Part shown: positions 1 through 64,000 of the stretch, piece by piece
Numbering within the stretch: the stretch's first letter is position 1
Layout of the letters: each line of letters starts with the position of its first letter
Origin: Roseofilum reptotaenium CS-1145
Lineage (GTDB): Bacteria > Cyanobacteriota > Cyanobacteriia > Cyanobacteriales > Desertifilaceae
Direction: 5' to 3'
Assembly (NCBI RefSeq): GCF_028330985.1
Contig: NZ_JAQMUE010000074.1
Coordinates: 124,001 to 188,000 of the forward strand
DNA length: 64,000 nt
Notes under the pieces: generated by a model
The model's input: only the letters and a program-made list of their open reading frames with translations
Told to the model about the DNA's origin: nothing
The model's database searches: none
Translations under genes and position numbers: made by a program

Positions 1-2
1 TC

Positions 3-779
3 AGCCAAAGCGCACCATCCGATTCTCCCTTACTCCTAGCCCCTCCCGAAACCCCCACCTCATTTAACATTGAATTTGACTATCGATTCGATCACAGTGG
101 TTTTTTCAACGATCCTAACTGTCGTCAAATCCTAGAAACTGCTGCCTCCTTCTGGGAGCGCCATATTCTGGATGAATTTGCAGATCTAGCTCCCGGAACC
201 TCCATTTACATCAAAAATCCCACCACTCGAAGCACCGTATCGTTTACCCTAGACCGTCCCATTGATGATGTACTCGTCTTTGTTGGTGCAGCGCCCCTCT
301 CCTCTCCAATTCTTGCTCAAGCAGGGCCAAGTGGCAATTGGACTCCTGGTAGTGACCTCGATCGCCGATTTAACAGTGCCAACTTTGAGCCTTGGACGGG
401 TCATATCAGTTTTAATTCAAGCATTAATTGGTTTATCGATCCAACGCCCCAAACCCATAATGATATTCCGCCAGGACAAGTCGATTTAATGACCGTTGCG
501 GCCCATGAACTCGGCCATATTCTGGGTATAGGTAAATCCCAAGCCTTTAACCAATGGATATCCGGTCAAACCTTCATCGGACCCAATGCCCTAGTGATGA
601 CTGAGGGTTTAGGGGTTCCCTTAGCTGACGATTTATCCCATATTGAAGACCATTTCTTACCCAATGGCATCAGTGGAGATTCCTTACTCACACCCTTTGT
701 TTCTTTAGGGGTACGACAATTCCCTACCCTTCTCGATTTAGTGCTCTTACAAGACGTTGGATATCAGATTACGGTTTAG
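3..779 (+). CDS. Secreted metallopeptidase-like protein, 5' truncated by the window edge
   Basis: The reading frame is open from base 3 to the TAG at 777-779, so the start lies before the window. The C-terminal half carries AAHELGHILGIG (near bases 498-533), the HExxHxxG zinc site of metzincin-like peptidases, with Glu as catalytic base. In classic metzincins a third ligand His sits at position 11 of HExxHxxGxxH; here that position is Lys. Related bacterial secreted proteins with HELGHxLGFG sites also vary there, so this may be a subfamily trait rather than damage. Upstream are a FDYRFDHSGFF stretch and a CRQILETAASFWE helix. Expected to be exported, but the signal peptide is out of view. Substrate unknown. 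Confidence 0.6.
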   Translation, partial: SQSAPSDSPLLLAPPETPTSFNIEFDYRFDHSGFFNDPNCRQILETAASFWERHILDEFADLAPGTSIYIKNPTTRSTVSFTLDRPIDDVLVFVGAAPLSSPILAQAGPSGNWTPGSDLDRRFNSANFEPWTGHISFNSSINWFIDPTPQTHNDIPPGQVDLMTVAAHELGHILGIGKSQAFNQWISGQTFIGPNALVMTEGLGVPLADDLSHIEDHFLPNGISGDSLLTPFVSLGVRQFPTLLDLVLLQDVGYQITV

Positions 780-856
780 GGAATGGGGAATAAGAACAAC
801 CCAGTTTTGCCCTTTCCTTGGATATTCCATAAATAAAGCACTTGAGTGTTAAATTA

Positions 857-2269
857 TCAAACAATCTCTAACATACCCATCATACCTTGATCTTCATGGT
901 CGAGGATATGACAGTGGTAAACGGTTTTGCCGATAAAATCTTGATACTGAATTCGCAAGCGAACGGTTTCACCACGACGGACATTAACCACATCTTTCCA
1001 GGCTAAAAGCGGTTCAGGAGTTTGATTGCGGCCGATCACTTGGAATGAGTTGAGATGGATATGAAAGGGATGATCCATTCCTCCTGGATTAATGATTTCC
1101 CACTCTTCAATTTGATTCAATTTGACCCTAACATCGATACGTTGATGATTAAAGACCCGATCGTTAATCAAAAATACCATTCCCCTTCCTGGAGTCATGC
1201 CATGATTGAGGGTAAACTGGCGCAGGGTTTGCGGTTCAGGTAACGGTGTAATGGGAATCAGGGTTTTGGGTAGGGGAATGGGGGCGACAGGTTCAGTATA
1301 CTTGAACGTGGCGATCGCCTGAGTTTGGTTGCTGCTAGAGGATAATCTCATATGCCCCATCATGCCCACGGTTCCCCGGTCATAGGGTAAACTCGATAAC
1401 GTATACTGGGATGGGGGGCGATCGCCTGAAATTAAAACCTGTACTCGCTCTCCTGGCGCTAACAGTAATTCTCTTAATTCTACCGGTTCGGAAATTGCAC
1501 CCCCATCTGTAGCAATTAAATAAAAGGGATGTTCATCTAAGGATAAGCGATAAAACCGAGAACTGGACGCATTCAACAAGTGTAAGCGCAGCAAACCTTG
1601 GGCAGGAATAGAAAACTCTGGCTTGATTTTCCCATTCACCGTCACCAATTCTCCTTCTCTCCCTAACATAATTGCCCCATGGGAGAGGTGGGCATTACGA
1701 TTAGCACTAAAATCTTGTAACACTAAAAATTCTTCAGAAGCGGCTTTAATTTCTGGAATTTCGTCTAATTCACCCCGGACAATCAACAAGCCAGCTAATC
1801 CTTTAAATACCTGTTCTGCTACTTGTCCATGGTAATGGGGATGATACCAAGAGGTGACCGCCGGATGATTTTCAGGCAGCGTAAATTCATAGCTGAATTG
1901 TTCTCCAGGAGGAACAGCAATAAACACATTATCAGCCTTTCCTGTGGGCGGAATATGCAATCCGTGATAATGAAGGTTGCTCGTTTGGGGTAATTGATTC
2001 TGAAAATTAATTTGAATCGTATCTCCGGGTTTCGCTTCTAGTCTTGGCCCGGGAATTTGCCCATTATATCCCCATTGCATGAGCCGATTTCTGCCGAATT
2101 GCATTGGCATTTCTTGGGCAACCATATCCACAGATAAAAATCCGTCTTGACTGATATGAGTATTCGGCATAGCTGGTGCTTGGCTGATCGTTTTTCGATT
2201 ACATTGACTCAGTAGGATTGTGCCGCTTGTACCGGCCATATAAGTCAGTAATTTTCGTCGGTTGAGCAT
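857..2269 (-). CDS. Multicopper oxidase (laccase/CueO/SufI-like)
   Basis: A 470-residue three-cupredoxin oxidase. The four copper-binding blocks are all visible: HYHG (100-103), WYHPHYHG (141-148), HPFHIH (about 402-407) and HCHILDHEDQGMM (452-464). In the last block C453, H458 and M463 are the expected type 1 copper ligands, so the enzyme should be active in oxidising phenols, Cu(I) or other metals with reduction of O2 to water. The N-terminus (MLNRRKLLTYMAGTSG, then SQC) looks like a Tat-type or lipoprotein export signal with C23 as possible lipobox Cys, placing it in the periplasm. No copper chaperone or efflux gene is adjacent, so metal detoxification is possible but unproven. Confidence 0.88.
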   Translation of the reverse strand: MLNRRKLLTYMAGTSGTILLSQCNRKTISQAPAMPNTHISQDGFLSVDMVAQEMPMQFGRNRLMQWGYNGQIPGPRLEAKPGDTIQINFQNQLPQTSNLHYHGLHIPPTGKADNVFIAVPPGEQFSYEFTLPENHPAVTSWYHPHYHGQVAEQVFKGLAGLLIVRGELDEIPEIKAASEEFLVLQDFSANRNAHLSHGAIMLGREGELVTVNGKIKPEFSIPAQGLLRLHLLNASSSRFYRLSLDEHPFYLIATDGGAISEPVELRELLLAPGERVQVLISGDRPPSQYTLSSLPYDRGTVGMMGHMRLSSSSNQTQAIATFKYTEPVAPIPLPKTLIPITPLPEPQTLRQFTLNHGMTPGRGMVFLINDRVFNHQRIDVRVKLNQIEEWEIINPGGMDHPFHIHLNSFQVIGRNQTPEPLLAWKDVVNVRRGETVRLRIQYQDFIGKTVYHCHILDHEDQGMMGMLEIV

Positions 2270-2395
2270 ATTTTTTTATATAATAATTTTCACTTTTAAG
2301 TCCGGTTAAATACATGGTATCATAATAGACTAATCAGACTTGAGATCGGGTAGCGATCGCAGATTTTGCTCCCTCAACCAGCTATCGCCCTCCGA

Positions 2396-2932
2396 TCAAG
2401 GGGGCAGAGGATCTTGGCTATAATCTACGACTAAATCATAACTGGCTGTATCGTAAATATTATCTAACAATACCTGTAAATCTACTAAGGATTCCGTATC
2501 TCCAGACTTTATACTATTTCTCTATGATATTGCGCTTAATGAATACTCTCAGATAATTGCCTCAATAGAAATCATTAGTGGCAAACTTAAAGAGAAATGG
2601 TATTAGAGACAAGGGAAATGCAGGAATGCGATCGCATAAATTAAATCCATACAAATCTGCTTGAGGGCGGCGATCGCCTCGACTAACCAAAATTCGATAA
2701 TTAGTGGAACCTTAGCTGTAATAAACCAGTATAGGTTGTCCCTTGCGCAATAAATCAATCTCCACTAAATGAGTAGAACTGCTTAAAACTTTATTGCGCT
2801 TACCCTCATATTGCTTTCGCCCTTTCTGAGACTGCCCCTTAGAGCCAGTTCAATAATGAGCCAGTGATGGACTCCTGGCCAAAGTTCTGGATGTTCCAGA
2901 TAAGGGTTCATCCCTGAAAAAGGGGAAGGCAT
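2396..2932 (-). pseudogene. Decayed DUF4058 family gene
   Basis: Reading the minus strand from the ATG at 2932 gives MPSPFSGMNPYLEHPELWPG, the standard start of cyanobacterial DUF4058 proteins. After about 30 residues the sequence jumps to the C-terminal third (KGRKQYEGKRNKVLSS, THLVEIDLLRKGQP, NYRILVSR, RRPQADLYGFNL, DLQVLLDNIYDTASYDL, ending DYSQDPLPP and a TGA at 2396-2398). The middle of the domain is deleted, the pieces are in different frames, one in-frame stop interrupts the C-terminal part, and a small inverted-repeat element has inserted at 2514-2600. DUF4058 proteins have no established function. Clearly non-coding now. Confidence 0.8.
2514..2600. mobile_element. IS630-derived miniature inverted-repeat element
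   Basis: The ends are inverted repeats: CTATTTCTCT at 2514-2523 and AGAGAAATGG at 2591-2600 (one mismatch). TA dinucleotides flank both ends (2512-2513 and 2601-2602), the target duplication expected for IS630/Tc1-mariner transposition. The left 30 bases also match the end of the IS630 transposase remnant at about 24161-24192, including its last codons, so this is probably an internally deleted derivative of that element. It splits the DUF4058 pseudogene. Confidence 0.7.
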
Positions 2933-2957
2933 AAACGCTCCTCATCACTGAGTTGGA

Positions 2958-3290
2958 TTACTCTTCGTCGCTTAAGTTTGCCAGATGCTCTTCCAATCCC
3001 ATGCGAGTTTCCGCTTTATGCAGAAAATAGCCCGTCATCATTGCCGAAGCCAACAAACGGCCTAACTGTTCCCGACTGGTGGTGATAGTCACTCCGAAAT
3101 GGTCTGGAGGCAAATGTCCCAGCAATCCCACAATGTTGTGTTCCATGACGCTGAGGGCTTCTTTAGAGGGTTGTGAGAGATGATTAACAGCTTCAGGGTC
3201 TAGGGAATGCAGATATTGACCTAGGACGTTGTTGTCATTAGCCAATTGCTCGAAGAGATCGGAATGTTGGGAGGGTATGTTAGGATTCAT
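2958..3290 (-). CDS. DUF760 domain protein
   Basis: A 110-residue acidic, mostly helical protein of the DUF760 type found in cyanobacteria and in plant chloroplasts. The typical core EAVNHLSQPSKEALSVMEHN followed by IVGLLGHLPPDHFGVTI and SREQLGRLLASAMMTGYFL is present over residues 33-93. There is no signal peptide or membrane segment, so it is expected in the cytosol. The biochemical role of the family is not settled. It stands alone, with a decayed gene downstream and a co-directional pentapeptide-repeat gene upstream. Confidence 0.8.
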   Translation of the reverse strand: MNPNIPSQHSDLFEQLANDNNVLGQYLHSLDPEAVNHLSQPSKEALSVMEHNIVGLLGHLPPDHFGVTITTSREQLGRLLASAMMTGYFLHKAETRMGLEEHLANLSDEE

Positions 3291-3451
3291 AGTTTTTGAC
3301 TCAATGAGAGAGTGACTTCTATTGACTGTTTTTACTGTAAACGAGGACTCAAAAAAGCCATTGGAGGTGAACCGAACTTAGGAAGCAGGGATTTTGCGAA
3401 ACCGAGGAAAGTCTGAGCCTGCCCGAGTAGGGCAGGAGAGAATAGGTGAAG

Positions 3452-3961
3452 TTAATCACAGTAAAGGGTATCGCGGGTGTTTTCTCCGGTGATGGGGTTG
3501 GTTCCTTTGGCGATCGCACATAAATATTCCTGAGCATCATCTCGGAGAATCACATCAGTAAAATCTGCTCCCTCGATATTAGCATCTCTAAAGCTGGCCA
3601 GTTGGGCAAAAGCCCCTTCAAAGAGAACATCTTTTAAGTTCGCCTTTCTAAAATTGGCTTCTCCAATAGTGGAATATCTCAGATCGGCTCCTTCTAAATT
3701 CGCTCTAATTAATTTGGCTCCAAATAAACTCGCGCCTCGCAAGTCTGCTCCCACAAAGCTGCTTTCAGTCAGATCTGCTTGATCGAATTGAGCTTCTATG
3801 AGATCTTTACCCGAAAAATCAGCACCTTTCAGGTCTACTTTTTCATAGTTTTGGGCAAACGCTGGGGATAGGTTACCGATGCTTCCAGTCAGGCTCAGGC
3901 TCAGGATTAGGCATACACTCAATAACCCAATCAGATAAGTAGGAATTTTTTTGACGGTCAT
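3452..3961 (-). CDS. Exported pentapeptide-repeat protein
   Basis: A 169-residue protein with a signal peptide (MTVKKIPTYLIGLLSVCLILSLS..., cleavage plausible after AFA near residue 36). Residues 43-140 are tandem A(D/N)LxX pentapeptides such as ADFSG, ADLTE, ADLRG, ANLEG, ANFRK and ANIEG, which fold as a right-handed quadrilateral beta helix. The tail holds two Cys residues (YLCAIAKG and DTLYCD) that could form a disulfide. Such proteins are common in the cyanobacterial lumen or periplasm, mostly without known function. It is transcribed away from the YraN-type gene. Confidence 0.82.
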   Translation of the reverse strand: MTVKKIPTYLIGLLSVCLILSLSLTGSIGNLSPAFAQNYEKVDLKGADFSGKDLIEAQFDQADLTESSFVGADLRGASLFGAKLIRANLEGADLRYSTIGEANFRKANLKDVLFEGAFAQLASFRDANIEGADFTDVILRDDAQEYLCAIAKGTNPITGENTRDTLYCD

Positions 3962-4040
3962 GGGAATGGTCGGTTTAGGTGTTCAACAGCGATATCATCA
4001 TCCTATGGGAAGGTGGAGGCTGAAAAGAGGGTGGACTGAT

Positions 4041-4451
4041 ATGAGGCTCAATCCGGGAATGCAAGGAGAAGAGACCGTTGCTCAATGGTTGCAACAGCAA
4101 GGTGCAAAGATTTTGCATCGTCGGTGGCATTGTCGTTGGGGAGAGTTAGATCTGATTGTCCAATGGCAGGAAGAGTTGGTTTTTGTGGAGGTGAAAACCC
4201 GCAGTGCTGGCAATTGGGATCAGAATGGGTTAGGTGCAATTTCTTCTAGGAAACAGGAGAAATTGCGCTGTGCTGCGGAACTCTTTCTAGCTGAGTCACC
4301 TGAGTTTGGTGAATGGGGATGTCGTTTTGATGTGGCGTTGGTCTATTATCAGCGAGTGGGTACATGTTCAGATGTTCGGGCGATCTCCCCACCACTCACC
4401 TATAACCATCAGCAGTTTATGATTATAGACTATCTCCAAGGTGCATTTTAA
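4041..4451 (+). CDS. YraN/UPF0102 family nuclease-like protein
   Basis: The frame is open from 3951, but that start would overlap the 5' end of the divergent pentapeptide gene. The ATG at 4041 has an AGAGG about 10 bases upstream and leaves the family core intact, so I prefer it (136 residues). The core reads GMQGEETVAQWLQQQGAKIL, then WHCRWGELDLIVQ and LVFVEVKTRS: the GE(x)DL...(E/D)VK arrangement of the restriction-endonuclease-like fold used by Holliday junction resolvase relatives. E, D and ExK are present, so metal-dependent DNA cleavage is possible. The family's physiological role is not established. The last 25 residues are not part of the conserved domain. Confidence 0.78.
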   Translation: MRLNPGMQGEETVAQWLQQQGAKILHRRWHCRWGELDLIVQWQEELVFVEVKTRSAGNWDQNGLGAISSRKQEKLRCAAELFLAESPEFGEWGCRFDVALVYYQRVGTCSDVRAISPPLTYNHQQFMIIDYLQGAF

Positions 4452-4501
4452 AACGGATAGTTGTGTGATTTAACTCATTTCAAAGTTAGGTTACAGCTTC
4501 T

Positions 4502-4816
4502 ATGATCCAAGTAACACCATCTAAATTAGCCAATCACGAAAGTTATCCTATGTTGAAGTTCGCGATCTTATTCCTGGGAGCCTTTACCCTAATTCTCTGT
4601 ACATCCCTAATCTCAAATCCTGTCCAAGCACAACCCCCTAGTGAACATACCCTTGTCTATAGCTGGGGATACGATCGCGTAGGAAGTCATCAAAAGGTTT
4701 GCAAGCAGTTAGAGTCTGTCATTCAACCTAATCCTCGCTATACCGACAAACCCTCTTTACATACTTATAGCCGTGTAGTGAGCGATCAGTATTGCTCTCC
4801 AACAATCAATGATTAG
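4502..4816 (+). CDS. Small secreted hypothetical protein
   Basis: A 104-residue frame whose second Met (4550) opens a clear signal peptide, MLKFAILFLGAFTLILCTS, with a likely cut after VQA. The real start is therefore either 4502 or 4550. The mature part of about 60 residues has two Cys (VCKQLES and QYCSPT) that may pair. No family recognised. It lies alone after the YraN-type gene and ends about 100 bases before the convergent receiver-kinase gene. Confidence 0.5.
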   Translation: MIQVTPSKLANHESYPMLKFAILFLGAFTLILCTSLISNPVQAQPPSEHTLVYSWGYDRVGSHQKVCKQLESVIQPNPRYTDKPSLHTYSRVVSDQYCSPTIND

Positions 4817-4915
4817 ATCCAGACTAATTATTTATACTTAAACTATCTATAAACTGATCTTTAACCCGGATTTTCAGCTCCTTGTCTGTCCTAGTGCCAT
4901 CTATGACTGACCCGA

Positions 4916-6013
4916 CTAGAAAACACAGGGGAAGGTAACGGTAAAAGCACTTCCCTTTCCTTGTTCACTCTCCACCATGATTTCACCTCCATGGAGATCA
5001 ATTAAGCGTTTCACAATGGAAAGTCCTAAGCCAGTTCCGGGGATTTTCCCCACATTCGCGCCTCGTTCAAACCGTTGAAACAGTTTTTGTTGATAGTCTA
5101 GAGGTAACCCAATCCCTTGGTCTCGAACTGCAAGCCTAATCTCAGATTCAGTTTGGGTAATATCAAGCTTAACAGTTCCTCCATTTGGGGAATACTTGAT
5201 GGCATTCGAGAGCAAATTCGAGAGAACATGGCGTAGAATCATAGCATCAAGATTAATAATCCGGTTTTCTCCATAAAGGGTCAGCACTAAGTTATGCTTA
5301 GAAGAGGCAATCACTTTGATTTCTTCAATAATCTCTTCACAAAACTCGACTACATTAATCTGTTCCGGATTAAACTCTAACTTGCCAAATTCAGTCCGGC
5401 TTAATGTGAGAATATCTTCCAATAACTGATGCATATGCTGTGCTGCGGTTTGAATGCGCTTTAAGTGCTTCTCTTTTTTCTCTTCCGTTAGTTTATTACC
5501 ATAACGTTGTAACATTCCTGCCGACATTTGAATTGCGGTTAAAGGCGTTTTCAAGTCATGGGACGCGATCGAGATGTATTCTGTTTTTTCTTGACTTTTA
5601 GATTTTGCCTGAGCTAACGAAGATTCTATATTTAAGCTTTCCTGATATTTTTTTAACGTCATTTTAATCGTGGCATGAACTTCCCTTTCCTTAAAAGGTT
5701 TGAGTAAATAGCCATAAGAGCCGGTTTCTTCAGCACGGGACAAGGTCTCATCATCAGCATAAGCCGTTACATAGATAACTGGAATATTATATTGTTTTCT
5801 AATTTCTTCTGTAGTTTCAATACCATCCATATCCCCTTTAATCACAATATCCATTAGAATTATATCAGGAATAATCTCTCTAATTTTATTGAGAGCTGCT
5901 TTTCCAGAAGAGACAATCCCCACTACTTCATAGCCTAATTTTTGTAATTTACGGGCTAATCCTTTGGCAATCAGTAATTCATCCTCAACAATTAAAATTT
6001 TGACAGGAGACAT
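4916..6013 (-). CDS. Response regulator-histidine kinase (REC-HisKA-HATPase)
   Basis: A 365-residue cytosolic protein. Residues 5-120 are a receiver with phosphoacceptor D55 (LMDIVI), T84 region (YVTAYADD) and K106 (LLKPF). After a short coiled coil comes HisKA with H152 in SHDLKTPLTAIQMS, then the ATPase domain with N box NLLSNAIKYSPNGG, G1 box DQGIGLP and G2 box GTGLGLSIVKRLIDLHGG. The receiver lies before the kinase, so it is probably controlled by phosphorylation from another kinase. It starts only 2 bases after the stop of the 1930-residue kinase and is surely co-transcribed with it, which makes that kinase the likely phosphodonor. There is no output domain, so the final target is elsewhere. 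Confidence 0.9.
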   Translation of the reverse strand: MSPVKILIVEDELLIAKGLARKLQKLGYEVVGIVSSGKAALNKIREIIPDIILMDIVIKGDMDGIETTEEIRKQYNIPVIYVTAYADDETLSRAEETGSYGYLLKPFKEREVHATIKMTLKKYQESLNIESSLAQAKSKSQEKTEYISIASHDLKTPLTAIQMSAGMLQRYGNKLTEEKKEKHLKRIQTAAQHMHQLLEDILTLSRTEFGKLEFNPEQINVVEFCEEIIEEIKVIASSKHNLVLTLYGENRIINLDAMILRHVLSNLLSNAIKYSPNGGTVKLDITQTESEIRLAVRDQGIGLPLDYQQKLFQRFERGANVGKIPGTGLGLSIVKRLIDLHGGEIMVESEQGKGSAFTVTFPCVF

Positions 6014-6015
6014 AA

Positions 6016-9000
6016 TTATACCCTCTGACGATACTTTAACTCTGAAAATCGTAATTCAAATGTTGTGCCATGGTCTCTGAATAATGTGATTTCACCTTCT
6101 AACTGTTCCGTTAGGGTACAAACCAACTCCATGCCCAAAGAATCAACCTTGCGAAAATCCAAGTCTTCTGGAAAACCAATTCCATTATCCGCTACTTTGA
6201 CGACAATTTGATTGTTATCTTTTTGATACATAATTACCTCCACTTTTCCTATTTTTTCTTCAGGAAAAGCATGTTTTAAAGTATTGGACAATAACTCATT
6301 TACAATTAAGCCACAGGGATGAGCTGTTTCTATATTTAATAGAACGGGTTCGATATCCAAATAAAATTTAACCTTATTGTCTTCTACATTATAGGATTCA
6401 AACAAATTGAGGACTAAATCTTGCAAATATTCACCAAAATTAATCGTATCTAGGGTCATCGACCGATAGAGTTTTTCATGAATCAGAGCCATGGAATAAA
6501 TACGATTGCGACTATCTTCCAAAACTTTAATTAACGTCGGATCGCTAACATAATCTGCTTGAAATTCCAATAGATTAGAAACGACCAATAAATTATTTTT
6601 AACTCGATGATGAATTTCTTTTAAGAGAATTTCTTTTTCTTGCAAAGAAGTCACCAATCGACTTTCAGCTTGTTTGCGATCGCTAATATCTCGATACATC
6701 CATAGATGTCCGCGATCAATAGAGTCAATCAATATAGGAACATAATTTTGTTCTAAGATGCGACCATCAGCCAATTTGATTTCCTGGTTGGTCACTATTT
6801 TATTATGGGCGACAATATCTTGATGGTGTTGACTAATTTCTTCTGGGCGATCAAATAAATGTGAAAATTCATCTCCAATATTTCCCCATTCTTGCCCAAT
6901 TAATTGTTCAGAACAATTTGTGGTTTTGAATAGATGACAAAATGTTTGGTTGATTAACGCGACTTTATGATGTTCATCCTTAACTAAAACACCCAGTTGA
7001 AGATTGGAAATTAAGCTGGTTAATCGAGAAGTTGTTTCTTGTAATTTTTGTTCGATTCGCTTGCGATCGGTAATGTCAATCCAATAGCCAATAATTTCTA
7101 GAGGATTACCTTCTTCATCACGGACTAAATTGAGTTTGTCGTAGATCCAAATATATCTGCCATCTTTATGTAAAAAACGGTATTCATGGCTATAAAAACC
7201 CTGGTCAAATAAACGCTTTAAGCCATGCTGACTGATTTTGACTTGATCTTCTGGATGCAGATGAGTCCACCAAAAGTTTTCCTCAAACATTTCCAGTAAT
7301 TCATAGCCAATAACATCATAGGCATTGTCACTCACAAATGTAAGCTCTAAGCTATCATTTGCCCGCAAACTATATAAAATACCAGGACTAGAAGAGAGTA
7401 AATATTGAATCCTTTCTTGGCTCATTAATAAAGCTGTTTCAGCAACAATTCGTTCTTTAAGCTCTCTTTGCAGTTGCTGATAAAATTCTGATTGTTGGAT
7501 AGCGATCGCTAATTGGGAAGCAATCTGTTTCAATAACTCAATTTCTTCCTCTTTCCAGTCTCTGACTCGATCGCATTGATGGACAATCAACAATCCCCAA
7601 AGTAAGTTATTTTGAATAATGGGAACTACGATTTTACTTTTGACTTGAAATTCTTGTAAAAACTCAACTAAGCAAGGACGAATATCTGTTTGAGTAACGT
7701 CGGATATGGCATAAGTTTTGCCAGCAAGATATTGATCGTAGCATTCTCTAGGGAAGGTCTCTTCTGGAAATTTTTTATCTAAGGTTCCAGTCCAACCTGG
7801 ATTAACAGCTTCCGCAATTACTTGTCCTGTATAATTGGGTAAAATCCGATAAACTAATACGCGATCGGAGAGTAAAAGCTGTTTGACTTCTTGGACTGTG
7901 GTTCTCAAAATTTCTTGCAGATCTAAAGATTCTCGAATTCGTTGAGTAATCATGCCAAACAGCTCTTCACGTTTAACTTTAGCCAGTAAACGTTCTTCAG
8001 CAACTTTGATTTCAGTGATATTATTTTGAATGCCTAGATAGTGAGTTAAAATACCCTGATCATCATGAATCGGAGAAATAGTAGTTCGATTCCAAAATAA
8101 ACTTCCATCTTTGCGATAGTTTCGCAAGACAACCGTACAGCTTTCTTCATTTTTTAAGGCTTTACGAATCGTTTCAAGTCCCTCTTGCTCACGATCCGTC
8201 CCTTGTAGAATTCGGCAATTCTTACCGATTATATCTTGTGCACAATATCCGGTGACTCGCTCAAAAGCAGGATTAACTGAAATCACGGGAAAATCGGGCT
8301 GTTGAGCATCAATAATAACGATACCATTACTGCTAGCAGCGATCGCTCGTTCACTCAAGCGCAACTGTTCTTCAACTTCCTTACGTTCCGTAATATCAGA
8401 AGCAGCTCCCAAAAGCTGCATCGGTTTTCCCTCGGCATTTCGAGTAAAAATTGTATCTCGACTTACAAACCAATGCGATTCTCCATTGCGATCGAGCATT
8501 CGGTATTCGAGTTCCCAAATGTCTGTATTATTTGCATTCATCAATTCTTGATACCATTGGGCTAGTTTAGGTCGATCTTCTGGATGTAGGAAGTCCTCAC
8601 AGACAATATTGCCCATTTCCTGAACCTCATGGGGAGTATAACCTAAGACTAGAGCAATGTTTTTGTTACTATAAACAGTCTTATGCTGTTCTAAGTCATA
8701 AATATAGAGAATATTCGGACTGGCATCAGCAATACGTTGAATAAATCGCTCGTTCTCTTGCAGAGCTAATTCAGCTTTTTTACGGTGAGTAATATCTAAG
8801 ACTGCGCAAGTAATTCCAATAACCTGGTTCTCTAAATTTGATAAGGGGTCAACAGTTATATCGTAGCACTTCAAATTCCCACGATCGGTGAGCATGACCT
8901 CTTCTCGCACACTGCTCTGAGAATCTAAGGCTTGTTGTTTGATTCGTTCTAATTTTTGGGCATCTTCTGGAGCAAATAAATCTCGATCGGACTTTCCAAT

Positions 9001-11808
9001 TACTGCTTCTGCGGTATAACCGAGAGTGGGATTATAAATCCAGGTATATCGCAGATCTACATCTTGGTTAAAAACGGTAATGGGGGCATTTTTTAGGGCA
9101 ATCCTAAACCGTTCTTCGGCATAACAGAGGGCTTCATTGGCGGTTTCTAAATCAGCCGTGCGTTGAGCCACTTGATCTTCTAGGGTTTGATTGAGATATT
9201 TCAGAGCTTCTTCGGCTTGCTTGCGATCGCTAATATCAGTAATACTGCCCACATACCCTACAATCTTCCCTTCCTCATCTACATCAGCAACCGCCTGACC
9301 CATGACCCAAACCACGCTTCCATCTCGATGTTTAAACCGATACTCAGAAGAAAAGGGACGATACTCCTCAACCGCTTTATTCCACTCCTGAAACACCCGT
9401 TCTGAATCTTCGGGATGGAGGGTTTGCAACCAACCCTCCATCATTGCTTCTTGCGCTGATAGATCGGTCATATCACACCAGCACTGATTGACGTATAAAC
9501 ACAGACCTTGATTATCCGTCTGAAAGATCCCCACAGGAGAAGCAGTGGCTAAAGTTACATAGCGTTTTCGACTCTCTTTTAAGGCTATTTCTATTTCTCG
9601 TCGCTCTGTGATATCTCGACCAACGGCGTAAAAATAGGATTCGTCGGTCGGCATAGCCGTCCAAGCAATCCATCGATAGGAACCATCCTGACAGCGATAC
9701 CGATGTTCAAAATTAACGGTGGGAACTCTAGAGGCAAGTTGTTGTACTTGAGCTTGGGTGGCTGCTAAATCATCGGGATGGATGAAGTCAAATAAGCTCC
9801 TCGATTGCAGTTGATGTGAGCTATATCCTAAGAGTCCTTGAAAACGAGGGTTGATCCGTTTAAAAGAACCGTCAAAAGTAATAATACAAAACAGATCGAG
9901 GGAAAGGTTAAAAAATTGGTTTAATTCTTCAGTGAGTCGATGTTGCTCCAGGAAAGAAGCCAATAAATGGGCAATTGCCTCCAAAAATTGCACTTCATCA
10001 GGATTAAAATGACGATGCTCTCTGCTATGGACTCCCAATACTCCAAAGGGTTGTTTTACACCAGGAATAATGGTGGTTATGCTACTGATGATTCTACGAT
10101 TATTATGTAACGCCGCCCCTCGAAACCGAGTTTCTATCTGTAGATCGTCTACAATGACAGATTGGCCACAGGATAAAGTATATCCCGGCTGTGTATTTTT
10201 TGTGGCACCAAGAGTCGGTTGTTCAATGGAATGATGAAGATCGTGATGATAACAAGAAGTAAATCCATGGGCAGCTTGCATTTGAAATGCTGCTTGATTG
10301 GGCAATAATTCCAGAATTTCTACATAATCAACACTTAGAGTTTTGGCAACTTGCTGTACAATTTCGTTCATCAGACTCTGTAAGTCTGTAGCTGTGATCG
10401 CATACTGGCTTAAATAGGTTAAGGTTTGTTGTTGGCGATCGCGAAACCGAAGCTGGATTTGAGCTTCCTGTCGTCGGCTTAAATCTATTCCAGTAATGAT
10501 CGCATGGGTTACAATCCCCCGGTCGTGAAAGATCTGGTTTGACCACTCAATACGGCGTTTTTTACTACCTTGAATCACCCAGTGGCATTGATAAGCCCCA
10601 GTAGATTCTCCCTGGAGTGCTTGCCCAATCACGTGTTTAATCTGAGGTTGTTCGGCTACGGGAATCAGAAATTCCCAAAATCGCTGACCTTGAGCCTGTT
10701 GTTCCAGAACACCACTTAAACGTTGGCAGGCATTATTAAAGTAAATAATTTCACCCTGTTGATTAACGACCACCACTAACGCATCAACTGCACTGAGAAT
10801 GGCATGGGTAAAGTTCTTTTCTTGTTCCAACGTATAGTGCATCCATTGATGTTCCCTCAGTTGGGTAGGTAAATCTTGGAACGGTAAGCTTTGTTTGAGG
10901 CAGATCGCCAATTGATCCGCTTGCTGTTTAAGAAAGGCTTCATCGTTTCTAGACCAATACCGAGGGGCGATCGCCTGTTGTGCGGTTAGCAATCCCCAGA
11001 GATGATTCTCTTGGAGAATGGGAACCACCAAATTCGCCTTGACCTGAATTTGCCGTAAGAATTCCACATGACAAGGGGTTAAGCCTCCTGATTCAATATC
11101 GTGGGTAACTTGAGTTCGGCCATTGATGTAGGCTTTAAACAGATCTTCACCAAAATGAGAATCCTTAATCTTTATACCTAATAAAGATTTACATAAGGGA
11201 TATACAGATTCTGCAATTACCGTACCACCACCATCCGGTTCAAAACGATAAATTAAGACTCGATCGCACTTTAAACCCTGATGAATTTCTGTAACTGTGC
11301 GATCCAGAAGCGTCTGAAAACCAATGTTGTGGCGATCATCAGATTTTTTGTGTATTGCTTGAAGTTGTGCCAAGCCATAGTAAACAGAGATCGCATCTAA
11401 ATCTTGTAAGCTTTTTTGCAGATCGTGGGCACAGACTACGCCCATGATATTCTGTTGGAGATTGAGTATAGGTAAATACTCGATTTGCTCCTCAACCATC
11501 AGTTTCGTGACGGCCAACAGATCTAAATCTGGTTGCCACGTTAAACTACAACCCTGGGGAGTCATGACTCGCTCAACACTCACCGATCTCCATTTTTGCC
11601 AATGGGTGCGAATCTGATGATAATCCGATACCGTTATCATCCCTAATACTTGCTGGTTTTGGCTGACCACAAGATAAGGATAGGGCGATTCACGATTCCA
11701 AAACGCGATCGCTTCCTCTACACTGAGATCCGGGGAAACCACAACAGGGTGACGATCCAGTACACTTTCTAAACTTGGTAATTGAAAAGATACAGAAGCA
11801 AAGGACAT
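6016..11808 (-). CDS. Giant multi-sensor histidine kinase with CBS, GAF, PAS and LOV-like domains
   Basis: A 1930-residue soluble kinase. In order: two CBS domains (about 10-135); a GAF (about 165-305) with C246-H247 in a GLTPCHVEF context like bilin-binding GAFs; a PAS (about 330-450); a GAF (about 475-620); several PAS domains (about 625-1140); a LOV-like PAS (about 1150-1265) with C1198 in GKNCRILQG plus NPAFERVTGY, LRNYRKDGSLFWN and YLGIQNNIT; another GAF (about 1280-1430); two more PAS domains (about 1460-1710); then HisKA_2 with H1733 in EIHHRVKNNL and a HATPase with NELLSNTLKHAFPE. HisKA_2 output is common for LOV kinases. No membrane segment is visible. The next gene, 2 bases on, encodes a receiver-kinase. 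Input is probably light and/or small ligands. Confidence 0.9.
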   Translation of the reverse strand: MSFASVSFQLPSLESVLDRHPVVVSPDLSVEEAIAFWNRESPYPYLVVSQNQQVLGMITVSDYHQIRTHWQKWRSVSVERVMTPQGCSLTWQPDLDLLAVTKLMVEEQIEYLPILNLQQNIMGVVCAHDLQKSLQDLDAISVYYGLAQLQAIHKKSDDRHNIGFQTLLDRTVTEIHQGLKCDRVLIYRFEPDGGGTVIAESVYPLCKSLLGIKIKDSHFGEDLFKAYINGRTQVTHDIESGGLTPCHVEFLRQIQVKANLVVPILQENHLWGLLTAQQAIAPRYWSRNDEAFLKQQADQLAICLKQSLPFQDLPTQLREHQWMHYTLEQEKNFTHAILSAVDALVVVVNQQGEIIYFNNACQRLSGVLEQQAQGQRFWEFLIPVAEQPQIKHVIGQALQGESTGAYQCHWVIQGSKKRRIEWSNQIFHDRGIVTHAIITGIDLSRRQEAQIQLRFRDRQQQTLTYLSQYAITATDLQSLMNEIVQQVAKTLSVDYVEILELLPNQAAFQMQAAHGFTSCYHHDLHHSIEQPTLGATKNTQPGYTLSCGQSVIVDDLQIETRFRGAALHNNRRIISSITTIIPGVKQPFGVLGVHSREHRHFNPDEVQFLEAIAHLLASFLEQHRLTEELNQFFNLSLDLFCIITFDGSFKRINPRFQGLLGYSSHQLQSRSLFDFIHPDDLAATQAQVQQLASRVPTVNFEHRYRCQDGSYRWIAWTAMPTDESYFYAVGRDITERREIEIALKESRKRYVTLATASPVGIFQTDNQGLCLYVNQCWCDMTDLSAQEAMMEGWLQTLHPEDSERVFQEWNKAVEEYRPFSSEYRFKHRDGSVVWVMGQAVADVDEEGKIVGYVGSITDISDRKQAEEALKYLNQTLEDQVAQRTADLETANEALCYAEERFRIALKNAPITVFNQDVDLRYTWIYNPTLGYTAEAVIGKSDRDLFAPEDAQKLERIKQQALDSQSSVREEVMLTDRGNLKCYDITVDPLSNLENQVIGITCAVLDITHRKKAELALQENERFIQRIADASPNILYIYDLEQHKTVYSNKNIALVLGYTPHEVQEMGNIVCEDFLHPEDRPKLAQWYQELMNANNTDIWELEYRMLDRNGESHWFVSRDTIFTRNAEGKPMQLLGAASDITERKEVEEQLRLSERAIAASSNGIVIIDAQQPDFPVISVNPAFERVTGYCAQDIIGKNCRILQGTDREQEGLETIRKALKNEESCTVVLRNYRKDGSLFWNRTTISPIHDDQGILTHYLGIQNNITEIKVAEERLLAKVKREELFGMITQRIRESLDLQEILRTTVQEVKQLLLSDRVLVYRILPNYTGQVIAEAVNPGWTGTLDKKFPEETFPRECYDQYLAGKTYAISDVTQTDIRPCLVEFLQEFQVKSKIVVPIIQNNLLWGLLIVHQCDRVRDWKEEEIELLKQIASQLAIAIQQSEFYQQLQRELKERIVAETALLMSQERIQYLLSSSPGILYSLRANDSLELTFVSDNAYDVIGYELLEMFEENFWWTHLHPEDQVKISQHGLKRLFDQGFYSHEYRFLHKDGRYIWIYDKLNLVRDEEGNPLEIIGYWIDITDRKRIEQKLQETTSRLTSLISNLQLGVLVKDEHHKVALINQTFCHLFKTTNCSEQLIGQEWGNIGDEFSHLFDRPEEISQHHQDIVAHNKIVTNQEIKLADGRILEQNYVPILIDSIDRGHLWMYRDISDRKQAESRLVTSLQEKEILLKEIHHRVKNNLLVVSNLLEFQADYVSDPTLIKVLEDSRNRIYSMALIHEKLYRSMTLDTINFGEYLQDLVLNLFESYNVEDNKVKFYLDIEPVLLNIETAHPCGLIVNELLSNTLKHAFPEEKIGKVEVIMYQKDNNQIVVKVADNGIGFPEDLDFRKVDSLGMELVCTLTEQLEGEITLFRDHGTTFELRFSELKYRQRV

Positions 11809-11849
11809 AATTCAGAGGCCAGAACAGTTCTAGGGGAAAGCCTTACCGA

Positions 11850-11899
11850 GAGCAGGAGAGAGTTGACGACAATCTCGGCAGTCTTCATAACTCCTGCTC
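11850..11899 (-). terminator. Inverted repeat between aroH and the giant kinase
   Basis: GAGCAGGAG at 11850-11858 is matched perfectly by CTCCTGCTC at 11891-11899, with 32 bases between. It lies just after the aroH stop on the minus strand and before the kinase start. It could be a terminator or a leader hairpin, but no T-run follows, so support is weak. Confidence 0.25.
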
Positions 11900-11963
11900 G
11901 ACTATGTAACCTAATTCCATGATAGCCTCGAAGACTGGTTCTGATTTCCAGCCTTCTGATTTT

Positions 11964-12368
11964 TTAGCTTAATCCCTCTTGCAGATCTGGGTTTAAGTCG
12001 GGTCGTAGTTTTCTCGCCCCTCTTAAGTAGGGATGGCTCACATGATGTTCCACAGGCAAATAAGCATGAATTAGAAATCGGATACAGTGGGATAAGGCTC
12101 CTTCCACATGCATTTGTTGCACATCCAATAATGGCACATGATCCCATCCTTTTCTTTGACGGGCGATCGCTGCTGGAAACACTGCATCGAGATCGCGGGT
12201 GACTGAAAACGTGACACTAATCAGTTGGTCAGGACAAAGCCGGTTTTTTCGGTCTAGCTCATCGAGTAACTCGGTGACCGCTTTCTTGATCGCCTCAACG
12301 GTATTGTCTTCTACTGTCGTTGCTCCACGAATTGCCCGGACTTGCCAACCCACGTTCCTCTTCTCCAT
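11964..12368 (-). CDS. aroH: Chorismate mutase, AroH type
   Basis: A 134-residue protein matching the monofunctional AroH-type (Bacillus-like trimeric) chorismate mutase, which converts chorismate to prephenate for Phe and Tyr synthesis. Recognisable blocks are VRAIRGATTVEDNT at the N-terminus (the active-site Arg), AVTELLDELDRKN, LISVTFSVTRDLDAVFPA, and VPLLDVQQMHVEGALSHCIRFLIH, where the Gln-Met-His-Val-Glu segment and an Arg line the active site. Length is a little above the usual 120-127 because of a short tail. It lies 51 bases downstream of sppA on the same strand, suggesting co-transcription although the functions are unrelated. Confidence 0.9.
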   Translation of the reverse strand: MEKRNVGWQVRAIRGATTVEDNTVEAIKKAVTELLDELDRKNRLCPDQLISVTFSVTRDLDAVFPAAIARQRKGWDHVPLLDVQQMHVEGALSHCIRFLIHAYLPVEHHVSHPYLRGARKLRPDLNPDLQEGLS

Positions 12369-12419
12369 GCTTGTAATGATTGCTGGTCTGGTTTGGATAC
12401 AGAAAAAATTACTCCCTAT

Positions 12420-13241
12420 TCAAGGTCGATATAACCATAAGGGCAAGCCATTGGTTGATGCCTCAAACTCCAACCAGTCCATCGCAGCCGGCAATCCTGA
12501 TTTTACCTGATTATCGCCACTAATAATGCGACTCCATAAAGGTTTGGGTTCTTCAATGGTTTTACACTCGGTTTTTTGGGGGTCAAGATCGACCAATTCG
12601 GCTAACCAGAGGCGAGCATCTTCTTCGGTTCCCAGTCGGTCAACCACGCCTAACTCTAAGGCCTGTTGACCGGTGAAAATTCGACCATCGGCAAAACTTT
12701 TAACCCGATCTACCTCTAAGTTCCGAGATTGGGCAACCGTTTCGACAAACTGTTGATAACTGGTATCAATCATTTGTTGGAGAATATCTTGCTCCTCCTG
12801 GGTTAATTCTCGGTCAAAGGCCAAGATATCTTTGTAAGGGCCAGATTTGACCACCTTAAACGAGACCCCAATTTTCTCTAGCAGGCGCTCTAAGTTATTA
12901 CCACGCAAGATCACACCAATACTGCCGGTGATCGTTCCAGGGTTAGAGACGATATGCTCGGCTCCCATGCCGATATACACGCCACCCGATGCAGAAATAT
13001 TACCAAAACTGGCCACGATTTTGAGCTTCTTGCGCAGTCGCATTAAGGCAGCGTAAATTTCCTGGGAATCTCCCACAGTTCCCCCAGGAGAATCAATCCG
13101 CAGTAGCAGAGCCGGGTATTTTTTCTCTTCGATCGTTTTGAGTGCTTCTAAAACCCGTTTGCGAGTTGCAGAGGCGATCGCCCCATTAATTTCAATCCGA
13201 GCTATTTGCTTTCGTGCTTTTGACTTAAAAAACCAAATCAT
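12420..13241 (-). CDS. sppA: Signal peptide peptidase SppA, short S49 form
   Basis: A 273-residue S49 serine protease that degrades leftover signal peptides and, in cyanobacteria, has been linked to light acclimation. Residues 15-45 hold the IARIEINGAI start of the domain. LRIDSPGGTVGDS, GNISASGGVYIGMGAE (Ser nucleophile in SASGG) and VVKSGPYKDI (general-base Lys) are all present, followed by the typical QQFVETVAQSR and DGRIFTGQQALELGVVDRLG. It is the short, single-domain form. Unlike many homologues it has no obvious N-terminal membrane segment (MIWFFKSKARKQ...), so it may be peripheral. The upstream spacer (13242-13408) separates it from the divergent transporter. Confidence 0.9.
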   Translation of the reverse strand: MIWFFKSKARKQIARIEINGAIASATRKRVLEALKTIEEKKYPALLLRIDSPGGTVGDSQEIYAALMRLRKKLKIVASFGNISASGGVYIGMGAEHIVSNPGTITGSIGVILRGNNLERLLEKIGVSFKVVKSGPYKDILAFDRELTQEEQDILQQMIDTSYQQFVETVAQSRNLEVDRVKSFADGRIFTGQQALELGVVDRLGTEEDARLWLAELVDLDPQKTECKTIEEPKPLWSRIISGDNQVKSGLPAAMDWLEFEASTNGLPLWLYRP

Positions 13242-13408
13242 AATTAACCTAGATGTTTACAGAGAACCGAACCAGCCTCCTTAACCCATTATTGCTTAAC
13301 CCGTTCTCAACCCCTTGACTGATCGCTTCACAAATCTACATAGACTACAATGTATCTTAACCATTCGCCAACTCAGAATCTTGGCTTGCTGCCCTCAACT
13401 GTAGAAAT

Positions 13409-14425
13409 ATGCAACTGAAACCCTTCAACAGTCAATCCTCTTGGCTCTTCTCCCTGATCTTAATTGCGCCGTTCTTCTTCTGGGGAACAGCTATGGTCGC
13501 GATGAAAGGTTCTCTTCCTCACACTACCCCCTTCTTTGTAGCTACCCTGCGTCTGGTTCCTGCTGGACTTTTAATCCTGATTGCCGGTTGGCTCACTCAA
13601 CGCTCCCAACCCCAAGGATGGAAAGCTTGGTTATGGATTAGTCTCTTTGCCCTTGTGGATGGAACCCTCTTCCAAGGCTTTCTTGCCCAAGGATTAGTCC
13701 GAACCAATGCAGGACTCGGATCGGTGATGATTGACTCCCAACCTCTAGCCGTAGCACTACTGGCTGCTGGGTTATTCGGCGAAACGATTGGTCTGTGGGG
13801 GGCATTCGGCTTAATCCTAGGCATAAGTGGCATTAGCCTGATTGGATTACCCGATGAATGGATTTTAGGTGGATTTCCGGTACAAGAGATGCCCAACTTG
13901 ACCCAAATTTTCCAGAATGGACAAGGATTAATGCTCTTTGCTGCCCTCTCCATGGCAGTGGGAACCATTCTCATTCGTTATGTGAGCCGTCATGCCGATC
14001 CAGTCATGGCCACCGGTTGGCATATGATCCTAGGAGGACTTCCCCTGATGCTCGCCTCTGGACTTTGGGAAACTCACCAATGGGATGGACTATTGATCAA
14101 TGATTGGATGGCGATCGCCTATTCAACGATTTTTGGCAGCGCGATCGCCTATGGACTCTTCTTCTACTTTGCTTCCTCTGGAAACTTAACGAGCCTCAGC
14201 TCCCTCACCTTCCTCACCCCTATCTTTGCCCTCCTGTTTGGCAATCTGATCCTCGAAGAAATCCTCAGTCCCTTACAATGGCTAGGTGTAGGCTTAACCC
14301 TAATCAGCATCTACTTAGTTAATCAACGAGAAATCCTAGCGGCCACATTTAACCTGAAATTTTTCCCCAACCCGGATTCCACCCTCGCCCCACAGATAGT
14401 CGAAATTGATAAGCATAATCTCTAA
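13409..14425 (+). CDS. EamA/DMT family membrane transporter
   Basis: A 338-residue inner-membrane protein with about ten hydrophobic helices arranged as two EamA repeats (about 15-150 and 175-310). Repeat marks include APFFFWGTAMVAMKG near the start, the RTNAGLGSVMIDSQPL segment in the first half, and SSLTFLTPIFALLFGNLILEE near the end, which is the typical EamA closing motif. The family exports amino acids, nucleobases or other small metabolites; substrate cannot be told from sequence. It stands alone, divergent from sppA. Confidence 0.85.
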   Translation: MQLKPFNSQSSWLFSLILIAPFFFWGTAMVAMKGSLPHTTPFFVATLRLVPAGLLILIAGWLTQRSQPQGWKAWLWISLFALVDGTLFQGFLAQGLVRTNAGLGSVMIDSQPLAVALLAAGLFGETIGLWGAFGLILGISGISLIGLPDEWILGGFPVQEMPNLTQIFQNGQGLMLFAALSMAVGTILIRYVSRHADPVMATGWHMILGGLPLMLASGLWETHQWDGLLINDWMAIAYSTIFGSAIAYGLFFYFASSGNLTSLSSLTFLTPIFALLFGNLILEEILSPLQWLGVGLTLISIYLVNQREILAATFNLKFFPNPDSTLAPQIVEIDKHNL

Positions 14426-14656
14426 ACTGTAGAGTCGAACAGCCCTTCGACCTTATGGTAAAATCCGCTTAGAATCCTGCATACCCATACCTCAAATTGC
14501 TCAACCCCCTTCCGAGCATCTGCTGAAACGCCCATTCCCATGGCATAACCCCCCAAAACAGGGAGGACATATCCTTGCCAGATCAAGCAATCCAAGGTAT
14601 CACAGACTCATAGATTCTGATCCATAAACTCGCTTCTCCGGCAGCGGCTTACCCTA

Positions 14657-16243
14657 ATGTCCTATCGCCTCCCCTTATGTATTTTTAGTACCCTTGCCAG
14701 TCTAGGAATCATCACTTCTGCAACGGCGATCGCGCCAGCGATGGTTGCCGAGCGCAGTCGAGGTATGGGTCACATTATTGCTACTTCTGGCTTATCCAAC
14801 CCTGAAACCAGACCTCTTCTGCTGGCTCAAGCCTCTGAAAATGCTTGCGCTCAGGGTCTAGAATTAGCTCAGAAAGCTAATCAAGCCGGAAAAATTGCCA
14901 CCACTGCTGGGCAATGGACTCAAATCTCCAAGCAATGGCAACAAGCCGCCGACTTCATGGCTCAAGTGCCCGCAGAAGATGACTGTTATGCCAAAGCTCA
15001 AGAGAGGATTAACTTTTATCGCAATAACAGTGAAGTTGCTTTAGAAGAAGCTGACAAAAACCGCACTCCTAGACCCTTTCTCGTCCTGGGCGCTCAGGGA
15101 GAAGCGGTTACCCAACTTCAGCAACAGCTTAAAGACTTAGGTCATTTTCAAGGTGAAGTGGATGGTATTTTTGCTCAAACGACCCAGGAAGCCGCGATCG
15201 CATTCCAAAACGCACAAGGATTAGATCCTGATGGTCAAGTCGGTCAAAATACTTGGGATAAGTTAGACTCTGCCCTCATTGCCCAGGCTTCTAGCAAAGC
15301 TGAAAGCGAAGAAAATGAATCAGAGAAAGATAATCAGGAGCAAAAACCCTCTAAGAGACAAGGGATCATCGGTTGGGTGATGATGGGGTTAGGAGGCTTA
15401 ACCGTTTTAGGAGGAACGGTTTTTATCCTCCTTAAGCTGCTCAATCGACGAGTAGAAGAAGAGGAGTTTGAAGAGGAAGAAGACGAGGAAGAACTAGAAT
15501 CAGTCGAGTCAGGAGCTGATTCTTCCGCCCCTGAACTGATGCCTTCTCTGGCTCAAGCCGCTCTAGAAAAACTGCGCAATGGGAAATCAGCTCATCACGA
15601 TCCAGAAACCGAATCCCAAGGTTTATCTGAAGAGCAAACCGAGCAAATTTCTCCAGAAAAAAACGCCCATCCAGAACTCGAAAAAGAACCCATTTCTTCT
15701 GAAGATTCTTCTTCAGAATCGGAGAAAACCGATCAGCTTTTGCCCGTTAATGAAACCACCCGTTTACCTAAACTTACAATTGTTGAAGATTTAATTAAAG
15801 ATTTAGAAAGTGCCGATCCTCAAAAGCGCCGTCAAGCCATTTGGGAATTGGGACAACGGGGGAATTCTTTGGCAGTGCAACCCTTGCTTAATTTACTGTT
15901 CGATTCTGATTCAGGACAGCGGACTTTAATTTTATCTGCTCTATCGGAAATTGGCGTAAAAACCATTAAGCCCATGAATCGAGCTTTATCTTTATCGTTA
16001 CAAGATGATAATCCGGATGTCAGAAAAAATGCGATTCGAGATTTTACTCGCATGTATGAATTAATCGCCACCGTCAGCCATATGATGTGCCATGCAGTTG
16101 ACGATCCAGATGAAGAAGTTCAAGAAGTTGCTGAGTGGGCTGTATTACAATTAAGACGGATTAGTGCTGCATCTAACATGGTGCAATTGAAAGAGAAAAA
16201 ATCATCTAAGGAATCTGATGATTTTCCAGATGATGATGATTAG
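14657..16243 (+). CDS. Peptidoglycan-binding, single-span membrane protein with HEAT-like repeats
   Basis: A 528-residue protein of unusual layout. Residues 1-33 form a signal peptide or anchor. Residues 52-125 are helical with two Cys (ENACAQGLE and EDDCYAKAQ) that could pair outside the membrane. Residues about 148-205 are a PG_binding_1 domain (GAQGEAVTQLQQQLKDLGHF, VDGIFAQTTQEAAIAFQ). A membrane helix follows at 236-262 (IIGWVMMGLGGLTVLGGTVF), then a very acidic stretch, a low-complexity Ser/Glu linker to about 355, and HEAT-like repeats (ADPQKRRQAIWELGQRGN, RTLILSALSEIGV, DDPDEEVQEVAEWAVLQL). The outer part should grip the cell wall and the inner part bind another protein. Exact function unknown. 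Confidence 0.75.
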   Translation: MSYRLPLCIFSTLASLGIITSATAIAPAMVAERSRGMGHIIATSGLSNPETRPLLLAQASENACAQGLELAQKANQAGKIATTAGQWTQISKQWQQAADFMAQVPAEDDCYAKAQERINFYRNNSEVALEEADKNRTPRPFLVLGAQGEAVTQLQQQLKDLGHFQGEVDGIFAQTTQEAAIAFQNAQGLDPDGQVGQNTWDKLDSALIAQASSKAESEENESEKDNQEQKPSKRQGIIGWVMMGLGGLTVLGGTVFILLKLLNRRVEEEEFEEEEDEEELESVESGADSSAPELMPSLAQAALEKLRNGKSAHHDPETESQGLSEEQTEQISPEKNAHPELEKEPISSEDSSSESEKTDQLLPVNETTRLPKLTIVEDLIKDLESADPQKRRQAIWELGQRGNSLAVQPLLNLLFDSDSGQRTLILSALSEIGVKTIKPMNRALSLSLQDDNPDVRKNAIRDFTRMYELIATVSHMMCHAVDDPDEEVQEVAEWAVLQLRRISAASNMVQLKEKKSSKESDDFPDDDD

Positions 16244-16283
16244 TGAAATTCCAAATAAAAAGGCAGGTATTCGAGGGGGTTTA

Positions 16284-16685
16284 ATGAAGAATAAGTTTAT
16301 GCAGTATGAGTTTTGGGAAGATCGGATTCTTGAAGCTTCAGACGGTGATGTGGGTCTGTGGCAAATACTTTCTGAAGTCCGTTCAATTTTCCCAAAAGCC
16401 AACGAACAGGAAAGAAAAGTGATAACACTGGAAATAGTTCGGGAATACCTAAACAGTGGATTTATAGAACTAGCAATGCTTGAGTACAATAATGACAATA
16501 AACTAGAATTCAAGATTTGCGATCTAGACATTGATAGTGCTATACATCGCATTGATCGTGAATGGAGCGAATTAGGAACAGAGCCGAGTATTGGCGATAT
16601 AGCTTATCTAATCACAACAGACAAAGGAGACCAAGAAGCTGATAGAATCTCACAAAGAACCAAAGAACACTCAGAATCTGATTAA
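16284..16685 (+). CDS. Hypothetical protein
   Basis: The frame opens at 16218, inside the end of the upstream gene, but the ATG at 16284 has GAGGGGG a few bases before it and gives a sensible 133-residue protein starting MKNKFMQYEFWEDRILEAS. It is acidic and mainly helical, with segments GLWQILSEVRSIFPKANEQER and VREYLNSGFIELAMLEYNND, ending in a charged tail. No family is recognised. It looks like the small immunity or accessory proteins often found downstream of larger genes, but that is only a resemblance. Probably co-transcribed with the gene before it. Confidence 0.5.
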   Translation: MKNKFMQYEFWEDRILEASDGDVGLWQILSEVRSIFPKANEQERKVITLEIVREYLNSGFIELAMLEYNNDNKLEFKICDLDIDSAIHRIDREWSELGTEPSIGDIAYLITTDKGDQEADRISQRTKEHSESD

Positions 16686-16731
16686 CTTCAAATTCAGTAG
16701 TTTTGCAATACCTTAATTTGTCGATTTAGAT

Positions 16732-16829
16732 TAGACCTCTTGCATAATTGTGCAGAAAATAAATGGCAATGGAGTAATCCTGCATTCTTACCCCTATTCC
16801 CTATTCCCTCACCTTCTGCAAGAAGTCTA
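16732..16829. repeat. Small inverted-repeat element with heptamer core
   Basis: TAGACCTCTTGCA at 16732-16744 pairs with TGCAAGAAGTCTA at 16817-16829 (one mismatch). The interior contains CCCTATTCCCTATTCCC, i.e. tandem GGGAATA heptamers on the other strand. A related end, TAGACTTCTTGTA, also beside heptamers, occurs at 31621. The element abuts the amidase stop codon at 16830. Likely a non-autonomous mobile element or dispersed repeat. Confidence 0.55.
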
Positions 16830-18236
16830 TTATTGTCGAGTGAATTTATGACTAGAGGCATCGATCGCCCCTCGATCTTCTAGAACGGCTGCCACGCGCA
16901 AAATGAGTGCCTCATTATAGGGAGCTGCTACAATTTGCACTCCCACCGGGAGCTGATGGGGACGATGAACAGGAACGGATAAAACAGGTAAGCCAATAAA
17001 AGAGAGGGGTTGAGTATAGCGACCTAAGTTAGGACGAAGTAACACGTCTTCTCCTTGTATATTGAGGGTGGTTTGACCGATGGGGGTGGCGACACAAGGG
17101 GTAGTGGGAGCCAGAATAACATCGACTTCCCGAAAAACTTCCCGAATCCGATCGCGATACCAGCGCCGAAATCGTTGTGCGTTTAAGTACCATTGCGCGG
17201 GAATCATAGCTCCAGCAAAAAAGCGATCGCGCGTCGCTGGATCGAAGTCCTGCGGGGAGGCTTTCAAATCGGATAAATGAACATTAGCCCCCTCACTGGC
17301 TGTAATCAGATAAGCCGCTTCCCTCGCTCTCGCTGCTTCGGAGAGCTTCACTGTCTGGGTTGCGCCTAATACTTGAGCTACCTTTTCTACTGCCTCGAAA
17401 ACCTCTAGCTCTCCCCCTTGAGTAAAATAATCATCGGCGATCGCGATCCGTAAAGACTCGATCGGTTGATGCAGTTGCGGCAGACAGGGTTCGGGGGGCA
17501 ACGTACAACAGACCGGATCGAGAGGATCTTCCCCTTGCAAAATATCAAACAACGTCGCCATATCTCGCACGGAGCGACCAAAAGGGCCAATATGATCCAG
17601 GCTACTGGAAAACAACATCACTCCCGCACGGGACAAACGACCATAGGTCGGTTTCAAGCCATAAACGCCACACAACGCCGCTGGAATTCGGATTGAACCA
17701 TTGGTATCTGAACCTAAACTAAAGGGTACTAAACCCCCAGCAACTGCCGCTGCCGAACCTCCAGATGATCCTCCCGCTATGCGGCTTAGATCGTGGGGGT
17801 TATGGGTGGGGCCATAATGGGCATTTTCCGTCACAAACCCATAGGCATATTCATCCATATTCAAGGCTCCCACCACAATGGCTCCCGCTCGCTTTAAACG
17901 GGCGATCGCCGTGGCATCTTGCCTCGCTCGAGCATGGGAGCGATGGATCTTGGAACCCGCTACCGTGGTTACCCCAGCAATATCAAATAAATTCTTCACC
18001 GCAAACGGAACTCCAGCCAGCGCCCCTGGGCGATCGCCCCTTTCGAGTCCTCGATCTAAGGCTTTGGCCTTGTCCAAGGCTTCTTCTGCTAAGAGCGTGG
18101 TAAAACAATTTAGGGAGGGATTATGGCGATCGATGCGGCTTAACGTCGCCTCCATAACCTCTTGGGCACGATATTTTTGGTTGCGTACCCCACGAGCGAT
18201 CGCAACCGCATCCAGATAATCAAGATCCAAGGTCAT
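16830..18236 (-). CDS. AtzE family amidohydrolase (amidase signature)
   Basis: A 468-residue amidase-signature enzyme. The Ser-cisSer-Lys triad is visible as FAVKNLFDIAG (Lys near 80) and AGGSSGGSAAAVAGG (Ser residues near 156-161), followed by GSDTNGSIRIPAALCGVYGLKPTYGRLS. The closest match I can name is AtzE, the 1-carboxybiuret hydrolase of the cyanuric acid pathway, rather than GatA: the next gene upstream, overlapping by 4 bases, is an AtzG-like small subunit, which is diagnostic of that group. No other pathway gene (biuret or cyanuric acid hydrolase, allophanate hydrolase) is in view, so the real substrate in this organism is uncertain. Cytosolic. Confidence 0.8.
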   Translation of the reverse strand: MTLDLDYLDAVAIARGVRNQKYRAQEVMEATLSRIDRHNPSLNCFTTLLAEEALDKAKALDRGLERGDRPGALAGVPFAVKNLFDIAGVTTVAGSKIHRSHARARQDATAIARLKRAGAIVVGALNMDEYAYGFVTENAHYGPTHNPHDLSRIAGGSSGGSAAAVAGGLVPFSLGSDTNGSIRIPAALCGVYGLKPTYGRLSRAGVMLFSSSLDHIGPFGRSVRDMATLFDILQGEDPLDPVCCTLPPEPCLPQLHQPIESLRIAIADDYFTQGGELEVFEAVEKVAQVLGATQTVKLSEAARAREAAYLITASEGANVHLSDLKASPQDFDPATRDRFFAGAMIPAQWYLNAQRFRRWYRDRIREVFREVDVILAPTTPCVATPIGQTTLNIQGEDVLLRPNLGRYTQPLSFIGLPVLSVPVHRPHQLPVGVQIVAAPYNEALILRVAAVLEDRGAIDASSHKFTRQ

Positions 18237-18421
18237 GGCTTAAAAATGGGAGCAACTTCAAGATCTTCAGGCAAAGGAAATTGGTTCAGAGATTGGGCGA
18301 TCGCCATCAATCGAGTTATATTGTCGATCGTGCCTGGCTGATTTGCCCACTCTGGTGGTAAATCGAGCATGGATGCCATTTGTACCACAAACGTTTCTGG
18401 ATCGGGGTCTTGAGTATTCAT
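18233..18421 (-). CDS. AtzG-like small subunit (DUF4089)
   Basis: A 62-residue protein, with a DUF4089-like pattern: FVVQMASMLDLPPEWANQPG then NITRLMAIAQSLNQFPLPED and an EVAPIFKP tail. In Pseudomonas the equivalent AtzG forms a complex with AtzE and is needed to stabilise it. The gene ends by overlapping the start of the amidase (ATGA at 18233-18236), the arrangement expected for tightly coupled subunits. Such a short gene is easily missed by automatic calling. Confidence 0.75.
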   Translation of the reverse strand: MNTQDPDPETFVVQMASMLDLPPEWANQPGTIDNITRLMAIAQSLNQFPLPEDLEVAPIFKP

Positions 18422-18466
18422 CGGATCGGTTCACCAAAGCCTCCCATACTTGTTGCAATTTAGCAT

Positions 18467-18999
18467 ATGGAACGAACTCGACTCTCCTATTTTCCTCATT
18501 CTGGTATGGTTTGGCGACCGTTTTATCTATGGATCTGGGCACTGATAGCTGGGGGTTTATTATCTGTCGCTATAGATGATGAGGCGATCGCTCGACCCCC
18601 TGTTTCTTCTCCTCCTGCACGTCCTACTCCAGAGGAATTATTACCTCCTTCTAATCCTGAACCCGAACTTCCCAAGCTGGCTACTCAGATTGTAGTCAAG
18701 ATGGAATATTAACTGATAGCGGCTGGTTTTCTGCTTTAGAATTACGCTTTCCTCTGGTTAAAATTACCCAGTGGGAAGCCCAAGTCCAATTGACTCCTTT
18801 TTTTGATTATGGCATTGGTTGGAATTTCTCCGGTAGGGATACCCAACCGTTATCTTCCTTGGGAATTGGCTTACGTTGGGAACAAGAAAATTTAACGGTT
18901 GGAGTTCAATGGGGAATTGCTTTAATCGATAATCCCGTTAATCAGGGTACTTGGCAGGATAATGGCTTTTCGTTTTTTGTTTTATCTAAGCCGTTTTAA
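18467..18999 (+). pseudogene. Decayed ShlB/FhaC-type outer-membrane transporter gene
   Basis: The first frame (18467-18712) gives a signal sequence and a proline-rich linker (RPPVSSPPARPTPEELLPPS) as seen at the start of two-partner secretion transporters. At about 18695 the sequence switches frame into the very end of such a beta-barrel: DGILTDSGWFSALELRFPL, then QVQLTPFFDYGIGWNFSGRD and GIGLRWEQENLTVGVQWGIAL, ending FSFFVLSKPF. Both POTRA domains and most of the barrel are missing. Only about 175 codons of an expected 550 remain, in two frames. Not functional. Confidence 0.75.
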
Positions 19000-19026
19000 T
19001 CAAATTGTCCTAGCTTACACATAGAG

Positions 19027-19140
19027 ATATATAGCGCTTCGCGCTAGGCAATAGGCAATAGGCATGAATAGCAATAGCTTGTATGGCTTAGGTTCTAAGG
19101 CTTCAAGCTGTAGCTCATAGAAGAGAGAAACGCTATATAT
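19027..19140. repeat. MITE-like repeat with palindrome and GGCAATA heptamers
   Basis: ATATATAGCG at 19027-19036 is matched exactly by CGCTATATAT at 19131-19140. Just inside the left end is the palindrome TAGCGCTTCGCGCTA followed by two GGCAATA heptamers (19047-19060). The same palindrome-plus-heptamer pair occurs at 59903-59930. It lies between the FhaC and PIN pseudogenes. Confidence 0.5.
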
Positions 19141-19154
19141 GCTATTATGCTGAT

Positions 19155-19579
19155 ATGACTTCAAGAATCGTTGTAGATACGAGCGTTTTCATTAGTGCGT
19201 TAATTAGTCCGAGTGGCCCAAGCCCAGAAGTAATTCGACTTTGTTTGAGCCGTGAATATAAGCTGATATTGGGAAATCCTCTGTTTTCTGAGTATTAATC
19301 TGTTGTTTTTCGCTCCGATATTTTCGATCAATGTTCTCTAACTGAAGAAGAGATTTTGGAGTTATTTCAAGCTTTTTAAAGGTTTCAGAATGGGTGAATA
19401 TTTACTTTTTGTGGCGACCGAACTTGAGAGATGAGGCTGATAACCATTTAATTGAACTTGCTCTAGCAGGTGGTGCTTCATCGATTGTTACCAATAACCT
19501 GAAAGATTTCCAAAACGCTGAACTATTATTTCCAAAATTATCGATCTTAAAACCAGAAGTAATGATAAGGAATAGGTGA
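19155..19579 (+). pseudogene. Broken PIN-domain toxin gene
   Basis: From the ATG at 19155 the frame reads MTSRIVVDTSVFISALISPS, the start of COG1569-type PIN RNase toxins with the first metal-binding Asp. A TAA at 19296-19298 interrupts it (SEY-stop-SVVFRSDIFDQC), and a lost T in the T-run near 19373-19377 shifts the frame. The C-terminal part continues intact in the other frame to 19579: NIYFLWRPNLRDEADNHLIE, then LALAGGASSIVTNNLKDF with the later acidic residues. A repaired gene would encode about 140 residues, the normal family size. Two independent lesions make a sequencing error unlikely. Confidence 0.8.
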
Positions 19580-19581
19580 AT

Positions 19582-19797
19582 ATGGCAACTTTAATGATTC
19601 AATTACCAGACGATCAATGCGATCGCCTTCAAGATTTAGCGAAAGCCAAAGGAGTCAGTATAAATAAACTGATTGAAGAGCTTTCAGTGCTTGCTTTGAC
19701 TGAGTTTGAGGCAGAACGTAGATTTAAAGCTATGGCAACTCAAGGTAACCCCAACAAGGGATTAAGACTATTGGAAAAACTGGATAATCTGAACTAA
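19582..19797 (+). CDS. Antitoxin of a PIN-type toxin-antitoxin pair
   Basis: A 71-residue protein starting at the ATG 2 bases after the broken toxin's stop codon; an upstream GTG at 19576 overlaps that stop. MATLMIQLPDDQCDRLQDLA then KGVSINKLIEELSVLAL fits a ribbon-helix-helix DNA-binding fold, and the tail (FEAERRFKAMATQGNPNKGL) is the part that usually wraps the toxin. The reading frame is intact although its toxin partner is dead. Normally it would repress its own operon and neutralise the toxin. Confidence 0.7.
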   Translation: MATLMIQLPDDQCDRLQDLAKAKGVSINKLIEELSVLALTEFEAERRFKAMATQGNPNKGLRLLEKLDNLN

Positions 19798-19867
19798 TAT
19801 CAAAGCCATTGTAGGAAGACCAAGAACGTTCAGATTAGTACTGTTGTTTTTTTGTTCATTTTTATCC

Positions 19868-20815
19868 TCACTTTTGGCTTCTTCGTCCTCTAGCAGATGA
19901 AGCGGGTTTCAATTTAGTTTTCAGCAATCTAGGAATATCAGCAAGTTTCTGCGCCACAGAAATTTTACCAGCTTTAAAGGCTTCTAACTTGCGATCGCCT
20001 ATTTCCGTATTCACCATCGAACCTCTTCCTGCTTTCGCCTCACCCACTAATAATCGGGACGCAATTAAGGCTGCATGGCGTTTTCGGCGAAGTTTGGGGG
20101 ACTGTTGACCCGCTAAATAGGCTACTACCGGTTTATCAATGGCTTCACTAATATACTGGGCAGCTTGTTCTTCTCCTCCAAGTCCACCCATCTCACCCAC
20201 AAGAACGATCGCATCGGTTTGGTCATCTTCTTCTAAAATTTGTAACCATTGGGCAAACGAAGACCCTAAAATGGTTTCTCGGCCTAAACCCACCCCTACG
20301 GATTGGCCCAATCCTGCCTTACTTAACTCTAAGGCTACCTGATAGGTCAGAGTATCCGCGCAACTAATTACACCAATGCGGCCGGGAGTATAACATTGAG
20401 TGGGATGGGTTCCCAGTAGTACTTGACCTGGGACAATGATGCCGGGACAATTGGGCCCCAAGACTAAGGTTTCCGTCACTTCCGCTTTACGCAGTAACTT
20501 CACCATATCCAGGGGAGGCATTCCAGAGGGAATTAAAATCAGATTGCGAATTCCAGCGGCGATCGCCTCTAGAGCAGCATCAAGCATTTCATAGGGCGAG
20601 ACAAAAATCAACGATGTATCAATCCCCTCCACCTGAGTCACTGCCTCTTCCACCAAATCAAATGTGGGAATGCCTTCAATCTCTTGACCTCCATCTCCCG
20701 CACTCACCCCTGCCACCACATTCGTACCATACTCTTTCATTAACCGGGCATGGACTCCTCCTAAAGCCTGGGTAATTCCTTGGACTAATACTTTTTGAGT
20801 ATGACTAAAGTTCAT
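19868..20815 (-). CDS. sucD: Succinate-CoA ligase alpha subunit-like protein
   Basis: A 315-residue CoA-binding protein in the succinyl-CoA synthetase alpha family (succinate + CoA + ATP to succinyl-CoA). Visible landmarks are VLVQGITQALGGVHARLMKEYGTNVVAGV at the start, TLVLGPNCPGIIVPGQ (CoA/phosphate site), and H in RKRHAALIAS, at the place of the phosphohistidine. The stretch after that His (SRLLVGEAKAGRGSM) departs from the common GHAGAIISGGKG form, and the tail is longer and basic. It follows the beta-subunit gene by 32 bases on the same strand, as expected for the two-subunit enzyme. Confidence 0.7.
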   Translation of the reverse strand: MNFSHTQKVLVQGITQALGGVHARLMKEYGTNVVAGVSAGDGGQEIEGIPTFDLVEEAVTQVEGIDTSLIFVSPYEMLDAALEAIAAGIRNLILIPSGMPPLDMVKLLRKAEVTETLVLGPNCPGIIVPGQVLLGTHPTQCYTPGRIGVISCADTLTYQVALELSKAGLGQSVGVGLGRETILGSSFAQWLQILEEDDQTDAIVLVGEMGGLGGEEQAAQYISEAIDKPVVAYLAGQQSPKLRRKRHAALIASRLLVGEAKAGRGSMVNTEIGDRKLEAFKAGKISVAQKLADIPRLLKTKLKPASSARGRRSQK

Positions 20816-20847
20816 GGGTAATCAGGGCGCTTTTTTTGACAGAACAC

Positions 20848-22047
20848 TTAAAGTTTACTGGGAGCCAAAGCTGCTTTAATTGCTGCTTCTAGGTCTTGTA
20901 TCCACGTAATTTGAAATTGAGCTAATCGCTCTTCCATCTCTGGACTCAAGGGATCTCCCACCACTCTGAGAATAACTGGAATTGAACGACTCACAGGTGA
21001 TCGAGATCGGCGTTCTAATACCTTTAGGATCGTTTCAGCAATACGATCGCTCGGCGTTAAACTACCGATCAAATTCATGAACAAGACCTCCTCATCCGTC
21101 CCATCGAGTACCCAATCCAAGGCAATTTCAATCCGCTCACAGAGTTGGTCGGCTAACCATCCCCCTTGAAAGTCCCCAGCAATATCTAAGCACCGGCCTG
21201 GATTACCTCGGTTACTATAGATTAAATCGAGGGTGGCCATCATCAATCCTGTGCCATTGGATAAGACTCCAATTGTGCCCTCTAAATCCATCAGATGAAA
21301 GCCCAAATCTCGTATCTTATCTCTTTTCTGTGGGCGATCGCCATTAACCTCTAACTTCAACGGATTAGCCTTGAGCAATCCAGGGGCATGTTGGGGCAAT
21401 AAGTCCACCATATCCGGATGGCGGCTTAAGGCCTCGTCATTCACCGTTATCTTACCATCTAGAGCCATCACACTGCCATCGGGACTTACGCCCAAAGGAT
21501 TGATTTCTACCACATCCAGGTCTTTATCCACAAACAATCGATACATTTTTTCAATGATTTGACTAACCGATTGAATCAAGCGCCCCTGGAGTCCCATCTT
21601 CAACACCAAACGGCGAGCATAAAAGGGTGAAAAAGCCTGGTCTACCACCACCAATTGCATTTGTTCCATCACCGCATCGAGATCCACCCCGCCTTTCTTC
21701 GACCCTAACAGTACTGGTCGTCTAGCCTGAGTATCCAAAACAACTGCCAGATAGAACTCTTGGTCGGCATTGTACTTAGCCTCTGCGAGAATCACATCTG
21801 GATAATCTCCCATAATCGGCAGATTCGCGATCGCTTGGGCAGCCGCCACTGCATCAATGGTATTTTCGGCAAACTTTACCCCTCCAGCCTTACTGCGACC
21901 TCCAGCCCGCACTTGGGACTTCAATACTACGGGATAGGGAATCTTCAATCCTTTCAACTCAGCCGGATGATTGATGCACTGAGACGGCAATATTGGAATG
22001 CCAATCTCCGCGAATAGTTCCTTAGCCTGATACTCTAGTAAATCCAT
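20848..22047 (-). CDS. sucC: Succinate-CoA ligase beta subunit-like protein
   Basis: A 399-residue ATP-grasp protein. MDLLEYQAKELFAEIGIPIL is the usual SucC opening, followed by PVVLKSQVRAGGRSKAGGVK (ATP grasp), DVVEINPLGVSPDGSVMALDGKI (Mg2+ ligands Glu/Asn and Asp), and GVLSNGTGLMMATLDLI in the C-terminal ligase domain. That last motif is normally IGCMVNGAGLAMATMD, so the variant is modest. With the alpha subunit downstream it should interconvert succinate and succinyl-CoA in the cytosol. The divergent sigma factor gene starts about 160 bases away. Confidence 0.72.
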   Translation of the reverse strand: MDLLEYQAKELFAEIGIPILPSQCINHPAELKGLKIPYPVVLKSQVRAGGRSKAGGVKFAENTIDAVAAAQAIANLPIMGDYPDVILAEAKYNADQEFYLAVVLDTQARRPVLLGSKKGGVDLDAVMEQMQLVVVDQAFSPFYARRLVLKMGLQGRLIQSVSQIIEKMYRLFVDKDLDVVEINPLGVSPDGSVMALDGKITVNDEALSRHPDMVDLLPQHAPGLLKANPLKLEVNGDRPQKRDKIRDLGFHLMDLEGTIGVLSNGTGLMMATLDLIYSNRGNPGRCLDIAGDFQGGWLADQLCERIEIALDWVLDGTDEEVLFMNLIGSLTPSDRIAETILKVLERRSRSPVSRSIPVILRVVGDPLSPEMEERLAQFQITWIQDLEAAIKAALAPSKL

Positions 22048-22208
22048 ATAAAATTAGGGGTTAGACAAGATGGGTGATTTGTTAATCTTTTATTTTATCC
22101 AGAATTTAAAAATCTAGAATTTTAAAATTATTCTTGACGACTTTGAACCTCCTGCTCCCCCCCCAAGTCTAAACATACAGAAATCACTAATGACGAGGAA
22201 CGGGTTGC

Positions 22209-22805
22209 GTGGCTGCTAGATTAGCTCATCTTTGGGGCCCCGATCGCAGGAATGGTGATTCTGAATCATCCAATCATGATTCAGAATTAGTCCATCGATG
22301 TCTTCAGGGAGATTCCCAGAGCTATCGCCTATTATATCGCCGTTATCAAGCCCAGGTTCGCTCCACTTTGTATCAACTTTGTGGGCCATCTCACCTGGAT
22401 GATCTGGTTCAGGATGTATTTTTACGAGCTTGGAAAGGACTACCCAAGTTTCGGAGAAGTGCTAAGTTTTCGACTTGGCTCTACCGAATTACTTGTAATG
22501 TAGCCTCGGATCAACGACGACAATTGGCGAAACAGAATCAACTTTCCTTGAATGTGGATCTTTTGTCTGTGTCTGAAAACACATCCGATTTAATGCAACT
22601 CCATTATCAAGATTTGGTGCATCGAGGTCTAGAACAATTGAGTTGGGAACAACGCACAGTTCTGGTTTTGCATGATTTGGAAGATGTACCGCAAAAGGAG
22701 ATTGCTCAGGTTTTACAGATTCCTGTGGGGACAGTGAAATCGAGGTTATTTCATGGCCGAGCAGCCATGCGTAAGTTTTTGGAAGCACAGGGAGTGCAAT
22801 TATGA
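22209..22805 (+). CDS. ECF sigma factor (sigma-70 family, RpoE-like)
   Basis: A 198-residue group 4 sigma factor. The GTG start at 22209 has GAGGAA 7 bases upstream. Region 2 reads YRLLYRRYQAQVRSTLYQLC, then LDDLVQDVFLRAWKGLPKF and FSTWLYRITCNVASDQRR. Region 4 reads LSWEQRTVLVLHDLEDVPQKEIAQ with VPVGTVKSRLFHGRAAMRKFL as its helix-turn-helix (GTVKSRL). It directs RNA polymerase to a stress regulon, probably including its own operon. The next gene overlaps by 4 bases and looks like its membrane-bound anti-sigma factor. Confidence 0.88.
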   Translation: MAARLAHLWGPDRRNGDSESSNHDSELVHRCLQGDSQSYRLLYRRYQAQVRSTLYQLCGPSHLDDLVQDVFLRAWKGLPKFRRSAKFSTWLYRITCNVASDQRRQLAKQNQLSLNVDLLSVSENTSDLMQLHYQDLVHRGLEQLSWEQRTVLVLHDLEDVPQKEIAQVLQIPVGTVKSRLFHGRAAMRKFLEAQGVQL

Positions 22806-23200
22806 AGCCACTTAATCCTCAATCTTCATCGGGTGAGCCAGAAAAAGACGATCGCCTGGTTGAGTTTCTGCATCACTATCGCCCTTGCCCTCCACCAGAG
22901 ACAAGGGGACTGGAAGAGCAAATTCTGCAAGACATTCAGAGCCTTCATCCTGAAACACCGATAAGTCGCAAAAGGAGAAAGGTTTGGGTCGTAGGGGCGA
23001 TCGCCGCTAGTCTGGTTTTGGGGATGGGTGGATATGCCCGCTGGTCTACTCAAATGGCAAGCCAACCCCTATCCGAAGAAGAAATCGCGTCATTAGATCA
23101 ATTTTTGCAAGCCACTTGGCAGGAAACGGTCAGTCTGACTGGCCAAGAGTTGTCTTGGGTTCAAGACGATCCATTGCTTCTCTGGGAATCTTCCCCATAA
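22802..23200 (+). CDS. Probable membrane anti-sigma factor
   Basis: A 132-residue protein starting inside the sigma gene's stop codon (ATGA). Residues 1-60 are cytosolic and acidic with FLHHYRPCPPPETRGLEEQIL, a segment typical of cyanobacterial anti-sigma partners. A single membrane helix follows at about 61-78 (VWVVGAIAASLVLGMGGYA), then a periplasmic tail of about 50 residues. No zinc-binding HxxxCxxC motif is present. Function is inferred from position and topology: it would hold the sigma factor at the membrane until an envelope signal releases it. Confidence 0.65.
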   Translation: MKPLNPQSSSGEPEKDDRLVEFLHHYRPCPPPETRGLEEQILQDIQSLHPETPISRKRRKVWVVGAIAASLVLGMGGYARWSTQMASQPLSEEEIASLDQFLQATWQETVSLTGQELSWVQDDPLLLWESSP

Positions 23201-23240
23201 ACCCATTAGTTTATTCATCCAACCGAAGAGGTATCTCAAA

Positions 23241-23750
23241 ATGATGTCTGTTAATGTTCGTTCGATCGCTCGGGTCTGTGCTGTTAGCTTCACCTTACTG
23301 GTTCTTGGTGGGGGAATGGCTGAAGCTCAATCGCGTCGGAATTGGGATAATCAAGGTACGATTATGGCTCAACAAAGAGGCTGGGGTCAGCGCGGAACAA
23401 ATAGTGGATTGATGCAACAGTTGAATCTTTCTGAACAACAGCAACAGGACATTGAAGCTATTCGAGACCGCTATAAACCCCAATTGGAACAAGGTCGAGA
23501 GGCCATGCAGCAAGCTCGCGAGCAGTTGCGCAATTTAATGGCAGGAAATGCCGATGAGAGCCAAATTCGGAACCAATATCAGCAGGTGCAACAGTTGGCT
23601 CAACAAATGGGAAATCTTCGTTTTGAGAGCATGATGGAGATTCGTGCAGTGCTTAATGAGAGTCAACGGCAACAGTTTGCTGAGATGATGAATCAAAAAC
23701 GCGATCGCTTTGGCCCAGGTCGAGGAAATCGTTGGGGTAATCAAGAATAA
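23241..23750 (+). CDS. Spy/CpxP-like periplasmic protein
   Basis: A 169-residue exported protein; signal peptide over about residues 1-30 (VCAVSFTLLVLGGGMAEAQ). The mature part is helical and rich in Gln and Arg, with the LTxxQ-type pattern LNLSEQQQQDIEAIRDRYKP and LNESQRQQFAEMMNQKRDRF, as in Spy, CpxP and periplasmic metal-sensing proteins. Such proteins act as ATP-independent chaperones or as sensors feeding an envelope-stress system. It follows the sigma/anti-sigma pair by 40 bases on the same strand, so it is probably part of that system. Confidence 0.7.
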   Translation: MMSVNVRSIARVCAVSFTLLVLGGGMAEAQSRRNWDNQGTIMAQQRGWGQRGTNSGLMQQLNLSEQQQQDIEAIRDRYKPQLEQGREAMQQAREQLRNLMAGNADESQIRNQYQQVQQLAQQMGNLRFESMMEIRAVLNESQRQQFAEMMNQKRDRFGPGRGNRWGNQE

Positions 23751-23782
23751 CGAATCATTAGCAATTGGTTAACGCATCGTCG

Positions 23783-23891
23783 TAGTGGCGTGGCAAGCTT
23801 AATTTGATGCAATAGGATTTTGCTTAAATTCTCTAATTTCAACAATCATAGCGATTTCCTAATGAACTATTTTAAGCTTGCCATGCCAGTA
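23783..23891. mobile_element. Miniature inverted-repeat element
   Basis: Twenty-base terminal inverted repeats with two mismatches: TAGTGGCGTGGCAAGCTT... at 23783-23802 and its complement ending ...GCCATGCCAGTA at 23872-23891. Both ends finish in TA. The 69-base interior is AT-rich and codes for nothing. The right end is fused directly to an IS630 transposase fragment, so it inserted there or caused the truncation. Confidence 0.6.
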
Positions 23892-24060
23892 GTGTCTTCT
23901 TTGGCATCAATCCCAGGTTGCCCAGGAATTGGTTGATACAGATACCCATGTAATTCCTTGCTGGCTTCATCCATGCAAATTAACCCTCTTCTGTCAAACT
24001 GGCAAAACATTTGTGTTGACTGAATTCTAGAACTCTTGCAGTATCGGCGATCGCGACAGT
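23892..24060 (-). mobile_element. IS630-family transposase fragment (central part)
   Basis: On the minus strand the frames give AIADTARVLEFSQHK and LICMDEASKELHGYLYQP then IPGQPGIDAKED. This resembles the central DDE region of IS630 transposases (ICMDE...PG...D). It is cut off by the mini-element at 23891. It lies downstream of a separate C-terminal fragment, so the two are from different insertions or a rearranged copy. Confidence 0.55.
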
Positions 24061-24160
24061 TTTTCCTAACAGAAACTCGAAAATCCAGTCAGATCAGTAC
24101 ATGTCTCTCTCCATAGGAGATACAGCTATCTCGATTTCCGAAAGTGACAGAAGAGGGTTG

Positions 24161-24353
24161 TACCATTTCTCTATGAAGTTGCGCTTAATAAGGCATAGAC
24201 CAAGTAGTCCCATCCAGTAATCGAGGCGATCGTTACCTTATCGAAGGAATCAAGGACTTGTGAAAGCCTTTGCTGTAGCCTTTTCAGGTCTTTACAGTTC
24301 TGCCATCTTAGCTTGGCTTTTAATTCTTCCCATTATCGTTCAATGGGGTTGAG
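24161..24353 (-). mobile_element. IS630-family transposase remnant (C-terminal end)
   Basis: The minus strand encodes LNPIER, WEELKAKLRWQNCKDLKRLQ, SQVLDSFDKVTIASITGWDY and LVYALLSATS before a stop, the typical end of an IS630 transposase. The bases after the stop, AGAGAAATGGTA, form the element's terminus with TA. The same terminus bounds the mini-element at 2514-2600. No N-terminal part is attached. Confidence 0.7.
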
Positions 24354-24390
24354 TAACGTTTAATTGATATTACACTCGCAAGTTTTCCAA

Positions 24391-27300
24391 TTATAAAGGT
24401 TTAAACTCAGCAACAACTTGTTGTTTGCCGAGTTGTTCCACTAAGCCTTCTGGGTCTTGAATTTGCCATTTTAGGGGCAGTTGCACCCCTTGCAAAAATC
24501 CAAAGCGATCCCCTTGAATCACAATCAGAACCGGATAAGTTTTGGTATTCGTTTGTCCAGAATATTCTCCCAACCATAGCTTCAGCCGATTTTTCACGAC
24601 TTCTTGAGAAGCTTCTTCTAAGGAAAGGCTAATCACAACCCACTGATCTTGGGGAACCTCTGGCGCAGGGGGTGGGGGGACAAACTCAGACGGTTTATTC
24701 TCAATTTTGGGCGGATAATTTTCGAGTATCTCTACATTTGCAGGCTCGGATACAAACTCGGACTCTATCTGATCTATAGGTGATTCCGGTTCATTTTCTA
24801 TCGGCTGTTGAATGTCCTCTAAATTTATCTTTTGGGCATCACTAACCGTAAGCTGGGTTTGATCGTTCCAGGAACTCACTTTTCCGGTTAAAATCACTGG
24901 AATTTCAGTCCCTAAATTCCCTTTCACTCGTTCGTAATCATCTCCCCAGACCTTGGCTTCTCCTTTCGTACTTAAGTCTTCTAGGTTGAGAATCACCATT
25001 AATTTACCGGATTTAGTGGTAATTTCCTTAATCTCTGTAATCATCGCCACTACTTTAATTGGCTTGCGCTTCGGAGCATTTTCTAACTGGGAGAGCAGAA
25101 TCGGTTGTGGATCTAAATTTTGCACAAATTGAGTCACAGAATTAAGAGGATGTTCAGACACATAAAAGCCGAGCAATTCTTTTTCCATTTGTAGCTTTTC
25201 GGCTAAAGTCATTTCCGGTGCAGGATCGGCTTTTGGGGCGACTTCGTGGGCGCGACCATTGGTATTTTGACTGCTAAAAGGAGTATTGCCTAACATGTCA
25301 AATAAATTGGGGCCACTTTCCCGGTCTTTCGCCCGACTCTGGGCCCAGGGAACAATCTTTTCTAAATCCGCTAAAAGTTGGGCGCGATTCTCATCAAAAG
25401 CATCAAAAGCACCACATTTAATCAGAGATTCTAAGGCGCGGTTATTGACCGTTCGTAAATCCACGCGATCGCACAAATCTGCTAATGCCTTAAACTCCCC
25501 TTCTTCTCTCGCTCTTAAAATGCAATCAATCGCTCCTTGTCCTAAATTTTTGACTGCGGACAAGCCAAATAAAATTGTTTTGTTTTGAGTGGGCGTAAAT
25601 TCAACCCCCGATCGATTAATATCGGGCGATTCAATCCCTATCCTCATTTCTCGACAATTGGCGATATACTTACCGACTTTATCCTGATCGCCACTATTAG
25701 AAGTCAACAAAGCAGCCATATATTCTACTGGATAATTGGCTTTCAGATAAGCGGTCTGGTAGGTAACATAGGCATAGGCTGTAGAGTGCGATTTATTAAA
25801 GCAATATTCCGCAAACAAAACCATCTGATCGAACAAACTTTCTGCAATGCTTTTATCAATCCCATTTTTCGCAGAACCATCGATGAAAATATTGCGATGC
25901 TTCTGCATTTCTGCCATTTTCTTTTTCCCCATCGCTCGGCGCAGCAAGTCCGCTTCTCCTAGAGAATATCCGGCTAAATCCTGAGCTACTTTCATGATCT
26001 GTTCTTGATAGACTAAAACCGCATAGGTTTCATTCAAGATAGGTTCTAACATCTCATGGTCATAAACAATTTTTTCTGTTCCATGTTTCCGGCCAATAAA
26101 CTTCGGAATTAGACCCGCATCCAGTGGCCCCGGTCGATAGAGAGCAAGAATAGAAGAAATATCTTCAATACAGGACGGTTTCAGCTCGCGAACTACTTGC
26201 TTCATCCCAGAAGATTCCAACTGAAAAATACCTTCTAAGTCTCCTTTTTCCAGAACTTTATAGGTTTTATGCACATCTTTGGGTAATTTCTTGAGGCGCA
26301 CATAAGTTTCTTGCGCTCTCCGTTCATCAGCAGGGATATCATAGGGGTCAATTTTCAATCCATAATCCTGTTCAATATATTCCAAAGCTTTTTGAATCGT
26401 GGTCAGGTTTTTCAATCCCAAAAAGTCCATTTTAAGCAATCCCAAAGACTCAATATCCTCCATGGAATATTGGGTAATCACAGATCCATCATTATTTCTC
26501 TGGAGGGGAACAATTTCATCTAAGGGTTCTTTAGAAATCACCACCCCCGCAGCATGAACGCCAAACGTTTTGTTCGTTCCTTCAATTCTCATCGCCATGT
26601 CTATCCAGCGCCGCACATCAGGATCGGTATCATATTTTTGCTTAAATTCAGGTGCCGGGGTTTGATCAGAAACCATAATTTTAAGTTTCGTGGGTTTTCC
26701 TCGAGAAACGGGGATCATTTTCGCCATTTGATCTGCATCTGAGTAGGGAATGGCTAAAACTCGCGCCACATCTTTAAGCACGGCTTTCGAGGTCATGCGG
26801 TTAAACGTGATGATTTGCGCGACCCGTTCTTTACCATATTTTTCGGTCACATAATCAATCACATCATCTCGACGTTCAATGCAAAAATCGGTATCAATAT
26901 CCGGCATGGATTTCCGTTCTGGATTCAAAAATCGCTCGAATAAAAGTCCATGGTGAACGGGATCAATGTTGGTAATTCTTAAGGCATAAGCGACTAATGA
27001 ACCGGCGGCTGATCCACGACCGGGACCGACCGGAATATTATGATCTCTGGCAAATTTTATATAATCCCAAACCACTAGAAAATAGGTGGAAAATCCCATG
27101 CGCTGGAGCATTTTGATTTCGTATTCCAGCCGCTCTTTATAAGCGGGTTTAAGTTCGTCTCGACTTTTGAGCTTTAAGCGCTCTAGAAGTCCATCCCAGG
27201 CTTGTTTTTCTACATAGGTGTCGGGGGTGTGATCCTTGGGAATGGGATAATCGGGGATGCGGGGTTCTCCAAGAACTCCTTGGTAGGGTTGTACTTTTTC

Positions 27301-28125
27301 AGCAACTTCTAGGGTATTGGCGATCGCCTCCTGAATCACTTGCTCCGGAAGATGATCCCGGAATAGCTTCGCCATTTCCTCAGCGGTTTTTAAATATTCT
27401 GTCCCGCTATAGCGCATCCGCTTTTGATCGGTAATTAAACTGGCGGTATTGATGCACAGGAGCGCGTCATGGGCTTCTGTATCATAACAGGAAATGAAGT
27501 GGGAATCATTGGTGGCAACCAGTTTAATCCCTAATTCTTGACCAATTTTCATCAATTCCACATTCACAATTCGGTCTTCTTGGGAACCATGGTCTTGAAT
27601 TTCCAGATAATAATCTTCTTGCAATAGGTTCTGATACCATTTGGCCACATCTCGCGCTTTTTCCATCTCTCCTGCAAGAATGAGCTGGGGAATTTCACTG
27701 CCTAAACAGCCACTGGTTAGAATTAGACCTTCGTGATATTGTTCTAGGAGTTCTTTGTTAATGCAAGGACGGGAAAAAATTCCTTTTCCCTGAATTCCTT
27801 TGAGATTGGATTCTGTGGTTAATTTGACTAAGTTTTTATAGCCTTGCGTATTTTTTGTTAAGACTAATTGGTGATATTTCTTGATTTTCTTATATTTGGT
27901 CTCAATATCCCCATTAATGATATACATTTCATTACCAATAATAGGTTTGACCGAACTATTTCGACAGGCTTTAATTAACTCAATTGCTCCATACATGACT
28001 CCATGATCCGTAATGGCGATCGCCGGCATGTCCAATTCCTGCGCTTTGCCGACCAATTGACTGATTTGAGACGCGCCATCAAGTAAGCTATAGTCGGTGT
28101 GAATATGTAATCCTACGAAAGACAT
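24391..28125 (-). CDS. dnaE: DNA polymerase III alpha subunit, unsplit and without intein
   Basis: A 1244-residue replicative polymerase. The PHP domain opens with [18 protein letters not shown]. The polymerase core has [17 protein letters not shown] and [19 protein letters not shown] (catalytic acidic residues). Tandem HhH follow, then an OB fold ([20 protein letters not shown]) and a Pro/Glu-rich linker of about 60 residues before a C-terminal domain. In many cyanobacteria this gene is in two halves joined by a split intein inserted after AEY; here [10 protein letters not shown] is continuous, with Cys775 coded at 25801-25803. No intein sequence is present. Slightly longer than usual because of the linker. 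Confidence 0.95.
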
Positions 28126-28392
28126 AAGGCGATCGGGGAGGAAGCAACAATGAGGATTATTATATCGCAGCGAATAAGTGGGTTACAGCGCTTTGCGTTC
28201 TCTGTGAGGCAGTGAACAATATACTCAATCTAGCTTTGAGCTATTTTGGAGATCCTTGAAAACCACTATTGATGTACCGCGAATCACCCTCAAAGAAGCA
28301 CGGAGTGTTATCCTAGACTTTGACGAAAACGGTATTTTAAAGCTGATTCATACGAAGATGAGTTAGGAGACAATCGCTCTTGAGACTCTCCC

Positions 28393-28785
28393 TCATTTGC
28401 TTTCTCTGGAATCCAAACTCAAAGGACCCGAACCTTGTGAGAAAATAATAAGGAGTCCTCCCAAAATCGATAAATTTTTCATAAATGCGATAACCTGGCT
28501 TTGATCCGAAAAGTCAAGATGAAATATTAAGGTTGTGGGGATTAGGAAAATCATTAAAAGTAGCGCTCCCCACCGAGACTTATAACCCACAAGGATCGAT
28601 ATTGCGCCAATCAACTCAAATAGAATAGCAAAAACCAAGAAGAATTCTGGGACAGGAATTCCTTGGGACGCTATCACTGATGCAGTGCCACTAAAGCCAA
28701 GAATTTTCAGAATCCCAGATCTGAGAAAAATAGCAACCAGAAATGCTCGCCCTGCAAGTAATGAGAAATTTTCCATTTTTTCCAT
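28393..28785 (-). CDS. DoxX family membrane protein
   Basis: A 130-residue protein with four membrane helices: AGRAFLVAIFLRSGILKI, FFLVFAILFELIGAISILVG, WGALLLMIFLIPTTLIFHLDF and FMKNLSILGGLLIIFSQG. The SGILKILGF and ELIGAISILVGYKSRWGAL segments match the DoxX pattern. DoxX-like proteins are linked to redox or thiol stress in other bacteria, but no general activity is established. It lies downstream of dnaK, separated by two strong hairpins, so it is probably a separate unit. Confidence 0.8.
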   Translation of the reverse strand: MEKMENFSLLAGRAFLVAIFLRSGILKILGFSGTASVIASQGIPVPEFFLVFAILFELIGAISILVGYKSRWGALLLMIFLIPTTLIFHLDFSDQSQVIAFMKNLSILGGLLIIFSQGSGPLSLDSRESK

Positions 28786-28836
28786 GGTAGACCTATATCC
28801 TTTTGCTCAGATGCTTACATCAATTGATCCTTGAGA

Positions 28837-28861
28837 AACAAGGGGCTGAGAACCCCTTGTT
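28837..28861 (-). terminator. Hairpin between dnaK and the DoxX gene
   Basis: AACAAGGGG and CCCCTTGTT form a perfect 9-bp stem with a 7-base loop. It is the second hairpin after the dnaK stop and lies about 50 bases before the DoxX start, so it could stop read-through or sit in the DoxX leader. Confidence 0.5.
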
Positions 28862-28901
28862 AAGTGGAAAATTACTTGCCTTTAGACTGTGTTCAACCCA
28901 A

Positions 28902-28922
28902 ATAGGGGGCAGCGCCCCCTAT
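28902..28922 (-). terminator. Probable dnaK terminator
   Basis: ATAGGGGGC-AGC-GCCCCCTAT is a perfect 9-bp stem with a 3-base loop, 48 bases after the dnaK stop codon on the minus strand. The bases that follow on that strand (TTTGGGTT) are only moderately T-rich, but the stem is very GC-rich. Confidence 0.65.
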
Positions 28923-28970
28923 ACCTAATGTTAAGCGATTACCCGCTTTGACTCAGAAATCATAGAAAAA

Positions 28971-30884
28971 CTACTTCGTTTCCGAGAACTCAGCATCAAT
29001 TACATCATCATCAGGACCATTGGAACCAGCATCATCTCCAGGAGGGGGAGCATCAGCCCCCGGTGCACCAGCTTCATCACCGCCAGCCTGTTGATAGACA
29101 CTGCTACCAATAGCATAGAGGGTTTGTTGCAGTTCAGTGGTCAGAGATTGGATGCTCTCATCCTCTTCCTTGCCGATCGCCTCACGCAAGTCTTTAACCA
29201 AACCTTCGACCTTGGTCTTATCTTCTGCGGGAACCTTATCACCAAGCTCTTCCATCTGCTTCTCGGCTTGATAGCAGAGTTGATCGGCTTGGTTCTTGCG
29301 ATCGATTTTCTCGCGCCGTTCCTTATCCGCATCGGCATTCGCTTCTGCTTCTTTCACCATGCGATCGACTTCCCGATCATCGAGTGTCGAAGCTCCGGTA
29401 ATACTAATCGACTGAGCCTTACCGGTTCCCTTATCTTTAGCCGTCACATTCAAGATACCGTTGGCATCAATATCAAACGTGACCTCAATTTGAGGAACAC
29501 CACGGGGAGCCGCCGGAATGCCATCCAAGCGGAAGGTTCCCAAGCTCTTGTTGTCAGTTGACATTTCCCGCTCCCCTTGCAGGACATGAATTTCTACATT
29601 GGTTTGACCATCAACTGCAGTCGAGAAGGTTTCTGATTTCTTGGTGGGAATAGTGGTGTTGCGGGGAATAATCTTGGTCATTACACCACCGAGGGTTTCC
29701 ACTCCAAGAGATAGGGGAGTTACATCCAGTAGGAGAATATCTTTAACTTCCCCAGCCAATACTCCAGCTTGAATAGCAGCACCAACCGCCACCACTTCAT
29801 CGGGGTTTACGGTTTGGTTGGGTTCCTTACCGAGGGTTTTCTTCACCACTTCTCCAACCGCAGGCATCCGAGTGGAACCCCCAACCAGTACCACTTCATC
29901 AATGGCAGATTTATCCAGTTTGGCATCCTTGAGGGCTGTTTCTACAGGGATGGCGCAGCGCTTAATCAGATCGCCACATAAATCTTCAAATTTACCCCGT
30001 GTGAGAGTTAAGTCTAAATGTTTGGGGCCCTCTTGGGTAGCGGTAATAAAGGGTAAGTTAATTTCTGCTTGAGTAACACTGGAGAGTTCAATTTTAGCTT
30101 TCTCAGCCGCTTCGGTTAACCGTTGCAGGGCTTGTTTATCCTTACGCAGGTCAATCCCCTCGGTTTTCTGGAATTCTGCAGCCAGATAATCAACAATTTT
30201 CTTATCGAAGTCATCCCCACCCAGGTGAGTATCTCCAGAGGTGGATAAGACTTCAAATACACCATCGCCGACTTCTAGGATGGATACGTCGAAGGTTCCA
30301 CCCCCTAAGTCAAAGACGAGAATGGTTTCATTGCTCTTTTTGTCTAATCCATAAGCCAGAGAGGCGGCAGTGGGTTCGTTAATAATCCGCAGGACTTCAA
30401 CTCCAGCAATTTTACCCGCATCTTTGGTGGCTTGCCGTTGGGAGTCATTAAAGTAAGCCGGAACGGTAATCACCGCTTGGGTAACGGTTTCGCCCAGATA
30501 TTTACTGGCATCGTCAACCAGTTTACGCAGTACTTGGGCAGAGATTTCTTCAGGGGCAAATTTTTTGTCCGCCGCTGGACAGTTGAGTTTAACGTTATTT
30601 CCTTCTTTGACGACTTCGTAGGATACTTCTGTGGATTCGGTTCCCACTTCATCGTAGCGCCGTCCAATGAAGCGCTTTACGGAATAGAAGGTATTTTGGG
30701 CGTTCATGACCGCTTGGCGTTTGGCAATTTGTCCGACCAGGCGATCGCCATTTTTAGCATAAGCAACGACAGAAGGAGTGGTGCGTCCACCTTCTGCGTT
30801 AGCAATAACAGTGGGTTTTCCTCCTTCCATTACTGCCACACAAGAGTTTGTGGTTCCTAAGTCAATTCCAACTACTTTAGCCAT
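28971..30884 (-). CDS. dnaK: Chaperone DnaK (Hsp70)
   Basis: A 637-residue Hsp70. The ATPase domain (1-385) contains [49 protein letters not shown] and [14 protein letters not shown]. The linker [13 protein letters not shown] leads to the substrate domain, and the tail is low-complexity ending [13 protein letters not shown]. It folds and protects proteins with DnaJ and GrpE partners. Length and tail are those of the cyanobacterial DnaK2-type essential paralogue, although assignment among the several dnaK copies of cyanobacteria is not certain. The small heat-shock gene lies about 180 bases upstream on the same strand; no grpE or dnaJ is adjacent. Confidence 0.95.
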
Positions 30885-31019
30885 AAGAGTTTTTGCGTTC
30901 CAACTTTAATTAAGGACTAGGGTTTACGGCCTGGGCCTGAGAGCTATCTATAAATCCGTTGCTTTGAGGATGGGCCGTTCTCAGTATAAAGACCTCTTGT
31001 CCTATACTGAGGGGGGTTT

Positions 31020-31037
31020 GCCCTTGTGATGAAGGGC
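31020..31037 (-). terminator. Hairpin after hsp20
   Basis: GCCCTT-GTGATG-AAGGGC forms a 6-bp stem about 30 bases after the small heat-shock gene's stop on the minus strand, followed on that strand by AAACCCCCC rather than a T-run. Likely a weak terminator or processing site. Confidence 0.4.
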
Positions 31038-31066
31038 GGTTTACCGAACCTGGCGAGCCGTTGCAC

Positions 31067-31498
31067 TTAAGCTGCCCAAGGGTCTTCGTCTAAACTGACG
31101 GGAGTTTCTAAGGGGGTGGGTTCGGGTTGAGAGAGAGTCGATTTACCCAAGGTGATTTTGACCGGTTGCGGTTTTTGCTTTTTGGGTAGGTTCAGAGTCA
31201 GGATGCCGTGCTTTAATTGGCTCTCGATGCGATCGCACTCTATGGCAAACGGTAGAGCTACAGAGCGCCGAAATTGCCCATACTTCACTTCAGAATAGAG
31301 AGCAACCGAGTCAGGACGAAGATGACGAGTCCATTGCACGGTTAGGGTTTTTTCTGTTGCTTCAATATCGAGATCTTCAGCTTGAATTCCTGGTGCTTCA
31401 ACGTGTAGCATCAGACCTTCTGATGTGATTTGCCAGGCGATCGCCGGTTGATAGAGTGGTCTTTGTTCCATCGATTGGACGCGCATCATCGCGATCAT
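31067..31498 (-). CDS. Small heat-shock protein (Hsp20)
   Basis: A 143-residue alpha-crystallin-domain chaperone. The start at 31498 is supported by a near-perfect AGGAGGG 6 bases upstream. The domain spans about 20-125: PAIAWQITSEGLMLHVEAPG, the IQAEDLDIEATEKTLTV strand, YGQFRRSVALPFAIECDRIE, and the signature GILTLNLPK near its end. It holds unfolding proteins as large oligomers until DnaK refolds them; in cyanobacteria the homologue HspA also protects thylakoid membranes and phycobilisomes. It precedes dnaK on the same strand, fitting a shared heat-shock role. The C-terminal IxI motif is not obvious. Confidence 0.88.
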   Translation of the reverse strand: MIAMMRVQSMEQRPLYQPAIAWQITSEGLMLHVEAPGIQAEDLDIEATEKTLTVQWTRHLRPDSVALYSEVKYGQFRRSVALPFAIECDRIESQLKHGILTLNLPKKQKPQPVKITLGKSTLSQPEPTPLETPVSLDEDPWAA

Positions 31499-31620
31499 GG
31501 TTACCCTCCTGTTGACCTTGGGTAAGTGATTTCTACTGTTCTTATCCTAAAGGTTTGAACCCTTTGAGACAGGAGGGCAAACCGTATCAGGACTGGCGAA
31601 TTTTCCCCCAATTTAGGTTC

Positions 31621-31663
31621 TAGACTTCTTGTAGAAGACCCGCACAAGGTAATAGGTAATAGG
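31621..31663. repeat. Dispersed repeat end with GGTAATA heptamers
   Basis: TAGACTTCTTGTAGAAG is followed within 20 bases by GGTAATAGGTAATAGG. The first part matches the ends of the inverted-repeat element at 16732-16829. A right-hand partner was not found, so this may be a decayed copy. Confidence 0.4.
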
Positions 31664-31746
31664 TACGAATGGCAATCATCATCAGAACCTAGAATTACTG
31701 CATTACTCTTGATGTCCTACCCACTAGCGTTTTTCTTTTGAATTCT

Positions 31747-32334
31747 TCAAAACCAGTCTCTCCAACTCGATCCAGTTTTTCCCGTCATTACCCATAAAAC
31801 TGCCCTTGCCCCATCACGAAAAACTTTTTCCATTGGCTCTGGTTCTCGTCCAGAAGGTACAGATAAAGGTTTATATTCAATCCCTCGACTGCCAAACACA
31901 ATTTGGCCAATGACTTGAGCGCGGCGCATATGATCGTCTGAAGTAATTAAATAAACACTATCAATTCCCCTCGCCTTAAACTCATCGACTAAAGTCGTGA
32001 AATTCGTCACCGTATCTACCGCTTCATAATCTAAATGGAGTCGCCGCAAACTAATCCCCGCTTCCGTAAATAGCCATTGTGCATATTCTGGATTACTTCC
32101 CCCAGAAATCCAGATATCCAAATGACTATGCTGGCGAGCAAAATCAGCCGCAAACTGTTCCCGGACTACCGAACCTCCCAAGACTAAAATCGCGTCAGGT
32201 TCTTGAAAATAACTCCTAATCCCTTTGTAGCCCAATGAGAGCATTGCTAACAGGAGAGCAAATTTCAAAAACAATTTTTTCCTCTGATGACGAGGTTTAA
32301 GCATAGATTGGGAAACTGAAAGAGGGTCATTCAT
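31747..32334 (-). CDS. YdcF/ElyC-like DUF218 membrane protein
   Basis: A 195-residue protein with an N-terminal membrane helix (KLFLKFALLLAMLSLGYKGI) and a DUF218 domain: DAILVLGGSVVREQFAADFA, IWISGGSNPEYAQWLF, TVTNFTTLVDEFKARGIDSVYLITSDDHMRRA. The GGS, SGG and TSxxHxRRA motifs line the predicted active site of this family. Relatives such as SanA and ElyC affect envelope integrity and lipid carrier metabolism; the reaction is not defined. It is divergent from the GH13 gene. Confidence 0.8.
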   Translation of the reverse strand: MNDPLSVSQSMLKPRHQRKKLFLKFALLLAMLSLGYKGIRSYFQEPDAILVLGGSVVREQFAADFARQHSHLDIWISGGSNPEYAQWLFTEAGISLRRLHLDYEAVDTVTNFTTLVDEFKARGIDSVYLITSDDHMRRAQVIGQIVFGSRGIEYKPLSVPSGREPEPMEKVFRDGARAVLWVMTGKTGSSWRDWF

Positions 32335-32622
32335 GGGGAAAGTTTTATCAATGCCATTGAATCATGCACGGGGCCGTATCTCTGGGCATCACTGATGCTA
32401 GAGATCACCGACATCAATCGTACCGATTGCGCCACTCAAGTGCAAGTTGCCCCTTTCTTTGTTCCAACTTATTCTCCGTCGATCGGGATTAGCCTTAAGA
32501 TCCATACGTCTCATATCGATCGCGCGCCTTTGTGCAGTACACCACGATACAATAAACCCATAAACTCAAGTTTTGCTTCACTCTACGCTTGTCTGATTAA
32601 ACACTCTTTAATATCTTGTACT

Positions 32623-34083
32623 GTGAATCCAACCCTTTACCAACTCAATATCCGTCTGCGGCTCCATAATCTCTCCCAAGAATTAAACCGTCCAACCACC
32701 CTCAACGATATTCCCGATCGCGAACTCGATGGGTGGGCGAAACTAGGGTTTGATTGGATTTATGCCTTAGGAATCTGGGAAACGGGAACCCTAGGACGAG
32801 AAGTCTCGCGCACGAACCCCGACTGGGTGAGGGAATATAAAGAACTCCTGCCCGATCTAACCGAGAGCGATATTTGCGGCTCTTGTTTTGCCATCAAAGC
32901 CTATCAACTGCATCCTAGCTTTGGCGATCCATCTGCTCTAAAAGAATTTGGCGATCGCCTCCATCAACGGGGTCTCAAACTGATGCTTGATTTTGTCCCC
33001 AACCACACTGCTCCCGATCATCCTTGGGTACAAGAGCATCCGGACTTCTATATCCAAGGAAGCCCAGAAGATCGCCAACGAGAACCCCAAAACTACACGG
33101 AAATTCCTCACCAAGGCATCTTCGCCCATGGTCGAGACCCCTACTTTACGGGTTGGCCAGATACCCTACAACTCGACTATGGTCACCCTGCAGTTTTAAC
33201 GGCTATGACCGATGAATTACTCTCCATTGCCCAAGTCTGTGATGGAGTACGCTGTGACATGGCCATGTTAATCCTGCCAGACATTTTTCATCGTACTTGG
33301 GGCATTATTGCCCACTCCTTTTGGCCCTCAGCCATCCAGACCGTAAAACAACAACACCCCACCTTTACCTTCATGGCAGAAGTCTATTGGGGTTTAGAAT
33401 GGACGCTGCAACAACAAGGCTTTGATTATACCTACGACAAGCGCCTCTACGATCGCCTCCATAGCCAACAAGCCCATCCCGTCCGCGAACACTTTAGCGC
33501 CTCCTTAGACTATCAAGAGCGCTCTGTCCGCTTCCTGGAAAATCATGATGAACCCCGCGCTGCGGGCATATTTCCCTTGGGCAGTCATCAAGCGGCGGCT
33601 CTGTTGACTTATCTATGTCCTGGACTCCGATTTTTCCACCATGGGCAGTTGTATGGATGGACACAAAAAGTTTCTATCCATCTGTGTCGCAGTGCTAAAC
33701 AAGTCTCTAATCCTGCTTTAGAACACTTCTATGAGCAACTGCTACAATCCTTGAGTCATCCTGTACTGCGGGAAGGGAACTGGCAGCTCTTGGACTGCTC
33801 TCCTGCATGGGAATATAACGGCACTTGGGCTAATTTTATTGCCTTTGGTTGGCACAATGATCGCCATGAACGGGTGTTGGTTGTAGTGAATTATGCACCC
33901 TATCCCGGACAATGCTATGTCCATATTCCCTGGGATTGGCAACCGGTTTCCTATGCTCTTCAAGATTTAATCAGCGCTGCCTATTATGAACGACAAGGGG
34001 AGGAGTTATCCAGCCAAGGACTCTATTTAGATATTGCGGCTTGGAAAGGCCATGTTTTCGGGATTTCAGCGATCACTAATTAA
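32623..34083 (+). CDS. GH13 alpha-amylase family glycosidase
   Basis: The frame is open from 32395, but the first 76 codons have no resemblance to the family, and the GTG at 32623 (VNPTLYQLNIRLRLH) is where GH13 homology starts, so I place the start there (486 residues). Conserved regions are LMLDFVPNHTAPDH (region I), GVRCDMAML (catalytic Asp nucleophile), FMAEVYW (acid/base Glu) and FLENHDEPR (transition-state Asp). It should cleave or transfer alpha-glucans or related glycosides in the cytosol; specificity is open. No signal peptide. The acetyltransferase starts 5 bases after its stop. Confidence 0.82.
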   Translation: MNPTLYQLNIRLRLHNLSQELNRPTTLNDIPDRELDGWAKLGFDWIYALGIWETGTLGREVSRTNPDWVREYKELLPDLTESDICGSCFAIKAYQLHPSFGDPSALKEFGDRLHQRGLKLMLDFVPNHTAPDHPWVQEHPDFYIQGSPEDRQREPQNYTEIPHQGIFAHGRDPYFTGWPDTLQLDYGHPAVLTAMTDELLSIAQVCDGVRCDMAMLILPDIFHRTWGIIAHSFWPSAIQTVKQQHPTFTFMAEVYWGLEWTLQQQGFDYTYDKRLYDRLHSQQAHPVREHFSASLDYQERSVRFLENHDEPRAAGIFPLGSHQAAALLTYLCPGLRFFHHGQLYGWTQKVSIHLCRSAKQVSNPALEHFYEQLLQSLSHPVLREGNWQLLDCSPAWEYNGTWANFIAFGWHNDRHERVLVVVNYAPYPGQCYVHIPWDWQPVSYALQDLISAAYYERQGEELSSQGLYLDIAAWKGHVFGISAITN

Positions 34084-34087
34084 CCCT

Positions 34088-34600
34088 ATGAATGAGTATT
34101 TGTTTCGCCTTTTAGGCCAAGAAGACCAAGAGATCATCTGGGATATGCTCAGATTAGCCACTTATGAATCTTCTGTCACTTCCGTACAAGAAAACCCCAG
34201 TCTCGCTCGATATGCTCATCATTGGGGTAGATCGGGCGATCTGGGCTGGGTGGCGATCGCCTCTAAAACTCAACACCCCCTGGGTGCAGCTTGGATGCGA
34301 TTATGGCCAGAAAATGACCGAGGGTTTGGATATATCGCTGATTCAATTCCTGAATTGGCGATCGCTGTTATCCCCCAATATCGAAGACAGGGAATCGGCA
34401 CGCAACTACTCCAACGACTCCTAGCAACAGCTCAACTCCACTATGCTTCCATCTCCCTCAATGTACGCTCTGATAATCCAGCCCTTCACCTTTATCATCG
34501 CCTGGGATTTACTCAAGTTGATAACAGCAAACACCCCAATCGCACTGGAGGACAATCCTTCACCATGATATGCAGATTATCGCCCAACTCACGCCCTTAA
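34088..34600 (+). CDS. GNAT family N-acetyltransferase
   Basis: A longer frame begins at 34034 inside the previous gene, but the ATG at 34088 avoids overlap and gives 170 residues beginning MNEYLFRLLGQEDQEIIWDM. The acetyl-CoA site is clear: AIAVIPQYRRQGIGTQLLQRLL (motif A, RRQGIG), then SLNVRSDNPALHLYHRLGFTQV (motif B). It probably acetylates a small molecule or protein amino group; substrate unknown. Spacing suggests it is co-transcribed with the glycosidase. Confidence 0.82.
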   Translation: MNEYLFRLLGQEDQEIIWDMLRLATYESSVTSVQENPSLARYAHHWGRSGDLGWVAIASKTQHPLGAAWMRLWPENDRGFGYIADSIPELAIAVIPQYRRQGIGTQLLQRLLATAQLHYASISLNVRSDNPALHLYHRLGFTQVDNSKHPNRTGGQSFTMICRLSPNSRP

Positions 34601-34727
34601 ACCCTAATTTTTGTACTTCTCTCTTAATAAGGTAAAATACAAGCCAATCCCCCACCTCACCGAAAAAAAAAATTTTCATCCCGTGGGATAAGGGGTTAAC
34701 TTTGCTCTGTTAATTCACTTATTGATA

Positions 34728-36908
34728 ATGGCTAAATCTAACAAAACAACCCCACCTTTAAATCTCAAAGATTCCCAATACTACTTGAATCGAGAACTCA
34801 GTTGGCTGGAGTTTAACAAACGAGTTTTACATGAAGCGCTTGATCCGCGAACTCCTTTATTAGAAAAATTAAAATTCCTCGGAATTTTCAGCAGTAATCT
34901 CGATGAGTTTTTCATGGTGAGGATTGCTGGCTTGAAAAAACAAGTAGAAGCGGAAGTCCATAAATTAACTCCCGATGGACGGACTCCAGAACAACAACTC
35001 CTAGAGATTAGTCAACAATTACATCCAACCGTTGAAAAACAACATCAACATTTTCATCAAGTTCTTAAACCCAAGCTGATTGAAGAAGGGATTTATTTGG
35101 TTGATTATATTGACCTCACTCCAGAGCAACGCCTCTATTACCAAAACTATTTTGAAAAGCAAATTTTTCCCGTTTTAACCCCTCTAGCCGTTGATCCCAG
35201 CCATCCTTTTCCTTATATTTCTAACCGTAGTCTCAATTTAGCCGTTTTAGTCAATGACCCAGAAACCGATGAAGATCATTTTGCTCGGGTCAAAGTTCCG
35301 AGGGCACTGGCTCGTTTTTTAGCCTTACCTCCTGAGTTATATTATTCTTCCGAAGATCCCGCTAAAATTCGTTGGATGGGTGTTCCATTGGAACAAATTA
35401 TTGCCCATAATCTAGACCCTTTATTTCCGGGGATGAATATCCAAGAATATTATCCTTTCCGGATTACTCGCAATGCGGATCTATCAGTACAAGAAGATGA
35501 AGCCGATGATTTGCTGCTGGCAATGGAACAAGAATTGCGTAAACGTCGCATTGGTGGATTAATCGTGCGGATGGAAATTATGGTCAATACGCCGCCTAAA
35601 ATTCGCGAGATGTTAATCCAGGAAATGAACTTAAAAGAAGAGGATGTTTATGAAGTTGAGGGCTTAGTCGGTCTAGGGGACTTAATGAGTTTTATGGGGC
35701 TTCCTTTACCTCATCTTAAAGATCCAGAATGGTCTCCTATTGTCCCCCATTATTTTCAGGGACTCAGATCCCTACAAACCGATCCGTTTTCTGAGGATCA
35801 AGAGGAAGGGATTAGTATTTTTGAGCTGATTCGCGAGCGTGATTTGTTTTTCCATCATCCCTATGATTCTTTTGCTTCTACGGTACAACGGTTTATTACA
35901 GAAGCGGCCTACGATCCGAAAGTGCTGGCGATCAAAATGACGTTGTATCGAACCTCTGGAGATTCTCCAATTGTGAAGGCTTTGATTGCGGCGGCGGAAA
36001 ATGGGAAGCAAGTGGTGGCTTTAGTGGAATTGAAGGCTCGATTTGATGAAGAGAATAATATTCAATGGGCCAGAACCCTAGAGAGTGCTGGGGTGCATGT
36101 GGTGTATGGGTTGGTGGGATTGAAAACCCATACAAAGGTGGTGATGGTGGTGCGTCGGGATTCGGATCAGATGCGGCGCTATGTGCATATTGGCACGGGT
36201 AATTACAATCCCAAAACAGCAAAACTCTATACGGATTTGGGCATTTTGTCTTGTCATGATGAGCTAGGAGCAGATTTGACGGATTTGTTTAATTTCTTGA
36301 CCGGATATTCTCGACAACGATCTTATCGTAAGTTGTTGGTGGCTCCGGTGAGTTTGCGATCGCGGATGATGGAGTTGATCGAACGGGAAATTGAACATGC
36401 TCGTAATGGCCATCATGCTCGGATTGTAGCGAAAATGAACTCTTTAGTCGATCCTAAAATGATTGCTGCCCTCTATAAAGCATCTCAGGCGGGTGTGCAA
36501 ATCGATCTGATTGTACGGGGAATGTGTTGTTTACGACCGGGAATTCCAGGAGTGAGCGAGACTATCCGTGTGATTAGTATTGTGGGTCGCTTTTTAGAAC
36601 ATGCTCGAATCTTCTACTTCCACAACCAGGGTGCTGAAGAGTCCTATATTGGTAGTGCAGATTGGATGCCTCGTAATCTCGATCGACGGGTGGAGGCGGT
36701 TACCCCCATTGATGATCCAGAGATCCAAAAAGATGTGCAAGAGATTTTGGGGGTTATGCTTGCCGATAACCGCCATGCTTGGGAGCTTCAGTCTGATGGA
36801 ACCTATCTCCAACGCCAACCTCCCGAAAATGCTGAACCTCAAAGTTCGCAAGATATTTTTATGAAAATGTCTGAAGTCGGCCGAAAAGGGGCCCTGCATA
36901 GCCTTTAG
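34728..36908 (+). CDS. ppk1: Polyphosphate kinase 1
   Basis: A 726-residue enzyme that reversibly polymerises ATP gamma-phosphate into polyphosphate. I use the ATG at 34728; a TTG two codons earlier is possible. The N domain has YLNRELSWLEFNKRVLHEAL, and LKFLGIFSSNLDEFFMVRIAGLKKQ follows. The two phospholipase-D-like catalytic domains contain LAIKMTLYRTSGDSPIVKAL, GLKTHTKVVMVVRRD (phosphoacceptor His) and YVHIGTGNYNPKTAKLYTDLG (second His), ending GSADWMPRNLDRRVE. All key residues are present. Polyphosphate stores phosphate and energy and supports stress tolerance. Confidence 0.96.
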   Translation: MAKSNKTTPPLNLKDSQYYLNRELSWLEFNKRVLHEALDPRTPLLEKLKFLGIFSSNLDEFFMVRIAGLKKQVEAEVHKLTPDGRTPEQQLLEISQQLHPTVEKQHQHFHQVLKPKLIEEGIYLVDYIDLTPEQRLYYQNYFEKQIFPVLTPLAVDPSHPFPYISNRSLNLAVLVNDPETDEDHFARVKVPRALARFLALPPELYYSSEDPAKIRWMGVPLEQIIAHNLDPLFPGMNIQEYYPFRITRNADLSVQEDEADDLLLAMEQELRKRRIGGLIVRMEIMVNTPPKIREMLIQEMNLKEEDVYEVEGLVGLGDLMSFMGLPLPHLKDPEWSPIVPHYFQGLRSLQTDPFSEDQEEGISIFELIRERDLFFHHPYDSFASTVQRFITEAAYDPKVLAIKMTLYRTSGDSPIVKALIAAAENGKQVVALVELKARFDEENNIQWARTLESAGVHVVYGLVGLKTHTKVVMVVRRDSDQMRRYVHIGTGNYNPKTAKLYTDLGILSCHDELGADLTDLFNFLTGYSRQRSYRKLLVAPVSLRSRMMELIEREIEHARNGHHARIVAKMNSLVDPKMIAALYKASQAGVQIDLIVRGMCCLRPGIPGVSETIRVISIVGRFLEHARIFYFHNQGAEESYIGSADWMPRNLDRRVEAVTPIDDPEIQKDVQEILGVMLADNRHAWELQSDGTYLQRQPPENAEPQSSQDIFMKMSEVGRKGALHSL

Positions 36909-37023
36909 GATTTCAATCGCCGTCTGTCCTCAGTTCTTTCACTCCATTAGATCCCTGGTAAATTGAAAAACAGTTTACATGAACAGGAGGTCTAATGGGG
37001 ATTCAGAGTAACCACTCGCTGGT

Positions 37024-37224
37024 TTAAGTCACTAATGATGCCACCCCTGCCATCAGAGCTACAATCAAGACGATGAGCGTCTTGTAGAGCTGTAGGGTTT
37101 GTAAATCCAGGGAAGAGGATAAAGGAGATTGGGGAATGACTTCCTCAGGTAGATTGACTTCTTCAGGAGCCTTTACAGAAGGTAGAGTACGCTGATATTG
37201 TATGCCGCGATAACGCAAATTCAT
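37024..37224 (-). CDS. DUF4278 small membrane protein
   Basis: A 66-residue protein starting MNLRYRGIQYQ, the signature of cyanobacterial DUF4278 proteins, followed by a proline-rich linker and a single C-terminal membrane helix (LYKTLIVLIVALMAGVASLVT). Function unknown. It lies alone between ppk1 and the oxidoreductase gene, on the other strand. Confidence 0.7.
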   Translation of the reverse strand: MNLRYRGIQYQRTLPSVKAPEEVNLPEEVIPQSPLSSSLDLQTLQLYKTLIVLIVALMAGVASLVT

Positions 37225-37587
37225 CGCTGTTGCCTCTTGAAACTCTAAAATAGGAGTGAAGTTTGAATTGCTCAGGTGTTGATTGAGCCTTTCTGTGTTG
37301 ATTAGAACCCTAGTTTTAGGGAAATAACCGTATTTTTTTAACAGTTCTTTAAGAGAGTTTAGGCAATGGCTAACTGAACTTAAAGAGCTATTAAAACTTA
37401 TCTTTCCTATTATAGTTTACTTATGTATCTAGGGCAACTTTTTTCTGATATTTTCCGAGAATTTGCATAGTGTAGATGTGAAGTATGCAAGGATAGAGGC
37501 AATAAGTAGGCAATAGGCAATAGGCAGGCAATAGGGAAAACCCGGGGTTACCCTTTTCTGGAATAGCTGAACTATAAGGATGGAATA
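37225..37587. other. Intergenic region with GGCAATA heptamer repeats
   Basis: This 363-base AT-rich spacer separates the divergent DUF4278 and oxidoreductase genes and should hold both promoters. At 37498-37536 there is a run of GGCAATA-type heptamers (five copies, some separated by an extra AGT or GGCA). No coding sequence or strong hairpin otherwise seen. Confidence 0.6.
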
Positions 37588-39099
37588 ATGTCAGACGCGG
37601 ATGTGGTGGTCATTGGTAGTGGAATTGGGGGATTAGTGGCGGGGGCGTTGCTCTCTTACTATGGCAAACGGGTCATTATTTGTGAGAGCCATGGAATTCC
37701 TGGAGGAGCCGCCCATGGCTTTGTCCGTCAAGGGTTTCGGTTTGATACGGGGCCGTCTTTTTATTGTGGATTGGGCGATTTTAATTCCCTGAATCCCCTG
37801 TGCCAAGTTTTGAAGATTTTGGGGGAACGGGTGGAGGCGATCGCTTATGACCCCTTGGGACATTACCATTTTCCGGATGCTACCTTACCCATTTATTGCC
37901 AGAGCGATCGCTACCAAGAAGCCTTAGCCCAGATTACGCCCCAAGGAGCCAAGGAACTGATCGCCTTTCAACGACCGCTGTTAGAACTCTACGAAGCTTT
38001 GAGCCAGATTCCCACCATTGCTCTGCGCTCGGACTGGCAACTGCTCCCCATTTTGGCCACGCGCTATTTACCCGCTTTGTGGCAACTGCTGCCCCATTTA
38101 GGCATCATTAACGGTTCGGTTGGCCAGATCTTAAATTCCACGGTTCAAGATCCTTGGGTCAGACGGTTGATCGATCTCGAATGTTTTTTACTCTCTGGTC
38201 TCAAAGCTGAAGGAACGGTAGCGCCAGAAGTCGCTTTTATGTTAGGGGAGCGCGATCGCTCCGTTGTAGACTATCCCCTAGGCGGTAGTGAAGCTATTAT
38301 CGACGCTCTAGTGAGGGGATTAACTCGGTGGGGTGGCCAATTGAAACTTGGGGCCCATGTCGAGAAAATTGCGATCGAGCAAGGACGAGTGGCAGGGGTA
38401 CAGCTACGACGCAACGAAAGGGTAACGGCTCCCATCGTGATTTCTAATGCTACTCTTTGGGATACTTACACTCACCTCTTAGACTCCGAAGATCTACCCA
38501 AGACCTATCGCCAAGAACAGTTATCTACCCCTGCGGTAGAGAGCTTTATGCACCTGCATTTAGGGATTCGTGCCGATGGCTTAGAAGGGTTAACGGGCCA
38601 TCATGTAGTCGTCCATTCTGATGATGTGGATATTACCAGCCCCGGTAATACTTGTATGATTTCTATTCCCTCCGTATGGGATAAAAGTCTGGCTCCCGAA
38701 GGTCATCATTGTCTTCATGCCTATACCTTAGAATCTTTTGCCGGATGGAGTCGAGATGGCGAGTATCACGATCGCAAATCCCTTAAATCTCAACCCCTTT
38801 ATCGGGCTGTAGAGCGAGTAATTCCCGATATTCGAGAGCGCATTGTGTTGGAGCTGGTGGGCACTCCCCTCACCCACTCCCATTATCTACGTCGCGATCG
38901 GGGAACCTACGGGCCGGCGATCGCCCCGGGTCAAGGAACCTGGCCCAGTTGCTATACCCCAATTCCGGGATTGTATCGAGTTGGTGATAGCACATTGCCG
39001 GGTATTGGGGTTCCGGCTGTTGCCGCTTCCGGGATTTTATGCGCGAATACCCTGGTTCCTGCCCCAATCGTTCTTGAAGTTCTCAAGAAGTATCAGTAA
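37588..39099 (+). CDS. Phytoene desaturase/CrtISO-like FAD oxidoreductase
   Basis: A 503-residue flavoprotein. The Rossmann FAD motif DADVVVIGSGIGGLVAGALLS opens it, followed by GKRVIICESHGIPGGAAHGF and RFDTGPSFY, the pattern of carotenoid desaturase and isomerase relatives. The C-terminal FAD site is VGDSTLPGIGVPAVAASG. The middle (VVDYPLGGSEAIIDALVRGL) is the usual substrate-lid region. It could be a carotenoid isomerase-like or desaturase-like enzyme acting on a membrane isoprenoid; it is not close enough to a specific one (CrtISO, CrtO, CruE) to name. No neighbouring carotenoid genes. Several HIP1 sites are in the gene. Confidence 0.8.
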   Translation: MSDADVVVIGSGIGGLVAGALLSYYGKRVIICESHGIPGGAAHGFVRQGFRFDTGPSFYCGLGDFNSLNPLCQVLKILGERVEAIAYDPLGHYHFPDATLPIYCQSDRYQEALAQITPQGAKELIAFQRPLLELYEALSQIPTIALRSDWQLLPILATRYLPALWQLLPHLGIINGSVGQILNSTVQDPWVRRLIDLECFLLSGLKAEGTVAPEVAFMLGERDRSVVDYPLGGSEAIIDALVRGLTRWGGQLKLGAHVEKIAIEQGRVAGVQLRRNERVTAPIVISNATLWDTYTHLLDSEDLPKTYRQEQLSTPAVESFMHLHLGIRADGLEGLTGHHVVVHSDDVDITSPGNTCMISIPSVWDKSLAPEGHHCLHAYTLESFAGWSRDGEYHDRKSLKSQPLYRAVERVIPDIRERIVLELVGTPLTHSHYLRRDRGTYGPAIAPGQGTWPSCYTPIPGLYRVGDSTLPGIGVPAVAASGILCANTLVPAPIVLEVLKKYQ

Positions 39100-39137
39100 A
39101 TTCACGTCTTTTGACCATAAATAATCTTTCTATACGT

Positions 39138-39157
39138 ACCCCATCCGTATGGGGGGT
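39138..39157 (+). terminator. Possible terminator after the oxidoreductase gene
   Basis: ACCCCAT and ATGGGG(G)GT form a GC-rich stem about 40 bases after the stop at 39099, around a CCGT loop. No clear T-run directly follows. Confidence 0.4.
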
Positions 39158-39290
39158 GATACCCTTATCCCCATTTTTCTTTTCTCGTAAGATACTGATA
39201 GGCACGAGCGTATATAGTCTATGAAATCGTCGCGCTCAACAGTAGATCCTAATATATAAAAATCGGCATAAAAAACGAGGCAATATAGTA

Positions 39291-39689
39291 ATGACTAGGA
39301 TGTTGATGAGCCAAAACTACGCCCAGAAAGCCGAGCGCTGTGTGGAAAAAGGAAATTATGTAGAGGCGATCTCCCATTTTGACCGTGCCCTCATTTTCGA
39401 TCCACAAAACATAGACCTTTGGATTCAGCGAGGGTGCGCTTGTACCCATCTCCATCACTATCAAAAAGCGCTATGGAGTTTTGAAGAAGCTCTCAGCCTC
39501 AATCCTCAAGATTCCACTCTACAACTGTTTCGGGGCGTGTGTTTACATCATTTGCAACAATACAATCAAGCTTATCAAAGTTATAACAAAGCTCTAGGCA
39601 AACAAGCCAATAACCCCTTAACTTGGATGCGCCAAAAAATGCATCACTTCTTAGACATTTGGGGCGATCAAATCTCCATTTTTTCATAA
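39291..39689 (+). CDS. Small TPR-repeat protein
   Basis: A 132-residue protein made almost entirely of tetratricopeptide repeats: YAQKAERCVEKGNYVEAISHFDRALIFDP, then IDLWIQRGCACTHLHHYQKALWSFEEALSLNP, and STLQLFRGVCLHHLQQYNQAYQSYNKAL. The start could be any of three close Met codons (39291, 39300, 39306). No signal peptide. Such proteins act as protein-binding adaptors; the partner is unknown. It stands alone between convergent or unrelated genes. Confidence 0.75.
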   Translation: MTRMLMSQNYAQKAERCVEKGNYVEAISHFDRALIFDPQNIDLWIQRGCACTHLHHYQKALWSFEEALSLNPQDSTLQLFRGVCLHHLQQYNQAYQSYNKALGKQANNPLTWMRQKMHHFLDIWGDQISIFS

Positions 39690-39743
39690 ATTCTCTGTTA
39701 ATTGATATCACCCTTGCAAGGAAACGCTTTTAACTAGAATTAT

Positions 39744-40781
39744 TTAATGATTCATTAATTCGGTCAAACAGGCTAATTTATAGAGGATCCTGGCTCCCAC
39801 ATTGCCATCCCACTGGTCTGCTGGTTCACCTGGAGCAACTTCGCAGATATCAAACCCAATGATTGTTTTACCAGCTCGAACGAGCGATCGCATCAAATAT
39901 AGGCTCTCATTAAACTCTAATCCTCCGGGTACAGGCGTACCAGTATGGGGACAATAGGAGGGGTTTAAGCCGTCAATATCAAAGCTAATATAAACCCGAT
40001 CAGGTAAATGGGAGATAATTTCCTGGCATTGGGTCGCCCAATTTATCCCTTCATAGGTGTTGTGTTTAAGCTGCCAATCATCAAACATAACGATGCGTCG
40101 ATCGCCCTTTACCCTGTCTATTTCTGCCTCACAAACATCCCGAATTCCCACCTGAACCAAGCGACTGATCTGGGGAATCTTGAGGGCATTATCCATAATT
40201 GATGCATGGGAATAAGTAAATCCCTCGTAGGCGGGACGCAGATCGGCATGAGCATCAATCTGCAAAATGCCATAATTTTCGTATTGCTGACCCAGAGATT
40301 GCATTAATCCCAGGGGTACACTATGATCGCCTCCGACAATGGCGACGAGCTTCCCTTGCTCTAGATAGTTCTTGCTTTGAGTATAAACCCATGCATTAAC
40401 ATCTGCACACGCTTGATTGACCTTTGCTAAAGATGAAGCGATCGCCGGATCGTCCACTGCTCCACCTCTTTCCAGATGGGCAATAACTTGCTTGGCGATC
40501 GCCCTCATCCGACCATTTTCGGCTAAAATTGCTGCATCAATCCCTAGAGTCGCCAACGGAATTTTCCAGGCATTAGGCACATCAAAATCATACCAATCCA
40601 ACTGTACTGAAGCCTCTAAAATTGCTTGTGGTCCCTGAGCAGCTCCTTCTCCATAGGAAGTCGTCACATCCCAAGGAACTGGTAAAAACACCAGTTTCGC
40701 ATCCTCAACCGAATAGGGTAAACCAAAAAAACAACCATTCGGCACACTCATTCCATTCGGATCGCAATGTTCTTGAGTCAC
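39744..40781 (-). CDS. Ureohydrolase (agmatinase/arginase/guanidine hydrolase family)
   Basis: A 345-residue binuclear-metal hydrolase. Metal-ligand motifs are complete: VAIVGGDHSVPLG, LQIDAHADLRPAYEG and YISFDIDGLNPSYCPHTGTPVPGG. The family cuts guanidino groups to urea; members act on agmatine, arginine, guanidinobutyrate or free guanidine. An insertion around residues 100-140 (ERGGAVDDPAIASSLAKVNQA) is longer than in typical 300-residue agmatinases. Cyanobacteria have both SpeB-like agmatinases and a guanidine hydrolase, and sequence reading alone does not settle which this is, so I give no gene symbol. Cytosolic, single gene. Confidence 0.82.
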   Translation of the reverse strand: MTQEHCDPNGMSVPNGCFFGLPYSVEDAKLVFLPVPWDVTTSYGEGAAQGPQAILEASVQLDWYDFDVPNAWKIPLATLGIDAAILAENGRMRAIAKQVIAHLERGGAVDDPAIASSLAKVNQACADVNAWVYTQSKNYLEQGKLVAIVGGDHSVPLGLMQSLGQQYENYGILQIDAHADLRPAYEGFTYSHASIMDNALKIPQISRLVQVGIRDVCEAEIDRVKGDRRIVMFDDWQLKHNTYEGINWATQCQEIISHLPDRVYISFDIDGLNPSYCPHTGTPVPGGLEFNESLYLMRSLVRAGKTIIGFDICEVAPGEPADQWDGNVGARILYKLACLTELMNH

Positions 40782-40844
40782 TACTGTAGCTTAACCTCTT
40801 TAATACTAATTGTTATAGCAGAGAAGGAGTGGGTTAGGACAGTT

Positions 40845-40906
40845 AATAGGCAATAGGGAATAGGGAATAGGCAATGAAGGAATAGGGAATAGGGAATAGG
40901 GAATAG
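40845..40906. repeat. Tandem GGGAATA/GGCAATA heptamers
   Basis: About eight degenerate heptamers (AATAGGC, AATAGGG) in a row, interrupted once by ATGAAGG. Similar runs are at 19047, 37498, 31649, 16791 (other strand) and 59903 (other strand). These match the short tandemly repeated repetitive sequences known in cyanobacteria. Confidence 0.65.
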
Positions 40907-40977
40907 CTAGAACAGCTAAAAGCTCGATCAAGTCTGTTTTTTGTTCATCCTATCTCGCTATCACAGCGCAAAGCGAG

Positions 40978-42363
40978 CTATCGTATTAACTTCTGAGAAA
41001 TTAACCGAAAAACAGACATAATCAACCCTAAACCAGCCCCCACACAAACCGGAATAATTAAAATCACATCTAAGGCATGAGTTCCTCGCACTGGAGGAAC
41101 AAACAATAAAATCCCCCAAGAAATCACCGCCAGAATTGCTAAGTCCATCCGTTCAATCCACCGGCGAAATTGAGCATAAACTAACCCCCCCATCAGCGCC
41201 CCCCAAATCCCCATACTGATCCCATTAACTCCTAGTAGATTAGTTAAACCTAATGCTAAAACCACCGATTCAAACCCTGTAAATACCGAAATACCCAACA
41301 ATTCTGGGGTAGAAAAAACCGGAGTCTTCAGCACCTGTTGAGCGGGAGTCACAGCAGAAGCCACTGTACCAGAAGCAGCCGGAGACTGAAGGGTAGTCGA
41401 GGGACTCATTGATTGAATAGACTGGGAACGCAAGAGGGCTAAGACCTCATTGGCACTAGCAAACCGTTGATAGGGAGATAGGGCCAGCATTTTATCTAAA
41501 GCCGAGGCTAAAGGTTCTGATAACTCAATTTCCGATCGCCAGTTCCAACGATTATTATAAGAATCATATAAATCCTGAGACTCCTTTTGGGTTAATAAAA
41601 TTAAGCAAGTCACCGCCAGAGCATACAAATCTGTAGACGGATAAACCTGACCTCCCGCCATTTGTTCCGGAGGCGCAAACCCTTGGGAATAGATTTCTGT
41701 CGATCGACCTCCTGACCCTTGACTAATTTGCTTCACTGCACCAAAATCGAGCAATACCAATCGCCCCTTTTTATCCCGCATAATATTAGACGGTTTAATA
41801 TCTCGGTGAATAGTATGGCGGTCGTGAATAAATTGTAATACGGGCAAAATTTGGCGCAATAGAGTCAGAATATCCTCTTCTGAAAACGGCCCAGTATACT
41901 CCAATTCTTCCTCTAAATTTTGACCATCAATCCATTCTTGAACGAGATAAAAAAATTGGTTCTCTTCCCCTTGAGCTGATGACGGAACCAAGAGCGGGAA
42001 AAATGCATAAAGCCGAGGAATTTGAGGATGTTCATTGCCCAATTCCTCCAGCACTAAAGCCTCTTGCTCAAAATGTTGTTGGGCGATCGCCAATTGTTGC
42101 TCGGACAACTGACCGGCTGGTTGAAACTGTTTAACCACGCAAGAGCGCAGAGTCGGCGTATAGCGATCCACCGCCAAATAAGCTGCACCAAACCCCCCTT
42201 GACCCAATAACCGTTGGGGTAAATACCGGCCAGCCAAAATTAAAGGCATTCCACAGCAAGTACAAAATTTCTGGGAAGTCGTTTTCAAGTGTTCCGGACT
42301 ATCGAGTTCAGGAACCGGGTTGATAGGACGCTGACATTTTGGGCGCGTGCAATGAATATCCAT
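40978..42363 (-). CDS. Membrane Ser/Thr protein kinase with zinc-ribbon start
   Basis: A 461-residue Hanks-type kinase. The N-terminus has two Cys pairs (IHCTRPKCQRP and KFCTCCGMPL) as in other cyanobacterial kinases with a zinc ribbon. The kinase domain (about 46-310) has YLPQRLLGQGGFGAAYLAVD (P-loop), VVKQF (Lys), TIHRDIKPSNIMRD (catalytic loop) and LVLLDFGAVKQ (DFG). A Ser/Thr/Pro linker is followed by four hydrophobic helices from about 355 to 455, so the catalytic part is tethered to the membrane from the cytosolic side. Target unknown. Confidence 0.88.
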   Translation of the reverse strand: MDIHCTRPKCQRPINPVPELDSPEHLKTTSQKFCTCCGMPLILAGRYLPQRLLGQGGFGAAYLAVDRYTPTLRSCVVKQFQPAGQLSEQQLAIAQQHFEQEALVLEELGNEHPQIPRLYAFFPLLVPSSAQGEENQFFYLVQEWIDGQNLEEELEYTGPFSEEDILTLLRQILPVLQFIHDRHTIHRDIKPSNIMRDKKGRLVLLDFGAVKQISQGSGGRSTEIYSQGFAPPEQMAGGQVYPSTDLYALAVTCLILLTQKESQDLYDSYNNRWNWRSEIELSEPLASALDKMLALSPYQRFASANEVLALLRSQSIQSMSPSTTLQSPAASGTVASAVTPAQQVLKTPVFSTPELLGISVFTGFESVVLALGLTNLLGVNGISMGIWGALMGGLVYAQFRRWIERMDLAILAVISWGILLFVPPVRGTHALDVILIIPVCVGAGLGLIMSVFRLISQKLIR

Positions 42364-42406
42364 AGGCCAGACGGCAAACCTCGATCACTCCAATCATAGA
42401 CCCCAG

Positions 42407-43423
42407 TTAATCCAAGGATACAGACGATTCTCGATCCGACCCTTGAGCAGCAGCATTGAGATCGATCCCGATATCCGTGGGGGGAGTTAACCCTACTTTA
42501 CCTTGGGTGGTGAAAGCCGGTAGGATTTGAGTCCGAAACGCTTCTGCCGCCTTAGAGCGATAGCGATTGGGATTGACAATCACGGACAGAGTACGCTGGA
42601 TAGAAACCCCTTCAACATAAGCACGATGAAGCAAATTAATTTGCAATTCTTTTTCAATCGCTGAGATGGAAACAAAAGCTGCGCCTAAATTAGCTTGTAC
42701 CGCATTTTTAATCGCTTCAATCGAATTGAGTTCCATTTCCACCTTTAGGCGGTTCGTTTCAATCCCACAGCGCGTTAAAACCTGATCAATTACCTTACGA
42801 ATGGTCGATTGTGAATCTAGAGCAATAAACTGGAGTTCATACAGGTCTTCCTTGTGAATCGTCCTCTGGGCTGCCAGGGGATGGGAAGGGGCTAAAATCA
42901 GGGCTAATTCATCTTCAGCATAGGAAGAGATTTCTAAGGTTTCTTGGAGTTCGCTGGGCACTTCACCACCGATAATAGCCAAATCAATTTGGCCATTAGA
43001 AACACTCCAACAGGTTCGGCGGGTCGAATGAACATGCAGTTGCACGGACACATCTGGGTATTTTTGCCGAAATGCACCAATCATCCGAGGTAACAGATAG
43101 GTTCCTGTGGTTTGAGAGGCTCCAACAATCAGAGTCCCCCCTTGCAGATTTTGCAAATCTTCGATCGCCCGACAGGTTTCTTGACAGAGCGAAAGAATCT
43201 TTTCACCATACTGAAGGAGTAGATGACCCGCTTCTGTGAGTTGGGCCCGTCTTCCACCTCGATCGAATAGGGGAACATCTAATTGTTTCTCTAAGTTCTG
43301 GACTTGGAGACTCACGGCCGGTTGGGAGACATAGAGACTGTCAGCGGCTCGTTTAAAGCTTCCTTCAATGGCGATCGCCTTGAGAATGCGTAATTGATCC
43401 AACGTGAATGGAAGGTCAGACAT
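42407..43423 (-). CDS. rbcR: LysR-type transcriptional regulator RbcR (Ycf30)
   Basis: A 338-residue LysR protein. The winged helix-turn-helix reads [21 protein letters not shown], then [21 protein letters not shown], and [22 protein letters not shown]. The effector domain begins [21 protein letters not shown]. The [13 protein letters not shown] start and the whole effector domain match RbcR/Ycf30 of cyanobacteria and red-lineage plastids, which controls RuBisCO and carbon fixation genes in response to metabolite levels. It is divergent from the PSII-assembly-like operon with a 267-base spacer, so it might also control that operon, but this is only inferred from position. Confidence 0.88.
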
Positions 43424-43690
43424 GAGTGATCAACCTAAAATGGGATATTGGAGAGTTCAGTGGACGGAAAACAAGACAGACCCTTGGGAACATGAGAAAA
43501 TGAAATTGGGTAAAATTGAGACCAAACTGATAATTGACCCATAGCAGACCTATACCCTTGGTGTCTACAACTTGAACCATCTTGACTCAAAACCTCTCCC
43601 CCCTACCGTTGTGACATGAAAGTGCCCCAAAATAAATAGATTGAAGACCAATGACCCCATCATCAGGAGACAACAGATAAGCATCTACTT

Positions 43691-44509
43691 ATGGAACGGG
43701 AGGTAGTTGAGGATTTTCTGAATTTACCAGGAATTGCGGGAGTCGCCCTAATCGATCGGCGATCGCGCCCCTATTTTTGTGGCGTGGATAGTACCCTCAA
43801 CTTCCAGCAAAAAGAAGCCCTAGCCCAAGGTTTGCGACAGGTCGTCGAAACCACTCCAGAAGGGTTTGAGTCCTTTGAATTTCAATTTGCCCAAAATCAG
43901 GTGTTTATTTATAAGCTTCCTGAAGGCGTGATTTTGTTAGTGCTGACGACCCTGGATTTGGTCTATAGCAATTATGCTGAAGCGCTCCATGAGCTGAAAA
44001 CTGAATTGATTGCAGATACGGCTACGGCGATCGCCACGTTCCGACTCCTTGCTGGCAGTTTAACCCTCTCCAACCAAACCTACTGGCAAAATTCTCCGAC
44101 TCCCAGTCCCTCTCCTATTCGTGTTCCTTTCAAGTCTCAACCTACGGTTCCTAATGCCTCTCCTATTCCAGAAGCTACGTCCCAGGTTACCCTAAAAGAA
44201 TTGCTTGAAGCCCTCAACCAACTGAGTCTTTATACCACCCAGTATTTAGGTAAAGCGGTGATTACCAATTATTGGAAATCCACCCGTCCAGATGTGGAAT
44301 GGTTACAGAGCTTTGAAATCAGCCGCACTGCTGAATTGACGTTTACCCGTTCTACAGCCCTTACCCAAACGGTAACCCCAGAACAGTTAGCCTTGATTCA
44401 GTCTTGGGTGGCCGCCTTTATCAGTCGGTGCATCAAAGTGATCCGGGATTTTCCTGCCTTAGTGGAAAAATCCCTCAAACCTGAATATAAACAGTTACTC
44501 TTACCCTAA
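43691..44509 (+). CDS. Roadblock-like protein, first gene of a PSII-assembly-like operon
   Basis: A 272-residue soluble protein. Residues 1-100 resemble a Roadblock/LC7 (profilin-like) domain: EDFLNLPGIAGVALIDRRSR, then AQGLRQVVETTPEGFESFEF and VILLVLTTLDLVYSNYAEAL. A Pro/Ser-rich linker (about 130-165) leads to a second helical domain of about 100 residues. It is the first of eight co-directional genes that together recall the Synechocystis slr0144-slr0152 cluster, whose deletion lowers photosystem II assembly. A ferredoxin gene begins 23 bases after its stop. The specific role of this member is unknown. Confidence 0.6.
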   Translation: MEREVVEDFLNLPGIAGVALIDRRSRPYFCGVDSTLNFQQKEALAQGLRQVVETTPEGFESFEFQFAQNQVFIYKLPEGVILLVLTTLDLVYSNYAEALHELKTELIADTATAIATFRLLAGSLTLSNQTYWQNSPTPSPSPIRVPFKSQPTVPNASPIPEATSQVTLKELLEALNQLSLYTTQYLGKAVITNYWKSTRPDVEWLQSFEISRTAELTFTRSTALTQTVTPEQLALIQSWVAAFISRCIKVIRDFPALVEKSLKPEYKQLLLP

Positions 44510-44532
44510 GAACCCTTAGAGACGCAAAAATT

Positions 44533-45015
44533 ATGGTAAAAATTGTCAGACTTGAACCGATCGCCCAAGAGACTGAAGTAGAAACTAACGGCAATCTGTT
44601 ATCGGTTTTGATCGATAAAGACTTAGATGTTCTCAAAGAATGTGGTGGCCGAGGCATGTGTGCCACCTGCCATGTGTACATTAAAGATGGGATGGAGTTC
44701 CTCACTCCCATGAATCGCAGGGAACAGCGCACCTTAGAGGTGATTACTTCCTGTAAACCCAATTCTCGTCTGGCCTGTCAGTCACGGGTACTGATGGATG
44801 GGGTGGTGGTAGAATTACCTCCAGGGATGTACGTGAGATCGCTACAAGATATTGAAGCTCTCATTGGCAGACGAGCCGATCAAGATATGCTCCATCCGGT
44901 AACCGGGGAAGTCTTAGTCGAAACGGGTAAACTCGTCACCCGCTCCACCCTGAAACAACTCGAAGATACAAAATTTGAAATTGGAGCCTACTTAACGCAA
45001 ACCAAAGATGCTTAA
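44533..45015 (+). CDS. 2Fe-2S ferredoxin-like protein
   Basis: A 160-residue protein with a plant-type/adrenodoxin-type 2Fe-2S domain: VLKECGGRGMCATCHVYIKD gives the CX5CX2C ligands, and SRLACQSRVL the fourth Cys. Residues 100-160 form an extra C-terminal segment (DIEALIGRRADQDMLHPV and TRSTLKQLEDTKFEIGAYL) not found in small electron-transfer ferredoxins. Position two in the operon agrees with Slr0148, the ferredoxin member of the Synechocystis PAP (photosystem II assembly proficiency) cluster. It probably carries electrons or senses redox state in that context. Confidence 0.78.
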   Translation: MVKIVRLEPIAQETEVETNGNLLSVLIDKDLDVLKECGGRGMCATCHVYIKDGMEFLTPMNRREQRTLEVITSCKPNSRLACQSRVLMDGVVVELPPGMYVRSLQDIEALIGRRADQDMLHPVTGEVLVETGKLVTRSTLKQLEDTKFEIGAYLTQTKDA

Positions 45016-45032
45016 AAGAGTATCCAGAAGCT

Positions 45033-45530
45033 ATGCTAACCCAAACTCAAAACCTATACCGAGAAAGCGATGGTCGCTATGCCACAGATGAAGAATTGCA
45101 ATTTTTCCAGGATTATATCCAATCGTTTCCGTTGCGGTTAACCACCTATAACAAGATTCGCACATCAGAAGCTCTGATTGTCCAACAAGTGCAATCTCAA
45201 ATTCGCGCTCGGGCCCCCCACTTGCTCCAGCGCGGTAATAAAGACTTGAGCGCTAAATGGAAACAAGATACCCTTCGTATCCTACGTCACTCAGCCCTAG
45301 CCCTATTGATCGACGATCGGGACAGATTACGCGATCGCCTCCTATTGTGGTTTCAAACAATAATGAGAGCCTTTGATGCTCAAGATAGCTGTAAGGTGAC
45401 TTACTCAATCATGCAGAATGTCGTTGAATCCCTCTTAACTCGCGAGGAAGCAGCTCTCTTACGTCCCATCCTCGAATATAACCGCCAAATCCTCTCTCAA
45501 GCCTCTTCCATTGAAGAATTTCCCTTGTAA
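45033..45530 (+). CDS. Helical, phycobilisome-like protein (first copy)
   Basis: A 165-residue all-helical protein, starting 18 bases after the ferredoxin. The segment SDGRYATDEELQFFQDYIQSF then PLRLTTYNKIRTSEALIVQQ is clearly paralogous to AENRYLKPEELKGLTEYVES in the gene at 46736. LRILRHSALALLIDDRD recalls the central helix of phycobiliprotein/globin folds, but the bilin-binding Cys is missing, so I infer a chromophore-free allophycocyanin-like scaffold with low certainty. It is followed by a V4R gene, and the same pair of genes occurs again downstream. Confidence 0.6.
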   Translation: MLTQTQNLYRESDGRYATDEELQFFQDYIQSFPLRLTTYNKIRTSEALIVQQVQSQIRARAPHLLQRGNKDLSAKWKQDTLRILRHSALALLIDDRDRLRDRLLLWFQTIMRAFDAQDSCKVTYSIMQNVVESLLTREEAALLRPILEYNRQILSQASSIEEFPL

Positions 45531-45671
45531 GGGCAAAATTTGCTTGACTTTCATTACAAGTTTGCTGTGGATTCGTCACCAGCCGATACAATGAAAATCG
45601 GAGAGATGAACCCATCCAGGTCAACGCTTCTCTAGTCAGAAGGCCAACCCCACTCACCGATCTGAACGCTT

Positions 45672-46355
45672 ATGGCAAACGCAACTAAAACTCAACATTT
45701 ACTCAATAGCAAACAGCCCAAAAAACACAACCACTACGGCTTCCAGGATTTTTTTCAATTCGATCCAGAACGCGGAACCGTCGTAGACTGGAATGGTGCC
45801 CAAAATGTCCTCACCAGTGAAGATTTTATTATTGGGTTAGTTGAAGGTCTCGAAGAAGAAGTTGGAGATGCTTCGGCTGCCATCATGTATACCATCGGTG
45901 TGGAGTGGGGACAAAAAGATGCTTTTTTCTTTGAAAAATGGTTTGAAAAAGAGTTCGATCGCAGCATCCGGCAAGCCAATTTAATGTTTCTGTTAGAAAC
46001 CTGGTGGTGGCCGTTTACTTCCCAAGGATGGGGACGCTGGGAAGTGGATATGGGCGATCGCAGACAAGGCTTTATGTTTATTAACTTGTTTGATTCTGCC
46101 GTAGCACGAACCCTTGGCGATGTCGGTAAACCCGTCTGTCATATCTATGCTGGTCTATTTGCTGGCTTTTTTACTGAATTAGTCAAAAAACAACTCAGTT
46201 GTATTGAAATTCAATGCTATTCGATGGGGGAAACCTATTGTAAATTCCTGCTGGGGGGTAAAGATCGCATTGATGCAGCCTCATTCTGGCTCAATGAAGG
46301 AGCAACCGCTCGTGATATTGAAAAACGGTTGCGTTCAGGGGAGCGGTTAACATGA
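45672..46355 (+). CDS. V4R domain protein (first copy)
   Basis: A 227-residue protein with a V4R (4-vinyl reductase) small-molecule-binding domain in the C-terminal half: ICHIYAGLFAGFFTELVKKQ-like core (residues about 155-175) followed by CIEIQCYSMGETYCKFLLGG. The Cys/Gly-Glu/Cys pattern is the family mark. Trp-rich segment LETWWWPFTSQGWGRWEVD precedes it. V4R domains bind tetrapyrrole-like or hydrocarbon ligands; a chlorophyll-related ligand would suit PSII assembly, but that is inference. Its last 4 bases (ATGA) overlap the next gene, so translation is coupled. Confidence 0.78.
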   Translation: MANATKTQHLLNSKQPKKHNHYGFQDFFQFDPERGTVVDWNGAQNVLTSEDFIIGLVEGLEEEVGDASAAIMYTIGVEWGQKDAFFFEKWFEKEFDRSIRQANLMFLLETWWWPFTSQGWGRWEVDMGDRRQGFMFINLFDSAVARTLGDVGKPVCHIYAGLFAGFFTELVKKQLSCIEIQCYSMGETYCKFLLGGKDRIDAASFWLNEGATARDIEKRLRSGERLT

Positions 46356-46708
46356 GTCCCCGTACCCGTTCTCAAACCCCATCGAAACCCAAAACCACAA
46401 AAACCCAAGAGATTCCCAAAACCTGGAGTCGAGTCTCAGTCCGTGACTTTTTTAGCCAGATTAACTGGGAACAGGACCCTGAACCGATCCAGCAATTTAA
46501 ACAAGCGAGTAAGCAAGCCAGTTTAGAAGGAAAAGAGTCGAGCAAGCATCTATCCTTGACCTTGACGGTTAGCCAGTTCTTTACTTGTATTGATTGGGAG
46601 GGTCAAGGAGCGATCGCTCCAAGTGACCCCCTTCCTCTAGATGTAGAGTCCACATCCATTCAAGACGAAGATGATGTGACGTTAGAAGACTTTTCGAGTT
46701 TATTTTAA
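46352..46708 (+). CDS. Small operon protein with two related segments
   Basis: A 118-residue protein with a basic, Thr/Pro/Lys-rich start (SPRTRSQTPSKPKTTKTQ) and two similar motifs: WSRVSVRDFFSQINWEQDP (about 30-48) and LTLTVSQFFTCIDWEGQG (about 71-88). The repeated sVxxFFxxIxWE pattern looks like a short linear binding motif used twice. It ends acidic (DEDDVTLEDFSSLF). It overlaps the V4R gene by 4 bases. Function unknown; its position corresponds to the small unassigned genes of the slr0144-slr0152 type cluster. Confidence 0.6.
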   Translation: MSPRTRSQTPSKPKTTKTQEIPKTWSRVSVRDFFSQINWEQDPEPIQQFKQASKQASLEGKESSKHLSLTLTVSQFFTCIDWEGQGAIAPSDPLPLDVESTSIQDEDDVTLEDFSSLF

Positions 46709-46735
46709 ACCTTTACCCATTCGTATCTAGTGGCT

Positions 46736-47203
46736 ATGAACACCGATCTAGAAACCCTTTTTGCAGAAGCAGAAAATCGCTATCTGAAACCTGAAGAACT
46801 CAAAGGTTTAACCGAGTATGTTGAGTCCTTACCCCAACGGCTAGAAACCTATAGTCAGATTCGAGAAAAAGAAGTAGAAATTATGCAAGCCGTTGCCGAT
46901 CAGCTTCCTCAGTATTTTCCGAATTCATCCGTTGAAGATATGGAGCGATCGATTAAAAATGCCATGCTCATGTTGCGATATTGCGCCATGGCCATGTTGA
47001 TTAATAATGATAAATTGGTTCAAGATCGATTTGTGGATTGGCTCTCGCAAAGCATGGCCATGTATGAAACCCAAGATTTAGATAAAGCCTTATACAAATT
47101 GCTCAATCAACAATTGATGAAAAGCTTAAAACCAGAGCAAATTAAATTAATCAAATCACCGTTGATTTTAGCCCAAACCCAATTACTCAAGAGTGAAAGC
47201 TAA
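46736..47203 (+). CDS. Helical, phycobilisome-like protein (second copy)
   Basis: A 155-residue all-helical protein; ATG at 46736 preferred to a GTG two codons before. It is homologous to the gene at 45033 across its length: AENRYLKPEELKGLTEYVES, SLPQRLETYSQIREKEVEIM and MLMLRYCAMAMLINNDKLVQ align with the first copy. The RYCAMAML helix is reminiscent of phycobiliprotein-like folds, where a Cys lies elsewhere, so bilin binding is not supported. Followed after 54 bases by a second V4R gene. Confidence 0.6.
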   Translation: MNTDLETLFAEAENRYLKPEELKGLTEYVESLPQRLETYSQIREKEVEIMQAVADQLPQYFPNSSVEDMERSIKNAMLMLRYCAMAMLINNDKLVQDRFVDWLSQSMAMYETQDLDKALYKLLNQQLMKSLKPEQIKLIKSPLILAQTQLLKSES

Positions 47204-47257
47204 AGGATTAATTAACAGATTGGTTTATCGTTCAGGAGCCTATGGCGAGAATTAACT

Positions 47258-47917
47258 ATGATTTCTGTTTCTGATTTAGTCACCAATAACCGTATCCCTA
47301 GTAATTACTTTGCTACAGATGTTTATGTGCGAAGTGATTTAGAATTAGGATTGTTAGAAAATCGCCGGGGCGATCGCCTCTTAGCAATGCCCGAACCCTT
47401 AATCAAAGCCATCTATTCTGGTTTAGACAAAGAAACGGGACAAGCCTCAAAATTAGTCTTGTATAACTGCGGTCGCTGGTGGGGAAAAAACTTTTATGCT
47501 CGGTTTGCTGAAGAAGTATCGGAATACTACGAAAAACCGTTAGCAGATATGAGTATGTTAGACTTTTTGCAATCGTTTAAAGAATGTTGGAAAACTCACG
47601 GATGGGGAAAAATCGATCTCGATCAAAGTTATATTGCTCAAGGTTTTTTAGTCGTCAAAACTTGGAATGCTCCCTTCGCAACCCAGGGTCCTAATCTCGG
47701 TATTCCGGTTTGTTTCCTGGACGCGGGGGTCTTCAGTGCATTCTTTAGTCAATTGAGTGGGAAAGACTTACATTGTGTCCAAACTTCTTGTGAATCTTTG
47801 GGTGCAGAATGTAACCACTTTATTGTCGGGTTAGAGGAACGCTTAAGAAAAATTGAAGAACAGATCGAACAGGGAACAGCTCATGTAGATCTTATGAATG
47901 ACTTAATCACAATGTAA
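47258..47917 (+). CDS. V4R domain protein (second copy)
   Basis: A 219-residue paralogue of the gene at 45672. The V4R core is PVCFLDAGVFSAFFSQLSGK then LHCVQTSCESLGAECNHFIVG (about 150-190), and FLQSFKECWKTHGWGKIDLD matches the Trp-rich segment of the first copy. The N-terminal region differs. It ends with a charged helix. A good Shine-Dalgarno (CAGGAG at about 47233) precedes not this ATG but an out-of-frame ATG at 47242. The kinase gene begins 15 bases later. Confidence 0.78.
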   Translation: MISVSDLVTNNRIPSNYFATDVYVRSDLELGLLENRRGDRLLAMPEPLIKAIYSGLDKETGQASKLVLYNCGRWWGKNFYARFAEEVSEYYEKPLADMSMLDFLQSFKECWKTHGWGKIDLDQSYIAQGFLVVKTWNAPFATQGPNLGIPVCFLDAGVFSAFFSQLSGKDLHCVQTSCESLGAECNHFIVGLEERLRKIEEQIEQGTAHVDLMNDLITM

Positions 47918-47932
47918 ACGAACGATCTGCCT

Positions 47933-49771
47933 ATGACTGTGTCCAAACGTCCCAAAAGTAAATATCTGATTTTAGGATTGATTGGCCAAGGACAGTTTGG
48001 GCGTGTGTTTTGTGGGTGTCATCGCAAAACGGGAAAATTAGTTGCCCTCAAAGATTTAGATCAACATCGTTTTCCAACGCATCAGTTTTTGCGGGAATTG
48101 AGGTTTTTATTGCAACTGTCCCATCCGAATATTGTCACGTGTCGCGCCCTAGAACATTCTCGAGAAGGGCGCTATTTGATCATGGATTATTGTGAGGGAG
48201 GAACGTTGCGAAATTGGATGGATCGCCAGGGAAAATTGCCTCTGGGGATGTCGATCCAATTTATGAAAGATGTATTGCAAGGGATGGAACATGCTAATAG
48301 TCGAGGCATTATCCACCGGGATTTGAAGCCAGAAAATATTTTATTAACACTCAAATCAAGGGGTTGGATCGCTCGCATATCGGATTTCGGTATTGCTCGG
48401 TTAATGCAGGAAAGTAAAGCCGGTTCAGATAACACAGGATCGCCGGCTTATATGGCTCCAGAGCGATTCTATGGGCAATATTCTCTTCAGTCAGATATTT
48501 ATGCTCTAGGGGTGATTCTTTATGAGTTAGTGGTGGGGAATCGCCCCTTTTCTGGACAACCCCAGCAGTTGATGAACTATCATCTCAATCAACGGGTCGT
48601 CGTTCCAGACCAGGTGCCTCTACCTTTGCAAAAAATTATTTTCAAAGCCTTAGAAAAATTACCTGCTCGGCGTTATAAAAGCGCGAGGCAAATGCTCAGT
48701 GACCTCGATCGCCTTTCCGAGTTAATTGATTTATCCTTATCCGCGACTCCAATCAGTGTCCTCCCTTATCCACCAAGTCGTTCCCTCACTGATGAACCCA
48801 TTATTACCCATGCACTGCCAGGAGCGATCGCCGCTTTAGCCGTTTCTATACATTCACAGACTAACGATAACCATTCCCCTTGTGGTTCTCACACCTGTAT
48901 TTATTGGGCAATCTCAGACTCGATTCACTATCAACGCTATCAGGAAGAGGCGAATAATTTTGAGACGGTAGTGAAAGTCGCTCAAGTCTGTTTACCGGAA
49001 GATATTCGTGAATTAAAAATAACTTCTCAAGGTTGTCTTGCATTGACTGACCAATGTATTTATCACTTAAATCCTGATTTATCCCAGTTTCCCCTTCTTT
49101 CTGCTCAGTTAATTGCCCATCTTCGCATTCCCTTTAAAGCAGATGTCCATCCTCACAGCCAGTGGATCGCGGCGGTAACTGAGGATAATCACTTATGGGT
49201 TTGGCATCGCTCGGAACAAAACCCTGATGCCACTGCTCATCATCACTCTTGGTTCTCTCGTCCTCAAGTTCCTGTTAGGGGGGCAGTCCATCAAGTCCAA
49301 ATTCTTGACGATCATCATGGAATATTTTGGCGAGTGGAACAGGGAAAAACGGCGATCGAAGTCTTTACTCGTCGGGGAAATTTTCTCGGACACTGGAAAC
49401 TTTCCTTAGAAGTCGATCGGATTATTCCCAGCGCTATTTCTTATCGAGTTTTGGTGATTCCTAAGTGGGATACCCATGGGCCGCTGTTGATGGATTTGAA
49501 GCCCTTTCGGATGCGACCGATTCCGATTAAAGTGCAGTTACCGGTATGTGTCGCGATCGCCTCCTGGGGCTATGTGATTGCTGACGATCGCGGTCATTTA
49601 ATCTTATTAGATGAATATGGCCAAGTGGTTGGCCGGATTTTAGGCCCTCGTTCCCCAGTGGCGATCGCCATGATTTCTAAAACGGTTCTCTTGGTAGCCA
49701 CCAATGTGCAGGATGAAGGAGAACTTCATTGGGTGGATTTAAGCCAATTTGATATTGACTTCATTTTTTAG
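47933..49771 (+). CDS. SpkG-like Ser/Thr protein kinase with C-terminal beta-propeller-like region
   Basis: A 612-residue protein. The Hanks-type kinase domain (about 10-270) has YLILGLIGQGQFGRVFCGCH (P-loop), VALKDLD (Lys), IIHRDLKPENILLT (catalytic loop) and ARISDFGIARLM (DFG). Residues about 285-612 have beta-strand blocks such as HPHSQWIAAVTEDNHLWVWH and GYVIADDRGHLILLDEYGQV, resembling a WD40/propeller sensor. No membrane helix. As the last gene of the operon it corresponds to slr0152 (SpkG) in Synechocystis. It may phosphorylate a partner in PSII assembly or stress response; the substrate is unknown. Confidence 0.82.
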   Translation: MTVSKRPKSKYLILGLIGQGQFGRVFCGCHRKTGKLVALKDLDQHRFPTHQFLRELRFLLQLSHPNIVTCRALEHSREGRYLIMDYCEGGTLRNWMDRQGKLPLGMSIQFMKDVLQGMEHANSRGIIHRDLKPENILLTLKSRGWIARISDFGIARLMQESKAGSDNTGSPAYMAPERFYGQYSLQSDIYALGVILYELVVGNRPFSGQPQQLMNYHLNQRVVVPDQVPLPLQKIIFKALEKLPARRYKSARQMLSDLDRLSELIDLSLSATPISVLPYPPSRSLTDEPIITHALPGAIAALAVSIHSQTNDNHSPCGSHTCIYWAISDSIHYQRYQEEANNFETVVKVAQVCLPEDIRELKITSQGCLALTDQCIYHLNPDLSQFPLLSAQLIAHLRIPFKADVHPHSQWIAAVTEDNHLWVWHRSEQNPDATAHHHSWFSRPQVPVRGAVHQVQILDDHHGIFWRVEQGKTAIEVFTRRGNFLGHWKLSLEVDRIIPSAISYRVLVIPKWDTHGPLLMDLKPFRMRPIPIKVQLPVCVAIASWGYVIADDRGHLILLDEYGQVVGRILGPRSPVAIAMISKTVLLVATNVQDEGELHWVDLSQFDIDFIF

Positions 49772-49918
49772 GGAATAGGAAATAGGGACTTGACCGAACT
49801 AAAATACACATTATATATCCATAGTATTAGCGAAAGCGGAGATCATCCTCGAGCGGTTTGAGCAAAAATTTTTGATAAACTGAATCAGACCGTTGGGTAA
49901 CAGTCAGGAGTATTGAAG

Positions 49919-51934
49919 ATGGCTCGACTTGGCCGTAAAGCCTATGTAAGGACAAGAGGCAGAAGCATTTTCGCACAACTGCTGTTGATACTTTTCTTGG
50001 GGTGGGTTGGCTTAGGATTATCCTTACCTGGATGGGCCCAAACTCAACCTACAGAAGTAACCACTAGAGCTAAGATTGTATTGGATGGTTATGAATTATT
50101 TGAGGTAGAAGCTTCTGGACGCTTTAGCGCTGAGGAGAGAGCCACCCGAGTGAATCAGTTATTACAGGAAAAGCTGGATCGGGCGATCGCCACGGATACC
50201 CCACCTGAAGTCACAATTGTCCAAAATAACGGCCAAGTTAGTCTCCAAGTTAATAACCGCCACCTCGTCACCCTGACTGCATCAGATATGATGATGCCAG
50301 GGCAACCGTCCCTAGAACAAGCCGAGCGTTGGCAAAACGAGATTGAACAAGCTCTGCAACGCGCTCGTCGAGAACGAACGCCCATCTATAGAGCCTGGGC
50401 AATTAAAATGGCCCTGATCGCCAGTGCTGCGGCGATCGCCCTACAAAGTCTCTGGTTTTGGCTTCAGCGACGCTTACAGCGGCAAAAGAAAAAGGATTCG
50501 GAGCTGATTAAAACTTCCTGGAAAATTTTAGTCCTGATCCTGTTGCAAGTAGCAACTTGGCTCATCGTTATCTGCTATGTAACCCATCTATTTCCCCTCA
50601 GTCGTCGCTGGTTATATCGCACCTATATTTTCTTACGGGATCTGTTTTCAGCACAAATTTTTACCGTTGGTGAACGAGCATTATCCCTGAATAATTTGCT
50701 CTTAATTGGAGTGATGGCGATCGCCTTAATCTTGATCACCAACTCCTTTACTGAAGTTCTCAAAACCAAAATTGTCCCCCTCGTCGGAGTAGATCGCCAT
50801 TCCCAACAGGCGATCGCATTCTTTCTTCGCTATGCTCTCCTCTTCATCGGCTTTCTGCTGATTCTCACCCTGAGCGGTGTAGACTTTAGTTCCCTCGCAA
50901 TTCTGATCAGTGTTCTAGGTGTGGGGATTGGGTTTGGTTTGCAAAATATTGCCAAAGACTTTATTAGCGGTCTAATTATGATCTTTGAACGACCGATCCA
51001 AGTCGGGGAATTGGTACAAGTGGGAGAGTTTCAAGGTTTAGTGCAACGCATTGGCCCTAGAGTCACTGAAATGACTACCATTGACCGGATTACCATTATG
51101 GTTCCCAATTCCCGCTTCATCGAAGGAGAAGTCCAAAATTGGAATCGTACTGGTTTAACTCGTCTCAAAGTTTATGTCGGTGTTGCCTATAGTTCAGACA
51201 TGCAACTCGTCCATGATGTCCTGCTTGCTGTTGCTCAGATTCCTCATCCTGAAATTCTCCGCCATCCCCCACCGAAAGCGCAATTTAGAGGATTTGGAGA
51301 TAATGCCCTCAACTTTCGGATTGTGGTCTTTATTCGAGACCCTCTGAAACAACCGAAAGTGAAAACCCATTTACTCCATTATATGTCCCTATATTTAGAA
51401 CATTATGGGATTGGAATTCCTTTTCCTCAACGGGATTTACATATTAAACTGCCTGGACTCGAACAAGTCGCGGATACCTGGTTAACTCAACAAGGTCGAG
51501 AACATTGGCAACCCTCACCTGTGCCTGCACCAGAACGCCCGAAAATTAAGCCAGAATACAATTGGGAAGATATCCTTCAAAGAATGCGCGGTCCCGAAGG
51601 TATATCGATTCGCGATCGCCGCTATGGTTTAAAAGCTTTTTCTAACTGTTTTGTGGGTTCTGAAGCAGTGGATTGGTTAATGGAGCATGAACAATCGACC
51701 CGTCCCGAAGCGATTATGATGGGAGAAATGATGGTTAATCTCGGCATTATTCATCATGTTTTAGATGAACATGGCTTTGAAGACAGTCTCCTCTTCTATC
51801 GCTTTTATGCCGATGAAAACCTAGAACATGAAGACCAATATTTGACTCCTCCACCCACCGAGGGAGGCGATCGCATTGATGAACGGGGTATTGAAAAAAA
51901 TACCGATAGCGATACAGCGATGATTGATGACTAG
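49919..51934 (+). CDS. MscS-type mechanosensitive channel with C-terminal DEP domain
   Basis: A 671-residue membrane protein; ATG at 49919 with AGGAG 8 bases upstream is preferred to the TTG at 49913. A signal peptide (LLLILFLGWVGLGLSLPGWA) leads to a periplasmic domain of about 120 residues, then about four membrane helices. The MscS pore helix and beta domain are LLILTLSGVDFSSLAILISV, GVGIGFGLQNIAKDFISGLI and MIFERPIQVGELVQV. Residues about 545-640 are a DEP domain (GISIRDRRYGLKAFSNCFVG, SEAVDWLMEHEQSTRPEAIM). MscS channels release solutes under hypo-osmotic shock; the DEP fusion suggests regulation by a signalling partner or lipid. Confidence 0.85.
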   Translation: MARLGRKAYVRTRGRSIFAQLLLILFLGWVGLGLSLPGWAQTQPTEVTTRAKIVLDGYELFEVEASGRFSAEERATRVNQLLQEKLDRAIATDTPPEVTIVQNNGQVSLQVNNRHLVTLTASDMMMPGQPSLEQAERWQNEIEQALQRARRERTPIYRAWAIKMALIASAAAIALQSLWFWLQRRLQRQKKKDSELIKTSWKILVLILLQVATWLIVICYVTHLFPLSRRWLYRTYIFLRDLFSAQIFTVGERALSLNNLLLIGVMAIALILITNSFTEVLKTKIVPLVGVDRHSQQAIAFFLRYALLFIGFLLILTLSGVDFSSLAILISVLGVGIGFGLQNIAKDFISGLIMIFERPIQVGELVQVGEFQGLVQRIGPRVTEMTTIDRITIMVPNSRFIEGEVQNWNRTGLTRLKVYVGVAYSSDMQLVHDVLLAVAQIPHPEILRHPPPKAQFRGFGDNALNFRIVVFIRDPLKQPKVKTHLLHYMSLYLEHYGIGIPFPQRDLHIKLPGLEQVADTWLTQQGREHWQPSPVPAPERPKIKPEYNWEDILQRMRGPEGISIRDRRYGLKAFSNCFVGSEAVDWLMEHEQSTRPEAIMMGEMMVNLGIIHHVLDEHGFEDSLLFYRFYADENLEHEDQYLTPPPTEGGDRIDERGIEKNTDSDTAMIDD

Positions 51935-52043
51935 ATATCCCTCTTTTGTCATTTTTGGAGATCGAGATCGCTCTATCCCCATCTAAAGAGATATTTGCCG
52001 ATCTGACTAGATTTTTGAATTTCTGTCATGAAAAACCGTTCTC

Positions 52044-53102
52044 CTAGCATGTCGTACTATACTTGAACAATGAACCACGCGCCACACGAGTTCGCTGAGC
52101 CGCTGTGTGCCATAGCTCTAAGATGACTTCTTCTATGTTTTGGGCATCAGCCTCTAGCATCCGGGAAATCATGCTAATCTTGCCAAATGACCAAAACAAA
52201 CCCGCCTCCAGCAAGTACGGTTCATCAGTTTCAGCATGTACCCGAAAATCATACAAAGAATAATCACGACACCCTAAAGCAATATGGGCTTTCTTCGCAG
52301 CATCAGCCATCTCCTCGAATAACTCTGGAGGTAGATCCGCTGGACAAACGATGTTCACCGGTGTTTGTCGATCAGGGGTTCCATCTGATCGCAACTCCAA
52401 CTTTTCCCGTACGGTTCTAATTGGGTTCTCCTCAGTCACCAGATATTCAATCATCGGCGCTACCCATAACTCTCCCTTGCGCTCAATGACTCCTACTCGC
52501 AACTCCCGTCCAGCGATATACTCTTCTACTACTAAAACGTCATCATGTTCAAACCCCACTTGCAACGCGTCAGCGATTTTAGTCCGATCCCAAACCAACG
52601 TTAATCCTAAAGAATTATCTTCCGAGTTCGGTTTAACAATCAATGGCGGTTCTAGGGTTATCCTATCCCCTCGACGTACCTCTTGTCCCTTCGCCACACG
52701 AACTCCAGCAGCAGACACCACACTTTTGGTATGAGCTTTGTTCGCTGCTAGTGCCGTACAGTGGGATGTAGAACCCACCATTGGTAAACCTAAAATATCC
52801 TCAAAAAACGCCCGGAAGCTCGTCATGCCAGGAAAACAAAACAGATGGGGAACCACCAGATCGATCTGGGGGAGCCGAGCAATCATCTCCTGAAGTGATA
52901 TCTTTTCTGACATGGAATCCAAGGATGTTCCCAACTGCCAAAACCCATCAGGATTAACGACTGCATAGTAACTGCTAACCCCTGGAGGTTGTAGAACTTC
53001 TTTGGCATAAATCATCGATAGATTATGATAAAAGTCTGAGACACGAGAGCCAGCCAAGTGCAACACTTGTAAAGGACTTTGAGATGATTGAGTTCGAGAC
53101 AT
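52044..53102 (-). CDS. mysD: MAA synthase MysD (D-Ala-D-Ala ligase-like)
   Basis: A 352-residue ATP-grasp ligase of the D-Ala-D-Ala ligase family. Motifs include GSTSHCTALAANKAHTKSVV, PLIVKPNSEDNSLGLTLVWD (ATP-binding Lys), VVEEYIAGRELRVGVIERKG and YSLYDFRVHAETDEPYLLEA (Mg2+ ligands). In cyanobacteria MysD attaches a second amino acid, usually Ser or Thr, to mycosporine-glycine, giving shinorine or porphyra-334, the UV sunscreen. It lies downstream of mysABC but after a 319-base spacer rather than directly joined. Amino-acid preference cannot be read from sequence. Confidence 0.88.
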   Translation of the reverse strand: MSRTQSSQSPLQVLHLAGSRVSDFYHNLSMIYAKEVLQPPGVSSYYAVVNPDGFWQLGTSLDSMSEKISLQEMIARLPQIDLVVPHLFCFPGMTSFRAFFEDILGLPMVGSTSHCTALAANKAHTKSVVSAAGVRVAKGQEVRRGDRITLEPPLIVKPNSEDNSLGLTLVWDRTKIADALQVGFEHDDVLVVEEYIAGRELRVGVIERKGELWVAPMIEYLVTEENPIRTVREKLELRSDGTPDRQTPVNIVCPADLPPELFEEMADAAKKAHIALGCRDYSLYDFRVHAETDEPYLLEAGLFWSFGKISMISRMLEADAQNIEEVILELWHTAAQRTRVARGSLFKYSTTC

Positions 53103-53136
53103 ACAGTGGCTTGCGATGTAATGAGATACAGTAAGA

Positions 53137-53336
53137 CCCCCCCCCTAAATCCCCTTTAGAAAGAGAGACTTTTACTGCCCCTCTTTCTAAGCTAATCTTG
53201 TTGGGGTTTCTGCGAAACCCCATCCAGTAAGGATTGTGCGAGCGCATTTTCGGCAGCTCGATGGCTGAAACTCAGTCAAATCAAGAGCCGGTTTTAAAAA
53301 CCCTACAGGATTAGCTTTCTAAGGGGGGTTGGGGGG
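53137..53336. repeat. Imperfect inverted repeat filling the mysC-mysD spacer
   Basis: CCCCCCCCCTAAATCCCC...TAGAAAG at 53137-53163 is roughly complementary to CTTTCTAAGGGGGGTT... at 53315-53336, giving ends of a 200-base non-coding block in the 319-base spacer (53103-53421). This CCCCCCTAAATCCCC type of sequence is a frequent intergenic repeat in cyanobacteria. The rest of the spacer is AT-rich and may hold a mysD promoter. Confidence 0.5.
53203..53221 (-). terminator. Strong hairpin in the mysC-mysD spacer
   Basis: GGGGTTTC-TGC-GAAACCCC is a perfect 8-bp stem with a 3-base loop, 200 bases after the mysC stop and 100 bases before mysD. No T-run follows on the minus strand (CAACAAGATT), so it may be an attenuator or RNA processing site rather than a simple terminator. 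Confidence 0.4.
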
Positions 53337-53421
53337 ATAGAGATGTACCCCATAAGAGCGAAAACTGCTGTATGAGTTAGGTAAAATAAAATTTAGATAT
53401 TTCTGTCCGATCATCCTTGTT

Positions 53422-54786
53422 TTAATCACCATCTAATTCGACTAACTTGCCAATATTAAAATCGATTCTTACCCAACCCTTCATCTTTTTCAAATTCTGC
53501 AATAAGAGCAGAGGAATTTGCCAATGATGAACCATCAAAAAAGGTAGGGGGTCATTAAGTTGAAAAATGCCATCTGTGCCTTCTGTTATTCTTTTGATCC
53601 AAGCCTGGAATTGCCCAAACGATCTAATTTCAGTCACTCTCCACAGTTCATGGTATGTCCAGTATGTGGGTTTACTGTCGGGTAGGGGAAAAATCGGGCT
53701 TTCGGTTTCATCTTCAGCGTCTTTCAGATAGGCATCTGCAACTCCGGGATGATCGTGAAAGGTGGTAATAGCTGAATGGGTTCTAGGATTGCATTCTATG
53801 GGATAGACTTGTCCATCTTCGGTTTTAATAAAATCAAAGGAGATTTGACCCGTGAGATTTAAAGCTCTGACAAAAGTTTCCACCCATTGATAAATTTCCG
53901 GTTCTTCTACATGGTCGTAGTTGACTTGAAACTCAGAGGATTCACAACAGCAATGCAGTCTGATTTTCCCCTTTCTGACTGTGCTATGAGTACAATATTC
54001 TTTCCCTTGAACAAATTCTTGCATAATCCAAGGTTTATCTTCAGTTATGGGTAACTTTTTGACAAACTCTTCCATTTCTTGCTCAGACTTCATGGGTAGT
54101 TTGGTCATATCCAAACGGCGCACGGAGTCATAGGGAATGCTTTTGAGGATATATCGACTGCCATCTTGCGCAAAATCAAAATCCAGGATTTGCTTCGAGT
54201 CAGTTATTAAAAATGACTGGGGAACAGATAAACCGAGACTTTTGGCTTTTTCAATAAATGTAAATTTATTGTCTAGCAGCTCAGTGATATCAAGATTGAA
54301 ATGAAAGACTTCACAATAGGGTGATAAAATCGGCTTGAGTCGCGATTCATCATAACTGCCTGCGGGACTTGATACGGGGATAAATAAATTGATGTTTTCT
54401 TTTTGGACAATTTCTAATACTGCTTGCTGATAACCATCCCAGTCTTTCTGAGGATTAGGAACGGTATAAAATCCTTTAATAGCATTGGAAAAACGATTTC
54501 CTGAGAGCCAATATTTATGGATTTCTAAAAGGAAAACGCGATGTCCACTCCCATTAAAGCTACGAGCTAGTTGTAGGGATTTGGACATTTTTGCCCCAGT
54601 AATCAGGATATTCTTCGGCTTTTCATATCCTGGCGGTTTGGCTCGGATAGGTGTGAGAATATTCCAGAGTACAACTGGTAAAATTTTTAAGAGATTGAAG
54701 GGTAAGAGGAGGGTAAGCAACAGGAAAGTGCTTAAGTTCTGAAAGAGAGCATAAGCATGGTTTTGGATAAATAATATGATGAGCAT
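53422..54786 (-). CDS. mysC: Mycosporine-glycine synthase MysC (ATP-grasp)
   Basis: A 454-residue ATP-grasp enzyme that joins glycine to 4-deoxygadusol to make mycosporine-glycine. A hydrophobic N-terminus (YALFQNLSTFLLLTLLLPFN, LLKILPVVLWNILTP) suggests membrane association, as in other MysC. The catalytic part shows PKNILITGAKMSKSLQLARS, LFIPVSSPAGSYDESRL, YILKSIPYDSVRRLDMTKLP and GQISFDFIKTEDGQVYPIECNPRTHSA, where the last holds Mg2+ ligands Glu and Asn. It starts 8 bases after the mysB stop, so the two are translated from one message. Confidence 0.88.
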   Translation of the reverse strand: MLIILFIQNHAYALFQNLSTFLLLTLLLPFNLLKILPVVLWNILTPIRAKPPGYEKPKNILITGAKMSKSLQLARSFNGSGHRVFLLEIHKYWLSGNRFSNAIKGFYTVPNPQKDWDGYQQAVLEIVQKENINLFIPVSSPAGSYDESRLKPILSPYCEVFHFNLDITELLDNKFTFIEKAKSLGLSVPQSFLITDSKQILDFDFAQDGSRYILKSIPYDSVRRLDMTKLPMKSEQEMEEFVKKLPITEDKPWIMQEFVQGKEYCTHSTVRKGKIRLHCCCESSEFQVNYDHVEEPEIYQWVETFVRALNLTGQISFDFIKTEDGQVYPIECNPRTHSAITTFHDHPGVADAYLKDAEDETESPIFPLPDSKPTYWTYHELWRVTEIRSFGQFQAWIKRITEGTDGIFQLNDPLPFLMVHHWQIPLLLLQNLKKMKGWVRIDFNIGKLVELDGD

Positions 54787-54793
54787 GTTGATT

Positions 54794-55636
54794 TTATGGT
54801 TTCGACTTTCTGCGAATCATGGTCACACCATCGCGCAGGGGAAGCAAAACCTGCTCTAGTCTAGGATCTTCGGTGACAAAGCGATTAAATTGGGCGATCG
54901 CCTCCCCATTGGCACTACGCTGTTCCAGTTTCAAGTAAGGTTGCCCTTGCAGCAAGGTATTATCGACGAAGATCCAGCCGTTTTCAGCTAAGAGGGATGT
55001 TTCTAACAGCATTTGCAAATACTGAATGTACTTGCCCTTATCGGCATCGATAAACACAAAATCAAAGGATTCCCCTACTTCAGCTAATTCTTTCATAATG
55101 TCCAATGCTGGCCCAACCTTAACCGAAATCTTGCCTCCATCAGCAGACTGCTTAAAACAGGTTTGGGCAAATTCAGCTACATAGGGGTCAATTTCGCAGG
55201 CAATCACTTGTCCATCATCGGGTAAAGCTTCAGCCATGGCCAGGGCAGAATAACCAGTAAACATGCCAATCTCTAGGATACGCTTGGCATTGGTCATGGA
55301 TACAAACATCTTTAGAGTCTGACCTTCCAGATGTCCAGAGAGCATTTCTTGTTCTAACTGACGCACGGTTTCCCCATCGGAAAATCGCAGTTCCCAGGGT
55401 TCTTGACTGGTTTGATGAGCAAGGGTGGCTAAAGCAGGAGATTCTGGGGTGGTATTTTCTTCGATATAAGGATTCAGTCCAGCCGCGAGTTGATAGGCTT
55501 GATCGATTTGATCGATTAACTCTGTCGGGATATTGGCGGACTTTGCCTGTTTAGAAATGGCTTCTAACTGTTCGACTAAAATCCCTAGGGGGGTTACAGC
55601 TCTGGGTTTCTGAATCTCTGGATGATGTTTGCTCAT
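54794..55636 (-). CDS. mysB: O-methyltransferase MysB
   Basis: A 280-residue SAM-dependent O-methyltransferase of the caffeoyl-CoA/catechol type that turns 2-demethyl-4-deoxygadusol into 4-deoxygadusol. Motif I is RILEIGMFTGYSALAMAEAL, then VIACEIDPYVAEFAQTCF and FDFVFIDADKGKYIQYLQML, with metal-ligand Asp residues in FIDADKG and IFVDNTL. The N-terminal 90 residues form the usual helical extension of MysB. It starts 14 bases after mysA on the same strand. All key parts are intact. Confidence 0.9.
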   Translation of the reverse strand: MSKHHPEIQKPRAVTPLGILVEQLEAISKQAKSANIPTELIDQIDQAYQLAAGLNPYIEENTTPESPALATLAHQTSQEPWELRFSDGETVRQLEQEMLSGHLEGQTLKMFVSMTNAKRILEIGMFTGYSALAMAEALPDDGQVIACEIDPYVAEFAQTCFKQSADGGKISVKVGPALDIMKELAEVGESFDFVFIDADKGKYIQYLQMLLETSLLAENGWIFVDNTLLQGQPYLKLEQRSANGEAIAQFNRFVTEDPRLEQVLLPLRDGVTMIRRKSKP

Positions 55637-55649
55637 GACTGTTTTTTCC

Positions 55650-57011
55650 TTACTCTAATCCAAGATCGCTGAGGTACATTTGCTCACCTGCACCCCCATC
55701 CGGAAACTGACTACAAATGGCTTTATGCTCTTTTATGGCATTGTGCAACAGTTCTGGAGAAACCTCTTGTGCATAATCACACGATCCAATCCCTCCGTGG
55801 GGTAAGGGGGCCCAAAGTCCTCCTTGGCCGCGCTTGCGACGCATATTTTTCTGGCCAGCCAGCATGAGGTCGGTGTCTTCTAAGATAGGATGATAGACAG
55901 ATAAACCAAGGCTGCGACAGAGGTTGATAATGCGATCGCGCTCTTCAGTACCAATCCAGTCCAATTTTTGGGCTAACGTTGCGCCAAAAGCCATGCCAAT
56001 GGTGACTGCATGGCCATGCATCAATTTGGCTACTGGTTCAAACCGTGGACTCCAAGTATGGCCGTAAGCATGGGGACGGTCTTGATAGGTTTCAAACATA
56101 TTTGTCCCTTCATGCTTCATATACGCATAGAGGGCGCGATAAATGACTTCATCAGCAATTTTCTCTAACTCTGGATTGGCACTCACCGTGGCGAAATGGG
56201 TTTCAATCAAGTCTGCTCCATACTGTTCCAAGAGTTCAAATAACTCCCGGTCATCTGTCACGGCCATCTTGATAATTTCCGCCATACCATTGCGAACATG
56301 ACCGGTGGGTAATGTTCGGAAAAAACTACGGTCTACTAAGGTGAGAACCGGAGGATGATAAACGCCAATACTGTTTTTGAATAATTCGCCATTCACACAA
56401 GTTCGAGGGGAAGGGCCAGCATCAAGGGCCGCTACAATTGAAGTCCCAATCATCACGTAGGGAGTGCGCCGATGTTGCAAGGCACAGGCTAATCCGGCTA
56501 CATCGCTGAGAACTCCACCCCCAATGACTAAAACGGGTTCATTGCGGGAAACATCACAGCCTTCCTTACCTAAGAAATGGAGCAATTTATGAACCATTTC
56601 GGGGGTTTTATCCGATTCCCAAGCACGGCAGACTTTGAGTTCTAAGGGGATTTCATGAACTTGGAAATAGTGGCGTAGGGCTTCTCCATAAAGCTGATCA
56701 ATAGTTTGATCGATAATGCTGATACAGCGACCCCGTTCTCGATACAGATCCACCAAAATGGGGTTTGTCGGGTCTAAAACCCCTTGGACTATTTTGACTT
56801 CTGCTTTCAGGGTATACGTAGCGGTAACGGTAAATGATCGCCGATCTTCTTCTTGTTGAATTTCACCGTAACCGGTATACCATTGTGAGGTTTGATATTT
56901 AGAATCGTGCGGTCGCCAAATGAGTAGGTCAGAGTCTCGATCGTCAGATGGGGAAGGGTTTAGACGATCGCTTGCTGGGCGATCGGAATTTGATAGAGAT
57001 GGTGAAACCAT
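55650..57011 (-). CDS. mysA: 2-Demethyl-4-deoxygadusol synthase MysA
   Basis: A 453-residue sugar phosphate cyclase of the dehydroquinate synthase fold, which cyclises sedoheptulose 7-phosphate to 2-demethyl-4-deoxygadusol, the first step of MAA synthesis. NAD-binding VLVIGGGVLSDVAGLACALQ and PYVMIGTSIVAALDAGPSPRTCVN are present, and metal-ligand residues lie in GMAEIIKMAVTDD, HAYGHTWSPRFE and LMHGHAVTIGMAFG. The TSIVAALDAGPSPRTCVN segment is typical of DDG synthase and differs from AroB. A disordered Ser/Pro/Asp-rich stretch of about 30 residues leads it. First gene of mysABC. Confidence 0.92.
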   Translation of the reverse strand: MVSPSLSNSDRPASDRLNPSPSDDRDSDLLIWRPHDSKYQTSQWYTGYGEIQQEEDRRSFTVTATYTLKAEVKIVQGVLDPTNPILVDLYRERGRCISIIDQTIDQLYGEALRHYFQVHEIPLELKVCRAWESDKTPEMVHKLLHFLGKEGCDVSRNEPVLVIGGGVLSDVAGLACALQHRRTPYVMIGTSIVAALDAGPSPRTCVNGELFKNSIGVYHPPVLTLVDRSFFRTLPTGHVRNGMAEIIKMAVTDDRELFELLEQYGADLIETHFATVSANPELEKIADEVIYRALYAYMKHEGTNMFETYQDRPHAYGHTWSPRFEPVAKLMHGHAVTIGMAFGATLAQKLDWIGTEERDRIINLCRSLGLSVYHPILEDTDLMLAGQKNMRRKRGQGGLWAPLPHGGIGSCDYAQEVSPELLHNAIKEHKAICSQFPDGGAGEQMYLSDLGLE

Positions 57012-57088
57012 GTATTTCTGCTGGTATAGATGCTACACAAAAACAATCATCTGTTATCAGCATACTGGATAAGGGATATTGGGTCAAC

Positions 57089-59815
57089 TTATTCGTTAAG
57101 GAACTGACTGATGAAGGTTTGTAAGCGTTTGAGTTGGAAACTGTTGGCTAACTGCAACATTTGTTGGGTAAACGGAGTTAAGGTGCGATCGCTGGCTACT
57201 AGATCTTCTGCCACTTCGGTAATCGCTTGAATATCCCCGTCTTGTATAAGAACGAGTAATTGCTCTAAGACTTCGCGATCCGGCACAATCATCCGCTCCG
57301 ATTGGCCTCCATCGGCTCCTTGAGGTGAAGATGAATCTGGAGGAGGGTCTTGATAAACCCACTCTAAATCTAAATGAGCCGAGAGTAACTGAAAGAGTAA
57401 TTTGGCATCTACGGGTTTAGGCAAAAAGTCATGCCCGCCGGTATCTAGGGCACGTTGGCGATCGAGTTCAGAGACAGAAGCGGATGAAACAATGACGATA
57501 GTCTGTTGGAGATCTTTGGATGAATAAACCTGCGTTAAAAATTCAAATCCATCCATTACAGGCATGACTAGATCGGTAATCACTAGATCGGGTTGGACTG
57601 AACGGAGTTGTTCTAATCCTTGTTGACCATTTTCTGCTTCAATGACTTTGAAATCAACGGATTCTAACAGGTTTCGCACAACAGCGAGGTTTTCCCAACG
57701 ATCGTCGATCGCCAGAATGGTACGACGATCGCCTTCATATCCAATGATATTATGACTGCGATCGTCCTTAACTTGCTGCACCCAATCTTCAGCAATGGGG
57801 AGTTCAGTGGTGAAGAAGAATTCACTGCCGACTCCCCGTTGACTTTTAACTTGAATCTTGCCCCCCATCAGTTCTACAATCCGTTGGCTAATGGCTAGTC
57901 CTAGCCCGGTTCCTTCCGATTGTTTTTGGCGATCTCCCACCTGTTCAAACGCTTCAAACAACTTAATGCGATCGGCTTCGGCAATACCAACGCCGGTATC
58001 AATGGCCTTAAATAGAATGGAGGCAGTGGTTTCGGAGAGAGCGAGAACTTCAATCCCTAGGGTTACCGAACCAGAATCAGTAAATTTAATCGCATTACCC
58101 AACAAATTAATCAACACCTGTCGTAGGCGTTTTTCATCGGTTTCTACGCCATCCGGTAAGCTAGAACTGGGTTGATAGATAAACTCAATCCCCTTTTGTT
58201 GAGCTTTAATTTTGCACATTTCCACCACACTTTGCAGCAACGATGGTAAATGTACAGCCTGGGGATTCAGTTCGAGTTTGCGTGCCTCAATTTTAGAGAG
58301 GTCTAAAATATCATTGATTAGGGTGAGTAGATGGGAACCACATTGGTAAATGACATTTATTCCATGACGCTCTTTATCTGCAAGGACTTTAGAGCGGACT
58401 AAAATTTGAGCATAACCGAGAATGCCATTCAAGGGCGTTCGTAGTTCGTGACTCATATTGGCCAAAAAATCACTTTTGGCTTGGTTGGCAACTTCGGCTT
58501 GCTCTTTTGAGCGTTTGAGTTCTTCCGCCCGTTCTTCTAGGGCTTCATTATAACGTTCCATTTCTGCACGAGATGCTTGCAAGGAGGCCGTCATGTTATT
58601 GAACGTTTGAGCCAGAGTTCCAACTTCATCACCCGATTCTACAACCGCTTGAGTGTCTAAATTGCCTGACATCACCCGGTTGGTTACGTCGGTTAACCGA
58701 ATAATGGGTTGGGCAATTTGTCGTCGTAGGGCAATGGCTAAAATAATAGCCATGGATAAAGCGATGAAACCGGCTAGTAATCCTTGCCACTGGGCTTGAC
58801 TTAAACTTTGACTTCCTGCCTGTAAATCTTGGGATAATTGTTCCTGTTGGTGGGTAACAATCGATTCTAATAGGGCCACCATTTCGCGGGTTACTGGTGC
58901 AGCTTCTGTTTTAAACAGGAAAATATCTTCGCGATAACGTTCCCCTTCCACGAGGGTAAAGAGGGCAGCCGTTTCTGCTAAAAACTGCGATCGCCACCCT
59001 TCTACCTTCTCTAGGGCTTGACGCTGTTCTACGGGCAATAGGGACTTCTGCTCTTGGAGCGCTTCCCAAGCCGCATCATTTTTCTTCAGAGCGCTCCCAT
59101 ATTCTAGTCGCAGGGACATATTTTGGGTCGCAATATATCCTTTTAGCTCCCCTAACATGCGGTCAAATGACCCCTGAAACCTCAAGATTTCCTTGAACAA
59201 GGATAAATCTGCGATGGATGAAGCGTTGTCTTCCTGCCAATTGGAAATCTGGTCGATCTCTGCTCTGAGCCTCTCAGCAGGCGCTTCTGCCTGGTCAATA
59301 AAGTGCTTGAGAGCGGGTTGATTCTCGCGGGGGCTATCTTTGAGTAGAAAGAGTTGATCCGGTAGGGTAGACCATTGCTGATAGGCAGCTTTCAATTTCT
59401 CTAGGGATTGAAGATCGATGTCATCGGCGATCGGCTCCTGGCCCAATAGTATCTCCAATTGAGCAAGATTGGCCTCGAATGCCAGCCTCGATTGTTCGTA
59501 CTGAGTCCGAAATCGCGATTCTCCCGTGATGTTATACCCGCGAACATTAAGCAGCATATCTAACAGGTTTTCTTGAGCATTCCCGGAGGCGATCGCCAAA
59601 GGAACTCGTATATTCTGAGTTTGTTGAATTTTCTGGGTGACCCAAAGTCCCGCTAGGTAGCTGCGTCCAGCCACTAAAAAGGTAAGGGCTGCCAGAATGC
59701 CAAAGCTGATATTGAGCTTTTGACTAATATTGAGATGGTAAATTTTATCGTTCCACGAAGTTCTCAAAGACCGGCTGACCTTAGAGATGGTGGGAACTAG
59801 GGAGAGTTTAGCCAT
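57089..59815 (-). CDS. Membrane hybrid histidine kinase with C-terminal receiver
   Basis: A 908-residue kinase. Membrane helix 1 (about 32-56) and helix 2 (about 342-364) enclose a 285-residue all-helical periplasmic sensor. HAMP follows (about 365-420, [20 protein letters not shown]), then a coiled coil, HisKA with H456 in [18 protein letters not shown], HATPase ([34 protein letters not shown]) and a receiver with D748 in [18 protein letters not shown] 60-residue C-terminal helical tail ends it. Signal passes from periplasm to H456 to D748. It lies downstream of mysA's promoter region but is read toward it; whether it regulates MAA genes is not known. A TRAP-type binding protein gene is next upstream. 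Confidence 0.9.
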
Positions 59816-59902
59816 TGTAGGTTACTCCCGTATCTAGATACTGGAAAACGGCATCAATAGCTTCTTCGTTATAGCAAGGCACTTTGCACATTCTCCTCAA
59901 TT

Positions 59903-59930
59903 ATTCCCTATTCCCTAGCGCAAAGCGCTA
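59903..59930. repeat. Palindrome with GGGAATA heptamers
   Basis: TAGCGCAAAGCGCTA at 59916-59930 is a perfect 6-bp palindrome arm pair, preceded by ATTCCCTATTCCC (two GGGAATA heptamers on the minus strand). Same design as at 19031-19060. It sits 3 bases before the end of the binding-protein gene, on the downstream side. Confidence 0.6.
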
Positions 59931-59933
59931 TAC

Positions 59934-61052
59934 TTAGCGATCTCGATTAAACACAAAGTTGGCATAGCTCAGTTCGCTGACTGCGTGCCACCCCGAAATA
60001 TTATTGCGAAACGCCCTCCAATGGTCGTAAACGGCCTTAAAACCGGGATCTTGAGCAGCTATTTCTTCCTGGAGTTCAATCGCTATTGCATAAGCCGCAT
60101 TCAATATTTCTTCGCTGAAGGGTAACAACTCCGTACCGCGACTGATTAATCGCTTTAGAGCCGCCCCATTTTCCGTGTCATAGTGAGCCAATGTCGTCAC
60201 ATGAGTTTCTATCGCTGCCGCTTTAAAAATTTCTTGGTATATATTAGGCAGTTGATTCCAAGCCTCTAAATTAACGTAGAGTTGAAAGGCAAAACTGGTT
60301 TCCCACCAACCGGGATAGTAATAGTAAGGAGCAACATGATAAATTCCCAGGTTTTCATCATCAAATGGCCCGCTAAACTCTGCCGCATCAATCTCTCCTG
60401 ACTCCATAGCAGAAAAGACTTCAGTGGAAGATAAAGTAACCGGCTCGGCTCCTAAACGACTCATTACCTGTGCTCCAGCACCCGGTATTCTCATCTTTAG
60501 CCCTTTAAAATCGGCTGGTGTAGAGACTTTTTCTCTGAACCATCCTCCCATCTGAACCCCAGTTTGCCCTGCCGGAAAATTAATCACGCCATAGTCAGCA
60601 TAGAGATCCTGTAAAAGGTCTAAGCCACCTCCCCGATATAGCCAGGCAGTTAGCTGTTGGGAATTCATGCCAAAGGGTAATGTATCGATGCCAAAGATGC
60701 GGTTTTTCTCAATATAGTAAGCGCCTCCTGAGTGACCACACTCTACAGTGCCATTACCAACAGCATCTAAGATTTCTAAGGGAGGCACTAATTCTCCTCC
60801 ACCATAGGGAATAATTACAAATCGTCCTCCGGTCATCTCTTTGACACGGCGCGATAGGGTTTCTGCACTTCCAAATACAATATTGAGTGCTTTAGACCAA
60901 CTCGTAGCCATTCTCCATTGCACAACGGGAAAAAGGGTGTTGGAGTCTAGTTCGATGGGTTCATTTTGCTGGTCTGGCTGGCTACAACTGCCTAGGGCGG
61001 CTGCTCCTGTTAAGGCAGTTGCTGATGTATGGATAAAGTGGCGACGCTTCAT
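59934..61052 (-). CDS. TRAP transporter solute-binding protein (DctP family)
   Basis: A 372-residue exported protein. The start MKRRHFIHTSATALTGAAAL is Tat-like (RRHFIHT), with a lipobox-like LGSC at residue 23. The binding-protein core reads WSKALNIVFGSAETLSRRVKEMTG, LKMRIPGAGAQVMSRLGAEPV and SAMESGEIDAAEFSGPFDDENLG, of the TRAP-type DctP fold, where the LKMR(I/V)PG Arg binds the carboxylate of the ligand. YYYYPGWWETSFAFQLYVN resembles the subgroup that binds alpha-keto acids. No TRAP membrane genes are in the window; both neighbours are sensor kinases. Ligand unproven. Confidence 0.87.
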   Translation of the reverse strand: MKRRHFIHTSATALTGAAALGSCSQPDQQNEPIELDSNTLFPVVQWRMATSWSKALNIVFGSAETLSRRVKEMTGGRFVIIPYGGGELVPPLEILDAVGNGTVECGHSGGAYYIEKNRIFGIDTLPFGMNSQQLTAWLYRGGGLDLLQDLYADYGVINFPAGQTGVQMGGWFREKVSTPADFKGLKMRIPGAGAQVMSRLGAEPVTLSSTEVFSAMESGEIDAAEFSGPFDDENLGIYHVAPYYYYPGWWETSFAFQLYVNLEAWNQLPNIYQEIFKAAAIETHVTTLAHYDTENGAALKRLISRGTELLPFSEEILNAAYAIAIELQEEIAAQDPGFKAVYDHWRAFRNNISGWHAVSELSYANFVFNRDR

Positions 61053-61121
61053 AATTTCATGGATTTAAATTTATCATTACTTTTTTCTTCTATGACTGGA
61101 TTTTAGGGCGACTGACTTGGC

Positions 61122-62384
61122 TTAACTCTGGATCGGAATTTCAATGGTAAATGTAGTTCCTTTCCCTAGATGAGATTCCACACTCAGTTGTCCTTGGTGC
61201 TTTTCTACCACAATTTGATGAGCGATCGCCAGTCCCAATCCGGTTCCTTTTCCCACCGGTTTAGTGGTAAATAACGGTTCAAACAAACGGGTTTGGATCG
61301 ATTCAGGAATACCGAGACCATTATCGGTAATTTGAATCTCAATTTTGTCTGAGGGCAATAATTTCGTTTGGATTTCAAGCTTGGGGTTGTCTAATTTACC
61401 CTGTAAGAGACTTTCATCTAGAGCATCAATCCCATTGGCCAAAATATTCATAAAGACCTGATTCAGCGGCCCGGGATAGCACAAGACTGGGGGCAGACAA
61501 TTGTAGGTTTTAATGATTTCGATGGGGGCGCGATCGCCACTCCCCTTAATACGATGTTGCAAAATAGTCAGGGTACTATCTAGACATGCGTGTAAGTCTG
61601 CTTCAATTTTTGTTTCGCTATCGGCACGAGAAAAGATCCGTAGAGATTCCGTTATATTTTTGATTCGTTTGACACCAAGAGTAAACGATTCGATGATTTT
61701 CTCCATATCCTCCAGCACAAAATCTAAATCTAAATCATCTATAGCTTTCTCTAATTCTGCTGAGGGTTTAGGGCAGTCTTGCTCGTAGAGATGAAGAATG
61801 TCTTTTACACCTAGGACATAGTCTTTTAATGGTTCAATGTTGCTAGAAAGAAAGGTAATTGGATTATTGAGTTCGTGGGCAATCCCCGCGACCATTTCTC
61901 CTAAACTGGAGAGTTTTTCTTGTTGAACTAACTGAACCTGAGCTTGTTGCAAAGCAGCCGTGCGATCGCGCACTTGGTCTTCTAAAGATTCTCTCAAGTG
62001 TTTGAGTTGCAGATGCACCCGTACTCTTGCTAGGACTTCTTCGCGATCGAAAGGCTTGGGAATGTAATCGACTGCACCTAGAGCAAAGCCTTTCGTTTTG
62101 CTTTCTGTATCAGATAATGCCGTAGCAAAAATAATGGGAATTTTTTCGGTAAGAGGTTTTTCTTTGAGTCGAGAACAGACTTCAAAACCATCCATTCCTG
62201 GCATTTGTACATCGAGCAAGATGAGTTCGGGTTGATTTCGTTCGACAAGGGTGAGGGTACTTTCTCCATCCATCGCTACCCGAAAGCGAAATCCCTCACT
62301 ACTAAGGGCTTCTGAGAGTACGGATAGATTAGTGGGATTATCATCTACAATTAGAATAAACCCAGAATCTTGATTTTTTGGCAT
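61122..62384 (-). CDS. Response regulator-histidine kinase (REC-HisKA-HATPase)
   Basis: A 420-residue cytosolic protein. Receiver at about 8-125 with D58 (LILLDVQMPGMDGFEVC) and K110 (VDYIPKPFDREE); a coiled coil (130-160); HisKA with H170 in GIAHELNNPITFLSSNIEPL; ATPase with N box FMNILANGIDAL and G boxes DNGLGIPES and [14 protein letters not shown]. As in the 365-residue protein at 4916, the receiver comes first. Likely phosphorylated by another kinase, such as the membrane hybrid kinase two genes downstream, but no direct evidence. Confidence 0.9.
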   Translation of the reverse strand: MPKNQDSGFILIVDDNPTNLSVLSEALSSEGFRFRVAMDGESTLTLVERNQPELILLDVQMPGMDGFEVCSRLKEKPLTEKIPIIFATALSDTESKTKGFALGAVDYIPKPFDREEVLARVRVHLQLKHLRESLEDQVRDRTAALQQAQVQLVQQEKLSSLGEMVAGIAHELNNPITFLSSNIEPLKDYVLGVKDILHLYEQDCPKPSAELEKAIDDLDLDFVLEDMEKIIESFTLGVKRIKNITESLRIFSRADSETKIEADLHACLDSTLTILQHRIKGSGDRAPIEIIKTYNCLPPVLCYPGPLNQVFMNILANGIDALDESLLQGKLDNPKLEIQTKLLPSDKIEIQITDNGLGIPESIQTRLFEPLFTTKPVGKGTGLGLAIAHQIVVEKHQGQLSVESHLGKGTTFTIEIPIQS

Positions 62385-62453
62385 CTAATTGGCATCTCAA
62401 CTTGGCAATCTTGTTTATGCGAGATTATAATCTATTTTTTATGACGGATGGGG

Positions 62454-63932
62454 TTAAAATTGTCGCGACCAGTTCTTGGGCCAGCGTTCAATTACCACTT
62501 TAGTTTGAGTGAAAAATTCAACGGCATGATGGCCTTGACCGTGTAAATCCCCAAAAAAGCTCTCTTTCCAACCACTAAAGGGGAAGAAGGCCATGGGTGC
62601 AGCAACACCAATATTAATCCCAATATTTCCAGCTTCAACTTCATAGCGGAATTTACGGGCGGCCGCGCCATTACTGGTAAATAAACAGGCCATATTTCCC
62701 CAAGGACTTTGGTTGATTAAGGCGATCGCCTCCTCTAAATCGTTGACATGCATTAAACCCAGAACTGGGCCGAAAATTTCGGTTCCGGCGATCGCACTTT
62801 CTGGCTCAACTCCATCTAAAATAGTCGGTCGCACAAAGTAACCGTTCTCGTAACCGGGAATGTTCGCCTTTCTGCCATCTACAAGAATTTGAGCGCCTTC
62901 TTGGGTTCCGCGATCGATTAATCCTTCAATTCTCTGTTGACTCCCTTCAGTAATGACTGGCCCCATTTGGATACCTTCATCCAGACCAAACCCGACCTTA
63001 CACTCCGTTGCAGTTGTGGAGATTGCCTCCCGAAACGAATCTCGTACAGAACCGACGGTGAGAGCGATCGAAGCCGCTAAACAGCGTTGTCCCGCACAGC
63101 CAAACGCACTATCAGCCACAATACGCGTCGTCATCTCCAGATCCGCATCCGGCAGCACAATAATTGGGTTTTTCGCGCCTCCCTGACACTGCACCCGCTT
63201 CCCATGCGCCGCCGCTTGACTATATATATATCGAGCCACTGGACTAGAACCGACAAAACTAATCGCCCGAATCAAGGGGTGCTCTAAAATTGCGTCTACG
63301 GTTTCCTTCGCTCCATGGACTAAATTCACTACTCCGTTGGGTAGTCCTGTTTCCTCTAGCAGATGAAACACCTTTTCCATCGTCAGGGGCACTTTCTCCG
63401 AAGGTTTTACAATATAAGTATTGCCACAAGCGAGAGCATAGGGCATAAACCAAAACGGAATCATCGCCGGGAAATTAAACGGTGCAATAACTGCTGCAAC
63501 TCCTACCGGTTGCCGAATCATGATTTCATCAATCCCCTGGGCAATATCTTCCAGGTTAACCCCTTGCATCAGAGTCGGAATTCCACAAGCGACTTCCACA
63601 TTCTCAATCGCTCGCCGTAATTCCCCTTGGGACTCCTTCAACGTTTTACCGCACTCGATCGTAATCGTCTGAGCAAGGCTCTCAAAGTCTCGCTCTAACA
63701 ACCCCTTTAGCTTAAACAAATACTGAATTCTCTCTTGCGGGGGAACCCTGCGCCAATCCTGCTGGGCGATACTGGCTGCCGTTGCTGCGCGATCGACCTC
63801 AGTAGCTGGAGAAACCGGAACTTTTCCTAATTGCTCACTCGTCGCTGGGTTGGTTACCGAAATCGATTCCGTTGCTCTAGAGACGCACCATTGGCCATTG
63901 ATATAGTTTTGTAAACTTCGAGTTTCGGTCAT
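62454..63932 (-). CDS. mmsA: CoA-acylating methylmalonate-semialdehyde dehydrogenase-like
   Basis: A 492-residue aldehyde dehydrogenase. The NAD site and active centre show [40 protein letters not shown], and the catalytic Cys in [10 protein letters not shown]. The end [20 protein letters not shown] matches the MmsA/IolA group that makes propionyl-CoA or acetyl-CoA from (methyl)malonate semialdehyde, used in valine, beta-alanine or inositol breakdown. Full length. No other valine or inositol genes nearby. It is the last gene in the window; its promoter is in the final bases. Confidence 0.9.
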
Positions 63933-64000
63933 AACTTGTACTTACCCCACTCACGAGTTCCCACTCAACCTACTCTAATAGTATTTTCCCACTCTCCCTA

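Follow-up and report, generated by a model that had tools for sequence, protein, structure and literature searches.

Does a very large histidine kinase of the cyanobacterium Roseofilum reptotaenium CS-1145 sense blue light through a LOV domain placed among its many PAS domains, and is blue light then its only light input? The kinase is encoded in the window, the whole stretch of 64,000 nucleotides that was analysed, and an earlier note on this DNA had proposed a blue-light LOV input for it. The sequence supports this proposal, but the picture was incomplete, as two cyanobacteriochrome-type GAF domains of the same protein had been overlooked. Judging from sequence, the protein is in all likelihood a HisKA_2 kinase that combines LOV with cyanobacteriochrome sensors, and a receiver-kinase is encoded alongside it.

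Gene and domain organisation

The Pfam order of domains in the 1930-aa kinase is two CBS, GAF1, one PAS, GAF2, four PAS, LOV, GAF3, two PAS, HisKA_2 and HATPase. The CBS matches fall into two stretches and the GAF matches into three, and the PAS matches form a run, with HisKA_2 and HATPase_c completing the protein. The domain borders come from Pfam and from a LOV-profile alignment, and were partly placed by eye. The features are the following.

4916..6013, minus strand: partner gene, 365 aa, receiver-HisKA-HATPase_c (open reading frame and Pfam; D55 by eye)
6016..11808, minus strand: multisensor histidine kinase, 1930 aa (uninterrupted open reading frame)
6043..6309, minus strand: HATPase_c domain, aa 1834-1922 (Pfam, E 7.1e-10)
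6391..6618, minus strand: HisKA_2 phosphoacceptor domain, aa 1731-1806, with H1734 (Pfam PF07568, E 5.9e-27)
7489..7941, minus strand: GAF3, most likely an RcaE-like cyanobacteriochrome GAF, aa 1290-1440 (PDB phmmer 8k9o, Foldseek)
7633..7635, minus strand: K1392 codon, aligned to the RcaE Lys position (phmmer alignment, 5/5 proteins)
7672..7674, minus strand: C1379 codon, candidate bilin-binding Cys of GAF3 in a Cys-Leu motif (alignments, orthologues)
7759..7761, minus strand: E1350 codon, aligned to the RcaE Glu position (phmmer alignment, 5/5 proteins)
7930..8016, minus strand: linker helix predicted to run unbroken from LOV into GAF3, aa 1265-1293 (helix 121-149 of the AlphaFold2 model)
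8011..8337, minus strand: LOV domain, aa 1158-1266 (Pfam, PDB phmmer, LOV profile, orthologues, AlphaFold2)
8215..8217, minus strand: C1198 codon, predicted flavin-adduct Cys (alignments)
10894..11316, minus strand: GAF1, cyanobacteriochrome-type, aa 165-305 (best PDB phmmer match 6oap, PPHK)
11071..11073, minus strand: C246 codon, candidate bilin-binding Cys of GAF1 (sequence, 6oap alignment, orthologues)
11404..11808, minus strand: two CBS domains, aa 1-135 (Pfam CBS, two stretches)

The HisKA_2 output that had been named earlier is recovered by Pfam (PF07568) together with HATPase_c. H1734, which we take from the motif to be the acceptor histidine, is conserved in five of five proteins. The earlier note calls HisKA_2 the usual partner of LOV in bacteria; an excerpt of PMC4844311 goes no further than stating that histidine kinases make up about half of bacterial LOV proteins.

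The LOV domain around C1198

The four LOV motifs that the earlier note had quoted are all present in the product of the 6016-11808 frame: NPAFERVTGY (1179-1188), GKNCRILQG (1195-1203, with C1198), LRNYRKDGSLFWN (1228-1240) and YLGIQNNIT (1257-1265). Its assignment of Cys, Asn and Gln to the flavin positions of LOV domains holds as well, since nine of nine other key residues are in register beside C1198 in a profile alignment, with a profile built from an alignment that includes the C1198 domain itself. These residues are G1195, N1197, R1199, L1201, Q1202, R1215, N1230, N1240 and Q1261, with R1215 presumably being the second phosphate arginine of LOV domains. The other PAS domains of the protein provide an internal control: the six that are picked up by the LOV profile score 0-3 of nine, and a seventh (about 1598-1715) escapes the profile altogether.

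When the domain was compared with the PDB by phmmer, the best alignments shown were to 7a6p (E 4.2e-37), 8a3u and 7r5n, all of which have the cysteine in DCRFLQ. Lower matches include the blue-light photoreceptor 2pr5 (E 5.8e-27), which we take to be YtvA, and the phototropin 2z6d (E 3.5e-25); several others bear no more specific name than sensory box or PAS sensor protein. Could the cysteine be fortuitous, in a PAS domain of the usual kind that holds no flavin? The protein contains many PAS domains, and C1070 is another cysteine in the aligned column, the sole one among the other PAS domains, accompanied by only G and L of the nine residues. However, the flavin contacts around C1198 are complete and in register, and the best PDB alignments are to LOV-type chains. 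The difference between nine of nine and 0-3 of nine rules out a generic PAS domain, and we regard this explanation as exceedingly improbable.

In YtvA numbering, the residues conserved in LOV domains are G59, N61, R63, F64, L65, Q66, N94, N104 and Q123 (PMC4682037, excerpt), and each residue of this list is matched in the window protein except F64. The alignment check against LOV domains that had been suggested earlier places C1198 at the LOV active site, at the position of the adduct-forming C62 of YtvA, and not outside this site, as a refutation named in the earlier note would have required. The single reported departure from NCRFLQ is confirmed as I1200 at the F64 position. Ile replaces Phe in 12/105 translated matches to a DNA pattern described below. 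Among 158 Cys-LOVs, defined by at least eight of the nine other residues in the deduplicated open reading frames of loci L029-L231, the same column exhibits F in 141 and another residue in 17, nine of which are I; most of these loci had been selected for the Cys motif or for their similarity, and they are not a random sample. As 12/105 and 9/158 carry it, Ile at this position is natural variation, and Phe is treated as the consensus residue and not as a defining one. The published LOV search pattern, [NS]-x(2)-[FPGHSA]-x(4)-[GEQR]-x(9,11)-C (PMC4844311, excerpt), is also matched by eye, with N1179, PA, F, ERVT, G, ten residues and C1198. The C1198 domain thus carries the published pattern, and its sequence makes FMN binding and adduct formation in light very probable.

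The only other LOV-pattern match in the same genome, GQNCRFLQG, lies on contig C72 near 51604 (L037 4066-6747) in an 893-aa open reading frame.

Two GAF domains of the cyanobacteriochrome type

GAF3 starts immediately after the LOV domain. With the single sequence as phmmer query, its best PDB matches are RcaE (8k9o, E 1.8e-47; 7ckv, 3.5e-42) followed by PPHK (6oap, 7e-41), whereas a family-profile search places PPHK first and RcaE second, so that it is the single-sequence search, together with the motif, that supports the assignment to RcaE. E1350 and K1392 line up by eye with a Glu and a Lys of RcaE in the phmmer alignment; we take these positions to be Glu217 and Lys261, members of the protochromic triad. 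The candidate bilin cysteine C1379 is followed by L1380, as in green/red-type domains. Leu after the bilin Cys marks RcaE and CcaS, and RfpA has His there (PMC9415938, excerpt). GAF3 is most likely an RcaE-like green/red cyanobacteriochrome GAF, and from its sequence there is a high probability that it binds a bilin.

GAF1 is also closest to bilin-binding GAFs, with PPHK 6oap (E 4.1e-35) and miRFP670nano (9.7e-31) as PDB matches. C246, within PCHVEFL, is present in five of five proteins and is followed by His, or by Tyr in one congener. DXCF defines a cyanobacteriochrome subfamily with a second cysteine. This second cysteine was sought in GAF1 and is absent, with DSHF (containing D216) or DPHF in its place in all five proteins, and GAF1 was therefore kept out of the DXCF subfamily. 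AlphaFold2 gave a mean pLDDT of 45.2 for GAF1, from an alignment of five rows in which the other four are 76-95% identical to the first. The balance tips only slightly towards bilin binding by GAF1.

As the RcaE-like and the PPHK-like GAF both carry a bilin-type cysteine, the kinase probably receives other colours besides blue. The protein would thus contain two, perhaps three, light-sensing chromophores, and on sequence and model grounds it is probably a multi-colour photoreceptor kinase, in which a tandem of LOV and RcaE-type GAF3, together with the upstream GAF1, would feed HisKA_2. Joint action of LOV and GAF3 in one protein is likewise probable.

Predicted structure of the tandem

The AlphaFold2 model of the LOV-GAF3 tandem, from an alignment of 13 rows, has a mean pLDDT of 85.1 and a pTM of 0.61. 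A helix (1265-1293) leads from LOV into GAF3, and another long helix follows GAF3. As the pTM is modest, the placement of the two domains relative to each other is unreliable. A Foldseek search with the model ranked PPHK first, RcaE seventh and the chimeric LOV kinase SB2F1 at 38; the identity to 8k9o, named as RcaE GAF domain, was 48%.

Conservation and natural replacement of the adduct cysteine

Orthologues were sought in 59 genomes, comprising that of the strain itself and those of 58 relatives. An orthologue of 1930 aa is found in four of five congeners, with 84-95% identity over LOV-GAF3, and the fifth congener yields nothing better than a 37% match. C246, C1198, R1199, Q1202, R1215, N1230, N1240, Q1261, E1350, C1379, L1380, K1392 and H1734 are invariant in the window protein and the four orthologues, one of which has L in place of I1200. 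In the three more distant congeners, identity is 79-89% for LOV, GAF1, GAF3, PAS2 and the kinase, 81-84% for PAS7 and PAS8, and 65-76% for CBS, PAS1, GAF2 and PAS3-5.

In a separate scan of named genomes, the best 80 matches include two more distant orthologues, from Planktothrix sp. PCC 11201 (1601 aa) and from an uncultured Oscillatoriales metagenome-assembled genome (1975 aa), both with 63-64% identity over the tandem. Their LOV domains (the L051/L050 pair) read GKNSRFLQG, the adduct Cys being replaced by Ser in both proteins; eight of the nine other LOV residues are kept, and the second phosphate arginine is Lys. The Cys-Leu, Glu and Lys of GAF3 are, by eye, retained in both, as well as in a homologue from genome G022. 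With GAF1 as query, the sole match in either Ser-LOV orthologue is GAF3, and within the genomes sampled GAF1 thus seems not to extend beyond the genus. Across 165 LOV-like domains, the adduct position is Cys in 158, Ser in five, Gly in one and Ala in one.

The replacement of Cys by Ser and of the second Arg by Lys in these two orthologues indicates that some relatives can do without the LOV adduct; in these, the blue channel may have been lost or altered while the bilin channel was retained. Natural LOV domains that lack the cysteine carry, among other residues, Ala, His or Pro in its place, and LOV domains without it can signal via the neutral semiquinone (PMC4682037, excerpt). Both this signalling route and the Ser proteins, with their eight of nine other residues, would suit an explanation in which the LOV domain is a flavin redox sensor or undergoes photoreduction, forms no Cys adduct, and leaves the actual sensing of light to the bilin GAF. 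Against it stands the retention of C1198 in the window protein and in all four orthologues of the same length, and we judge it improbable for the window kinase, for which we retain adduct formation at C1198.

Ser also replaces the LOV Cys at L054, L055 and L060, in genomes named Phormidium, Leptolyngbya and Myxacorys, where the other residues are nine of nine. This is apparently a separate loss, located elsewhere in a quick tree than that of the two orthologues.

Distribution of LOV domains joined to cyanobacteriochrome GAFs

Scanning 145 genomes of the class with a DNA pattern that encodes G-x-N-C-[RS]-x-[LF]-Q gave 133 matching places in 79 of them, compared with 20 for a reversed-pattern control. 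Dropping 28 of the 133 that do not read C-R-[FILVYMWC]-L-Q, and leaving out two from the strain's own genome, gave 103, of which 100 entered the census and the last three were left out. Eighteen of the 100 regions contain no motif-bearing open reading frame of at least 150 aa. The other 82 have one LOV open reading frame each, 72 of them showing the additional motifs that were looked for. Of these Cys-LOV open reading frames, 7/82 also encode a cyanobacteriochrome-like GAF that has its cysteine, directly after LOV in five (L129, L130, L131, L133 and L199) and further along in two (L195 and L198). Hybrids may be undercounted, as the regions end 6.5 kb on each side or at contig ends. The listing by the Cys-requiring LOV pattern omits the Ser orthologues, and GAF absence there was not counted. 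An eighth flagged hybrid, L147, was dropped for its weak GAF match (71 bits) and for a Cys context unlike that of cyanobacteriochromes.

The homologue from G022 (L034), which belongs to another family, carries behind its LOV a GAF that has the Cys-Leu motif as well as the Glu and the Lys. The five proteins with a GAF directly after LOV, from three other families, exhibit a different arrangement, in which LOV precedes a GAF with two cysteines. DTCF or DTCL, presumably a DXCF-type pattern, occurs where GAF3 has EETF, and is combined with Cys-Tyr or Cys-His. From their sequences, they look like LOV domains fused to two-Cys cyanobacteriochromes. The reverse order is seen at L070 (5417-8047), where a cyanobacteriochrome-type GAF (SPCHVEL) lies upstream of a canonical LOV and of a kinase part 56% identical to that of the window protein.

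In the quick LOV tree with SH-aLRT support (164 rows, many forks unresolved), the 13 tandem rows need five changes, at least two of which are forced by well-supported branches; the shuffled mean is 12.7. More than one fusion of LOV with a cyanobacteriochrome is likely but not proven, because changes on the tree can be gains or losses. Among the open-licence papers listed or excerpted for this analysis, mostly reviews, we found no description of a natural LOV-cyanobacteriochrome protein; a subscription survey could list one.

The distance of 181 residues from the LOV Cys to the GAF Cys is common to 43 of 44 LOV-to-GAF pairs (39/40 with Cys, 4/4 with Ser). As it is the same with or without a bilin Cys, this spacing was dropped as a mark of a hybrid module. 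In 30 of the 44 pairs, the LOV Cys is present and the GAF has no bilin-type Cys. A GAF that follows LOV need thus not bind a bilin, and GAF1 departs from the DXCF pattern with its DSHF; both points would fit a kinase that senses blue light only, in which LOV works and the GAFs have lost bilin binding and taken on structural or small-ligand roles. Such a loss accords poorly with the Cys-Leu, Glu and Lys of GAF3, found in all five same-length proteins, both Ser-LOV orthologues and the G022 homologue, and with the place of GAF3 among the better-conserved domains. We consider a blue-only kinase unlikely and keep to a kinase with both flavin and bilin inputs.

Genomic setting and proposed mechanism

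The partner gene begins two bases past the stop codon of the kinase. It lies downstream of the kinase in four of four congener orthologues and also in both Ser-LOV orthologues, there with 64-65% identity. This adjacency and its conservation make the 365-aa receiver-kinase the likely phosphorelay partner. The genome contains three bilin reductases and two haem oxygenases, which makes a bilin supply likely. No phycobilisome gene occurs among the 28 of the 50 window open reading frames (at least 120 aa) that were scanned, and no output is named there.

Two other observations concern the surroundings. On the same contig, some 8 kb ahead of the first window position (C74:113951-115687), an open reading frame of 1029 aa has three tandem cyanobacteriochrome-like GAF matches. 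Within the window, a HAMP-HisKA-HATPase-receiver kinase (57089-59815, minus strand) lies near a receiver-kinase (61122-62384, minus strand), without known link to the present finding.

In the mechanism that we propose for the flavin- and bilin-sensing kinase, blue light would drive the LOV FMN to a C4a-S adduct with C1198. Protonation of N5 and a flip of Q1261 would then alter the predicted helix 1265-1293 that enters GAF3; the Gln flip after N5 protonation is established LOV chemistry. By analogy with RcaE, GAF3 would carry phycocyanobilin on C1379 and switch between green and red by protonation through E1350, L1380 and K1392. The combined torque, transmitted via the two further PAS domains, would set the autophosphorylation of H1734, and the gene order suggests that the phosphate would pass to D55 of the co-encoded receiver-kinase and on to an unspecified output. 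GAF1 with C246, the CBS domains and the other PAS domains would supply extra light, nucleotide or chemical inputs.

A fuller scenario is put forward tentatively, as possible rather than probable. FMN on LOV and bilins on GAF1 and GAF3 would allow blue, green/red and a third band to be weighed against one another before the receiver-kinase is phosphorylated; such fusions would have arisen several times in cyanobacteria and would form an unrecorded class of hybrids; and the Planktothrix lineage would later have disarmed its blue channel by the change from Cys to Ser.

Comparison with known systems

With known LOV photoreceptors (YtvA, bacterial LOV histidine kinases and phototropin LOV), the window LOV domain has in common the set of Cys, two Arg, Asn, Asn and Gln, the kinase output and, as predicted here, the continuous C-terminal helix into the next module. 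In contrast to them, it has Ile after the Arg, adjoins a bilin-type GAF and sits deep inside a protein of 1930 aa, at roughly the tenth place among its sensor domains.

RcaE and CcaS, which regulate phycobilisome genes and are not known to contain a LOV domain, resemble GAF3 in the Cys-Leu motif and in the Glu and Lys at the presumed protochromic positions, RcaE being the best single-sequence PDB match. The window kinase is set apart from both by its HisKA_2 domain. PPHK (6oap), the closest solved structure to GAF1, is likewise a kinase in which a cyanobacteriochrome GAF is joined by another sensor; in place of LOV, this other sensor is a phosphorylation receiver.

Flavin and bilin photoreceptors are known in cyanobacteria as separate proteins. 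A tandem in one kinase would reveal how two chromophore chemistries are integrated across a single helical linker, as in neochrome, and LOV-GAF3 would give optogenetics a two-colour module of natural origin. The pair of Cys and Ser orthologues would be evolution's own test of the need for a LOV adduct beside a bilin sensor.

Neochrome, the second unit of which is phototropin-like, dualchrome and Ppr are also fusions of a bilin photosensor with a second, blue-absorbing one, but none of them pairs LOV with a cyanobacteriochrome. Compared with the neochrome of algae and ferns, the bacterial two-domain piece is small, about 310 aa, and should be makeable in E. coli. In the excerpts available, neochrome is described from algae, ferns and hornworts and includes a phytochrome-like unit, dualchrome joins phytochrome and cryptochrome (both PMC12558739), and Ppr joins photoactive yellow protein and a bacteriophytochrome (PMC5812497). 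The engineered YHF kinase similarly has LOV and a second sensor, which binds haem, in one kinase; an excerpt of PMC6798134 reports this and discusses tandem sensors. The signals in YHF combine cooperatively, and YHF is man-made, whereas the tandem in the window kinase is natural.
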